A stretch of DNA of 64,000 nucleotides. Origin: Pseudisothecium myosuroides (lineage: Eukaryota > Streptophyta > Bryopsida > Hypnales > Lembophyllaceae). The stretch lies in NCBI GenBank assembly GCA_951799445.1, contig OX637288.1, positions 26,949,288-27,013,287 of the forward strand, read 5' to 3'. The notes under the pieces are model-generated. The model was not told where the DNA came from. It was given only the letters and a program-made list of their open reading frames with translations, and ran no database searches. The position numbers and the translations under genes were made by a program. This document shows positions 1-64,000 of the stretch, in pieces (the stretch's first letter is position 1; the number at the start of each line of letters is the position of its first letter).

Positions 1-260
1 CAAAATGGAGTTTGGGTTTTCAGAAACCCAAATTTGGTATTCTTGATTGGAATTGCTTAAGAATATAATGTTGATTATGCAAGACAAAAATTACTAATCA
101 TATGATACATTCTGCAATTTTCTTTTGAATGGTAGAATAAGGTGGACGATTGAGAGTTGTCTGGTATCGTACAATGGCCTCTCAAGAAGATTGTTGTCCA
201 CTCACCTATCACTACCAATGGACAAACGACATTCTATTGGCGAGGCCACTATACACTCAA
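1..260. repeat. Truncated end of a dispersed AT-rich repeat (mariner-like MITE family)
   Basis: The first ~100 bases (A-rich start, then AAATTTGGTATTCTTGATTG and AATTGCTTAAGAATATAATG) resemble the right part of the element at 52611-53146 and the arms of the foldback element at 61718-63158. This looks like a third copy cut by the window edge. No coding potential is seen. Similarity was judged by eye, and the outer terminus of this copy is not identified. Confidence 0.5.
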
Positions 261-317
261 AATTTTAAATGTGCACTACGGTAGTATAAGGTTGCACAAA
301 CAAAATGGCTTCCTTAA

Positions 318-1249
318 CCCCTAAAGGACCGTTGTCCCTTCGGGGGACAAATGCGTTTTCGGGCAAGTACCTACGGGCTGAAATTTTGGCGTGATTTTTT
401 GAAACTTTTTTTGGAGATAGAAAAACTGATGAGCTTTGTGGGAATATAATTTTTTTCACAATTGGTGCCCGGGAACAAAAGTTATGACCATATAAGCTCA
501 AAACAGGGGACGGCGGGCAGTCCGGGCAGCAAAAAAAAAATGGACAAAAATTTGAACTTTTTTTTTTAATGTTTTCTTTCTCATAGATTATATTTTTGCC
601 TATTTGGAAATCTTTGATTCATTTCATTTGGATATGTTATGAGAAAGTTATGGACATTCTTGTTTTTTGGGCAGTTAGAGCATCTTCTTGAAAAAAATAA
701 CCTGTAGGATGCATTTTTGAATGAAATTTTTCAAATTTTTCAATTTTTTTTTTTTGCATGGTCTGATTTACTTGTTAGAATAATCTCACCATTGGGATTA
801 GTGTATTTTAATTCCATCTAAAATATATGAATATTTTAGATTTTCCTTCTATCTTGTACCTACTTTTACTTAACAATTTTTTTAAGAATGATAATTAAGT
901 TTTTTTGAATTTTTTTTTTTCCTAGACTTTCAACTCAATTCTCCACTATAAAGATTTAAAGCTCAAAACTCTGTAGTGCAAAAATTTTAATTTAAAAATG
1001 TTCAAAGTCAAAAAATCTAGTCCTGCAATGTGCTGAAAAACTTGTTTTTTCCACTTTAAACACAGATATCTTGCAATCTATGCGGTCAAAAATTCTGAAT
1101 TTTTTTCCACACACTCTCATACTAGTTAGGTGTAAGATCCTACGGTTAGATGTGGAAAAAGAACAATTTTCAATTTTTTTTACTCTTTGCTATAGATATG
1201 GCAGTTTTGAGTGTTTTTTGACAGAAAAAAAGCCTTGGTCCTTTAGGGG
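318..1249. mobile_element. TTAA-flanked MITE (piggyBac-like), copy 1
   Basis: The element starts CCCCTAAAGGACC (318-330) and ends with its exact reverse complement GGTCCTTTAGGGG (1237-1249), and is flanked by TTAA at 314-317 and 1250-1253. The 13-bp terminal inverted repeat starting CCC next to a TTAA duplication is the architecture of piggyBac elements. The interior is AT-rich with T-tracts and holds no transposase ORF, so this is a non-autonomous miniature element. It shares interior motifs (GGGCAGTCCGGGCAG, and a block near 1075-1110) with the adjacent copy. Confidence 0.8.
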
Positions 1250-1253
1250 TTAA

Positions 1254-2084
1254 CCCCTAAAGAATCAGCCTACTATTTTTAGCAACATAGCAATTTTGGG
1301 CAGGTACGTGTGACCATAGATTTGCATATTTTAGGCTAAAATTGTAGTAGAAGGTGAGGATGAAGAATATATTTCATATGCACTAAATTGTATGACATTT
1401 GAAAATAGGAGTCAAAAGTTATGGCCTAATATGTTACTTTTTTTTGTAAATGGGCAGTCCGGGCAGATAATTTTTTTTTTTTTTTTTTCAAAAACAAAAA
1501 TTTGAAAGTGGTTTTCTAGATTTATATATATGTGGAAAGCTTTGAATCATTGTATTTCAATCAATGAGTCAAAAATTATGAGAAATTTTAGTTTGCGGAC
1601 AAGTTATGGATTTTTTACTCTAGAATAAACTTTGAAGTCATTTATTTCACTCAATTTTCAATATTTTAGTAAAAAAATAAAATCATAAGATGTAGATAGT
1701 TTATTACAGCATGACAACCATTGGAATTGGCATTTTTCAATTCTATAATTAACTTCTTAATAGTTTATAGTTTAGTGTTTTGAACCATTTTCTACTTCTT
1801 TCTACTTACTATTCTTTCTCTATATGTTGTACTCTTCCAAATGATCTGAAATTTTTCAAGCGTGTAGCCAACTTGACTTGAAGAATGAATCCAAAGTGTA
1901 ACCACCATTTTGGATATTTTTCATACAAATGTGACCTTGTGAAGTGCAGTTGCCTGGTTTTTTGCAGGGCCATAAAAAACATTTTTGTCAATTCAAACGC
2001 TATTATCTTGCAATCCACATGCCGGAAAATTCTGAAATTTTTTCCACATCTTTTCAAACTACCGTAGTCAAGGAACTTAAGGGG
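1254..2084. mobile_element. TTAA-flanked MITE (piggyBac-like), copy 2, abutting copy 1
   Basis: This element begins CCCCTAAAG right after the TTAA at 1250-1253, which it shares with copy 1, and ends CTTAAGGGG before TTAA at 2085-2088. The inverted repeats are degenerate (CCCCTAAAGAATC against CCCCTTAAGTTCC), so it is probably older. The interior resembles copy 1: the GGGCAGTCCGGGCAG motif near 1453 and a block ending TTTTTTCCACAT near 2040. No transposase ORF is present. Confidence 0.7.
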
Positions 2085-2088
2085 TTAA

Positions 2089-4301
2089 TAAGTTCAAATT
2101 CTAAATTTTTGAAGACCCAAGCAATCCAAGGTTGAATTGAGCTTCTTGGCTTGGTCATACTCAATTTTAGATTTTATAGTATCCAATTAAAAAATCGAAT
2201 TAAACTAAATAAAACTTAATGTATTAAATTTCTATTCTACTAAAATTTATGGGAAAATGAAATTTTTCAAAAATTCTATGAATTTTTGCAGTTGCAAGCT
2301 CCACATGTTACAATCCAAAATCACACAATATTGAATGATTGCCCTTCATTTGTATTGTCTATTTTCAATTTAAAAAAAAACTCAAACCAAAATAATTGTT
2401 TTTAAATCAAACCTTCAATTTTGGTAAAAGAATTTATTATATACAATAAATAATAAATAATAAAAATTCTAAACATAGTATTTTAATTAATTAATTTTTC
2501 AATATTTTCACTATTTAACAAAAAAGGAGTCATTTTCATAGTAAAAATCTTTTATCAAATATTATCAAATACGAGAAATGTCAAAAAATTTAAGATTGGC
2601 CATTCTACAAAACTGAACGGCACATGACGCCGGCCAAGCTTGTAACCTCCTTCGATTCTCAGATCCATTCCATTCTGCCTTGCAGCCACGATTCCGGCTC
2701 TGGCTCGTAGTTATGAACTCACCATTGGAAACATGCATTGGTTGCGGTTACGATCATCGTCTCCAATCTTGGAACGTCTCTGCCATTCACTGTTGATGGA
2801 TCCAATTTCTGGATAATTACAACTTTCATGGCGGTTTTTGATAAGAGAGCAAGGCGATTCGATTTGGAATTTGTTGTTTTTGTTTTTGTTTTCAATTTTA
2901 ATTCTCTGAGCTCAGGTCTTTAGGTCTTGGGAGAACACTAAGTTGTTGTGGAGAGTTTTCGGCATGAGCACTTCCAAGGCTGGAGTTAAGAGGTGCGTAT
3001 TATAGGCAACTGTTAGGGAGAGTGTCAAATTAATTTAGAGCGAGAAGAATGAAGTGTGTCAGTCGTGAACAGTTATGGAGATAAATTAGAGAACAAATTG
3101 TTGCGGTCAATGGATTTGTATTATTTTTAAGTATTTCTGGTTGTGACCTGTGATCATGATCGGCACCTTTGTGGTTGGACGGATCTTGGAAGATCGCCAA
3201 GATGTATGCATTGTTGATGGATGTTGTTGTCGTAATGTGTCAATGTCGTTGTGTTAATGTATTATTGAGAATTGAGAAATAGAGCCGAGTGGAAGTTTGA
3301 AGTAGTTTTGGATGTTGTTTTTGGTTTTAGTTATTTGAGCTGAGGTTGTTTAGGTCATGTGACGGAGAAAATTTGTTGTCACTAGTGACTGTGAAGAATT
3401 TTTGATTGACCGTGTTGTTATGAGAAATTTGAAGCGGGAGTGAAAAAGGTAAGTGAGTACACACGATCGGCAGGGAGAATGTTTAATTAATGGAGGATCG
3501 AATGAAACGTGTCAGTTGTTTAGGTGAGCAATTTGTGTTTTGTGTTGTGGAGAGATGGTTAGGAGAAAAGATTGATGTGGAATGTTGTATTGTTGTGGTG
3601 AAGCACTTTTTGCTGGTGACCTGTGATCAGGGGAAAGGACAGGAGTTGCTGCTGCTGCTTCGGCTTCACAGGATGATGATCCATGGAGTCTGCCTCGACT
3701 GCATGCGTTTCGACTTCTGAGGCAGCGTCCGGATGTGGCTGGTCTCTCAAGAAGTCCAAGCACCGGAAGTCCCAAGGTGCTAGAGCGCTCAAGCTGCAGC
3801 AGCAGCGTGGAGCTCTTGACGACCAAGATCGCCACCACCAGCAGCAACGGCGTTCGGTGCTTCCCCTGCCAACTCGCCTCCTCTCTTCTCATTGTCTCCA
3901 ATTGCCGGCAGTTCTGAAGTCCCATACTCTTACATTTGTTCCAGCGATCAAACCCTGACATAGTGCTATTTGATATGTCCAATTTAGTGGACAAGTGGTC
4001 TTTTCATATTAAAAGACCGGTTTATATTAGGAAAGTTAGAATGTTGAGAGCCTCCATTAGTCCATATCCTTGAAATTGTAATTTCCTGAGCGTTCAATAG
4101 CTTGAGTACTTGCCGTTACGGAAGTGCTTAAACGGTTATGCGAGTAGTTTGCCTAATACGGATCCGATCCGGCAATGCAGACAGAGCATGATGGTGTGCA
4201 CGCCAGTTGCCAGATGTCCAGTGGTTTGAAAGGTAGAATCATATCATGAGGTGATGATTGTATGCTTTGATGATGTGAGTGCCTTACACATGACCCTATC
4301 G
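2089..4301. other. Upstream region of the KH-RING gene, no certain CDS
   Basis: From 2089 to about 2600 the DNA is AT-rich and non-coding. From about 2640 the base composition becomes gene-like, and this stretch probably holds the promoter and leader exons of the downstream KH-RING gene. A possible upstream coding exon lies around 3640-3920 (Ser-rich reading containing DDDPWSLPRLHAFRLL and SRSPSTGSPKVLERSSCSSS), but I could not join it to the first certain exon with strong splice sites. The opposite-strand ORF over 3512-3994 looks like a shadow. Confidence 0.45.
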
Positions 4302-6857
4302 ATGCAGGACATTGATAACATTGCATTAGTAGACCACCACCAACATATGCGACGACTCAAACAAGGCCGACCTGACGCCGTTGACTCGCCCCCTTCACAG
4401 GCACGGCGCCGCCAGCTTCAAGGAGACGTCGACAATGGCCTCCCTTCCACACCCTGGGACTTTTCCAAGCCAACCAGCCATGGCTTAATCTGGTCTGGGG
4501 TAGGTGCAAGCACAAATTCTCGGTCGCAAATTCTTTGTAGATGCTTGAAGAATAGGTTAAATACTTGGCAATTGCTTTTTGTCTCTTAGAGAGGTTTGCG
4601 CACGAGCTGATTATTTTAGACACAATTGCAATGGTGCAGGGGGGAAAAGGCGCGACAACAAAGAAGCAACATCCCAAACAGAGTATGCGAGCAGCTGTTG
4701 AGAGTCGGCGTCGTCTTGCTCGTGGACCTCGTAGTGGCAGCACAATTGTTGATGCTCAAGGCGGAGGACAACCGATGTTGCCTTCTGAAGATCACCGTGT
4801 GGTGAGCACGGACTACCAGGCTGCCAGAACACAAGCTTTGATGAGAGTGACCCTGCTGGCTGCGGGGTTTGTGATTGGAGCCAGAGGAATTAGCGCCAGA
4901 TTGATTGGGCAAGTGACGGGCGCAATCGTGCAATCATGGACTGAATCTTGCCGGTAATTCCTAGCTTCAAGCCCGTCTGAAGAGTCCAGCACTTCGTGCC
5001 TCCCTGGTGAAGGCCAGTGATGCGCACCTTGTTAACTTTTTGTGGTTTTGCATCTAGACCGGATTCAATTCCTATTCGGCTTTTCCGTATCCAAGGCAAA
5101 AAGGCTGTGGTTCAGGCAGCAGTTGCATTAATTGAGCAAGCCGTGGCGAAGTATAAAGATCTTTGCGAGTGCAAGCGCCGTGGCGAATTTGTTCAGCGAG
5201 AACATGTCATAAGTGGAGTAGAATTTTATTACCAGCCTCCACCTCGCAAAGCCTTCGCCAACAACGGCAATGAGCAATCACCCAAGGCCGAGGATGGACC
5301 AGGACCACAACTAAATGGTCCCGCAGGAACTGCTGCACCGTTTCCGCCTCACGTCTGGTTGCAACACTTACAGCAGCAACAACACCAAGTGCAAGCTGTT
5401 GCCGCCGCCCAACAACAAAAACAACAAGCTCACACATCTTTGCTGGAGGCAGCGCAGGTACTGCGCCTACATTGTATTTTGGTTCTTTGACCACCATCGC
5501 CGATCAGCCACCATTGGTAGAGTCGTATCGATAACGCGGAAATCCGATCTCTGAATACACGATGTTTCTTTGCATGTAGGGGCAGGTCGTGACAAGAGAG
5601 AAAACAGGGGATTGCCATGGTCAGGACCATGGCGACATTTCTCATCAATCGCGCGTCTTCTTTGATTGGCAACCCCAGGTGATGGTTACAGCCAATTCAT
5701 TCCGCGTAGACCTAAATTATTGCTAAGATCAGTGACCAGAACCACACATGCGAGCCACGCATCATGCCATCAGACATTGCCTGGATCCACTCCATCGTGT
5801 GTATGGAATCATAAATAATTGCTAGCGACAAACATTCACTTCCCTTAATCTTGTGTCTGCAGGTTGAGAGACAGCTAATGGGGTTACAGAGTCCAGAGTT
5901 GGAGCAAGGTCGCGAGTGTGCTTCGGAGTTTGAACTCCTCGACCACGGGTTGCAACAATCTGTAGCTTCCTTAGAGCAAGCTCTGCAACAAGTGCGCCTC
6001 GAGCAGCGTCTCCTCCAACACAACCGGTCAATAAGCAACAACATCAACTCTAACTGCATCACCAACAATAATGACACCAGTAGCATCCTTCATCACCAAG
6101 GCCAAACTTTGGTAAATTCCAAGAATAATCACATGGAGAATAATAGCCTCTGGGTAGATCCAAGTCCCGAGGCAAGATCAGGCCAGCCAGCAGTAGCTGC
6201 TCCAGGGTTTCAGTTGGGTCCTAGCTTGTTCTTTTTTGGGGATGGCGGGTTGCCACTCCCAATTTCACCCTCAGATGACAGATCTGACGGAGATAGCAAC
6301 TGCATATTCTTGGATGCCACCACACCGTACACGCCATTTGATTTTCCTCACTGTGACTTTCTACGCGAGAGTTTGCCCAATTTTTCCTGGGCTAATCGAG
6401 AGATGCCAGAGTGCAACTTGTATGAAGCTTCTCCTTTGCAGGAGGATGCGAATGACAACCTCTGTATTGTTTGCCTTGAGCACCCCGCCAGCGTCAATCT
6501 TGTGGTACATCGTTTCCCCTTTCTTCCATCAATTACCAAATATTCTACGCTTACCATCCTCAGTGACTTATACTATAATGTGTGAGATCATGTAAATCTT
6601 GTTCAGGGCTGCGAGCAGAGAGTATCTTAACTGTATGAGCTGATGCGTAAGTGGTGGTGTTGCAGCCATGTGGGCACAACTTGTTTTGCTTCTCTTGTGT
6701 GGGAGGTCTGCTGACCTGCCCTCTCTGCCGTCAGCCAATTGCGGCCCTCCACCCACGAGGCGCAAAGCCCGTGACACCAGACATCGTCGACATTCCCAAC
6801 AACCTCAACGCCTCTAATTACAGTATGTGGAATTGGATCCCGGGGGCATCAGTCTAA
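4302..6857 (+). CDS. KH-domain and C3HC4 RING-finger protein, MEX-3-like
   Basis: Predicted RNA-binding E3 ubiquitin ligase. Exons 4302-4499, 4640-4953, 5058-5457, 5863-6504 and 6666-6857 join with GT-AG borders in consistent phase to 581 aa. Residues ~134-205 form a KH domain with GXXG loop GARG (VIGARGISARLIGQ). A Gln-rich stretch and a probable coiled coil (LEQALQQVRLEQRLLQ) follow. The C-terminus is a RING: C505-x2-C508, C520-x-H522, C526-x2-C529, C536-x2-C539. Its core LVPCGHNLFC is, to my knowledge, the hallmark of animal MEX-3 (RKHD) RINGs. MEX-3 has two KH domains; I see one. The start at 4302 (MQDIDNIALV) is provisional: it sits on a possible splice acceptor, so an upstream exon may supply the true N-terminus. 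Product class is confident; RNA targets are unknown. Confidence 0.85.
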
Positions 6858-9446
6858 GCCTCGGATCGTAATCACAAGAAGCTTACTCCATTGCAAATTT
6901 TGAAGCTATGCTGGACGCGACTCGTGATGATCAGCAATGCAACACTGCATGTGTACAATTGAGGTGACACATACACAGGCTTAGTTTATTGGCTCCTTTT
7001 ATGAGATTTTTGTTCTTCCTCATTACAACATGTTACTACGGATGTACTTATATCTAATTATGCTGAGGGAATGGGACGACGTTTGAAGAAACTGTGGTTG
7101 AAGACGACAAAACCTAATCCAGCTCCATGAAGATGATCTCTTGCTGATCGAAAGGATTCACGGTTAGAGCATTGTTGGGATTTTGGTGTAGTTGTGGACA
7201 CTCGAACTTGGTCATTCACACAAGAATTGTGTTTGTTGGGGCACACCCGGAGTTTAAATTGCAGTCATTTGCTCATGCTACCGTACCGGGTGCATCATAA
7301 TTTGGTCAGTTCAGGTACTTCATCAGGCGAGGCAGTGTATGTCTTGAACCAACTAAGACAAAGCTCAGGGGTTTGTTGCTTGTAGTTGATTCTCAAAGCA
7401 ACTTAGAATAAGGTAGGCTCTTGAGTTGTTTGCCATGAAGGTGGATATTGATAGCATGAATAAGGAACGAACAGTGTAGGTTGCTTAAATTACAGCAAAT
7501 TGCGGAAGAGCTGGGCAATCCGGTCTGTTTTGAGAGTTGCAGGAGAAAAAAACACAATAAGGCGATGGAGGACTTTTATGGTGGCCCTCATCGTAGTACT
7601 CATGTTTTGCAAACTTATAATTAACATGGAACCGAGAATTACAAGACTCGGTACAGAACTTATATATTTGAGACGTGATGAGATACTTTTAGTCTACTTT
7701 TGTACGGAGTAGTATTTAAGCTTGCTTTAGATAGACGTTTGTTTCTACTCATGCTGTATACTTATGGTGTTCAGCCTGAAGCTTGACTTAATTAGAGTCT
7801 GCCATCACAATTGTGCTTTATAAAGAAGCTTTTGGTATATACTTATTTGTGCTGGTCGTATGCACTTGCTGCCACGTCGACTCCAAGGGAAGGAAATCCA
7901 TCACTGGAAACGTGAGAGATGGTCATACGGATGGCGTGTGTGTGCTCAAGTGGTTTCGCGTACTGTAAGTTATGTGGTGGCTTTGTCGTCAATAGGAGAA
8001 ATGAGAGCCTTCCTCACGTCCCGATCGAGATCTCGAGGACGGACTTCCTTTTTAAGTGTGGATGGACCAAGACTAGATGCCAATATTCTCCAAAAGTAGA
8101 AAGTTAGGTCTCGAGACCAACACTAGGTGGCCGGCCGAGATGACGGATGTTTAACTTAGGATCTCGAAGACTGGGACTTCAAACGAAAGGGATGTGCACT
8201 TGAAGTGAAGCAAAGTGCTCGCGAGCTTCGGGTGCGCGCTCTCAAAGAGAAGGACAAGTATGATACAGTACGGGTAATTTCAGAGAGTAGAGAACAGGCA
8301 AGGGGGGACTGACAGGACGCATCTGCCTCACATTCTCTTGGTCCTTGCGTCGTCCGCTCTTGCTGCGATCGTTTCGTTTCCCGTGCAGGATCGCTTTCAT
8401 TCCTCACAATTCACGCTCGTGGTGGTGGTCGCACATTTGTTAGCTCTCCTTTGTCCATCGGAGGTTGCGTGGTTTCGAGCTATTGGATTGTGAAGTGCGG
8501 AGATTGGGTCGTTGCTCCGGTCGCGAATTTGCGATTTGTAAGTTCCGGGGCTCATTCTCTTGATTCCGTTTGAATTTCGAAAATGGCTTACATTCCCAAA
8601 TTTATTTCGTTCATTGTTTCTGATTGCTCCTTTATTTCCCGGGCATTGAGTCGGGACTGTCAACTTGCTGAGAGCCTTTTTGCTCTTAGGATAGGGTCTT
8701 CTGGATTCGTTGAAAAATGCGGAATATTAGAATGCCGCCTTTGAAAGTTGAGGCAAACTGAAGGCAACTAGCTCGTGCCAGGGACGATTCCTGGAAGCAG
8801 CTGCTTTCTGTCAGCACTGCCATCGCAATAGGCAGTGGCCCGTTTCTGTCGCCTTGTCCATACTGCATGTCCAGCTCACAGTTGATCAGCGGATCATAAG
8901 CGATGGACCTTGATGGACCTCGAATGAATCGCAGGGTTTGAAGATGCCAATTAGTTCCAGAGCGGAATTTATTTCATAGAAATTAGCAGTTCTCTTTTTT
9001 AAGAGACATTTTCACCTGTTGTAGTGTTTAGGGTTTTACGCTTTTTCCTGAAAAAACTTGAAGGCACAGCTACTTGAATACCAAATATAGCTTGTAATAA
9101 TTTTCCTTCTGGAGTACGAAATGATTCTTCTGTTTCTTGAGGTAGTTATCCGCTCCGCACTTGGCTACCAGCGTTTACCGTGGGCACGATAATTGGTACA
9201 CCAGAGCGTTTTTGGTCTCGAATTTTTGGTGTTGCAATTTCCAGTAGACGCTAGTTGCATTTCTTTTTCTTATTCGTATCAGTAACTGGTTTATACATGA
9301 GCGCTTTTGGAGTCGTTGGTCTGGTTTTCGTGCCCTGAACCTGACTGCATATGTATTGTCTGACGTCTGTGGTTATATTCCTCCCCAGAGTGCCACGTTC
9401 GACTCGCGTCTTCTCTACCGTTTGATTCTGCTCAGACTTTTAGGCT
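6858..9446. other. 3' region of KH-RING gene and leader/promoter of TPP2
   Basis: No protein-coding gene is supported here. The first several hundred bases are probably 3' UTR of the KH-RING gene. From about 8300 the sequence is richer in GC and likely holds the promoter and 5' leader of TPP2, including one telo-box-like TTTAGGGTTTT near 9027, a motif often seen near plant promoters. Short ORFs at 7500-7712 and 7860-8107 lack family features. Confidence 0.4.
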
Positions 9447-12400
9447 ATGTTGTCCGGGCACGTTGAGCATCTTATTGCCTCAGGAGACAATCGCTGGTAT
9501 GGACCGGTGCAATCATACCCTGTTATAGCTTCTTCCTCATGGAACAGTCTGAGGTCTGCGTACGGTTTGAAGTTGAAAGCTAGGAAAGGCTGCGTGTACA
9601 GACGGTGTGGGCTTCCAGTTGCCCAAAGTCGGCAGCACGTGAAGGGTTTCAGGGTGCCTCCATTGGCATTGAGCAGACAAAATGCAAAGAGAGGTGTGAG
9701 CTACATCTGTTCATCTGGTGGGAAAAAGACCTGGATGGATCTGTTGTGTTGGCATGCTCAATTGTGATAAGCTAAGGTTTGGTTGCAGATACTGGGAGCT
9801 TGGGAATAAGTTTTTGCCATAGTGTTCCGTGAATCTGGAAGCCAACCAATCTTCGCTGTGAGCTAGCAAATGTTGTTTTCTGCAGCACTTGGAGGTTCGT
9901 TGCATCGTTAAGAATGCAACCGTGAATTATGTGATTCATGTATACATACGCAGTGCACGACCGTGTTTCTGAGCTCTGTGTCCCAGTGCAGCGGTCTTAG
10001 AGTAATAATTAATCAATCGGAAACTTATGTCCTTCATATTAGGGTTTAGGATCCTGGTCCTGACGATTTGTTGGTTGTGCAGGGGTTTATCCGCAGCATA
10101 GCCTGAGGGCAGCCATAAGGAAGAATTTCAAGGTGCAGGATTCACAGAGCGGATGGTTTTCCAGCAATCGGGATCTTCGTAATCAAGATTTTTCGCGAAG
10201 TTTTTCATTCTTTGGAAGCCAAGAAACCTACTCTCCTACCTTCGACGATAGTACAGTTGACGAGATGGATTCTTCTGGGGGGTCACACCCGACAGAGCTC
10301 AAAAGCTCCTCGAGTTCAGAGTCACACTTTCTAGAGGGGCTTATGCCGAAAAGGGAGATTGGAGCTGTACGATTTCTTGAAGAGCATCCTCACTATGATG
10401 GAAGGGGTGTCAAGATCGCAATTTTTGGTGAGCTATGTTGAGAAATTGCAATGGATTTAGAGCTGGCTTATATTTGTCATTAAGTTATTATAAATCATAA
10501 AGTCTCAACATGCATAAATCATGAATGCTTCTGCCGTTTACGACCCTTCAAGTGAGTGCCTTTGTGACTGTGTGGGGCAGAGCTCTTATACTTGGCTTTA
10601 AATAGAAAGGAACTGTGGTTCGGTGTTGTATCTCTGGGGAATTCCAAGGTGTAACGGAGATTTTGGATGTATGCGGTGGAGAAGTGGTTTTTTGAATATG
10701 TCTCTCATTGATTCATCGTGTTTCGATGATGCAGATTCTGGAGTAGACCCTGCAGCAGCTGGTTTGCAAGTGACAACAGATGGAAAACCCAAGATCATTG
10801 ACGTACTTGATTGGTAAGCGTGAAAATGATTGCAAGAAAGATCAAACTAAATTATTTTACTTTCCATTCAAAATCCATGTTACATGTTACATGTTTAGGG
10901 TTTGGGTTTTAGGGTTTAGTCATTCTTATACTAAAACTTCCTTTGCCTATATGTGGTATTTCTTCAAATGCAGCACTGGAAGTGGAGATGTGGACACTTC
11001 CACGATTGTAAAATCCGATGCTGACGGGTTTATTACGGGAGCCTCAGGTTTCCTCCAGGCCAACCTATGAGACTTCTTGCTCAATATAATAGAGTAAATA
11101 GTCGTTGAAGTGTGTAAGCCAGGAACTGAACGAAGGTGTTACAATTTTCGGCGGAGTATCGTGTCAAAAATCGAGACTTTCTTATGGATGATTTGAATGT
11201 GTAACTTACGGCTTGCTCACTCGATATCTGATCAACTTCCGCAAATGCTGGGGACGGTTAGAAGTTCGAAGAAGTTAAATTCGTCCTAGCTGTTTGTGCG
11301 CGCATTCATGTCAGTGAGAAAGTCAGAAAGTAACTGACTTTTGCTTGGTTTTTTCATCGCCTAGGGGCCCGGCTTCAAGTGAACAAAGAGTGGAAAAATC
11401 CCACAGGGGAATGGAGGGTAGGTTATAAGTTAGCTTTCTCGCTGTTCACTGATACCCTCACCGCTCGTCTCGAGGTACATGCCAACCTTGACTATGTTAA
11501 TTGATTACAAATTTCTTTGAGGGTTGCCATTGGGAATTGCTATATAGAGATAATACTTGTTTGGCACTTTTGACTGAGTTTTTGCGCTTTCATATGTAGG
11601 GAGAACGAAAAAAAAAATGGAATGAGAAGCAAAGGGAGTTACAAACTGCTGCACTCCGTCAGCTTACTGCCTTTGATGTAGTGAGTTCTTACAGGACCAT
11701 GGCGTGCCACCCAGTTCGTCGCATCGCACATGATCTCGAATCAGAAGCATTGTGGTCCATAGCATAGTCCTGTTGAATTTATATCTAGAGTATTTATTTT
11801 GATATGTTCGGTCTGACAAAGAGAAAAGAAGATCTTGAATATCTTTCAAATGACATTCTTGATATTCTTATAACAGAAGCACCCTCAAACCACTGAGCCA
11901 TCTCTCAAGAAAACTCGGGAGGATCTTCAAAACCAAGTTGATCTTCTACAGAAACAATCTGATGTATAAATTCTGCCCCTGATTTCTCTCCTCTCATTTC
12001 AATTGTTGCGATTCATCTTAGCCCCAATTGAGTTAGATTCATGTTGACCTCATCGCAGATTAAAGGCTTTTTGTTTTCAGATAAGTCTCCCTCCCCTAGG
12101 CGGTATTGAATATGATAGCAAGACAGTAAGAACATCATGTTTAGGAGGGAACACTGGTCCTGGCATCACGCACTAAGAAACTGAGAAACACTTCATGGTA
12201 TTTTGTTTGTTTTTTCCTCTCTAACAGACGAGGTGTTTTAGAACCATTTAGTATTTTATGTCAATCATGGGAGTAAGAGGGTCCATTTATTTTCTCCAGA
12301 GTTACGAGGACAATGGACCAGTTATTGATGCTGTAGTCTGGCATGATGGGGACGTATGGAGGGCTGCATTGGACACTCAAGATATGGAAGAAGAAAGTGG

Positions 12401-15400
12401 GCTTGGAAAGCTTGCTGATTGCGTTCCTTTGACCAACTACAGGTTTTGAATCGCCTAAGACAGTACTTTAATTCTTTGAAAGAAGTTTCCCTCGTGTCTA
12501 TATTCCATCCTTTTCAAAGACGTTGGGGTGATTTGGTTAAGTTTGATCGTACCTCTTTGATTTGATGATCTAAGATGTTAGTATGATTAGTACCTCTAAG
12601 AGTAGCCCAACTGCTGGGTTCCTTTGTAAGTATTTGACTTACTAACATCCTGGGTATGCACCTGGATTGCAGGATTCAGCGCGGATATGGAATCTTCTCG
12701 CGGATGGACGCTTGCAGCTACGTCTTAAATATTTTCGATGATGGAAATGTGCTCAGTATCGTTACTGACTGCTCTCCTCATGGCACACATGTTGCCGGAA
12801 TCACTGCCGCTCACCACCCTGAGGTTCGCGTCTTTATTACTGATCCTCTTGGGCGTTTATACTTAATAACCATTTAACCATATGTGTTATTCGCTATATT
12901 TGCATGCCTATTGAAAACATACTGCCGACTTTTGATATTGCAATGTTTATGAGATATTCGAACACTCTGAACAATCATAACAGCAGGTGTGGTCCATGGT
13001 CACTACCCTTGTTTTAACAGGAACCACTCTTGAATGGAGTAGCACCAGGAGCCCAGATCGTTTCTTGCAAGATCGGCGATACTCGACTTGGCTCGATGGA
13101 AATAGGCACTGGCCTAGTTCGCGCCCTCATAGCCGTGGTTGAGGTAAACTTCTTCACATTACGTTTGGTTGGTTGGAAGTCACATTTTCTCTTGTTGTGC
13201 AATCAGTACCTGATATTCAGCCTGAGTCCTTAAAGTCTCAGATCGTTCTCCAGAGTGGAAGTTACAGAGGGTTCTAAGTTATGCAGTATGCAGGATATCC
13301 ACTTGATGCACTTCTAATTATTATGTCATGAGCCTTTGCATGCTTTTTTAATTTTTTCGGTAGATCTTCTCAGATTCATGCTATAGTGCTCACAATTTTT
13401 ATTTAGAAGGTTTGTTAGAATGAACATGCACCATGAAACTATGAAGTTGAAGAGTCCTATTGGTTCTATAAATCAGTTCTTTTAGTCATAACTAGCTGCA
13501 TTCACGGAGACGATCGCTGCGGTTTGGCTTCTGAGTTGCTTAATGCCTTGAATGTGTTAATCTGCAGACCAAGTGTGATCTTATTAACATGAGTTATGGA
13601 GAGCCAACCTCAATGCCAAACTATGGCCGTTTTGTCCAACTAGCTGAGGAGGTACAGATAATGTTGCACCTTTCTGCTAAATTTCTGCTTCAGAGAAGGA
13701 TCAGATTTATTTTATAAAAGCAGGTTCATGTTGGCACGTATTTTGTGTCTTCCATATCTTGATACTCGTAAGTTTACATGCTTAAACTTCTACAACGGTT
13801 GTATTTTGTACTGAGAAGATTTCCCCGGAAACTGTTAGTAGTAGACTGGGTTTTGCCCTTTTTCTTCAAATTAATTTTGGTGCACATACCATGGGTTATC
13901 AAATAACTGACGATCCCTTCTATATTTTTAATAATTTTTTATCGTATTTGTTGCCTTGAGCATGACAGAGTTTTATTCCTAAGGTACATTTTAATCCCCC
14001 TAAGGCGTAACTTCAATCTTGCCTTTGTCTTGCCAGGTGGTTAACAAACATGGGGTGATATTTGTTTCCAGCGCTGGGAACAATGGACCATCACTTACCA
14101 CGGTAGGTTCCCCAGGTGGCACATCATCAAGCATTTTGGCCATTGGGGCATTTGTGACTCCATCAATGGCTGTTTCGGCTCACTCTTTGGTTGAGGCACC
14201 TGCAGAGGGCGTCCAGTACACGTGGTAAATAGCAAGGGCCTTTATTAAACGATATTAATGATCAGTGGATTTCTGGTTAATATCTCTAGCGAATAATAGT
14301 TCTCTTTCTTGCAAATTGATTGGGCTGTCTATCTCCAGTCTGGTTGTTATCCGATTTGGAATGCATGATCATTTTTTCATCTTATCATAGTAGTATATTC
14401 TGCTGCAAGACGCTGATATTTGCTGTTGTGTTGCCAGGTCGAGCAGAGGACCCACAGCAGATGGGGATTTAGGGGTTGGTATTAGTGCCCTTGGTGGCGC
14501 AGTGGCTCCTGTGCCCAAGTGGACTCTTCAACCACGCATGTTGATGAATGGCACATCTATGTCTTCTCCTTGTGCTTGTGGTGGCGTTGCGCTGATCCTC
14601 AGCTCTCTCAAGGTGAGTTTACTTATTAAATAGATTTAATAGTTTGAGGTGCGTAGTTGCTGGCCTGCTCTTCTGATCTTTGATCCTTTCATCATAGTGG
14701 TGGTAATTTCTTTTGTCAACAAAGATATCTTTCAAGTTGACAATGCCCCCTTTTTGAGAATTTTGATTTCATAGTGTTACATGTGGTGTGAGGTGCGAGG
14801 CACTAGTTGTGTCGGTGTGCAGACTCAACTTTGTTTGACATGTGATGAATGCGCTGCCTGTTGACCAGGCAGAAGGACGTGCCATCAGCCCACACGTGGT
14901 AAGAAAAGCACTTGAAAATACTGCAGCTCAGGTTCATAGCGTACCTGAAGAAGCTCTGACAATTGGTCGAGGTCTCTTACAAGTTGATAAGTAAGGCTGT
15001 TGGACACCCTTTCCTCCCCTTGGAACTTGCCTACCTTGTTGTCTACCTTTTAATGTTGTGTTTAATTCCAGATTAGTCTTTTCAATATTCTTCACAACAC
15101 TCCCAATACTGTGAGCTTAGATGCTTAGAAATACTAGAAGAGTAAGGACGTGAATGGCTCTTGGGGGTAAAACTGGTCGTGTTTATTACTGTAGATAGTG
15201 GCCCCTTCGCAATGGGCTATCAGGTTGACTATGCCTCTATCGAAAGTACAATATGATTGTTGTATTAACCTTAAAAACTCTTTCAGGACTTACGAATATC
15301 TGCAAAAATGCAAGGACCTTCCACCTGTGAATTACAAAGTGGAAGTTACGCGTGGCTCCAACTCAGGTACAGAACTGTTCATGAATTACCGCACCTACTG

Positions 15401-18400
15401 GCTTATGGATTTTACATGTGAGGATATACCTTTAAAGTTTGGCATGTTCTACGTTGTTGTTATTTGCCTCCCGCCGTCCCGAGTAAGTGGGTTATGCCCC
15501 TATAGTATGAATGAAGTTCGGGAGGACTTCATCATCTAACTGCCTATGCTGCAAGTTGCATGCTGTGAAAACATGTAAATCTGAGTGCAATCATGTTACA
15601 GCTTACTACGCCACATATTATTTCTGAGATATTGTTGCAATTGATGAATCTCTTAAGACATTTGTTTTCTTTTTGTGTTCGTCGAATAAACAGGGGTCAC
15701 TCTCCGAGGTGTTTACTTAAGGGAGGCATTTGACTGCCGTCAAGCTAGTGAGGTATTTTTAACTTCTGCTGTTATCTTATACTGGGATACAATATTTCCT
15801 TTATCATCCAATCAAAATTTTACAATTTATACTGAAGGGTGTGTTGCTTGTATGTCTTCCAGTGGAACATTACCGTGAAGCCCACATTTCCTGAAGAGGC
15901 TGATAACCTTAATATGCTGGTACCCTTCGAAGAACACGTGAAGTTGGAAAGTGGAGATTCATCCTGGCTCAAATGTCCTGACTTTCTGTTACTCACCAAC
16001 AACGGTCGCAACTTCAAGTACTCTATCTCTCCAAATATGGCTTTGCTACTCGCTATGCGTTTATATTGTTTTTGGACCTGACGATTATTTCCAGCTTGTT
16101 TACAGTTCGAAAGACTGATAGACAATATTTGTATGTGGTCAGTATCTTGGTGGATCCAACAGCTTTGAAAGAAGGCTTGCACTACTCCGAAGTTGTGGGT
16201 ATCAATTCTGAGGCACCATGGCGAGGCCCCCTTTTCAGAATACCTGTGACCATATGCAAGCCTCTGGTGTTGAAAACTTCGCCTCCAGTAGCTTCCTTTT
16301 CAGATTTGTCTTTTGTCCCAGGTACTATTTATCAGCAGGTAGCACTTTGTTGTCATTTTATTGCTTTTTCCGATTGGAGTTTGTTCAAACCATCAGCTTA
16401 ATTGACAACACAACAGTCGATGCCCGTTCTGAGCTTTTATTTGCGTCGCATATTCTTGTTGATCAGTTCTTATATTGGTGAACTTTTGATAATTTGGTTC
16501 GTGCTTGGGTGTTTTAATGCAGGCGGGATTGAGCGAAGATTCATATCAGTTCCAGAGGGCACAACGTGGGCTGAAGCAACTCTGAAAATGACTGGCTTTG
16601 ATACTCCTCGGAAATTCTACGTGAATGCTGTGCAGCTTGTTCCTAAGAAACGGCCAGTCGTGTGGTCCAGTTTTGTGACTTTTCAATCGCCATCATCCAA
16701 GTCTTTTGCATTTCCTTTGATAGGAGGAGTAACCATGGAGCTCACTATTGCTCAGTTTTGGTCCAGTGGCAACGGTAGCCATGTACCAGCTACTGCAGGT
16801 ATAGAGGTAAGCATAATAGAATTGGCTTAAAGTAGGTTTTGAAGCATACTATCACGTTGATTATGATCCTGACTGGATCTTAATATTTGTTCTGAATGTC
16901 GAGCAGATTGAGTATCATAGCTTACTCGCTGTCGACAACGAATTGCTCATAAAGGGTAGCGAGGCTACTGCTCGAGTGGATGTAAAGGCAGCTCTTGGCA
17001 CTGAAACTTTAGCCCCATCTGCCTGTTTGAATAAGGTTGCCCTTCACCAATGTGCTCTTTTCACTTTGATTTCATTTTTAGGTTGTGACGATGTCTTTTC
17101 TGAAAATCATATTTTTTTTATGTCTCCACTTTCATGGATGTTCTAATATCTCTCTAGTTTTGGCACACCAAACCGTTAGTTGGTGACATTTGATCCTTAG
17201 ATCCAAGTTTGACCAGAAGTGACAATTTTGTTATTCAACTGGAATATGATTTAGTATTACTATATTGGCAGTGTGTGAATGATTAATCTAATGAAGCGTC
17301 TTCTATGCGCAGGTTCGTATCCCATACCGTCCTGTAGAAGCAAAGCTTGCGCCTTTATCTGCAACAAGGGATAAGTTGACTGATGGGAGGCAGATCAACG
17401 CGCTAACTTTGACGTGAGTATATTTTCCATTCTACGAAGTACCAATTTTCTGGAATGGTCCATTTGGAGCATGTGCAATCCATGCCTACCTTTTTCAAAG
17501 AAGATTCTGTATTATCAATTGTTATGTATATTTACTGCTAACATTGGATCTTTGAATCGTCATTTGATCTGTTCATTGTTTGACTTATTCTGTCCATCCG
17601 AGCCTGGCTGCAATTTGATTTCAGGGCACGAGAAGTACATGTAGTTGGGGATCATCTCTCATTTCTTATGATTGCGAATATGCAGATATAAATTTTCGCT
17701 CACTGAAGGTGGCAATGTGACTCCAAGGCTTCCTATCTTGAATGACCGCATGTATGATAATGAATTCGAGTCACAGTTCTTTATGCTTTGCGATTCCAAC
17801 AAGGTACTTCAAGCTTGTTGTCCTGGATGCCTCTGTCACTCCCGTGCTAATATTTACGGAAATGCACAGCTTCCCGTTGAACCTGTCACCAATCAATGGA
17901 ATGTTTTTTGCAAACATTGTGGTTTAAGTACTGTCGAATATAGTTGACAACTTAATTACCTTTCATCTTTCAGCACATGTTTGTGTTTTTCCGTAGCACT
18001 GTTAGAATCTGTTTAGTATGACAGAGGTATTTGGAGTTTTTGTTTCTGCTATCTTATCAACTTCAACTCTTCACTAATGATTATCTTCAACTGATTGTGT
18101 TCAGCGAGTACTTTCGATGGGAGATGTATACCCATCAAGTGCAAAGCTCTCGAAAGGAGACTATACGTTGTTACTCCACATCAGGTTAATTTCTTATTTT
18201 CTATGGCATATTCTGCATTTCTAAAAATTAATCGTGAATCAAGTTCCACCTCGATGCCATTTTCCAGATTTGTTATCTTTACAAATACATGAGTAGCCAA
18301 AGCAGGTCCTATTTAACTTTCATCGGTCTATGCAAACTCTGACCTCCTGTAGCCTGAGTCGTGAGACCCTCTAAATTGTTGGTTTAAACCCTGAAAGGTG

Positions 18401-21400
18401 ACTCAATGTGTTCTCTCTTGGTGGGATGATTATCAGACACAACAACTTGAGCTTCCTAGAAAAGCTGAAGAAAGCAGTGTTATTGCTAGAACGTAATTTG
18501 GAAGACAAGGTTTGATAATTCTGTGAAAGTTCTCTACATCACAAAGTATTTCTGTTGAGTAATAGCCATTTGACGTTGACAATCAGCCTCGCATAGATTT
18601 TCATGGAACAATGTTTTGTGATAACTTGGAGTTTTTATAGTTGCACCTGTACATTAAGTTTTGACGTTTGCTAAGGTCTCGTTGTAACAGATCTTATTTA
18701 CACCAGCTTGTTTGTATTGTCCACAACAGAGCTCGATCAAGCTGAGTTTTTCATCTCACATCGATGGAGTCATAACAGGAGCAGATCCATTTGGAAGCGT
18801 CCAATTGGCTGCGGGGTATTACTTCTATGTTTTCCAACATATCTATGTTCTTATTAAATTCAGTAATTGAAAATAGTAACATCCAGGAATTGCTGTTCTC
18901 TACCCCTTAAATTGTGCCTACTTATTATTTTATCTCTTCGTACATACTGGATTGCAGAGAGTCACGCCCCTTCTACATCGTTGCCCCATCTGATGACAAG
19001 ATACCGAAGGTTTGACATGTCGCCCATTTAAATGCACCTTATTGGAGTCAGAAAACACGATATTGTGATGAATGGGACATCCAACGCCTGTTGTTTGACT
19101 TGCTACATTCTTCGAATGCTGGTTTGCAATAACATGACAATAACAAACAGAAATTTTGGAGGGTCTTGGTGTGAACATACTGAATTTTATGATCACACGT
19201 TTCGAGACACAAATTTGTAGGCTTTAAAAAAATTATTAAAAAATCAGCTTGAATGAGTATACTGGCATAAAATTAAATCAGTGAAGTCATAGTTAGTCCA
19301 ATGAAGTGATCAATGAATTTTAATTATGTGTTTGTACATGTTGCAGGATGCTTCACTGGGTTCATATTTGTTGGGTGAGATGTCGTACGGGCAAGTGTCC
19401 ATTGGGAACAAAGGAGGTAATGGAGGAGCAGCCTGCCCTGCGAAGTCAACAATTTCATTTGTTGTACCCCCACCTCCAAAGGTTTGTTTCTTCAACTGCA
19501 AAATCTCATGACATGACCTTGAAAAGCATGTTCTCCTTAGACATTAAGAAGGGCCGATAGTGAAAGCTGTCAAAGTAGATCGTGCATTATCCAGTCATTT
19601 TTTATTGGCATTGGTTTTGGTATGGCAAGATGGTAATGAATTGCTATCGGTCTAAACCTTCAGCTGTCCATCTTACAATAAGGTTTCACGAAATTAGGTT
19701 CAAGCTGTAGTCTACTGTGTGTGTAGGAGGCGGAGAAACCGAAAGAGAAGGAGGACGATGTCAAGAAGAGCGTTTCCGAAGCTTTGGATGAGGAGGTAAG
19801 GCATATGTCTAGAAGTTGCTAGTCATAATCATGGACCATGAATCACAGGAATGCGACTCAGCTGATCTTCACAAAGCAATGTTGTTCTAACAGCATTTCT
19901 TTTCTGTAGGACGTGATTGTCTTCATTACGACTCAGAGTTTTGTGACTAACTATAAAGAGAATATATGTATGAGTATGGTGTCTTCCTAGTGTTCAATCC
20001 TCCAGTGGGTATGTATATGTACTTAGGGCTGGATCTTTTCACCTTGCAGTAATGCCTATGTTCACTTGAACCTGTTTCCATTGTAGATAAACTTTACTAT
20101 CAGTAGCTACTGTTTATTTCATAGAATGGAAAAGCGTATGAATGGACCTTAAGCTGCATCACATTAATTGCAGCTGTAAGAGTGATAAGTGCATTAATGG
20201 GTGGCATGGTACAGGTGAGGGATGCAAAAATCAAAGTTCTTTGCAGCTTACCCTTGAGTACAAAAGAAGAGCGAGAAGAATGGGAGAAGTTCGCTGATTC
20301 TCTCAAGGTCAGCATTCTAAATTACTTGCATCTAATGCATCAAGTTTGAACTATTGTGTGGTGCAGTTGAATCATTTCAGCTTCATTTTGTGACTGGTTT
20401 TCCTTTCTTGTAGTCATCGAGTAGTGCTATTGATTTCAGGCTGAGTACGCAAAGCACCTCCAGCTTATGGTAGAGATTTTAAATAAGGTGTTTGCATCTC
20501 GAGGCAAGGGAGAAGAGAATTTCAGTGATGCCAAGGTAACCCTTATCGCAGAGCTCGTATTTAAATTGTGTATGAAATCAGAGTGTTTCTAAGTGCCTTA
20601 ATTTGTTTCTATGAAGAGCTTTCGTTTGAGCTTCTGTTGTGATTGGAAAGACCCATTAATTACTTGATTACGGGTCCTTTAGACTGTGGGGAACCTCTGG
20701 ATGTAGTTAGTAAGATCAGTAACTTTGACTACTTTGCATCACAGGTAATTGAAGCAGCTGATGATGTTATTCGCCTTGTGGACACTGGGGATCTTGCAAG
20801 GCACTTTTCAATGAAATGTGAAGCTGAAGATGCTAATGCTGCAGTAAGCTTACTTGATTAAAACTGTTCTATTTTCATTCTCAAATCGCATTCTTATGTA
20901 ACTTAGGTATGCATTTAGTTGTTTTATTATTCTTGGGCAGTCAAACCTGTAGTCGGCGGCCATCTTACATGCTGGATCTCATCTTAGAGAGAAGAAAAGA
21001 GTTTCCGAGTGGGTTCTCCCTCACCTGCGTTCTTGTGCATCAACAGAAAGCGAGAAAGGAGATGGACAAACAACGGGATGCATTGGCAGATGCATTGTAT
21101 AAGAAGGGGCTTGCGTTAATTCAGTTGGAAGAGGATCAAGAACCCCCTCAGGTATTTCATTCGAGGAACGAGATGCTATGTAATCTGTTTTCAGTCATGA
21201 GATGTGATTCAGGTCATTTATCAACGATGTTTGAAAGAGCGCGAAATCATTAGGCCTCTCTTCAACATTCGAGACTAGGTTTGTTACCAGTACAATTAGA
21301 GGGAATTTCTATATCCAACACATCCTGAAACAATGCAATTATAATTTATTCTACATAAATCGCAATCCCTACAATGTGGATTTCTGATCTTGACATGCTT

Positions 21401-22174
21401 CGCGCATTGAATTCTTGCATCGAGCGCAGGAAGAGAAGGCCCCTGAGGCTCCGTCAGGCCTGTCGGTTGAATCCGATACCCCTGGTGAGAAACAAGGTAC
21501 ATCTCCTTGCGCAAGGATTCAATATATTTGTACACTATGTGTGGGAAATTGCAGTTTGTTTTCCTCGATGGGATGATGGAAATATTTCAATTTCCAAAGT
21601 CGGGTATTGTAGAAATTGCAGGAGAACATGATGTTGAAATGTTGGTTAACTCTTGTGTTCTTGTCCTGGTATTTGCTGAAGGACAACTCCAAGCATCGTC
21701 TTCTGTGGCTCCGACAACTGATCAGTTTGAGGAAACTTATGCTGAGTTGCGGAAGTGGGCTGATGTTACTTCGCCCAAGTATCTCCTTTTGACTGTGAAA
21801 CGGGAAAAGCGTGCTGGTCGTCTTGGAAGTGCTTTGAAGGTATGTAACCCTGCCTTTACACTTTGTAGAATTGAATCGCATTTCTGTTGTCGTTCATCTT
21901 TGGTCGTCGCTATTCCGTGGAAGTTTCGGTTGTGAGTGGATTTGTAGCCTTCTTGACATTTGAATTTGACCAGCTCTCCGAAGATTTACAAGTTCAATCA
22001 CTTGTTTTGTTACAGTTTTTGAACGACTTGATCCAAGATGAAAGCAAGCCACCTCAGAAGAATTTGTACGAGCTCCGCATCAAATTTCTGGAAGAAATTG
22101 ATTGGCCACATTTGGCCGAATATGAACGCAAGTGGTTGCTCGTGCGCTTCCCATCTTCAATTCCTCCCTTCTAG
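9447..22174 (+). CDS. TPP2: Tripeptidyl-peptidase II, plant type, complete
   Basis: Giant subtilisin-like serine exopeptidase that removes tripeptides from peptides released by the proteasome. 35 exons: 9447-9717, 10083-10427, 10735-10813, 10974-11047, 11365-11474, 11600-11677, 11877-11963, 12300-12442, 12673-12823, 13021-13143, 13568-13651, 14037-14224, 14438-14612, 14869-14990, 15287-15366, 15694-15752, 15863-16017, 16143-16321, 16523-16806, 16907-17035, 17313-17413, 17686-17803, 18105-18184, 18437-18509, 18730-18815, 18958-19009, 19347-19481, 19727-19795, 20215-20307, 20440-20535, 20745-20843, 21047-21151, 21430-21496, 21682-21839, 22016-22174. They total 4407 nt (1468 aa) with consistent phases. 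Catalytic residues are D206 (IAIFDSG), H432 (HGTHVAG) and S618 (NGTSMSSP); N530/N531 lie in SAGNNGP. The protein ends [10 protein letters not shown], like plant TPP2. Exon 1 and part of exon 2 add ~150 residues before the conserved LMPKREIGA, basic and Ser-rich, possibly an organelle-targeting peptide. Confidence 0.95.
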
Positions 22175-22650
22175 TCCCTGCATCATTCTTCATTTGATAT
22201 CAAGATTTCACAATCTGATTTCTGAGATGACAGGCCGTCAAATGCGTCATCACTTCTTTTAGGGTGTCGTTTCCTTCCTTTAGGCCAGAATTCCTGCGCA
22301 GTAATTCTTTATTGAATTAGCTCAAATATCAATTACAAATTACAAGCCCTTGGATTCAGAGGTTTGTATGGCAATGATTTTTTGCTGTGGATGCACTCCT
22401 GCAGCTTTTTGAGCATGTGACATGCAGTAAAATCATTTACTTTTGGTTGGGCCACTAATTTTTGCAGCTCGCATTGCAGATGTGTTTGTTGTTGAAGACA
22501 TCCTGTGGCTCCCTGCTGTTGTGCTGTTTCCCAGTAAAGCACCGACTCTGCACATATTAGTTTCAACTGACGTTTGATTTTACTTTTTGGAAGTTTCTTC
22601 TATACATGAGTTTGATGTAGTTTGTCTTTAACGACTGTCTAATTTCTTAG
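22175..22650. other. Probable TPP2 3' UTR and spacer
   Basis: AT-rich DNA follows the TPP2 stop codon. A 77-codon antisense reading frame at 22333-22566 has no recognisable motif and is probably chance within the 3' UTR. Confidence 0.4.
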
Positions 22651-22765
22651 ACCAGGTCGTGTACTTCATTCTTGATAGCTTTGGAAGGCTTAATGAATCG
22701 AGATGCATCGTTGTCCATGAGATTTTAGCCTATGGGGTGGAAGACATGGACTCGGAGTTATTCAG
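22651..22765 (+). pseudogene. Isolated coding-like exon, unknown family
   Basis: Between a good acceptor (TTTCTTAG) and a GT donor (ttcag|gtct) the frame reads VVYFILDSFGRLNESRC, then IVVHEILAYGVEDMDSELF, without a stop. Composition and flanking splice sites look like a real exon, but no start, no stop and no family match were found. It may be a remnant of a gene whose other parts are the coding-like pieces at 23517-23989 and 25490-25824. No function is assigned. Confidence 0.35.
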
Positions 22766-23060
22766 GTCTATTTTTAAACCTACTTCAACTATTTTGTAAA
22801 GAAATCACTTGTTAATTATGCTTCCAATTCTTTTTTAATAAGATCTAATTTTTCAAGAACTCACCAATCTTTGTTGATTGGAGAAGTACTTTCAATCTAA
22901 GGTGTACATTTGGTATCAGAAATAGCTAATTGAGAGTAAAAATAGCCTAATTATATTTTTAGCTCTAGATCTCAAAAATTAACTGCAGGGAGTGAAAGCA
23001 AAAGTAGAAAGCTTTATAAATTTTAGCATTAGATAGTATACCAAACCTTGACTGCTTGGC

Positions 23061-23383
23061 TTTCTCTAGATCTGCATAGAAATTTCTATTAGAGTATGTC
23101 TGAATGTTTTTTTCTCTTAAAGAGTAGTATAGAGTCGATGTTCAATAGAATACTTCTATATCCACCTTTTCGCTGTTACAATTGTCTTTCTAAGTTAGAT
23201 TTTCTAATGAAGTTCATTTTGCAATTTCTCTAGATCTGCATAGAAATTTCTATTAGAGTATGTCTGAATGTTTTTTTCTCTTAAAGAGTAGTATAGAGTT
23301 GATGTTTAATAGAATACTTCTATATCCACCTTTTTGCTGTTACAATTGTCTTTCTAAGTTAGATTTTCTAATGAAGTTCATTG
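23061..23383. repeat. Tandem duplication, 164-bp period, two copies
   Basis: The block starting TTTCTCTAGATCTGCATAG at 23061 recurs at 23225 with very few substitutions (for example GTCGATGTTCAATAG against GTTGATGTTTAATAG). The unit is non-coding and AT-rich. Confidence 0.9.
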
Positions 23384-23516
23384 TTGTGCAAACGGAGCAC
23401 ACTTTATTATTAATTCCCTCGGTCATCTCTAAGTAACATGATGCTCCCAAGTTTGCAGCAAGTAGCTAATTCATCATCAGTACTAGTGTTGTATGAAACT
23501 TTTCAAGGGGGTGAGC

Positions 23517-23989
23517 AGACCAATTCTAGTGTCGTTGCAGAGATTGAAGATGGAGAGTTTATTCCTGAAGATGGAGAGTTCATTCCTGAAGATCAGAGGG
23601 AGTGGATGGACCCAGACCAATTCTAGTGTCGTTGCAGAGATTGAAGATGGAGAGTTTATTCCTGAAGATGGAGAGTTCATTCCTGAAGATCAGAGGGAGT
23701 GGATGGACCCATCAGGTGAACAAAATCGTCCACTGAAAAGGCAACTTGGAACAAGTTAGTTTCTCTTGTCATGGACAACTTGGATATTGCCACTTCCTCA
23801 TGAAAAAGATGCAGAGATTGAAGATGGAGAGTTTATTCCTGAAGATGGAGAGTTCATTCCTGAAGATCAGAGGGAGTGGATGGACCCATCAGGTGAACAA
23901 AATCGTCCACTGAAAAGGCAACTTGGAACAAGTTAGTTTCTCTTGTCATGGACAACTTGGATATTGCCACTTCCTCATGAAAAAGATGT
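23517..23989 (+). repeat. Overlapping tandem duplications of a coding-like acidic motif
   Basis: A 97-bp unit starting AGACCAATTCTAGTGTCG at 23517 recurs at 23614. A second event with 178-bp period duplicates 23634-23811 as 23812-23989. All three copies of the core encode EDGEFIPEDGEFIPEDQREW followed by MDP, itself an internal EDGEFIP duplication. The frame could be a degenerate exon of the gene fragment nearby, but no complete gene can be assembled. Confidence 0.85.
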
Positions 23990-24021
23990 CGATGATTCTT
24001 CGCAATTTGATGCGTGCAAGG

Positions 24022-24325
24022 GATAAGTTGGGCACCCCCAAAACCGCCACTTTTAGCTACTGTGCCTAGTTACTATTATTAGTCTGGTCAAATTTTCATA
24101 TTTTCTTGTTGGCAAGTAAAAGGAGGTCCTAATGCACCATGTGCCTAGTTACTATTATTAGTCTGGTCAAATTTTCATATTTTCTTGTTGGCAAGTAAAA
24201 GGAGGTCCTAACGCACCAAAGAAACGATATTTGGATATTTTTTGCAAAAGTTATGAAGGATCAAAGTTTATTGGAATAGAGGTTCTAAAATTTTCTTCTA
24301 CATAGGTACATATTGATTTTGGAGT
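24022..24325. repeat. Dispersed repeat copy with internal 79-bp tandem duplication
   Basis: A block starting TGTGCCTAGTTACTATTATT at 24061 recurs at 24140. The larger segment is homologous, in reverse orientation, to 63165-63385 and more weakly to 28733-29014: shared landmarks are CTTGTTGGCAAGT, a GAGGTTCTAAAAT block and a GGTACATATTGA block. This defines a dispersed MITE-like family. Confidence 0.7.
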
Positions 24326-25489
24326 GTACACAAAGAATGATGATGGTAGTTTTGAGTTAGTGGTGCATTTTTGGGTGCTACATGCAAACCTCTCTAAAGG
24401 AAACTTTGACTTCAAATGTACTTTGACATTAAAAGATCACAAGTTAGCATGTGGAAGTTGACTTATCAAATTTGTAATTTTCAACATGAGAGATTCTAGT
24501 ACATTTAAGGTATGTGCAATTTTAAAGTGTAATTAGAGAAAGATGATTGTAATGCCAAAAAACTTACAACAACTTACAATAAAGGTAAAGAAATTTAAAA
24601 ATAAGGTGTAGGGTTGTAAAACCAACATATATGGTTCTTAAATGTTCTAAATGTATTACAACAATCATTTTAGCACCCTTATTGGTTTGACAAAGAATGT
24701 TAATCATCATCATTACTATTATGAAAATTGAGTCAAATGTATATATATTTTTTCTATTGGACTTGAATTATTTGTATTATATTGTTGTAAATTTTTATTT
24801 GTTTCATCTTTTTCATCATGTTATATTTCCATAAATGAAGGGTCATGATTGACAATTCTACACTTCTCTGCCATTTTTTTCCTTTTCAAAATAAGGTTCA
24901 ACAAATGCTAGCTAAAAACAATCATTAGAAAAATTAATTTCCCAAAAATTTCAATACCTATTTATAAAAAAAAATTGCCGAAATTACCCCATAGCTATGA
25001 TAAATATTCTTATTATTTATATGCTCTTCTTGATATTCTGAAAGTATTATAATCAATGTATTAATTCAAATATTTTTTTATCATTGATATATTTCATTAA
25101 GTAACTTGTCAATAACTTTCTTTATTGCCCAAGTATTTTATATAACCAAATGCATGAATTTATTTATTTGGTATAATTTATTTATCTATTCAAGTGTCTA
25201 CTAATAAGTTCGCCACCTATTCTTTCAATTACCTCTCAAACGTTTCTTGGTTGATTTCAAATGCAAAATTTTGGTTGAAAGATTGATATTTTTCATCCAA
25301 TAGAGCACACGGTCTTAGAAGGCATCATTTCGGGGTTGACGCTCTATAGTCCATTTGCCATATGCACCTTGACCAATTTTGGGTTTATTTCACTCCAATA
25401 TCTTCCATATTATATTTTGCTTAAAAGATCATAGCTAGTTTCCATTCAAAGTTCGATAGTTCTAAATTTTTTTTTTTGTCATTTGTATA

Positions 25490-25824
25490 CAGGAACCAAT
25501 TACAATCCTCATCATTGTCCCCCGCCAAATTTCCCATCTGGCCCACCTAAATTGCAACATTGGATGCAATATCATATGCAATATAATGTAAGAAGGATAG
25601 ACAATGCAACCAGGATGGCACCTTGGATTCATTTGGCCCGAGAGGAATCTCATCGTGCCATCAATGCCATCAAGAAGACGGTGGACATTTCTAATGGAAA
25701 TGAAGATTTTCCTCAACTCATGAAAGCTGAATTTGGAAAGGATGTGATGCAAAGTTGGCAGTGTTCGATGGAAGTTTTTGAGGATGCTACAGGGTTGAGG
25801 TTGATTCCAGACTTTGATGGGTGA
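25490..25824 (+). pseudogene. Terminal-exon-like ORF, unknown protein
   Basis: After an acceptor-like pyrimidine tract and CAG near 25490, an open frame runs to TGA at 25822-25824. It reads YNPHHCPPPNFPSGPPKLQH and, further on, WIHLAREESHRAINAIKK and SMEVFEDATGLRLIPDFDG. Composition differs strongly from the surrounding AT-rich DNA, supporting a real or once-real exon. I do not recognise the family; it could be the last exon of a degenerate gene or a captured fragment. Confidence 0.4.
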
Positions 25825-28039
25825 CCATATAGAATCAAGGTAGTATTACCTAAAAATCGTCAACATAAGTGTTTGTGTCTTTTGTGTGGCCACATCATGA
25901 AAGTTTTAATCAACCACATTTATTAGCAAAGTGTAGTGAAAGGTGGTGCACCTAGGTTGTGAAATTTTTTGCTATTTGGAATTTTTTTGTCAATTTCCAA
26001 TATGCAACACATACTCCTAGAATAGGTCATAGACTCAATAGGAAACATCATATTTGGAACCTTGAAGCGATGAAGAGTGATTCATGAACAATGTGAATAT
26101 CTAATTTGATAACCTATTCAAGTTTTATATTGGAGATTGGTGGTTTTCCATAAAGATTTGGTTTTCTAAATAAACAAAAATAGGAGTTTGTTTAAGATAT
26201 TTGGTAGATTAAGGTATTGCAACCTTTAGAGTGTTTTTTTCAAATTGAAGTAGACAACACTCACATTGCAACTTGACCTCATCGCCAACCAACTCTTTAG
26301 ACCTTCCAATATATGGTAATTTTCTTTCCTAATTAGGATTAAGTGATCTCTATAAAGGCAATTGGATTTTCTACATAGTCTACTATAATTTGAAAGTTTT
26401 ATGGAAAATGGTTTTAAAAAGTAAAGGTTTGGCATTAATAAACTTAAATATGTCTTTGACTTGCATGTACGTAATGTAAATTTCTATGCCTTGACTAGTT
26501 AGTAAGACAATCTAAGAATTTGTTGCTTCTTGTGTAAAGAGAGATGTTTGTTTTACACTCTTACCAACTCTGTCTTTGATACAATAATGATCAAGGCCCT
26601 AGCAGAAACATAGCCTACATAGATAAAGAAAATGATAAATGACTAATTAGATGAGTTATAAGTCTTCACATGCTCATTTTCCCAAGCTATGCAAACCATG
26701 TTTCCACTAGCAAGGGATGCATGGAGTTTGGAATCTCCATCTAATCCTTTACCAACTTATTCAATTTGAAGTAATGTGCTTTCTCACTTTTAATGGTTGC
26801 TGACAAAGGTGTCTTGGATATCAACTCCCCATCTACTCATCATATTTGTTGGAATTGAAAATTTCCAAAAATTTGGATGCCTATGTGGAAACTTAGATTT
26901 GTATTAGTCCTAGTTTTCAAATCTTGATGTACTTGAATGTCACTATTTTGGCAAAATTGAAACTTGCCATGCTAATGATCTATCCATGAATTCTTTAGAC
27001 AATGCACGGATCAAATATGAATTTTCAAACTACTAATGATCCGTATACAAAACATCAACCCTCGGGATTCATGTTCACATGCTCTACATTATATGCAAAA
27101 ATATGTTGGGTTGGTTTTGCAATAGGCTTACTTTATACAGTGGAGGTTTGTCACAATCTTAGACTTCTCTACTCAAATGAATGCACAGTTTCATGTCATT
27201 TGGACAGCTGCATTGAGTGCAGGGATGGAATAAGGTGCTTCCAGCTTGTGAGGAGGAAGCCTTCTTGTAAGCTATATTGAGTTCAGCATTTGCTACTATT
27301 AGAAAAATATCATCCTATACTCTAGGGATTACACCAATACAAATTCATTTGGAAAATATTCAATAAGTTTATTGATGATTGTTGTCCATTAAAATACAAA
27401 GATATAACACCAATTACCAATAGTAGAAAACCAGTCTTAAATCCACAAAATCCCATCCCTTAAGCCTTTAGCACTATGACATCCCAAATCTAGTTGATGG
27501 ACAAAGAGGCCAAGGACCTTTTTGAACACAAAACTTCTCATTCATTCAAACCAATGCTTTGATTTTTTTAAACAACACTTTCTGCATGATAAATTTCATG
27601 AAATTGAGGTATATATTTACAAAGATATAAGCAAAATATGCAGAAATTTGAGAAAGGATTCAGGTGCTAATGTATTAAAATGAACCTATATAACATTGGA
27701 TTTTGCTTCATGAACCACACTGCCTGCCAATTTTTTTTCTCTAGGTTTCTCAATTCTACACAGATCAAGCAACTAGAGACTGAGAAGAAGCCGGCACACG
27801 TCTCGGGCTAACATATCATCCTCATCACTTGTCATTGCTTGTCTGAAATGTAGGACAAGGGTAGATAGTGACACAATTGGGTTGCATACTTAATTCTCAT
27901 AAAACATCTCACCCTCTTTGCCAAGTTGCTTACCCAATACATTACAGTACAGTTTGAAATATGGACACTTCAAAGCCATGAATGTTATATGCATGTTACA
28001 TTCATAACTCAAGCATACTCGATGTGAATTTCAGCAGTG
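25825..28039. other. Gene-poor AT-rich DNA
   Basis: No convincing gene, RNA or structured repeat is visible. Only short ORFs without family features occur. Confidence 0.5.
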
Positions 28040-28051
28040 ATCCATTTGAAG

Positions 28052-28234
28052 TTTTTTTTTTTTTTTTTTTTAACCAAGCGTGTTAAGGAAACACACTGGA
28101 AGGGTTTCCGTCAGGTAGAGAGGCTGATTTTCAGCCAGGAAAGACCTGCTGCCACCAGGAATCGAACCCGCAACCACATGGGTATTTGGGTACCTCACCA
28201 CCATCACCCGGTAGTTTAGGGCCATCTCGGACCA
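28052..28234 (-). mobile_element. tRNA-derived SINE with poly(A) tail and 12-bp TSD
   Basis: Read on the minus strand, the element has a tRNA-like head with a perfect Pol III B box (GGTTCGATTCC), a GGTGATGGTGGTGAGG region that may be box A, a short body and a poly(A) tail (poly-T at 28052-28071 on the plus strand). It is flanked by the 12-bp direct repeat ATCCATTTGAAG at 28040-28051 and 28235-28246, a target-site duplication typical of LINE-mobilised retroposition. The perfect TSD suggests a fairly young insertion. The ORF crossing it is not a gene. Confidence 0.88.
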
Positions 28235-28732
28235 ATCCATTTGAAGTTGAACACCATTAACCAGCTAGTAAGAGACGTCATTAATTTGTTACCGGAGCCA
28301 GTCAAAACTATGAAATAAATGTTGCAAAACCAACTCTAAGTATACTACCCTCAGTGTACAGATTCAGGTGTTGGATGTGTGGACTTGTGGACTGTACAGA
28401 TGAAGGCATGAAGCCAGCTAGCTTTTCAATCAATGTGCATTTGAACGGAAGACCCATTTTGAATTTGTCAACAAAAAATAAATTGTGACGTGCTTGGCTC
28501 TCCTTAAAGGACGAAGGGGTGACCCTCAAAATCATCCTTTTGCATTACTGTGTGAATCATTGGCTTAAAAAATTACCAAAGTGTTCACTGGAAGTCAAGC
28601 TACTATAGAAGATCTTCCCTTCTCACAACAAATTCTGAGGATGAATAGTTGCATTTCTATCCTACACAATTTGATTCCCTCTCATCCATCGGCCACATAA
28701 TGGTTGCGTTGACGTTTAAGGATTAAGGTAGC

Positions 28733-29014
28733 TAGGGACACCCCAATGCATCAAGTGCCTAAAAGCGCTACTTGATGAGATGCTCACATTGTGTACATCT
28801 CCTAAATCATTATGTACCTAGTTTTGAAGAAACAGTTTTAGAACATCTACCAAAAAAACATTGGCATACGGTTTTAAATGATGTGTTCTTTGGTGCATTG
28901 AAATCTCCTATCACTTGTCAATGAGGAAATATAAAATTTTCACCAATTTATTAATAAAAATAGTCTACAATAAAAAGAAAAAAAGAAAAAAAGTGGTGCT
29001 TTTGGATGTCCCTA
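28733..29014. mobile_element. MITE-like element with TAGGGACA termini
   Basis: The left end TAGGGACACCCC and the right end GGATGTCCCTA form an imperfect inverted repeat of about 11 bp. The interior is AT-rich and shares landmarks (a TTTTAGAAC-TCTACC block, CACTTGTCAA) with 24022-24325 and 63165-63385. TA is a possible target duplication. Superfamily is uncertain. Confidence 0.55.
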
Positions 29015-29744
29015 ACTTATGAAGGAGATTGGCTATTCAAGAGGGCGGTTATTCATGCATCACTCATTGCTACTTCAAGGTTCCAAATGAGTTGTTTCCT
29101 ATGGAGTCATTGTACCAAATTACCCATTGTAGGAGCCTACAACATGTTGCTTAAATTTTTTTTAACATATTCTCTAAGTAGCAGAAAATTCAGATTCTAC
29201 TTGCAACATCTTTCATAGCAATTTACTAACTTCATGTGCTTGAACAAAATTTGCACAAGATGAGCAAACAGAAGACCCCGCTGGAGTTCACGCTTACACA
29301 GATGACTTAAGGTGCCACTGCCTCAGACAGTGCAGGAATTCTGAAGTAATCAATTTACTTTGATACAGTTATGTGACGTAAGTGGGCTATATGTGTTCAT
29401 GGCACTCAACTTCTTCTGCAATATACTTATTGTTCTCGTTAACTAAAGTTCTAACATTTTAGTAATGCCAGTTCAGTAGTGGATTAGTAGATGATTATCA
29501 AATCTATCACTGAAGCAAGTTTGGAATTGTGATCATCTTAAAAAAAAGAAGCATATGTGAGCTCCCAGTTGTGGCAAACGAGATGTCAAATGGCTTGCAA
29601 TGAAAATCACTGAAAACCACAATGCGCGAACTTATGCAATTGCATCATCACACCTTCCAAAGTTAGACTTCTCAGCGTAGAGATTCTGCAACTGATGCTT
29701 TTTGCCATCTCGTGTTGTAATATAAAATTTTCCAGAACGACTCT

Positions 29745-29838
29745 CGTCAGTTACCGAGCAGCAAGGCCTCGGAGAGAGCTCCGGGCTGCGAGGTTTGAGA
29801 CTGCTGGTGCGAGTGAGGGTTCGATCCCTGTCGAGAAA
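29745..29838 (+). other. tRNA-related sequence (pseudo-tRNA or SINE head)
   Basis: Immediately before the tRNA-Asn gene, this GC-rich stretch contains an A-box-like ACCGAGCAGCAAGG and a B box GGTTCGATCCC, and its ends (CTCTCGTCAG, CTGTCGAGA) are nearly complementary. The T-arm does not form a canonical 5-bp stem around a 7-nt loop, so a functional tRNA is doubtful. Confidence 0.35.
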
Positions 29839-29842
29839 AGAT

Positions 29843-29859
29843 GCTGGAATAGCTCAGTT

Positions 29860-29892
<33 letters not shown>

Positions 29893-29916
29893 GAGGTTCG
29901 ACCCCTCCTTCTAGCG
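29843..29916 (+). tRNA. trnN-GUU: tRNA-Asn (anticodon GUU)
   Basis: A 74-nt sequence folds as a complete cloverleaf. The acceptor stem GCTGGAA pairs with TTCTAGC (one G-U) and has discriminator G. The D-loop contains AGCTCAGTTGGTTAGAGC, the anticodon loop CTGTTAACC carries GTT, and the T-arm is GGAGG-TTCGACC-CCTCC. CCA is not encoded, as expected for a nuclear gene. No intron. The A and B boxes are intact, so it is likely functional. Confidence 0.97.
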
Positions 29917-30769
29917 ACTAACTTTTCACTTTTTGAAAATGTTTACATATTTTTTTTGTTGGTAAGTGAAAGGGGATTCCAATGCAACTAAGAAGACATC
30001 ATTAAGATGTTTTATGAATAAGTTATGAGGTTTCAAAGTTTGGTTATAATATTAGTTAGCTTTGAGTGCCTAAGGGGAGAGGGTGGTTGTCTACAACCAA
30101 AAAGTATCCTCTCTTTGATACTCATTCAATTTTTTTTTAAATTACCTTTACCATCGTACAATTCAACCAAGCATGTATGAAATCCCGAAGAAGATTCAAT
30201 TTTGCATCATTCAGATATAAAGTTTTGTCAAAGATTCAACGATGCAATCTTAAGATTATATACAAAAGCAAACTTGAGTAAAGTGACTATCAGTTGTTTG
30301 TTTCCTTTACTAAAAATGTTAGAATGAGTTGCTTGAAAGGAAGCAATCATGGTCTTTAAATCTACAGACCTCAAAGATTGTGTATCCAAAAATCTTAATT
30401 TTGGGGGGCATAAAGGACTGTGAGCAAATCCAAAAAATATTCAAAGAATTTGGAATTGTAAAAAAAAAGATATTTCTTCCACTAAGTGTGAGGACATGAA
30501 GATCAAAATAGGTTGAAAAATGAGGAATAATTTAAACTAATATATGACATGCAGAATGATTGATTTGCCTTGTTGGCATTGTTGAAACTAAAAAATAAAT
30601 ACATATGTGAGAAATGGGGAGAACAATTGAAATTTTATTGTTTTGACAAAATATGAATTTATTATGAATTTTTGAAGTGTGCTGCACAATCAGTCCCAAA
30701 GAGTCCTAGACCACCTCCAAACCAACAAGAAGTGTATCTATATTGGTCATTTTACTCACCTAAAGTAGT

Positions 30770-30894
30770 CATTATATATAAGAATTGACTTTTTAGGTCT
30801 TCATGTTGTAGCGATATTAGAATATATTGTGTCACAATATATTCTAATATCACTACAACATGAAGACCTAAAAAGTCAATTCTTATATATAATG
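30770..30894. repeat. 125-bp near-perfect palindrome (hairpin)
   Basis: Two 62-bp arms (30770-30831 and 30833-30894) are complementary except for one mismatch (GCGATATTAG against GTGATATTAG), with a 1-nt centre at 30832. AT-rich arms with almost no spacer would extrude as a cruciform or, if transcribed, form a long perfect duplex. Mirror-image short ORFs across it are consequences of the palindrome. Confidence 0.95.
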
Positions 30895-31299
30895 AATTTA
30901 TGCTCAAATGGTGAAAGTTCCTATAGCAATCATCAATCACTCCATCACCATCACCAAAGGTTGGATCATCTATTCTTGATCATAGAGCCATACCCAACCT
31001 GTAGGATGTACTTATTTCCAACTAAGGTTCTAGAAGAATTTTCTATCTTTCTACTTGGCAAATATTGCATTGTCTTACGCTGCTCATGATCTATCTCAGA
31101 ATCTCTTAAATGATCAGCTACGGATGGTCCGACCTTAAGAAATTGATTGTGGCCATCAACTCAGGGCAGTTGCAAGAAATACTTCAAATTTTTCCGTCAA
31201 AAACGTAGTTTCTGGCCATAGTCCTCTGACAACCCGATGGACGGTGAACGAGAATAGGGGAAATATATATCCTTAAGCCAAAAAAAAAGGTTAACTTTG

Positions 31300-31338
31300 G
31301 GGTCCTCGGAGGGCTGTGGAACAGCCCTCCAGAGGCCC
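31300..31338. repeat. GC-rich short hairpin
   Basis: GGAGGGCTGT (31307-31316) pairs perfectly with ACAGCCCTCC over a 3-nt loop and is extended imperfectly outward by GGGTCCTC against AGAGGCCC. It stands out in an AT-rich context. Neighbouring text suggests a decayed repeat; no gene is attached. Confidence 0.6.
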
Positions 31339-33285
31339 GACTTTTTCTCTAATGATAGAGTTGTCTTTTCAATCTTCTACACAAATCATGAAAGGCTTGT
31401 AAAGCATATGAGGGAATTCAAACTTTGAAATTATTGACCTCAATGAATTGAAAGCCACTTTGTTTAAGGTTGCTATTTTGTATATAATTTTCATTGAAAG
31501 TATTTGATTTTTTAGTGTACCAAGTGTGCAATTGTGACTCTGCCATCCAATTGAATACTGACAATTATTGATGCATGGAATGTTGGGTGTAAAATATTCC
31601 ACATCAAACCATCCCTTGGATGAAATGAATACTCCACATCATTCCATCTTTGGGAAGGCAGCTTGTCATACTGCTACTGAATGTTATGTAATTTCACTAT
31701 TTTCAATATCGTAAAAAATTGCATAAACAGGTGTCGTGATGTTGAACTTGATCGCCGCATGAGCGCTCCGGCTGAGCTGGACTCCAAAAATCAGGCTATG
31801 ATACTCACGGCACCGTAATCACCACGAAACTCACGACTCCGCAGCCATGAAACTCGTGTGGACCACAGCCATATACCGAAAGACAGGTGCTTTCGATTAC
31901 AAGGCTCACGTTCTTCACGAGGGTACCATGTGCAGTAACATCACCGTGCAATTGTACCCAAGTACCGTAGTCAATGTTAGACTGTTGGTGCCACGTACTG
32001 TGCAGGGATTTTATTTTCAATTTTGCAAGGGAGTTAACTTGCTGCAATCTTTACTGGAGTGATGAGGCTGAAAATGAAGTCCGTCACAGATAAGACCTCA
32101 CAGGCTCACACACAACTACGAAAAATGAAATGGGCCAAACAAACCTAACTTAACAAGACTGCAGTGAACCAATCTGTGGGGGAGTTAAGGTATGTTTGCA
32201 CTTGGTGTTAAAGAGTGTTGTTACTGGAACAATTAAAACCTATTTCAGGATCGGATTCACATCGCAAACATCATCCCTAAGACCAAGTATGAACATACCT
32301 TTAGTCCTTGTGCTTTAATGGAATATAAAACAGCTTTTTGTACTAGCAGTGGTAGTACCCAAGTATATTTAAAGACCCACCAGAAGCAGTTCAGTTGAAC
32401 ACTTGTGTGCATGATTACAGACACTGAAAGCAGTCCATCACTACTGCATGTGAATCGTAGCCACTGGCACAGCGCAGTTGGACCGTCCAGATAAACTTTC
32501 CGATTGTACCTGTTTCCTTCTCGATAAGAATTGTGCCGTGTGTCTTTCACAAACACACTGACTGCAACAATGAATCGGTTCAGCACCTTTTTATATTCGG
32601 ACATCATGAGTCAGAGCAGTGCATTGATGAAAAGGCACAGTAAGAGGAGTTCAGTTCTCAGTAAATTCCGTCACGTGTTTTTTCAACGCGCTCCAGACAA
32701 TAACTTGCTATATTTGCAACGAGGCTCAGCTACCCTAGGCACTTGGGTTGGATAGATTCTCTAAAACTCCTTTAATTAGCGAGTCGACACTAGACATTTG
32801 AAGGAATCCCGGTAGATAGACGGATGCCCCAGAGGTTGTAAGCACGTTGAGAGTAGAAACTTCTCTCATATCATACTAGTGAGCACTTTGCTCAGCCCTT
32901 TCGGTGTATATTAGACTGTCATCTCCCCGCCTGGCTTCCATCCGCTTGAACTCACGCTTACACAAGCAGTGCAAGTGACCATTCGATGGAGTTCGAAGAC
33001 AACAATCCAGAAGTTGTGAAGTCTCAGATATCGGCATAGATTACTACATCTAGCAACACAAACGAAAGTGCTCACAGCAGAAAGTTACAAGATCGACTTT
33101 CTCTCTAGGTAGTACGGTAGAATCTTTACCTCAACTTGCAGGCGATTGCTCGATCCAGGTCTTGTCATGCGCAGCTTTCATATTCAAGTTCCTCATCCCT
33201 GTATCGTCGATTAGCATTTCGGGAGAATTTTGAGCTTGCAGCAAACCAGATTCTAGAGGCGGCAGAGAGTCGGTGTGTGAGCAAA
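31339..33285. other. Spacer and upstream region of the lipase gene
   Basis: No coding gene is supported. The last few hundred bases (from about 32900) have gene-like composition and probably hold the promoter and a 5' leader intron of the lipase: a CAG acceptor precedes 33139 and an in-frame stop at 33118-33120 lies upstream of the chosen start. Confidence 0.4.
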
Positions 33286-36200
33286 ATGAGCTCCTCCGAT
33301 TCTGATGATGCTCACACGGAGAGTAACGGCCAAAACGGGATCACTAAGAGTTTTTCTGACGGAGATGCATTCAGAACGGAGAACTACATTCTCCTCAAGC
33401 GCCCCGATCGCATTTCCGAATTTTTCGAGACATGGGGCCGACACGGACGAGATGAACTGCGATCATCATCCACCATGAAGCCCAAATCATATGAGATGAA
33501 ATGGCGCTACATTATGTCCCAGGGCTTGCTGGATGTGCTGTGGCTGATTCAACCATTGCTCGCCTTCATCGGGACGTGCGTGGAGCTTCCAGGCAACTTT
33601 TGGAACGCCAACGGGGGGAGTCTCTGGCAGGTGACGAAGAGGCTGCTCACCTTCGAGATCGTGGTTCCCAGAAAGGACAGTGCAAAATACCACACGCTCA
33701 TTTCCCAGCTGGATCCGAGGACGAAGCTTTGGAGGGACAAATCCGCTGCGGGAACTCCAAAGAGTGAAGCCGCTACCAGCACAACCTTTCCGGGCAACGA
33801 GGCTGGTGCGAGATCCACTGCGGATGTCTTGGTTATGGCGTCCAAGCTTGCGTACGAAAACGAAGCCGTCATAGAAGAAGTTGTTACGAAGGACTGGAAT
33901 GTGAGTGCAATCCTTGTCTCTGCTCCTCTTTTCTATAGGAGATAGTTCACTGACATAAGGGCCAGCCAGCACCAACCAAATTGCAGCTTTTGCCAACTTA
34001 AATTAGTTAAGGGATGCCCCTACCTGCCAAAGTAGTGTCAACCAATGGAGTTCCAATGCACCACAATACCTATAGACTTTTATGATTCGGTAGTCAGACT
34101 GAATGAGTCTGATCGCTCCCCCTTCCCACCCATGTCAGATTGATATGGTTAATTTCAGATGGCTACAGGGAAGATGCAACTACTCAAATTCCCAATCCTG
34201 GTCAAGTAAACTAATAGTGCCCATACTGTTGGTCTGAAGTACTAACCCCACCTCCATCAATGAAGAAGTGCCAATTACCTAGCTTGTTGGCAAGCTGGAA
34301 TTTAACTGATCGTTTCTAACTGCACACGAGGGGATTAATGGGGAATTATAACAAATAGGTTACTTGTTTCGAAGCCCTGATAGACTATCTCTTACGGGTG
34401 TGGAGAATTCGATCTGCAGATGCATTTCGAGGGCTTCTTCAACTGCTGGAACGAGTTTCTGAACCAAAACAACACGCAAGTGTTTCTGTTTACCGACAAA
34501 CCACAAGACGCGAACGCCATCGTGGTCGCCTGGCGCGGCACGGAGCCTTTCAACGCCATGGACTGGAGCACCGATGTCGATTTCTCGTGGTACCACTTGG
34601 AACGCATGGGGAACGTCCATGTGGGCTTCCTGGAAGCGCTTGGTCTCGCTAACCGCAAAAACGTACAATCCTTCCAACACTTGCAGAACAAACGCAATGC
34701 CAAAGTTGACGACACACGGGTAAGCCCACCAGCTGGCATCCCCTGCAAATTCTCAAGCCTGTTAATTTCCTTGCCATGTACTCCGTAATATATTGTACAA
34801 GGTAGAGGCTCCACTAACCATACAGTACATTACAGTAGAGAATCCATTGATCATCCATGTGAACTTTGAATTCATGTGTTAATTGGGAAAACACTTGATC
34901 TATTGACATTTGTTTCTTGCAATTGTTTGTACCTTAACATAAAGTAAATATGCAAAATTTTAGATAGTGTAAGTTTCTCGACTGTTGTAATGAAAGGTTC
35001 GAAGTTCACGTAAATGGTGGATGGAACCTCTATGGTGAATGGAGACTTCACATGGTACAGGGTCCATTAATCATATACTTCCTCTGTCCTGAAATGCTTG
35101 TCCACAATTTTGCTGGTAAATTTTTTAGCCAATTTCATTGATGGGCAATTTCGTTAAAATGGCAATTTTTTTTTAAAATGGCATGAAAACAGTTCAGAAC
35201 ATCAGTTCTGAAATCTATACCAGCCCTAGATGGAGAAAATGGCACACCGTCAAAGTGGCACTTGGAATATCGCCATTTTAACGAAATTGCCCATATTGAA
35301 CGTATTGTGAAAAATATACTTAGGAAAGGTTCCAAATTTTTTAGTCACTAGAATCAATGAAGAACATTGCATGCATTCAAATTGGACAATCATTTCGGGA
35401 CAGAGGGAGTAGCACATTAGAGGCTCCATTGGCCATACATGTGAGCTTTGAATTGTGCTACAGTAGAACCTGTCTTAATGCATAGAGTCGGGACTATGCA
35501 TTAAGAGAGGTTTATGCAGTAAGAGAGGTCTTGTCAGAACTTTGGCTAACGTGGCCTCTCACTATGGGGCCTCCAACTACTGTTTACAAATATCACGACC
35601 TCTCTTAGTGCATATATGCACTAAGACAGTATGCAATAAGAGAGGTTCTACTGTACTTGCAAAAATACTTGATCTATTGACTTTAATTTTTTCGCCAATA
35701 GTTTGTAGCTTAACACACAAAATCAATGTGCAAAATGTTAGATGGTGCAAGTTTCTAAATTGTTGTAGGAAAAGGTTCGAAGTTCACCTGTATGGCGAAT
35801 GGAGACCTTACATCAGCTCCCATTTTGCCCCCAAATCCCAGTGGAATAACGTCTTGCTGTTGTCTCCCCAGCAACAAGGCACATCGAGTTCTGGTCTTTC
35901 ACAAGACGTGATAAACGACACGGGCAAGCGTCTGGCGTACGACCATGTCACCAAGAGAGTGAGAGAACTCGTGGGTGAGCACCCCCGTGCGAAAGTTTAT
36001 ATCACAGGCCACAGCCTCGGAGGCGCATTGGCAGCTCTCTACGCGGGAATGTTGCATTACAACGAGGACACAGCCATTACGGAGAAGCTCGCTGCCGTGT
36101 ATACATTTGGCCAGCCACGAATTGGCGATAAGAGACTCAAAAACTACATGGAGGCGAAGCTCAAGGAGAAATACTTTCGGGTGGTCTACTGCAACGACTT

Positions 36201-37250
36201 GGTGCCGCGCATCCCCTTCGATGATCAGATCTTCGAATTCAAGCACTTCGGCTATTGTTTCTACTACAACAGTCGCTACAAATCAAAGGTGTGTTCAATC
36301 TTGCTTTGGACAACAACCTGGAATTGCGTGCATGTTAAACTCTTCGACATAATGTAAGTTCATGAATCCAAAATCGACACTTTTCTGGTCCTGCGCATGC
36401 CGGACATCTTGGAGGGCAGACGAGAATTTATTCAATTCAAATGAAGTAATCGAATTCATTTTGAAGAGAAACGAAATTTTCTCGTTTTGTAATTTTATGA
36501 CACTCAAGCAAAAGGAACCTTCTGAATTTTCAAAGTTGAAATCCTTCGCAACCTACTATTGACATCTGAAAGTCCCTTATATGGATATCCACGACGCAGG
36601 AAATGCTTCAATTCCAATTGAGTACTCTTCAAAAAACTTGTGTGACGGTTTTGAAGACTATGTAATGTCATTTTAATGCTAAATCCAGGTTTCCATAAAC
36701 AAATTGTGTTCATTTGGGAGCACTTACCTAATACTGACCTAGAAATGTTGTTGCAGTACTCCGTACTTGTTTGAGACGCCTCAGAAAACTTCTTCTACCC
36801 GAAGACTATGTATTGTCAAATGTTCTAATGCTAAATCCAGGTCTCCATAAACAAATTGTGTTCATTCGGGTGCACTTACCTGGTGCTGACCTAGAAGTGT
36901 TGTTGCAGTGTTTGGAAGAGACGCCTCGGAAGAACTTCTTCTACCTCTCCGATGCGCTAATAGTTCACTTAACGGCGCTTGGGGAGCTTTACAATGCCTG
37001 CCGTCCAGTGGACCCGGAGTTTGCCGAGTCGTGGTCGTCCCTTTTCGCGAGAGTGATGGCGCTCTTCGTTCCCGGCGTTGGGGGTCACAGCCCTGTGAAC
37101 TACGTGAATGCCGTGCGCCTCGGACCAGCTCCACTCGTGGCGAAGGTCACTGAGGAGATTCACGAGATCGACCAAACGCTGCATGAGTGGGAAGAGAAAG
37201 CCCGAGATTTCACGTACCGATTGTACTCTAAATGTTTCAGGCGCTCTTGA
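33286..37250 (+). CDS. OBL1: Class 3 triacylglycerol lipase, OBL1 type
   Basis: Predicted lipid-droplet-associated triacylglycerol lipase. Exons 33286-33900, 34420-34719, 35872-36288 and 36909-37250 are all phase 0 and encode 557 aa. A hydrophobic segment at residues ~80-102 could bind the lipid surface; OBL1 proteins act on oil bodies. The catalytic Ser is S353 in GHSLGGALAALYAG, with D414 (CNDLVPRIP) and H504 (GGHSPVNYV) completing the triad. FGQPRIGD and FRVVYCNDLVPR are strongly typical of the plant OBL1/class 3 group. The ATG at 33286 (MSSSDSDDAH) is the first in-frame ATG after an upstream stop. Intron 2 carries two MITEs; intron 3 carries a duplicated copy of its own 3' splice region. 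The gene is tail-to-tail with the hydrolase at 37499. Substrate specificity is inferred from family. Confidence 0.92.
35078..35409. mobile_element. Stowaway-like MITE in lipase intron 2
   Basis: The left terminus CTTCCTCTGTCCTGAAATG and the right terminus (reverse complement CTCCCTCTGTCCCGAAATG) are inverted and flanked by TA (35076-35077, 35410-35411). These match the Stowaway (Tc1/mariner) signature CTCCCTCYGT. An internal inverted repeat around TGGGCAATTTCGTTAAAATG (near 35143 and 35280) adds secondary structure. No ORF. Confidence 0.8.
35461..35653. mobile_element. pogo/Tigger-like MITE in lipase intron 2
   Basis: A 193-bp element begins CAGTAGAACCTGTCTTAATG and ends with the inverse of CAGTAGAACCTCTCTTATTG, flanked by TA at 35459-35460 and 35654-35655. 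CAGTAGAACCTC-type termini with TA duplication are typical of pogo/Tigger members of Tc1/mariner. Subterminal repeats of AAGAGAGGT occur several times. Non-autonomous. Confidence 0.82.
36645..36908 (+). repeat. Duplicated intron-exon border in lipase intron 3
   Basis: The segment with GCTAAATCCAGGTTTCCATA near 36679 through GAGACGCCTCAGAAAACTTC near 36773 is repeated about 155 bp downstream at the real exon 4 border (GCTAAATCCAGGTCTCCATA; GAGACGCCTCGGAAGAACTT). The first copy includes a GTTGCAG acceptor and a decayed exon start carrying an extra TACTCCGTACTTG. It is therefore a partial exon duplication that is now intronic. Confidence 0.85.
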
Positions 37251-37498
37251 CTCTCGCATCCTCTAGCTCTTGCAATGCTAATCTCTGTTAGCAGGATATC
37301 TTTGTAATTTGAAGTTTTTGAATCCCACGCAATTTATGAAGCATCTCCTTAACAGCATTTGAATGTCGTGTCCATCTTGGATTCTGATCGATCTTTCAAA
37401 TCCCTGGGCAGCAACTCCTGCGATTGTAGCACAGGATTGTTTTGTTGTAATCCATTGGTATGAAAAGCATTTAACATATACAAGAGTGCACCTCCATG

Positions 37499-38545
37499 TT
37501 ACGACGACGAAGCGGGATCCTTCATTTTCCTCGCCTGAATGTGATACTCGAACCACTGAAAAATCTCCGGCGCCGCAATGCTCGAGAATTCATGAAAGGC
37601 AAAGGCGACGTTCAGCTCCTGCTCTACGTGAGCTCTCAGTTGGTTCGGAAGCAGATCCATCTCTTCCAGCGCTTTACTCCAATCAAACCACCTCGCATCA
37701 TTCTTCAACAATCTTTCCTGCGTCAAGCTCCCATTAAGCGCGGCCACCATTAGCCCAGACGTCACATTCCCTATATAAGGAATGCGCCTCGCGAACAAAT
37801 CCGGTAACACGGGCGCCTCCTGCACCAAATACTCCGTCACAGGAACGCCACTCGCAGTCATCGCCGCCATGTCAACCCTAATTTGCTTCGCACGGGCCAC
37901 ATCCTTCACCATATGCACAAACATCACGGGAGGGTACCGTACCGTCGAATTCATCAAGTTGAATCCCTTAAACCTGGCCTCCGCAACCATAAGCACGATC
38001 GCATCAAACCGAAACTGCATCGCAAACTGCGAAACAAACCATCCCCCTGTCGAAGATCCCAATGCCACAACCGGTAACCTCTCTAACCCTCGCCTCTCAA
38101 TCCATTCCTTCAAAATGTCGCCCACATATGCCAAGTCGTCCTTCAAATTCCAGCAGAAAGTGGTGCTGGAGATCGCGATGACGGCAAGCCGTCGTTGGAG
38201 GGCGGAGACCACGAGGGCGCGCTCTTCGGGTAACCCTAAACACTGCGGACAGCCAGAATGAGGGTCCCAGAAACTGCGTGCGCTGCGGCCACATCCGTGT
38301 GCGAGGAAGAGAATGGCCACCGGGGATGGAGGGATTTGGAAGACGTAATCGGTGTAGCGCGTGGCGTCGTGGTGGCGAGTGGGAATCAAGATAGGGTTGA
38401 AGACGGGGTATGTGTTGAGGATTCTCGGGAAAAAATGATGCTCCAAGGGTGATGGTGGTGAAGGTGTAGCGGAGCGCCAGCCGAAGAGGATGATGGGCGA
38501 CGTGATGAGGCAGATGAGCCAATATATGCAATTCTTGGATGGCAT
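37499..38545 (-). CDS. Alpha/beta hydrolase, single exon, membrane-anchored or secreted
   Basis: Uninterrupted 348-aa ORF with an N-terminal hydrophobic signal or anchor (residues 1-23, YWLICLITSPIILFGW). The alpha/beta hydrolase pattern is visible: a strand followed by the oxyanion-type HG (LAHGCGRSARSFW, H83-G84), then the nucleophile elbow GSSTGG with Ser165, then a C-terminal His-containing region (VAFAFHEFSS). The substrate cannot be predicted. No introns are seen. The gene is convergent with the lipase (248 bp between stop codons). The DNA around its ATG is copied into a tandem repeat upstream, so each repeat unit carries another MPSKNCIYWL-like start; the most gene-proximal unit is used here because only it continues into the hydrolase frame. 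Confidence 0.87.
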   Translation of the reverse strand: MPSKNCIYWLICLITSPIILFGWRSATPSPPSPLEHHFFPRILNTYPVFNPILIPTRHHDATRYTDYVFQIPPSPVAILFLAHGCGRSARSFWDPHSGCPQCLGLPEERALVVSALQRRLAVIAISSTTFCWNLKDDLAYVGDILKEWIERRGLERLPVVALGSSTGGWFVSQFAMQFRFDAIVLMVAEARFKGFNLMNSTVRYPPVMFVHMVKDVARAKQIRVDMAAMTASGVPVTEYLVQEAPVLPDLFARRIPYIGNVTSGLMVAALNGSLTQERLLKNDARWFDWSKALEEMDLLPNQLRAHVEQELNVAFAFHEFSSIAAPEIFQWFEYHIQARKMKDPASSS

Positions 38546-39200
38546 TCTCGCTTGCTGGAGGAATGGGTCGGCGCGGTTCTTCGATTTCTCTTTCGAAATT
38601 CTTCCACAAGAACTCCAGATGCTTCAATCTATTGCTGCAGTTCCCGTTCTGCGGATCGCGAAGCCGAAGAGGATGATGGGCGATGTGATGAAGCAGATGA
38701 AGCAATTCATGCAATTCTTGGATGGCATTCTCGCTTGCTGGAAGATTGGGCGCGGTTTGTCGATTTTTCTCTGTCGAAATTCTTCCACGAGAACTCCAGA
38801 TGCTTCAATCTATTGCTGCAGTTCCCGCTCTGCGGATCGCCAGTCGAAGAGATGATGGGCGACGTGATGAGGCAGATGAGCCAATATATGCAATTCTTGG
38901 ATGGCATTCTCGCTTGCTGGAGGAATGGGCGCGGTTCTTCGATTTCTCTGTCGAAATTCTTCCTCGAGAACTCCAGATGCCTCAATCTATTGCTGCAGTT
39001 CCCATTCTGCGGATCGCGAAGCCGAAGAGGATGATGGGCGACGTCATGAGCCACATGAGCCAATTTATGCAATTTTTCGATGGCATTCTCGCTTGCTGGA
39101 GAATGCCTGGGATTCTTCGATTCCTCTATCGAGATTCTTCCTCAAAAACTCCAGGTGCTTCAATCAATTTCTGCAATCCACGTTCTGCGGACTCCTGGCA
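38473..39200. repeat. Four-unit tandem repeat, 178-183 bp, containing the hydrolase start codon
   Basis: Units begin with CCGAAGAGGATGATGGGCGA-like sequence at 38481, 38664, 38844 and 39022. Each holds the hydrolase start region (reverse complement of ATGCAATTCTTGGATGGCAT), with start codons on the minus strand ending at 38545, 38728, 38907 and 39086. Units are diverged from one another, with small indels. On the plus strand the array is open in several frames, but these ORFs are artefacts of the repeat. Confidence 0.93.
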
Positions 39201-42200
39201 TGATTCTGACGAGACCGGTACATGGCAAAATCCCAGTACGGGGAACGATAGGTACCGCGCCCGGTACATCGCGCTAGGCACACTGCAACTCACACTGCAA
39301 AGCAATCGAACTGTCCAGCTTATTTGTCTCATTGCGGGCTTGCCACGTGTCAATCTCTACATTATTGTAGTGAAGCATAACCACCTCTATTATTGAAATT
39401 GGTATTTTAACTATTCAGTTCCGAATGGGTCATTGAGACAAGACAGCAACACTCTTCATGCATTGGTCTAATGAAACTACACCTAATTTTGACCGCTTTC
39501 TAAAACCGCGTAGGTTAGATTCTTGCCTACAATGTACTTTCACTATTCTTTGAGAGTATGATTGATTGCCCTAAATCCTATTTTTAGCACTTAAAAAAAT
39601 TATAGTTTATTCACACAATTTCTAAAAATGCATTTTAAGAGAATCTAGAATCTCCTTTTGACTACCAACAAGACCCCACATAAAAGTTTTCAATACATTT
39701 ATAGGAATGATGTTGAATTGTTTATTTGTGCAATTTTAGGTGTAGTTGTCTAACTAACTTTTTATTGACCCAACTTCTAGAAAGGTAAGTATACCCAAAA
39801 CCAACCATGCATCCAAAACCAACAAAATGTACTATTCTTGTATATTTAATATTCTTAAATGTAGGATTCAAGTACACAGTCACAAATTTGATTGATTTGG
39901 ATCATTGATTACATGTTTCCTCTATTTTTAAGGTGCACATAATTGTGTTGGTCAACTCATACTTTTCAAGATACATGACATAACATTGTATAACCAAATA
40001 ATGGTCAATTCCGTACTTTTCAGAACATATAACATAACATTGTATAACTAAGCAGTGGTCCTTCCCATGTTGAGAAGCTATAATTATACTTTCTTAGATA
40101 CTTGGGAGAAATTGGCTTATTGGTTAAAACAAGAAATGGAGTTGGCTGAAGAGCCAGGCATCAATTGTGTTTAGTATAGCCAAGCGTTTCTTTTCAAAGA
40201 TGCAAAAAAGAACCCTTGCTTTAGTACTAAACAATGTTATGATGCATTCCACTAAATGGATTCATGAACTTTTGTTCATTCAAAGCTAGAGGGATGCAAT
40301 TTTACAATAGACATATATATCCCACATATACTAGTAGTGCACATTTGCTTTCTAGAATGTAATCTATTGGTACATGAAGACCATGTGCAAGGACAAGAAT
40401 GGATATATCTACCTTAAGTTAGACTAGCCCAATCCCTTGCACTGCCCAATTCTGGCCCCTACTTTTGACCCCAATTCCATCCAATCAAGCATCCTAATCT
40501 ATTCATAAAAATATCCAAATCCATTCAAGATTTTGACTAAATTAGAGTGCATTATTGCCAAAATGGGATAACGTGTCAGTTTTTTTATTGGTGAGTACTT
40601 AAGTGCCATTAGATAATTAGAAAGGTGGGTTGTTTATGGGACGTTTATGACTTCACTCTATAGGCAGTTTTGTAATTTTAGGACAGACCACCTTAGAAAA
40701 TTCACAGAAATTACAATTTTAATCAAAAAATTATAACTCCCCTTGGATTTGATCCATGACACAAGCACACACCTTTGAAAAATATGTGCCCCTCTTGAAT
40801 TGGCCCCAAGACATTCAGATTCCAAATCAGGGTGGTAATAGGCTTGTCTACCTTAGTCCAATGCCCAAGTGAAATGAATCCAGTGACCCCTTCTCCTGTC
40901 CATTATGAGTGAGGGGATTGGACAGTTGGACCTCTGATTTTGAAGGAATCTAGCCAGTGAGTGGCTTAGAGAAAAATTCAGACGAGAATTATTGCATATG
41001 AACAACCGAAATAAACGACACACCCACCCTCAAATCAGACAGAAACCAGCACAAATTATTCAGGTCCATTTTTTTTTCTAATTTGATTTTAATTTTTTTT
41101 TAAATGCCAAAAGGATGATGAGACAAAAAAATATTTAATCTTTTTGTTGGTGTTTTTTCCACCTTCACGTGTACCACACAAGTGTTGTACCAAATTTGAG
41201 ATTCTAACCACTCAATATGCAAGTTTGGGAGCACTAGACCTTTTGCAAAAAATAAAATAAAAAAGAATTTTAAAAAACTAACTAACTAGGATATCACTAA
41301 AACTGTATGTTGCCAAAAATTAAAGCATGTGAAAGAAATTGTCTAAATTAAAATTATGCAATAATAAAGGTTGAAAATTTCAAGAAAAGACGTATTCTGA
41401 TGGTTGCATCTTTTGAAAATAGTAAAATTACTAAAAACAAAAAAATGACACACTGTCTCAACAAACTAGAATGGGCTTCTAATCAACCAATTACATTCAA
41501 GAAAAAAATTCTTTAATCCGTACATTGAGACAAATGAAGTGCACTTTGAGCACATGCTCAAGACAAAGATTATTTTATAGTCTATGTAATCTAAGACAAT
41601 GAACTTAGTTTCGAGCTCAGTTTCCAATTTTCAATCTAAATTCTTTATTTTGGAACCAAAAATTGTTCTAAGATCCCCTAGATGACAAAAATGATGTCAA
41701 ATGGACCTCTTGAAAATAGTACAAACATTTGAATATTTTCTAAATTTTTTAATAGAAGTATAAAACAATCATGTGCACTTCTCTTATGAATTTAACAACT
41801 ATTTGAAGTATAATGCAAAAATTATGGTCAAATATACTTGTTTGCTTGTAGCAAAAGTAAACATTTCTATTTGTGAAACTTCATTCTTGGAAAAATGTTT
41901 GTATAGAGATGTGCCCACATTGTCCTTCACTTAATGTAATAAGGCCAAACTTCTATGAGGGCCAAAATTAAAGAACTATAGATAAGATCAATTCCAATAT
42001 ATGGAAGTGCGTAGTTTCGAAGCTTTTAAAAATCGGTTTTTTATTTTTGACTCAAAATTTGGGCACATAACAAGAAAGCATGAGATGTGGTTGGAAATCA
42101 TGAAATGGTCGATATTTGTAACCAATAAAGACTTGTCACAACTCTTAGATCTTTTTGATTATTCCCTTGTATCTTCAATATTAACTAATTCAAGTTACTA

Positions 42201-44643
42201 AAATTGTTTAGATTATGGGTAGTGAATTCATAAATTTCAACTTAACATTTGAATTTTAAAATCAAAATAGGTTCAATTTTTTTTATATATTTTTAAATAA
42301 CAATATTATCTAAAGCTTTGCTTTTCACTATGCTAGCAATGATGATCAACTCAATCTTTTATTATTGAAAATGTTAGAAATATAGTACAAAAAGATGATG
42401 CTTTTGGGGGTTTTTTTCCTATACTTTGAAGATGTTTGTACACTATATTAAAGCTTGAAAGAATGGTCATTGTCATTTCTAGCCTTGGAGAAACGAAGCA
42501 TTAGAGGAGATCTGAGCTTCTGGAAGACCATTTCAAGGTTGTTCCCAATGTTGAGAACCAGCCCCTACTGTCAGAAAAAAAAATTATTCAAAAAAAAAAA
42601 AAAGTTTTATTAAAATGTTAAAAGAATACTAAAAAGAATTAAAAAAAAATCTGACGTGGTAGTGGCTTGGCCACATCAAATTGGCCATTTGGCAGCGTCT
42701 CAGCATTCCTGCAGAGTTCCCATAGTCCAGGAACTCATAGTCTCTTAGAAGCTTGAATCTCCTCTAATGTGAACCTCCCATCGTTGAGGCACTTTCACAC
42801 ATGCATCTACATCAAGGAATTGACGGAATACGGAATGTGATGCTTAATTGTAGCATACACCATTTTCAAAGAGCCTACACAAGGATCTGTTGGGTTGCTA
42901 CCTGACATTAGCGTATTGGTACAAGATACCTTTATAGCTTGACAACACATCTTTCAGTTGTACCTCAACTTCAAGAGACAAACGCCTTACGTGCGGCATC
43001 AATATGTTGTAGATGATGCATGATCTTTTTGTTGTAGGAGAACAAAGTTAAAAGAGCTAGTAGGTCCAAAAATTGTGAATCTTGAAGCCCCTCCTCAATG
43101 GCTACTAAACAAAATGTTCTACAATGAAATTCTTCTACATTCTACAGTCTAATCCAAAATCCTTGAAAAATCCTAGTTAAAAAAAAGAAAATTCTTAAAT
43201 TTAATCTATTTTATTCATAAATTTATTTAAATATAAACATCACCGACATTAACATGTGAGCATGGAAATGTGAGCCTATGAGCCTTGAACATGTGTAGAA
43301 GTAGATATTCTACAACCATTGAAGGTGCTATAATATAAACACCTATAGTATAGGTGTTCACAATTTTAGCACACTATTATTTTGGAAGGTTTCTATAATA
43401 TAGACACCTATAATAAAGGCGTATAGAACATAAATATTTATAATCATAGAAGGTATCTATAATAGACTTGTAGTGGGACTCATAGGCTCATGGGCTCATA
43501 GATTTTGTGCTCACATGCTAGCATTCCCCTACAAAAGGCCACACAAATTAATTGATGCAATTGTATTGACTTTCTTTAACACTATTTTTTTAGTCATCGC
43601 TTTCATTTCATGACTTTGGCCATGGATTTAGATGTGACTTCACTTTTTGAGCGAGCTTCATTTTATAATTTTGGTCGTGCCTATTTACACCTAGTGCACC
43701 TTATATTCATCAACATAGAAAAAATATAGATACAGTACATAAGGTTTACAATATTGCCCATTATTAGGAACTGTACAGACAAACCAAATAATTTTAAAAG
43801 ATGAATGTAATTATGCAGCTAATAAGCAAATAAATGAATAAAAATTATACATGTATTTATTAATAAAGGAATGAATATGTATAATAAAATAAACTAACAT
43901 ATATATAATACATAAATAAAAAAATTAATTTACATGTGTATAAATGAATTTATTCCTGAATAGTGGATGGCATGTCAACAAGCCAACCCTAAACCAGGCT
44001 TGAAAATAGAGCTCATTTTGTAAGCATGTACTTGGCTTGGAAACAAGAACCCTCTGTTGATTGCTTGGCTGAGGGATTCCTGGTCTGATTCCTTGGCTGA
44101 TGTCTCGATTCATTTTATCATCCAATTCCCCGTGGTGATGCTCTAAGGTCGTAAGCATTCAGGCGATTCATCACAAATGCACTGCGGAGTGCGGAGATGC
44201 TGGAATTAATCCGTTCCAACCAAATTCCACAAAATTCTGCCGAGAATTGACTGGAGACAGGGAAGAAGAAGCACCACATGCTACTGGTGCTCGACCTGTG
44301 TGCAATAATGTCGTTTGAGGCTACCTGGCATCAGTTGCGCAATGATATGCATTAGTGCCCGCAATTACTGAACCGAATCTCCCAATAACGAACTTGTCGC
44401 TTCTCCAGAACGGAGCTCACTCACTCACTCCATGTCGGATATAATTAATGTGGCCATTCACCATGCAAATGAACAAGTTCGAGCCTTGGCCTACAACCAC
44501 TACAAAGCTTGCACCGTCTAAAATTCTATGGTCAGGTCAAAATCAATTGCAAAAAACTAAGCGTCAATGGATCAAGTTTTGACACAGTTAACACAAAATC
44601 AAAGTTCACCTGTAGGCCAATGGATCATCGAATGTACTGTATG
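39201..44643. other. Long gene-poor AT-rich stretch
   Basis: About 5.4 kb without a supportable gene. Contents are AT-rich unique-looking DNA, scattered T/A tracts and short imperfect repeats such as the CACCTATA-type units near 43330-43420. A GGGGGTTTTTTTCC stretch near 42405 may be another fragment of the MITE-like family seen at 24022. Short ORFs (for example 42001-42201) lack protein features. Confidence 0.5.
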
Positions 44644-44722
44644 TATGTTTGTTTGTTTGTTTTTGAACAAATGAAACGGATTCAAAGTACAAAGACCGAC
44701 AGCCACAAGTGGCCTGCCGGGA
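44644..44722 (-). mobile_element. Very short 5'-truncated retroposon with 10-bp TSD
   Basis: A ~79-bp insert is bounded by the direct repeat GTACTGTATG at 44634-44643 and 44723-44732. Its plus-strand left end is rich in TTTG repeats, so on the minus strand it ends in an A-rich (CAAA)n tail. The adjoining GAACAAATGAAACGGATTCA also resembles the tandem monomers at 61354-61505. This fits a 5'-truncated SINE or LINE end. Confidence 0.6.
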
Positions 44723-44732
44723 GTACTGTATG

Positions 44733-46639
44733 ATTTAGGATGCCTCTACTTTACTCCCCGATTATCACTCGAAAGGGCATCTTTCCGCCTGATAGTCAAA
44801 ATCTCTGTCAGTGAAGGAAACGACGCAACCAAACACTCAGTGCCATGGAAGTATGGAACAGAAGGAAAAGCTCGGTCCCCTCCTGCCAGGTCACTTGTGT
44901 CTGGCAGGCTTGTGTTTTGCCTCTTAATTATGCAATGCATTTCCGTTTCATTCGTTTCAAAAAAGAAAATAAAGAACTGAAGGAAAAGCAGGCCGTCTGG
45001 TGCCAACTGCCAAGGTATCACCTGCTGCTTAGGCCCACATGGCCTAGTTAGTTGAACGATCCCAACATACTCTTCACTCACAGCTATCTCTAAGCAGGAC
45101 CACAAGTAGCGTTCTTCTTTTTCCTCTTTCGTTTGGTGACTAGTAGGTGGAGAAAGAAGGAACATCAGCAATGTCTAGATAAGGTAAGTCAACCCAAAGT
45201 GTCACCTTCCCTGTTGCTTTCCCTTCTCAACTGCGTTGTTTCACCAATACACTCAGTTCCAAGATTTCTCGACTGAATTATTAAGTACATGGGGTCAAAT
45301 TACCTACAGTATTGAATCTGAGAACACAGTACCTGTCTAATTTGAGAATTTCTTCTATTTACAGTTCGAAATTGATGGAATAACCAAGACAAACGGATCG
45401 GGTGGCTGCGGGTAAGACACTCCATTGTCTCTAGTTAGACATTGCATCTGCATCCCCGAAATGTTGTGTACAAACCTGATGGGCCAACTCCCACATGACA
45501 AGTTGTTGAAGCATTTCCATTTACTCAACCCCATTTGTCTCCAACGAGAGGATCGAGTGGACAGGAAATGCCTAAAGCGGGTACTTGCGAAAGTCGAACT
45601 TTCTCTCAAATCGATCTCACGGGAGAAAGAACATTTGTATGCAAGCAAAACAGGAGAAACAGATTTACTTCGAGAGAGAAATACGTTACCGCTGTTAAAG
45701 ATGCTGCAATTTTGAATCATCGCTTTGGAGTAACTCAAGTCAAGTCTACGTCTGTAACAGGAAGAAGCGGTTGTAGTAATGCAATCAGTATTGTCGTCCT
45801 GCAATCTCGACCTTCTGTATTACACATATTTTTAAAGTTAGACCAAGGGATGCAGATCCTCCATTCAGTTGTCTTCAATCGGGTGATTGAAGGAACGGAA
45901 GGGGAAGGTGTCCCTATAGTTTGGAGATTTAGAGTCTAAGGGGTCATGAATGATTGCGCAGCAGCTTCATCATTTCAATCCTGTGGCCCCCAAACTGCTG
46001 TGATTCGCTCTTCAAGTCAAGGTCTTTGACGTCAGACACCGGCTCCATCAATCATGTCCGTTGCGGATGCACTAGAGCTTGCAAGCTAGTCATCACTTTG
46101 TACCAGTTCACCAGTATTTGGATTCCATAGCCAAGTAGCGAACAGATAGACAGATACGGTGCAGGTAACGCCAACTTAGCTGGTGAACGCTTGAGGCAAA
46201 TCTCGGATTGATAGCGTGTTGGCAGATTATATCTCTTGAAAGCCGCTTCAGGGTGTAATCAATTGATCATCTTCACGGTCATCATGCTCTCATGAATTCG
46301 GTTGCAAAAGCATGTCGAGCGCGGAATTGAAGATCAGCAAACGTAGGCTGAGTTGATTGCTCAAACCAACGAGGAATGACGACTCAAGGTAAGCTATTGA
46401 TCGCGGCGTACACATACTTCCAAGCATCCGAAGTGCGTCCCACGCAGACAATGAGGTTCCTGAGAAATCCCAAGCACATTCCGCAGCTCTAAGGTGGCGA
46501 ACAATCTGTGTGTGACGAACACTTCTAAACGATTGATCAGAATGGATTGAGAGTGAGTCCGAAACGGCGTCGCAAGTCTTCCGAGAGCGCACAAGTTTAT
46601 ACGGTAATCACGTTCGTTAGAAAGGCGTGTTTCAGGGTA
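44733..46639. other. Spacer without a convincing gene
   Basis: Several medium ORFs occur on both strands (44746-45171 minus, 45355-45804 minus, 45535-45939 plus), but they overlap each other, lack conserved motifs and show no consistent splice structure. The region from about 46290 is probably the promoter of the LRR gene. Confidence 0.4.
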
Positions 46640-46798
46640 GCCAAAATTGTGACAGTCGAATGCGCAGAGCTTAGAGGTTCCCAAAACTGCTTCAATTTCA
46701 CTGCAATTCGCCATTTCGACGGTGCCCAAATCGTGACGTTCAAATGCTCGGAGCTTTGAGGTCCCCGAAACTGCTTCAATTTCACTGAAATTCGCCAT
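46640..46798. repeat. Two-copy direct repeat just upstream of the LRR kinase start
   Basis: Two ~80-bp units (from 46640 and 46725, period ~85) share a GTGAC-TTC/GTC-AATG block and the block ACTGCTTCAATTTCACTG. The second ends ~25 bp before the ATG at 46824, so the duplication lies in the leader or core promoter. Looser copies of the same motif occur at 47801 (GTGACATTCAAATGCTC, intron 1) and, inverted, near 49155. Confidence 0.75.
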
Positions 46799-46823
46799 TA
46801 TTACGTCGAGGAGTTTGTTTCGA

Positions 46824-49800
46824 ATGGGGGTGTTGGAACTCGTCGTCTTCCTCGCCGTGGTGGGGGTGGCGACAGGCTTGAACGCAGACGGTGTGGCGCT
46901 TCTCGCATTCAAAAGCTCCATCTGGTCTGACCCCAAGGGCGTCTTCAAAACCTGGAACACCTCCGACGCGACTCCATGTCAATGGAAGGGCATCACTTGC
47001 GTCAGAATTCAATCCACCATGGAGGATCGCGTGGTGAGTCTCGACTTGTCCAGGAAGGCACTCAGTGGCACCATTGCTCCCAGCCTCGGTTTACTCGGGC
47101 ACCTCGCGACCGTGAACCTTTCGAATAACAAATTCACAGGGCAGATTCCGAGGGAGCTTTTCAGAGTGACAACCTTGTCGCGGTTGTACCTCTCGTACAA
47201 CAACTTGACGGGGGGGATTCCAGTGGAGATTCGGAACTTGGGTTCGCAGTTGAGAGTGTTGGAGATTAGTGGCAATCGATTGAGTGAGTTGCCGCAGGAG
47301 ATTGTTGCGTGCTATCGACTTCGTAGGCTGGTGTTGAATAACAACCGGATTATGGGAGTGATTCCCCTGGGAATTGGGGCGAAGCTCAAGCAGCTGGAGA
47401 GGCTAGACTTGTCTGTGAATGAGTTCGTGGGGTCCGTCCCTGATGACTTCGGCAACCTCTCGTCGTTGCTGACCCAGGTAAGCACATCAAGCTTAAAATT
47501 AACTGAATTCTACACGACGTTGCGCGCAACAAGTGACAATCAGATGAGCAATTGCTTGTACTAGAATTGCAATAATCAATGCGATTGTTGCGCTTCCGTC
47601 ACTCGCCTGAAACATTTCAAAATGCAGTTCAGTTCACTCGAATTAGACCTAGACTACTGGCGTAATTCCCCACAGGCAGGCAGGAAGTTTTAGAACCTTC
47701 GTGCAATTTGTCGACAGTTTGAGATGTGTAGAGTGGGAGTGCGTGATCAATACACCCTGGTCAAATGCGTTTTAGTGGTGTGATTCAGAGAGTCGAAGTT
47801 GTGACATTCAAATGCTCCGCTAGAGTTTTTGATAATTAAGATCAATAGAGATCTGAAATTCATAGCCAGAGGCGATAATCCAAGAGTACCATTCTCTTGA
47901 AATTTCGCCGTTCTTTCGAATTTTTACCGTTTCTGTGGTTCTGGCAGGCGCCGCTCAATCTTTCCAACAACCACTTGTCGGGTTCCATCCCTCCTTCGCT
48001 GGCCAACCTCCGTAGCGTGCCGATCGACTTGAGCAATAACCAGCTCTCAGGTCCTATTCCCTCCGATTCGTATTTCCAGTCACAAGGACCGGTGGCGTAC
48101 GTTGGCAACGCCGCCCTCTGTGGCTCCCCTCTAAAGATTGATTGCCCGCCTGCACCATCGCCATCCTCTGTAATGAACAGTTCTACACCCGAAAGTGGCA
48201 GGAATTTCAACCAGAAGGAGGGACCCCCCTTGAGCAAGGCCGCCGTGGTTGCCATATCCGTGGGCAGCGGCATTGCGGGGTTCATGCTCATGGCCTCTTT
48301 CGTTCTCTACTTCTTCATGAGCATCCGAAACTCGAGGCTCCAAAGGGCAGACAGTGCGTCGCGGTATCTGTGCTCATGGCGAAGTGGAACTCCCGAGACT
48401 GGAGACGACGACGATGGTGACTTGGTGCACTTGAGCGGCGTGTTTTCCTTCAATTTGGAACAGCTGCTGCGCGCGGCCGCGTATGTGCTTGGGAAGAGCG
48501 ACGCGGGGATCGTGTACAAGGCGGTGTTGGACGAGGGCAGTGTTGTTGCCGTGCGGAGGCTTGGGGAAGGCGGAGAGCTGAGGCGAAAAGAGTTCGAGAG
48601 TGAGGTGAAATCCATCGCGCAGGTGCGCCATTCCCAATATACTACAGACACACTAAAATTGGTTGTGTAACATACAACATTGGTTGCAAAGTGCAAAAGA
48701 AAAATATTCAAGAATGGTGATGTGTTGAACAGGTGCGCCATCCTAATGTTGTCAGCTTGCATTCGTACTCGTGGACGCCGGAGGAGAAGCTCCTCGTGTA
48801 CGATTACCTCCCCAACGGCAGCTTGGAAACCGCTCTGCACGGTTAGTCCGACCCCCTACATTCACTAAAAAATTTCAAACTTTCAAGAAATTATCACTTT
48901 CCCAGACGCCTCGCCTAGATCCCAAACTCACACTAATAGACAGGTTCCTGGAATTCACGGATCCCTTTCAATTGCGTAAACGCGCAATGTCGGAGACAAC
49001 GATTCTGAGAAGTGAATTCGTTGCTGACATCTCATAAGTTGCAAGGAATGGCAAGTTTGGCGCGTAAATCTCATTAGACATTGACCCCTCAAAATTTTCA
49101 GAAACATGTTTTCAATGCTCACTATGCTAACAAACCCATGATACAAGTCCTAGTTCCAGAGCTCTTTGCACTTAAATGTCGCGCTTTGAAATACGCCATT
49201 TTCGTTAAACATGACCCCGAACTCCCCTGATCCCCTGGAAATCCATATTTTCAGCACTTGAACATCCCAATTCGCCATCCCAATTCGCCATCCCAATTTG
49301 TGTGCGAAGCTGTGCACATTGTGGCCTGAGTTGAATTGCGAATTTCGAGGTTTTGATTCGAAATTTGTTTCCAGGGGGATCGGAGTCGTCGTCGTCGAAG
49401 GCGACGTTGCCATGGGCCGCGCGCGTGCGGATCGCGAGCGGAACAGCGCACGGACTGGCGAACGTCCACGAGCGTAAGCAGAGTCACGGCGACGTCCGGC
49501 CGGGTAACATTCTTCTGGATGGGTTTCTGGAGCCGCGAATTGCTGGGTTGGGTGTGCGACGATTGGTGGCGCTCATGGCGCAGGCGGAGCTGAGCGGGAG
49601 CCTCGCCGCGGGTGGCAAGGGCCGCGGGGATTCCGGCCGCAGCGCTTCAGCGGTGTCGCCAGTGCCAGGTTAGCTTGCTCTCCAGCCATGTCCTTCATGT
49701 GGCGATGGTTTGTAAGATAAATGGCACCATCTAATACTATTTTAAACTATATTTTCTGTTTGTGTTTTAGAGTTTAATGACTCATAATAAGAAAGATTTG

Positions 49801-52331
49801 GCAAATTTCCAGCCCTGGATTTTGGCAAAATGCTGGAGAAAATAGAGTTAATCGTAAAGTGAGCAAACGCAGGAACAAGAGTCGGAGTTCTGGAAAAATA
49901 TAGGACCAAACTCCCTGGAGCACCCAAACTCAAGTTTGATTGAGTTTGGTGCCATGTTAGTTTGTTCTATTCTTAGTTAAACCTTCTTCTGACACAGGTT
50001 CACAAACACAGGACAACTTTGCAATTAACTCTAATAGACCCCAAATTTCCTATACACTTGTCGCAAATGCTTGAAGAGGGTCAGATTTTTGCTATAGATT
50101 TCGACAAAAATACGTTGAATGTCCCTCTTGCTGAAACCCTTAATAAGGAAACAACACATAAAAGTGTCTAAATAACAAGAGTTTGAGGTCATGGTTCCAT
50201 TCATTGAGGTCTGAAAGCTTTTGTTGGAAAAAGTTATATTTTTGAAAGTAAAGGTAAGATTTTTATGGACATTCTTTTTTCCATAATAAAACAGTTTCAA
50301 GAGAAAATAATGAATCTTTCTATTTTTAAGCATCTACCAAATCTTGTTTGTCAAATTTAATTAATTATTCAAGACAAAATGTTGACCCTAACCACCGGGT
50401 ACAAGAGTAGAAAGGGATTTTAAATTCTCTTAAAACACATTTTGAGACACTATATAAATAAAACTATGAATTTTCAAAGTGCTCAAAATAGGTATATCCA
50501 AAATTGACCCTAGGTTTGCATGCAGGTAAGTTGCAACATTTTAGGCAAAAGTCTAGAAGAGATGGATTTAGAAACGGGTGCCAATTAGGTGTATTTACTT
50601 TAGATTTGTCTTTTTAGCTACTTTCACAGAATACACTTTTGATATTAATGGTACGTAATTGAAAAAAAAATCTTTCTTTCTAAGGTTGGTGTAAACTGAG
50701 AGTATATTCATCATGGATTGCTTTCTTTGAGGATTAATTTTAAAAGAAGAATCAACATTGATAAGTTTCCACATTATCTAAAAAATCCTCCTAAAAATCC
50801 TCTTGTATTTGTTCTTCTAGCATTGGCTCCATTTTTGAGGATGGTCCTATTCAAATATTTTCCCTATCAATGCAAGCCCTCTCCTTTGGTCCTGAAGATA
50901 TCATGATCAGACAATTTAGCTAAGTCATGATTTTGTACACCACTTGTTAATTGAAGGTTGAAAATTCATATTGTATTCCTTCACATAGTGTCCAAAAAAT
51001 ACATACTAAAATGCATTGGAATCATCTTTCAATTGCCAAGAAGATTAAATAGAAATGAAGGTGATTCCAAAATAGGAACAAATTTGAATGCCTAAAAGCA
51101 TCCTCACCTAGTTTGTTGTTCCAGAATTCCGAACTTGGAGCTCCATATCCTTGAGTCCTTACGATGCGCCCTTCTCAATAGGCCCAATGTACCAAGCACC
51201 CGAAGTCTCAATGTTGAAGCCAGCTTCACCCAAGAGCGATGTATATTCATTTGGTGTCGTATTGCTGGAGCTTCTTAGTGGGCGGTCACCATTCCAATTG
51301 GCAGAGTCTGGAAAATTGGACTTGGTGTTGTGGTTGCGCTTCGCTCTCCAACAAAAGAATGCACTCTTTGAGATTCTCGATCCAGAGTTGCTGATCAATG
51401 CCAACAACAATTTGCAAACCAAAATGATCGAAACCTTACAAGTTAGTCCATTGCTCCATCTCCTCTTTAATCTTGTGTATAATTCTTATTCATAACCCCA
51501 AAGAATCTTAGCACCATTGAATGTATTATGAATGTTTTCAAGAGAGATTTCTATTGGAGCTAAACGGATCAAGTGTAAGAAGGATGTCAATGATTGAGCA
51601 CATTTAAACTAGTACAATGCTTTGATCATCATAATTATAGGATTACCAATCAGCACGTAGTAAATGGGATGTCTACGCTAGCTCTATAATGTTGGAAAAG
51701 CAATTTTTGTCTATTTTGCAACAATGTGGTTAGCGCGGTTGCTTTGTTGCTTCCTGCTTTTTTTGTAATGTTGTAAATCAATTCATGTAGGGATGGATTG
51801 GGAGGATAAGGCAAAAACTTGCATAAATGAATATCTTATTTCTAGATTTTTCATTGGCTATAATTTATTGTAGTTTGTCCTACAAATTCCAAATTTACAT
51901 TCCCTTCCCTAGTTTGTTGTAACCAAATGAATTTTCATGCATGGGATTTAATAGACACTAGTTGTAGTATTATACCTAATCTAAGTGGGTTTCAAATCTA
52001 AGGAAAGCGTGATAAAAAAAAGAATTTGGTTGAACTTGTTATTGAGCAATCATTGCATTCAAGCAACTTATATATATATATATATATATGTCTACTCGCA
52101 CATAGCCTCCTTGGTCATTTTTATTACCTATTGAAAAAATACATTGTATTTGTCCAAAGTAAAACCACTAATTCTTGTGACCATCTTTGTTGATACTTGA
52201 TTGTCATGTAAATCTTTTACATCTGCTTTGATGTGCAGGTAGCATTGGCATGTACTACTGTTGACCCCGACTCTCGACCAAAGATGAAACAAGTGGCTGA
52301 GTTTTTCAAACAAATCCAAGCCACTTCATAA
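46824..52331 (+). CDS. LRR receptor-like kinase, subfamily III, ZAR1-like, predicted pseudokinase
   Basis: Exons 46824-47477, 47948-48622, 48733-48841, 49375-49668, 51125-51441 and 52239-52331 join in phase to 713 aa. A signal peptide (~1-19) precedes an LRR N-cap (LNADGVALLAFKSSIWSDP), about six LRRs to residue ~270, a Pro/Ser-rich stalk, a transmembrane helix at ~315-342 and an intracellular kinase domain from ~385. The order and the phrases VLGKSDAGIVYK, AVRRLGEGG and HGDVRPGNIL resemble plant ZAR1-type LRR-III receptors, which signal at the plasma membrane in zygote polarity. The VAIK lysine is Arg (VAVRRL) and DFG is replaced by GLG (RIAGLGVRRL), so catalysis is unlikely; APE is kept (YQAPE). 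Intron 2 (48623-48732) appears to be a recent repeat insertion. Ligand unknown. Confidence 0.9.
48623..48732 (+). mobile_element. Introner-like insertion forming LRR kinase intron 2
   Basis: The 110-nt intron is bounded by a 12-bp direct repeat CAGGTGCGCCAT (48620-48631 and 48730-48741). Splicing uses the GT inside the first copy and the AG inside the second, restoring the original coding sequence (VRHPNVVSL). Its interior (ACTACAGACACACTAAAATT, then GTTGTGTAACATACAACATT) matches the repeats near 58490 and 58642. A repeat with a target duplication that supplies both splice sites is the signature of an introner. Unspliced, it adds an in-frame TAA. Confidence 0.7.
49669..51124 (+). other. Large intron 4 of the LRR kinase gene
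   Basis: A 1456-bp AT-rich intron with donor ccag|gttagc and acceptor ttccag|aattcc. No embedded gene or clear element was recognised. Confidence 0.7.
52070..52089. repeat. TA dinucleotide microsatellite
   Basis: About ten TA units lie in intron 5 of the LRR kinase gene. Confidence 0.9.
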
Positions 52332-52610
52332 CATAGAATGGTATTTTTGCATTACTCATTTTAACCCCCTTAATGTAAGTGCTTGGGAGATAGTCATATT
52401 ACAAGTCAAATAGTTTGAATGTGAGACAAGTGTACTATAGACAATGATTGTGTGGCAAGTGTGTAAGATATTTTAGAATGTCATTGAAGAAAGGTTTGAG
52501 TGTGATCATGTTTATTCTTGACTAACTATCACACTTTATAAAATATGGACTAGATAGTCTTCGAGGCTTGAGAATGTTGTAGGTCAAAATGCTAACTAAG
52601 TTGTAATGTA

Positions 52611-53146
52611 CAGTCGGGTACTGAAAGCTTACAAACTACATTTTTGATCCATTCAAAGATTTGTACACAATATAGAATAAAATAAGCTTCTTTTGTCTTG
52701 CATAATTTTCACTCAATTCTTACCCAATCCCAATTACTTTGCCAAAATCTAGTTTAAATATAAAAATATCTATTTCACAAAGTTTAGGCATATGCCACCT
52801 CATATTGAATTCTCAATAGATTATAAATTTGTTACTTAAGGAGGTATTTTTTAATATGAAAGATGTGCATATGGATGTTCCCTATGTATACATGCAATCA
52901 AATTAAAAAAATTCACCACCAATTGTTATCAATAAAATATTATGTAAAACCACAAAAATTGACTTCAAAACTCTCAAAAAATGGAATTTTTCTTTTTTGA
53001 AACTGAAATTTGGTATGCTTGATTGGGATTGCGTAAGAATGTATTAAAAATTATGTTTACCAAAAAAATACCATTTATAATCCACATTGTATAAAAAAAA
53101 TTCAATGGCTCACAAAGGCAATTCGTAAGCTTTCAGTACCCGACTG
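52611..53146. mobile_element. Tc1/mariner-like MITE with perfect 22-bp inverted repeats
   Basis: The element begins CAGTCGGGTACTGAAAGC and ends with its exact inverse; perfect inverted repeats span 22 bp (52611-52632 and 53125-53146). TA flanks both sides (52609-52610, 53147-53148). TA plus CAGT termini indicate Tc1/mariner. The interior is AT-rich without transposase and resembles the arms of the 61718-63158 element and the first bases of the window. It sits between the convergent LRR and OTU genes. Confidence 0.88.
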
Positions 53147-53148
53147 TA

Positions 53149-54919
53149 CTCTTAAATCAAGAACATCCAAGAGTGCACTATTTGGTTCACCAAAAGGTTC
53201 ACATGGAACACAAATGTATGATTTTTGAAAATACATTAAAAAGCTAGCATAAAAAGCCCATGGGTTCAAATTGGATTTCACTGCTTTTGAAATCATCTAG
53301 AACCAACTAATTGAAAAAAGATCAGCATTCTTTGGGTCACAAACGCCCAAGGGCAATTTTTTTAATCTCAATTCCTGATACATTAAGCACATAGTGCCAA
53401 AACGCACTATCACAATTTCATCCATTTGGATGGCCATGTATTCATCCTTCGCATTTCATTCAATATTTGGAAGCACTCAAAAGTTCAAAATTAATTTCTA
53501 GACAAATATATCAAATACAATCAGTTTCTTATGCACTGGAATGTTGTTGCAATTGATGCAACAATTGTACTACGTAGTACTAGTTAAATATCAAACACTT
53601 TCAAATAGGAAGTGGAATGTCAGTCCCTACAATAAAATTTTGTACTGATGCAGCAGGTTCAGTTCCCATCACAAATTTGCACAGCACATTCAGTCAAGTT
53701 AAATCACAGGTAGATTGTAGAAAATTCCAATTTTTACAGTGGCACCAGCTATCTCAAATTCTTCGATTTTAAGGCTCATTTTCAAGAATGTGGGCTGAAA
53801 ATTTTAAGGGTTAACAAGGTCAGTTATGGCTCTGCGCGATAATGTAATGGATGATAATCCACTGCATGATTAATCTAATGTTGCAATCATCCATTGTTGC
53901 AACTCCAATTCACCGCTTCACTTGAATTTTGTGGAGTCGTCTGCTCTGCTTCAAAAATGAATCTTATCTTTGAATCTCCATCCTTTCCAAAAATCAGCAG
54001 GTTCAAGAAACTCTTTATGCCTCGTAGCGTCATAGGAGTAGCATCTTCTTATTCATGCATAAAAATGAATGACTTGCTTATATAAAGCATTTTCAGGTCT
54101 TATTCTGCCGAATGAGTGGCGAGCGAAATTCTCGTGACTGAGGCTCAGGAAGAAACGAACATCTAATCTTCAGAGAAGGTTATAAATTTGTATGTCACAG
54201 TTCATGCTTGGCTTGAACCCAAAGTGCTTCAGCGACAAATCATTTACTTTTATACTCGTATGAAAACAGACCAATGTCAGCCACGTCTTTGTCACATGGA
54301 ATATTACATTTGCAAGAAATGGGCATGTCATCTCTTCCTTCTCGTGGGATAAGTCTTACTTGATGAACCAGAGCAGTAAGACCTGCACAGCAACTGCCAT
54401 TAGGGCTTGGAATGATCTCTATTATCCCCTTGCATACTAGACAATACCGGTCAATATACTAAGCATCCGCATCAGTGACCTATATCTGTACTCTAGAAAA
54501 ACATGATTTGTACGATAAGTTATCACAGCAGAGCACAAGCCACTAGAAATAGAATGTTCTTTTCAGAAATCTATCAAGTTTCTTAAAAACGAGCTCTTGC
54601 ACTGGAAATGAACGCTTGTAGGATCAATATCTGAAAAAAACTTGCGAAACAAGATTTGAAATCTCATTTCTAGATACAGATATTAATAGACGAGACGCCG
54701 TAGAAAACAGTTTTAGTATCCAATCCATCAGCTAAATCCTATGCTAGATCTGACATGTTGTAAGCTCCCATAAGATATCCAACTAACAAAATTCTCTACA
54801 ACTTTCAGTCTTCACTTCGGCACTAAACTGCATGATACAATATCGCTGTGGGAGAGCGCAGCGATGCAACGAAGGGTTGCACTGAAGCCCGCCCTTGGTA
54901 GAAGAACAAAGACATCTAC
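53149..54919. other. Spacer and probable 3' UTR of the OTU gene
   Basis: No coding gene is supported. The part from about 54150 to 54919 is likely 3' UTR of the minus-strand OTU gene. Small ORFs at 53102-53296 and 53894-54085 have no family features. Confidence 0.45.
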
Positions 54920-57748
54920 TTACAGTCTTGACGGCATTGGTGTGTCTTCAGGTAAATGCAGCGCTTCGTAGTGGCCGAAGCCATGATACAAGACCCGAAT
55001 TGGTTTATCGGTACCATGCTCTTGACCATACTCAGCAATAGCGATAATACCACCTTTATCCTTCATGTAAACTGTGATGGGCATCCTGAGTTCAACCAAC
55101 CATATGAAGTTGGCCAGAACTTCAAGTGAGACCCTTGCGGATGCATGAAATGATACAGAAATTTTGGAAAATATACCTCCGCAGATAAATTCAAGCTCTG
55201 ATACGGAAAATTATCCCTGTTTTCGGGTAGCAACTAGCCGGCATGTTAAAATGTGGCGTTTGGATGACAGAAGTTTAACTTACCGGAGGACGTTGGAAAG
55301 CATCAGGAGCTCAGGCTCACCACCCCAGGTGTGGGGGAGACGCATGCGCCTCACATATGCATCAAAATCCCCTTCAATAAACCTGTAAGCCAAAATGTAC
55401 CGTTAATCTATAGAGTATTCTCAAGCGCTTTAATTGGTACTTAATGTTTCTCGTAGTACATTGAAGACCAAAGAAGAACATTCAAGTGTTCAAACAAACA
55501 TGAAATAATCACAAACCAGATACATGTGATATACACCTGATGTTACTAGTCCAAATCAATTCAACATTTAATGCTCAACATGCAGAGATATGGCGAGTCA
55601 ACCGTGACTTATGTTTCACTAATTACAGTAATCTCTACTGACGCCTCAGAAACCAGAAGGTCACGACTAGGTGTACTGTTTCAAGCTCACAACTCCTATT
55701 TCTGCCAAAAACTCTAAGCACTAGAGCACCAGGGATGATGATAAGAAGCAGTCGAACCAACCAAGTAGCACCAAGTAGCACCAAGTAGCTAGCTGGTGCC
55801 TTAAGGTTTGTGACTAGCCGTTTTCAGTTAGCTAACTGCCCAAACTTGGTTGGTGCGAGCCCTGGATTATTACTTAAAAACATTGATATGGGCAGAATTG
55901 GTTTACTTATCCAAAATCCGGCTGTTAACTGATGGAAATGAAAGTAAATCCAGCGCCAGAAACTTCGTGTGAATTAGCACCAGTTTTCCAACTGATGCTA
56001 CTTTGGCAGTACGGGCGCCTTGTAAGTGATTCCAGTAAGCTAAAACCATTAGCTGCTTGGAGCAGGTGGGGCCAAATATTCATAACGGACCTAAAACTGG
56101 CAACAATCGCCGACAATATTTTTTATTGGCAGAAAATTGTTCAAGGATGTACCATTCTGACGATTCTCGACGCCGCACAAGCTCGTCTAGAGCTTTGTTA
56201 CGCAGGTCATCAGCCATCTGACGTTGAGTACTTTCATCAGGAGCTGATCTCCCACTTCTCAAGCAAGCGCCATGTGCTACAGCACGGAACAAACACCTTC
56301 CATCTCCAGGAACCCCTGATCACCGAATACCACTGATCAATGAAACAAAATCCAATCCCCTCGTCACCAATGCTTGCTTTCAGATGCCTAGATCATGGCC
56401 ATCCTCATGTAGAACAATCTTTCAATTTCACACAAGTTTCTAACAATCATGAACACCAGAAGATATATGACCTAAGGAGAAAAACATTTTCCCTACAACA
56501 CCACATGACTGGTAACAATTCGCGCAATAAATCGAGAAAAAAAGAATGCATGCCAGACAAGAAAGAAATAGGTACCAATATCTGCATCACCAAATTGGGT
56601 CATGACCTCACCAGTGACATGATAGTCAAAATAAACTTTCTTCCCATGAGATGCCTCACTTTCTGAACGAGAGCTAGAAGAAGCAGCCGGATGTGTCGTC
56701 CTCCTAGCCAGAGCTTCAGCAGCAGCAGGGGGGCTTCCAATCAATACTCGAGGGGCAAAGGACCCGGCAGCTGCAGCAGCGTACGCGCACATGCAAAGGC
56801 CAAACAACAGCCATGGTCGAAAAGCCTGCAGCTGCTTCTGTGCACTTCCAGATGCTGGGGAAGAAGAAGAAGAAGATGGTGGTGATGACCCTTCCTGCAA
56901 TCTGGCAGACGTGTAGGGCTTTCCATGGATAGCCTTCACAGTAATTCTAGAATTGGACTTGATGGAGTCTGAGCTCCGTGGCCAGACAGCTTGTGAGCTC
57001 TTGTTCGCAATCCCATTCTGCCAAGCCAAACACCATGCTAATTATCATTTGAAAACTAAACTGTACAATGTGAAAGAAAACAATTCTGTCAAAGCGCCAT
57101 CCACTTCTATACTGTAAATGCCCCCCCCAAAACCAACCGTACAAGAAAGACCCAAACCCTGCATAATAAGTTGGTAAACTAGATTATTTCAGAAACCTTT
57201 TGAAATCTTCAGAAACCTTACAGAAAATCTTTTCCATGATTCAAAGATAGGTCCTACTATAATCACAGTATCATATGCATGCATTCCCAAGTATCGTTAA
57301 GAACCTCTGTGCAATCATTGTGACCATAAGGAGACCTCCGACGGAAAATATTCTCTTCGTGATGTTGTCTAAATGTTCCTGAAACAGTCTAATTCTATAG
57401 AAACCTTGTTAGATGCTTGCAAAATCGACAGTAAAGATAACGTACCACATTATTCACATTGCAATGAGTAAAAGGAGCAGCTACAAGCCACTTCGAAGGT
57501 TTCAATGCTGCTGAATTCCCCCCACCTTGTTCGAGCAGGGATGGAAGAAGTCCGCAACTTCGTAATCCAGAAGGGTTACTCTTTGCTGCAAGCAGGTAGA
57601 AAGAAGGGAGATGTTGAGGGCAGGTCAAGGAAGTGGAGAACAGTTTCAACTGCCCACCATTCCGCAGAATCAAACTATTACACTTTTGAATGGCGTTGTA
57701 GACTTTTCCAGGGACCAAGGGTGAGAAAGAAACAGATTTTAGCATCAT
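54920..57748 (-). CDS. OTU4: OTU-domain cysteine protease (deubiquitinase), OTU4 type
   Basis: Predicted deubiquitinating enzyme. Exons in transcript order 57748-57446, 57017-56612, 56315-56153, 55382-55284, 55085-54920; phases agree and give 378 aa. The OTU core begins VPGDGRCLFRAVAHGACLRS with D241 and nucleophile C244; H362 in YHGFGHYEAL completes the dyad. VEGDF-like FIEGDFDAYVRRMRLPHTWG and ITVYMKDKGGIIAIAEYGQ are typical of plant OTU4 homologues. The N-terminal ~235 residues are Ser-rich and contain a hydrophobic helix (WLLFGLCMCAYAAAAAG, ~172-188), suggesting membrane or organelle targeting. The last residues are PMPSRL; SRL is a canonical peroxisomal PTS1 tripeptide. The start is the first of two adjacent ATGs (MMLKSVSF). 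Convergent with the LRR kinase gene. Confidence 0.93.
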
Positions 57749-58344
57749 GTTTACAGCACCTTCTGATGAAGGTCAACGCAATTTGCTTTCCAATGGGGAC
57801 CTTGGAAAATCACACGATACTTTACAGCGCTTAAAATATCAGTTCCTGCACAAAGATCAAATTCACAACCTTCAGAGTACACCGAGACTTCAATTAGGGC
57901 TAACCACACATGAACCATTCACAAGACCATTCATTAGGTTAATAGCTGCAAATTTCCATGGAAAGATGGGATTTACCAGATTTATGAAGATAAAATCAAT
58001 TCTGCACGGTTCAACAGACACAGAAGCTATAAAAGTATGCGTGATTAGGACATCACTTAAGAATTACTCCTGTCACTCCAATGGCACTGAGGAAAAACTC
58101 AAACATCGCACCATTGAAAAATCCAATCTCGTCACTCACAACGCCACCACTTCAAATCTCAAGGCATATCCTTCTGCAACCCTCAAGAAACAAGTGCGCA
58201 ACTGTTCATAAAGTATTCTAATGGTTTCAAAAGAACCACTCTGGCACAATTCACAAATATGGTACTAGAGGAATCAATCACCCAAATCAGCATGCAGACC
58301 ACAGACGAGTTAATGAATCCCAAATTTATAATGTGAGTAGAAAA
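57749..58344. other. 5' flank of the OTU gene
   Basis: Probably leader and promoter of the minus-strand OTU gene. The plus-strand ORF 57747-58211 lacks motifs and is likely chance. Confidence 0.4.
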
Positions 58345-58725
58345 TCACATTGGTTTTGTATCATACAACATTGGTTCACAAAATCCATGGTAGAGAAACC
58401 AATCAATCGCGGCAAACACGCAAACCACACATAAATGGATCAACCCTAAACTTCCAATTGGAGCAAAAAAGAGAACATATACTACAGACAAGCAAATATT
58501 GGTTGGGTAACATACAACATTGCTTTCAAATTGCAAATTGCAAACCATGGTAGAGAAACCAATCAATCGAGGCATACACGCAAACCACACATAAATGGAT
58601 CAACCCAAAAACTTCTAATTTGAGCGAAAAAGAGATCCAATACTACAGGCACGCAAATATTGGTTGTGTAACATACAACATTGCTTTCAAATTGCAAATT
58701 TATTTGTTCAAGGAAGCTGAGGTGA
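58345..58725. repeat. Tandem repeat (~150 bp) upstream of the OTU gene
   Basis: Two full units and a partial third share CATACAACATTG, CCATGGTAGAGAAACCAATC, ACGCAAACCACACATAAATG and GATCAACCC blocks (first unit from about 58362, second from about 58510, partial third from about 58670). The segment running from ACTACAG through TTGGTTGTGTAACATACAAC to TTGCAAA is the part shared with LRR kinase intron 2. Confidence 0.88.
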
Positions 58726-59410
58726 GGCCTCCTGCTTTGAATGCCAAATCTAGGATACAAACAAGAGGTGAGGGAGAGAAGACCCACCAGCATTAGAGCA
58801 CCATAAGACAAGTCTGTGAAGCTTTAATTGAATTGGCAAATGCAAGTGGCGGTGAATCGATCTCTAGAGAGGAAAGCTAATTGTGGGTTCTGAAAAACGA
58901 AATTATAAATCTCAAGTCTCTGAAGAGAGCTCCGTGCAGTGAGACCTACGTTTGCCGTATCTGTAATCCCCGATTTCATGGCTACGTCAGCGTTTTGACG
59001 TGGCAATTGGCTGACTTGGCATGATGGGGAGGAGCCAATCGATTTTCCACCGCGGAGAAGGTGGCCTTGGTTTGAGATTTCTGTGGGTTCCTGACAGTGA
59101 AAAAGCCGGTATGATTTTGTTTGTTTCGAATCTGGTTCTTTAATCCCTTAATGCTTAAATGCCTCTTTCTTTTTTTTCTTTTTAAGAAAAAATATATTTA
59201 TTAAGCTTCTTGGAGTATGTTTCCAACAAAACAAAAAGTCACAGATTTGATAACTTTTAAGAATTTTTTCAAATCATAACCATAGGATCTAACACCATTT
59301 AGGTTAACAGTTCAAGGGAAAAGAAAACAGCACAATATCATTCAATTAGAATTGTTGTGTTGGATTTTGTAACAAGGTTGAAGATGCAGTATTAGAAAAG
59401 GTGATATTAA
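58726..59410. other. Probable promoter region of the OTU gene and spacer
   Basis: A GC-richer patch at about 58900-59100, with short ORFs only, may hold the OTU promoter. The remainder is AT-rich. No gene is seen. Confidence 0.35.
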
Positions 59411-59981
59411 CCCCTAAAGGACCATGAGTGCAGATTTTGAACAATGAATGAACGGAAACACGTCCCAAACTCACCAAAATGCATTTTTTCATCCATCAAT
59501 TTTTATTCAAGATTCTTGTATTAGTTCTTTAACATTTTTACTGTTTAGATTATGAAGATTTTGCTTTGCAAATATTCTATGATTCAAAAGGTTTCGGGAG
59601 GTCTAGCCTCAAAAAGTAACTTTTTCAGTTCAAAAAATGACCCTTCAAAAATAACTTGAATCAAAAAATCAAATAAAAATCTTCAAAAATCACTATAATT
59701 AATAGGACTCAATATTTTAAACTTATAGGAAAAAAATATTTTAAAAATCATAAATATTCAATCTACAATTGATTTTAGAAGGAATTTCCAATTTCTAGCT
59801 TCAAATTTTATTGAAAAATATTGGTATGTGCTTTTGTTGATCTAACCGTATGGATGTGATCTATAAATAGCATTTTACAACTTTTGTTTGAAAGTCATCA
59901 TTAAAATATTCTTCTAAGTTGCACTTTATAATAAATCTTCGCAATTTTGGAAATTTGGACACCCCTCCGGTCCTTTAGGGG
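59411..59981. mobile_element. TTAA-flanked MITE (piggyBac-like), copy 3
   Basis: A 571-bp element with 13-bp inverted ends CCCCTAAAGGACC / GGTCCTTTAGGGG, flanked by TTAA at 59407-59410 and 59982-59985. It is nearly identical along its length to the copy at 62468-63034 (only scattered substitutions and short indels), so the two are young relatives. No ORF. Confidence 0.88.
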
Positions 59982-60973
59982 TTAAAGATGTTTTTGTGTA
60001 CCAACTTAACCTCAAAAGGATCAAGTGGTATGTTTTGGGCAAAAATTGTCAAAACAACCACTTCAAAATGCATTGAGAATATGTATGCATAACAAAAGTT
60101 TCTCTTGAAATTCCACAATACAATATATTATTAGACTACTATTGGAATGTATGGAAAAAACATTAACTATGTAGATTGTAGGATTAATATAGTCTTTTGA
60201 ATTTAGAATTAAAAGTATTTTTGGTGCCTAGACTACTTAGCTTGTCTAATAGGGTCTAGAGACTTTTACTCTTCTTAGAATGAGTTTTTTTTATTGCAGT
60301 TAGTTTTTTTTAACCAGTGCATACCCTTCCACTAGCATAACTTTTGATACATGTACCCTTTTTTGAAATTAGAAAACTTTGATACTATAACAAGCCAAAA
60401 CCTTGCCTTCAATTCATGTTCCTACAACTTTTGATTTGTATTTGTTCTCATGTTGTCATGCACAAAATGATGCAATACAAAGTGGTTTCATCTCTGCATG
60501 TTTTCATTATTGCACTTGATCCTCCACATACTCAGCGGTTGATGGATGAGGTTTAACATGGTGCATTGTAGAGCAGCTTTGCTTTAGCATACTCGACAAA
60601 AGAAGACCAACACTTTCCAAACTTTGGTTATTTGTCACTACTACTGTAGTGTAAACTTAGCACTACTACGAAGCCCGTTGTTTTTCATTCCGGACATCCA
60701 TACCTCTGTCGCTTCTCACTCATTGGAGGCTAAAAATGAGCTAATGTTAGTAACCAAGTCAGCCCCATATTTTGTAGTTTATGACTTATTTCACTCACCC
60801 CACAATTTGTCACTATTTCAAGGACAATTTCAGGGTTGGAAGTACTGCAATAAGCACTACTATTACCTTCAAGTTGTGATGAACATTGCAATCATAATTG
60901 GATCTCAACCCCACCATTTTTTTTTCCACATCTTGTGTACTATTTTAAATACTAACTAAGCCACATTTTCTTA
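59982..60973. other. Spacer, nothing recognised
   Basis: AT-rich DNA. The ORF at 60624-60959 has no motif and no support. Confidence 0.4.
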
Positions 60974-61216
60974 CAGTAAAACTCCCATAATTCAACAGAT
61001 CCCGGACCGCCTGACAACATTAGTTTAGAGAGGGTCTGCACAGGCAAACTCGACACCTTGGGTTTTGTGGGTTTCTTGTCAGAGGACACTTGCCAAGCTC
61101 ACTGTATAGCATCATTTTTTTTTGTTTTTTTTAACAAGGATCGCAAAGAGCTGAAGACCAGATGTTTTACAAAGGTTTGTTAAGTCATGGAGGGTATACT
61201 TATGGGAGTTCTATTG
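60974..61216. mobile_element. pogo/Tigger-like MITE
   Basis: It begins CAGTAAAACTCCCATAATTC and ends with the inverse of CAATAGAACTCCCATAAGTA, flanked by TA at 60972-60973 and 61217-61218. This is the same class as 35461-35653 but a different subfamily. Non-autonomous, 243 bp. Confidence 0.75.
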
Positions 61217-61353
61217 TACCATCCCATCTCGAGCACATCTTCCTCCAACAAATTAATCAAAAGAGTGACACATGATGCAGTACAATGACCTGTGTCAGTG
61301 TTCATGCTATCCAGCTGAGTAGTACTGACTGCCAAGCATTGAACTTAAATGTT

Positions 61354-61505
61354 TAGACTTGCTTCTTTTTTTACACAAATGAAACCGAATTTCAAAGTTT
61401 AGACTTGCTTTTTTTTCTTACACAAATGAAACTGAATTTCAAAGTTTGGACTTGCTTTTTTTCTTTTTACACAAATGAAACTGAATTTCAAAGATTAGAC
61501 TTGCT
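61354..61505. repeat. Short tandem array, ~50-bp monomer, three copies
   Basis: Monomers read GACTTGCTT, a T-tract, then ACACAAATGAAACTGAATTT and CAAAG. Copies start near 61357, 61402 and 61450. The monomer resembles the end of the small retroposon at 44644. Confidence 0.85.
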
Positions 61506-61717
61506 TCAAAACCAGCAGGTTGCACTCCAACAACTGGAGCAAGGACGAGATCGTGATGTAAGCATACCCATACTCAAATTTCCCTGCCATGGAGATCGAT
61601 CAGGTGGTACAAAATCATAACCAGATAAAATACCATCGACAAAACGTCACAGAGCAGTGCAACTAACTCTAAAGTTGTTACACCCAAAATCACACCCTGC
61701 CATCGTCATTCTGTGTA

Positions 61718-63158
61718 CAGTGCTCTCTAGAAAGTAAGGTTACCCCAGTTTTGATTTGCAGGAATATCTTTTAAAAATTTGACCTTCTCTGACCTAGCTT
61801 TCAAAACTAACCTATGATATTTATGTTTTCATGCAATCTTGATTGACACACCAAATTTCAATTTCCAAAACAAAAATTCCATTTTTGAAAAATTGTTTTG
61901 TGTGTTTTTCATTGAGATACAAAATAATTAATTGAAGAATATTGGTGATGAATTTTTCAAATTTTATTGTGCAAATATTAAAAAAATATCAATGTGAACA
62001 TTTCACTTTTAGGGAAAAAAAACATTACCTAGGAAAAATTTTACACTACAGAGAATTCAATGTTAAGGTGTCACTATTCAAAAATTTGAACAACAAATTT
62101 TTCTAGATCATAATTGGAATTTGGCAAACTAATTGCACCATCATCCTCAAAGGTACATAAGTAGTTATAATACAAGGATCAATTAGTAAAATATAGTTAG
62201 AAATATCTATTTCATAAAATTTGGGAAGGCAAAACCTTGATATTGAATTCTTTGTAGTGATAAATTTTTCTTGGATAATGTTTTTTTTCCCTAAAAGCAA
62301 AATGTGCACATTGATGTTTCTTAAATATTTGCACAATAAAATTTTAAAAATTTCATCACCAATATTTTGCAATCAATTTTTTTGTATCAAAAATGAAAAA
62401 CACACAAAATAATTTATCAAAAATAGAGTTTTTATTTTTTGAAATTGAAATTTGGCATGTTGATTAACCCCTAAAGGACCATGAGTGCAGATTTTGAACA
62501 AAGAATGAACGGAAACACGTCCCAAACTCACCGAAATGCTTTTTTTCATCCATCAATTTTTTTTAAGATTCTTATATTAGTTCTTTAACATTTGTACGGT
62601 TCAGATTATGAAGATTTTGCTTTGCAAATATTCTATAATTCAAAAGGTATCAAGAGGTCTAGCCTCAAAAAGTAACTTTTTCAATTCAAAAAGTGACCCT
62701 TCAAAAATGACTTGAATCAAAAAATAAAATAAAAATCTTCAAAAATCACTATAATTAGAATTCAATATTTTAAACTTATAGAAAAAAAATATTTTTTAAA
62801 TCATAAATATTCAATCTACAATTGAATTTAGAAGGAATTTCCAATTTCTGGCGTTAAATTTTATTGAAAAATATTGGTATGTGTTTTTGTTGATCTAATC
62901 GTATGGATGTGATCTATAAATAGCATTTTACAACTATTGTTTGAGAGTCATCATTAAAATATTCTTCTAAGTTGCATTTTATAATAGATCTTCACAATTT
63001 TGGAAATATGGACACCCCTCCGGTCCTTTAGGGGTTAAGATTGCATAAAACAATAAATTTAATAGGTTAGTTTTGAAAAATAGGTCTAAAATGGTCAAAT
63101 TTTGAAAGATATTCTTTCAAGTCAAAATTAGAGTTACATTACTTTCTAGAGGACATTG
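61718..63158. mobile_element. Foldback mariner-like element interrupted by a TTAA MITE
   Basis: Termini CAGTGCTCTCTAGAAAGTAA and the inverse of CAATGTCCTCTAGAAAGTAA are flanked by TA (61716-61717, 63159-63160). Beyond the ends, the two halves are imperfect inverted copies of each other through most of their length (for example GGTGATGAATTTTTCAAATT near 61945 against its inverse near 62350). Without the 571-bp insertion it would be about 870 bp. It is related to 52611-53146. No transposase ORF. Confidence 0.8.
62468..63034. mobile_element. TTAA-flanked MITE (piggyBac-like), copy 4, nested
   Basis: CCCCTAAAGGACC and GGTCCTTTAGGGG ends, with TTAA at 62464-62467 and 63035-63038. It is inserted in the right arm of the foldback element. 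The other arm keeps the uninterrupted sequence (inverse of GCAATCTTGATTGAC, near 61830), with a single 4-bp TCAA where the insertion has TTAA on each side. This shows directly that insertion duplicated TTAA. Confidence 0.92.
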
Positions 63159-63164
63159 TACATC

Positions 63165-63385
63165 TCCACTGAAGTCAATATGTACCTAATATATTGAAGA
63201 AACGATTTTAGAACCTCTACCAAAAAAAAATTGACCTTTCATAACCTTTGCATACGGTATCCAAATGTCGTGTTTTGGGGTGCTTTGGTCACTTGCCAAC
63301 AAGAAAATGTGAAAATTCGACCAATCTAATAATATTATCTAGGCACAATAACAAAAAATGATGGTTTTAGGGGGGATCCACCTTA
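63165..63385. repeat. Dispersed MITE-like repeat copy
   Basis: In reverse orientation it matches 24022-24325: GTACCTAATATATTGAAG, ACCTCTACC, ACTTGCCAACAAGAAAATGT and TGGTTTTAGGGGGGATCC landmarks. Its ends are not sharply defined. Confidence 0.65.
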
Positions 63386-64000
63386 CATACCTGTCCAACG
63401 ATGCCAATCCACCATATAACTTTTACAATGTTAATGCGTACTTAATCCTAAGGGCTCCACATTTTATTATATAATGATGAATAAAGTGCTTCAAGGCAAT
63501 GATTCTTCTAGATATCTTCTTATTCATTTGAAGCAAGACTTACATTGTCAATCTTTTATTGTGATCAATTACATGAATTTGAGGTAAAATATAAGTCATT
63601 ACAAAGATAATTGCTAGAATGTACAAAATTTCAAGAAATAATTTAGGTACGAATGAGTTAATATTTCAGATATATTTAAACCTCAATAACATCATCTTCT
63701 TTTATATCTCATGTCCTAACTTGCAGCAAATCCTAAAGAGCAATTCTAAAGTAAGATGACACAAAATTTCCCTCAACAACCAATTGTGACATGCTGTACA
63801 TGTGGATCTAATTTCACTTTGCTCCATCGTAATGTAGTAAAAATTGTACTCAATTCATTTAGAGATATGTTGAAGTGTGGAATGAAGGTTGACAAGTTTG
63901 GAATTGGATTGCAAAATAAAATTTTATGGATTCTATGAATGGAGCCAAAAAGTTTATATACATAGCAAATGATTTGTTCATTGTCCAATAATCTTTAAGA
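63386..64000. other. AT-rich DNA to window end
   Basis: No gene, RNA or repeat was recognised. Short overlapping ORFs on both strands near 63756-63988 have no family features. Confidence 0.4.

What the first reader, a model, noticed from the sequence alone, without database searches (positions are those of the whole stretch)
48620..48741. Introner-like intron in a plant receptor kinase gene
Intron 2 of the LRR kinase gene (110 nt) is exactly bounded by a 12-bp direct repeat, CAGGTGCGCCAT. The donor GT comes from one copy and the acceptor AG from the other, so splicing restores the pre-insertion sequence. The interior belongs to a repeat found in tandem near 58.35-58.72 kb. This is the structure expected when a mobile repeat inserts into an AG|GT proto-splice site and becomes an intron at once. 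Introners are described mainly in algae, fungi and protists; I know of no established land-plant family.
Basis: partly seen in the sequence, partly recalled or inferred. Interest (0 to 1): 0.8.

Follow-up and report, generated by a model that had tools for sequence, protein, structure and literature searches.

The report
Gained intron with a traceable source
A plant receptor-kinase gene appears to have gained a 110-base intron when DNA resembling a sequence 10,000 bases away was inserted and its edges formed ready-made splice sites; it looks like a single repair-type event, not a spreading 'introner' family.

Summary
The 12-bp direct repeat CAGGTGCGCCAT lies at 48620-48631 and 48730-48741. It brackets a 110-nt GT..AG segment (48623-48732) whose interior is 87-88% identical to tandem units near 58.5 and 58.65 kb. 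Intron gain is well supported: the closest paralogue in the same genome (76% of 103 residues) reads straight through this position while sharing introns 3 and 4 and probably 1; the next seven paralogues by score also read through. The introner reading is not supported. In 388 Mb, similarity searches found the interior at two places 10 kb apart. The 20-bp core within one mismatch occurs three times, all here. Thirteen weaker sites have flanks not significantly better than shuffled ones, though five come near 5%; 260 kb of sampled genome has no clear copy. Best reading: one locally templated insertion during repair of a staggered break duplicated a CAGGT target, so splicing restores the frame. 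Splicing is inferred: no RNA data, and the acceptor is pyrimidine-poor. Insertion-type intron gain is known, also in plants; the traceable source, in a probable moss, is the unusual part.

The parts
46824..52331 (+). ZAR1-like LRR receptor kinase gene, six exons: 46824-47477, 47948-48622, 48733-48841, 49375-49668, 51125-51441, 52239-about 52331
   Evidence: Translation and tblastn with P0001 (641 of 712 aligned residues identical); Pkinase and LRR Pfam domains
48620..48631 (+). Left copy of the 12-bp direct repeat CAGGTGCGCCAT; supplies the donor CAG|GTGCGC
48623..48732 (+). Intron 2, 110 nt, GT..AG, phase 0; if retained, 15 codons are read (VRHSQYTTDTLKLVV) and then an in-frame stop
   Evidence: absent from the C3 paralogue
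48637..48697 (+). Interior tract matching the units near 58.5 and 58.65 kb at 87-88%
48698..48724 (+). Weak collinear continuation of the match into the 3' flank of the last unit
   Evidence: 36 of 2000 shuffles reach the score
48730..48741 (+). Right copy of CAGGTGCGCCAT; supplies the acceptor CAG| and the start of exon 3
58385..58700 (+). Probable source locus: tandem array of period 161 bp (2.0 copies, 91% matches); the core occurs once more just upstream (58349-58376)
   Evidence: (TRF)

Best explanation
Intron 2 was gained once, in this gene, by a locally templated insertion. A staggered break (or two nearby nicks on opposite strands) fell around a CAG|GT site in what was one continuous exon. 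Repair copied about 60-86 bp from an A+T-rich tandem array 10 kb downstream, on the same strand, into the break. Filling in the staggered ends duplicated 12 bp (perhaps about 18). The left copy's GT became the donor and the right copy's CAG the acceptor, so splicing removes exactly what was added and restores Q|V in the kinase domain. Shown: the repeat, the shared interior, its restriction to two loci at the sensitivity used, and the intron's absence from the closest paralogues. Inferred: the order of events, the break-repair route, the direction of copying, and that the intron is spliced.
For: Exact 12-bp repeat across both junctions. Interior found only at one other locus, 10 kb away, same orientation (core pattern). 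Closest paralogue C3:26370747-26371055 aligns 103 of 103 residues in 309 nt without a break; its homology stops and resumes at the places of introns 3 and 4, and starts at the place of intron 1 (exon 1 itself is not in the 914 bp fetched upstream). The seven next-best places also read through. 110 of 120 listed homologues match an uninterrupted motif at the junction; this shows what the spliced product should look like, not where their introns are. Exons 3-6 are open over about 270 codons; under substitutions alone without selection this happens in 693, 248 and 51 of 2000 simulations at 3%, 6% and 12% change per site, which mildly favours continued translation. Daphnia new introns carry 4-12-bp repeats of this kind, attributed there to staggered breaks (PMC4202315, passages).
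Against: The interior is 12-13% diverged from either array unit, so direction of copying cannot be proved. Its 3' part (48698-48724) is only weakly similar. No RNA evidence; the acceptor lacks a pyrimidine tract and no YTNAY motif lies in its last 60 nt, whereas each of the other four introns has at least one. At 3% change an unselected frame would often stay open (693 of 2000). The half downstream of the insertion evolves faster against P0001 (232 of 269 identical, versus 409 of 443 upstream), compatible with relaxed constraint. The 2012 review notes that break-repair inserts long enough to be introns may not often be flanked by direct repeats (PMC3443670, passage). A low-copy mobile element would leave the same footprint.
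Confidence: 0.6

Rival explanations
1. Insertion of a low-copy or dying transposable element (for example SINE-like or MITE-like) with a 12-bp target duplication; the 58-kb array is another remnant of the same element.
For: A 12-bp duplication fits reverse-transcribed elements (recalled). Transposon-insertion introns are listed for Oryza and Zea (PMC3443670, Table 1 passage). Five of 13 weak core sites have flanks near the 5% mark (28-44 of 500 shuffles, intron query), where about one would be expected; with the r3 query the lowest is 90 of 500.
Against: Two loci only in the similarity searches; at the second the sequence is part of a tandem array, and I saw no flanking duplication by eye; no marked fold. 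Target duplications of DNA-type introners are given as 3-9 bp (PMC9860276, passage), shorter than here.
Confidence: 0.22
2. An active introner family in this plant, of which this intron is a member.
For: Structure matches introners that take both splice sites from the insertion site (Florenciella, PMC9860276, passages).
Against: No other copy at E<=10 for the 441-bp query; core within 1 mismatch only in the window; weaker sites fail the flank test while the window's own units r1 and r2 pass it; no clear copy in 260 kb. The 2022 survey reports introners in no land plant.
Confidence: 0.03
3. An old intron whose flanks resemble each other by chance, with a later insertion of the 58-kb sequence inside it; the paralogues lost it.
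For: In Drosophila conserved introns are flanked by repeats of 5 bp or more as often as gained ones (26% versus 25%; PMC3443670, passage).
Against: About 1-3 in 10,000 per AGGT pair for 12 bp; the tract nearly fills the intron; needs losses in the eight paralogues examined while the closest one shares introns 3 and 4 and probably 1.
Confidence: 0.08
4. Insertional damage that is not spliced efficiently: the gene is a recent pseudogene or makes a truncated protein.
For: Weak acceptor; in-frame stop if retained; downstream half evolves faster.
Against: Exons 3-6 open and 86% identical to P0001. P0001 itself is one 712-aa frame on a 3188-bp contig, hence probably a transcript of a relative (inference); it does not show that this species splices.
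Confidence: 0.07

Closest known systems
Daphnia pulex new introns attributed to staggered double-strand-break repair (PMC4202315; passages)
   Same: Exon sequence directly repeated at the opposite intron end, 4-12 bp; single events
   Different: Here the inserted DNA has an identifiable relative 10 kb away; probable moss; no population data
Transposon-insertion introns in Oryza and Zea (listed in PMC3443670, passages; originals not read, rice catalase recalled)
   Same: Land plants; insertion into an AG|GT site with duplication of the target
   Different: No transposable element recognised here; the relative is a local tandem array
Introners (Gozashti et al. 2022, PMC9860276; passages)
   Same: Splice sites taken from the target; coding sequence restored (at sequence level)
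   Different: Introners are multi-copy; this is not at the sensitivity used. That survey found none in land plants
Tandem genomic duplication of an AGGT-bearing exon segment (described in PMC3443670, passages)
   Same: Two AGGT copies as donor and acceptor
   Different: The interior here is not exon sequence

Membership tests
Introner family | Many similar copies forming introns in different genes | tested here: not met
   two loci at the sensitivity used, one of them an intron
Introner family | Splice sites supplied by element and/or target; coding sequence restored | tested here: met
   (sequence level; splicing itself not tested)
Introner family | Intron absent from relatives (gain) | tested here: met
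   eight paralogues in the same genome; orthologues not available
Break-repair (staggered DSB) intron gain | Short direct repeat at intron ends | tested here: met
Break-repair (staggered DSB) intron gain | Insert is single-copy filler or matches DNA elsewhere in the genome | tested here: met
   matches one locus 10 kb downstream
Break-repair (staggered DSB) intron gain | Intron-free allele or orthologue with one copy of the repeat | not testable with these tools
   closest paralogue has one copy of the region (AATGTGCGACATCCCAAT) but is 25% diverged in DNA
Transposable-element insertion | Other dispersed copies with target duplications | tested here: not met
   strongly decayed copies not excluded
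Transposable-element insertion | Terminal inverted repeats or retro-element tail | tested here: inconclusive
   no marked fold; none noticed by eye; decayed ends possible
Spliceosomal intron | Removed from mRNA | not testable with these tools
   GT..AG, restored frame, in-frame stop on retention only

The most novel reading that the evidence does not exclude
This plant's genome repeatedly makes introns by copying nearby non-coding DNA into staggered breaks at CAG|GT sites, so that introns with traceable local sources are common in mosses and intron birth could be followed population by population.
Probability: 0.12. Interest if true: 0.75.

Novelty: new member of a known kind. Interest (0 to 1): 0.42.

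Why it matters
Many gained introns have no identified source. The 2012 review table I saw lists five unambiguous break-repair gains, in Drosophila, Daphnia, Aspergillus, Bigelowiella and human, none in a plant (PMC3443670, passage). Here the target duplication, the insert's relative 10 kb away and an intron-free paralogue are all visible, so one intron's birth could be reconstructed and dated in relatives. It also removes a tempting claim, that land plants have introners, as far as this evidence goes.

Tried and rejected
Introner or mobile-family reading: rejected for this sequence after whole-genome searches, a 260-kb sample (best matches there were short, E 0.043-0.41) and flank-shuffle tests of 13 weaker sites. 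The 12 sites fetched were picked by eye from the 62 pattern hits outside the window, favouring those that keep the 3' half of the core; the thirteenth lay in a stretch already held.

Fold of the interior: nothing marked. Other AGGT pairs with long repeats in the window (34995/35773 and 36687/36839, 17 bp each) were read by eye and look like segmental duplications in non-coding stretches, not intron-boundary duplications. A longer, 18-bp target duplication: suggestive only. Pfam on four reading frames near the source locus: no match. Paper search 'intron gain + tandem duplication + AGGT + direct repeats' found nothing; one on templated insertion and filler DNA gave one primate paper, not used. 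Passages on LRR-kinase gene structure (PMC5296948) were not usable because I did not assign this gene to a subfamily.

Full report
What is there. The window is part of a 388-Mb genome in 222 contigs. The gene at 46824 to about 52331 encodes a ZAR1-like LRR receptor kinase. Its best relative is P0001 (88% identity in the search, 641 of 712 aligned residues in my global alignment), then Ceratodon, Pohlia and Physcomitrium proteins at 55-59%. I infer a moss; no call names the species. Intron 2 (48623-48732) is bracketed by CAGGTGCGCCAT at 48620-48631 and 48730-48741. Splicing gives KSIAQ|VRHPNVVSL; retention gives 15 codons and a stop. By eye, none of the gene's other four introns has such a repeat at its ends (boundaries printed).

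Is it chance? Of 55,098 same-strand pairs of AGGT sites in the window, 16 share 12 bp or more, several of them tandem or segmental duplications. With the interior match (E 1.4e-16 in the window; 7.7e-13 in the genome search) chance is not a serious option.

Gain, not retention. A search of the own genome with 103 residues around the junction scored 150 of 640 candidates. I fetched the eight best places outside the window. All eight read through the position. The closest, on C3 (212 of 282 aligned bases identical), stops and resumes its homology where this gene has introns 3 and 4; its homology begins at the intron-1 acceptor, but exon 1 was not in the fetched stretch, so intron 1 is only probable; the place of intron 5 was not reached. 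The other matches were seen only as table rows. Orthologues in other mosses could not be checked for introns, because protein hits carry no gene structure. Of the 120 listed homologues (of 6906 found) 110 match an uninterrupted motif at the junction; the ten that do not were not studied further, except that P0003 (Pohlia) reads VAPVTRHPHVV there, possibly a poor gene model.

Not a family. The 161-base intron query found three places, all in the window. The 441-base source-locus query at E<=10 found two. The tool warns that common words are skipped, so I used a mismatch pattern: the 20-base core with up to 3 mismatches occurs 66 times, versus 51 for the reversed control; with at most 1 mismatch 3 times, all here; with exactly 2 mismatches 3 times, one here. 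Twelve of the sites outside the window were fetched and a thirteenth was already held. With the core held in place and flanks shuffled, none of 13 fell below 5% with the intron query or the r3 query; the five lowest with the intron query were 28, 29, 34, 39 and 44 of 500, more near-misses than the one or so expected, and the lowest with r3 was 90 of 500. The window's own units, tested with the intron query, gave 2 (r1) and 0 (r2) of 500. A 260-kb sample (60 kb adjoining, 200 kb on contigs C1-C4) held no match better than E 0.04, while 10 of 60 random 161-bp pieces of the window had matches there at 1e-6. A strongly decayed family cannot be excluded.

Anatomy of the insert. From left to right: repeat copy (12 bp, perhaps continuing TCCCAAT); tract 48637-48697 at 87-88% to the array units; weaker collinear tract to 48724 resembling the 3' flank of the last unit; TTGAA; repeat copy. 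Most of the insert is thus accounted for by one locus 10,001 bp downstream in the same orientation. The 12-13% divergence suggests the event is not very recent, unless the copied unit has since been replaced.

Mechanism. I favour a single templated insertion during repair of a staggered break, which duplicates the target and brings A+T-rich DNA (67% of the 98 unrepeated bases) of the kind plant splicing favours (recalled). The same footprint is reported for Daphnia new introns (PMC4202315, passages). A mobile element of very low copy number is the main rival. Weak points: no RNA evidence; acceptor pyrimidine fraction 0.35 versus 0.65-0.75 in the other four introns and no YTNAY in the last 60 nt; the half downstream of the insertion evolving faster (232 of 269 versus 409 of 443 residues identical to P0001). 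Against a dead gene: exons 3-6 are open, which unselected substitution alone would leave in 693, 248 and 51 of 2000 runs at 3%, 6% and 12% change; indels, not simulated, would make that rarer. The age needed for this argument rests on the interior's divergence and is uncertain.

Known context. Gozashti et al. 2022 (PMC9860276, passages) report introners in no land plant and describe introners that take both splice sites from the insertion site. A 2012 review (PMC3443670, passages) lists transposon-insertion introns in Oryza and Zea and five break-repair gains, none in plants. A 2025 survey (PMC11782384, abstract and the first part of the Results) reports direct repeats near all 213 introns examined, many imperfect, so a repeat alone is weak evidence; here the insert's relative and the paralogues carry the argument. 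Searches for introners with land plants (16 papers), introner with moss (5) and introners since 2022 (12) listed no paper whose title or opening abstract describes a land-plant introner family. PMC10487979 (MSH1 genes of green plants, passages) reports intron gains and losses including bryophytes and cites introners only in general terms. Other papers in these lists were seen as listings only.

Noticed in passing
49263-49298: Intron 3 of the same gene carries 2.8 tandem copies of CATCCCAATTCGC; CGCCATCCCAAT in it resembles the intron-2 target site (CGCCATCCTAAT in the exon). Possibly another local copying event, possibly chance.
   Followed up: no
49375-49668: The kinase reads IAGLG where DFG is expected, also in P0001; the C3 paralogue reads VADFG. 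Possibly a catalytically inactive receptor shared with the P0001 species.
   Followed up: partly
36660-36910: Near-tandem duplication with 17 bp identical around AGGT, 152 bp apart, in a non-coding stretch of a lipase-like gene.
   Followed up: partly
38479-39191: About four tandem copies of a 179-bp unit, partly overlapping reading frames on the minus strand.
   Followed up: no
23061-24218: Cluster of tandem duplications (periods 164, 97, 177 and 79 bp) within about 1.2 kb.
   Followed up: no
29843-29916: tRNA gene (Rfam RF00005, 71.1 bits), plus strand.
   Followed up: no
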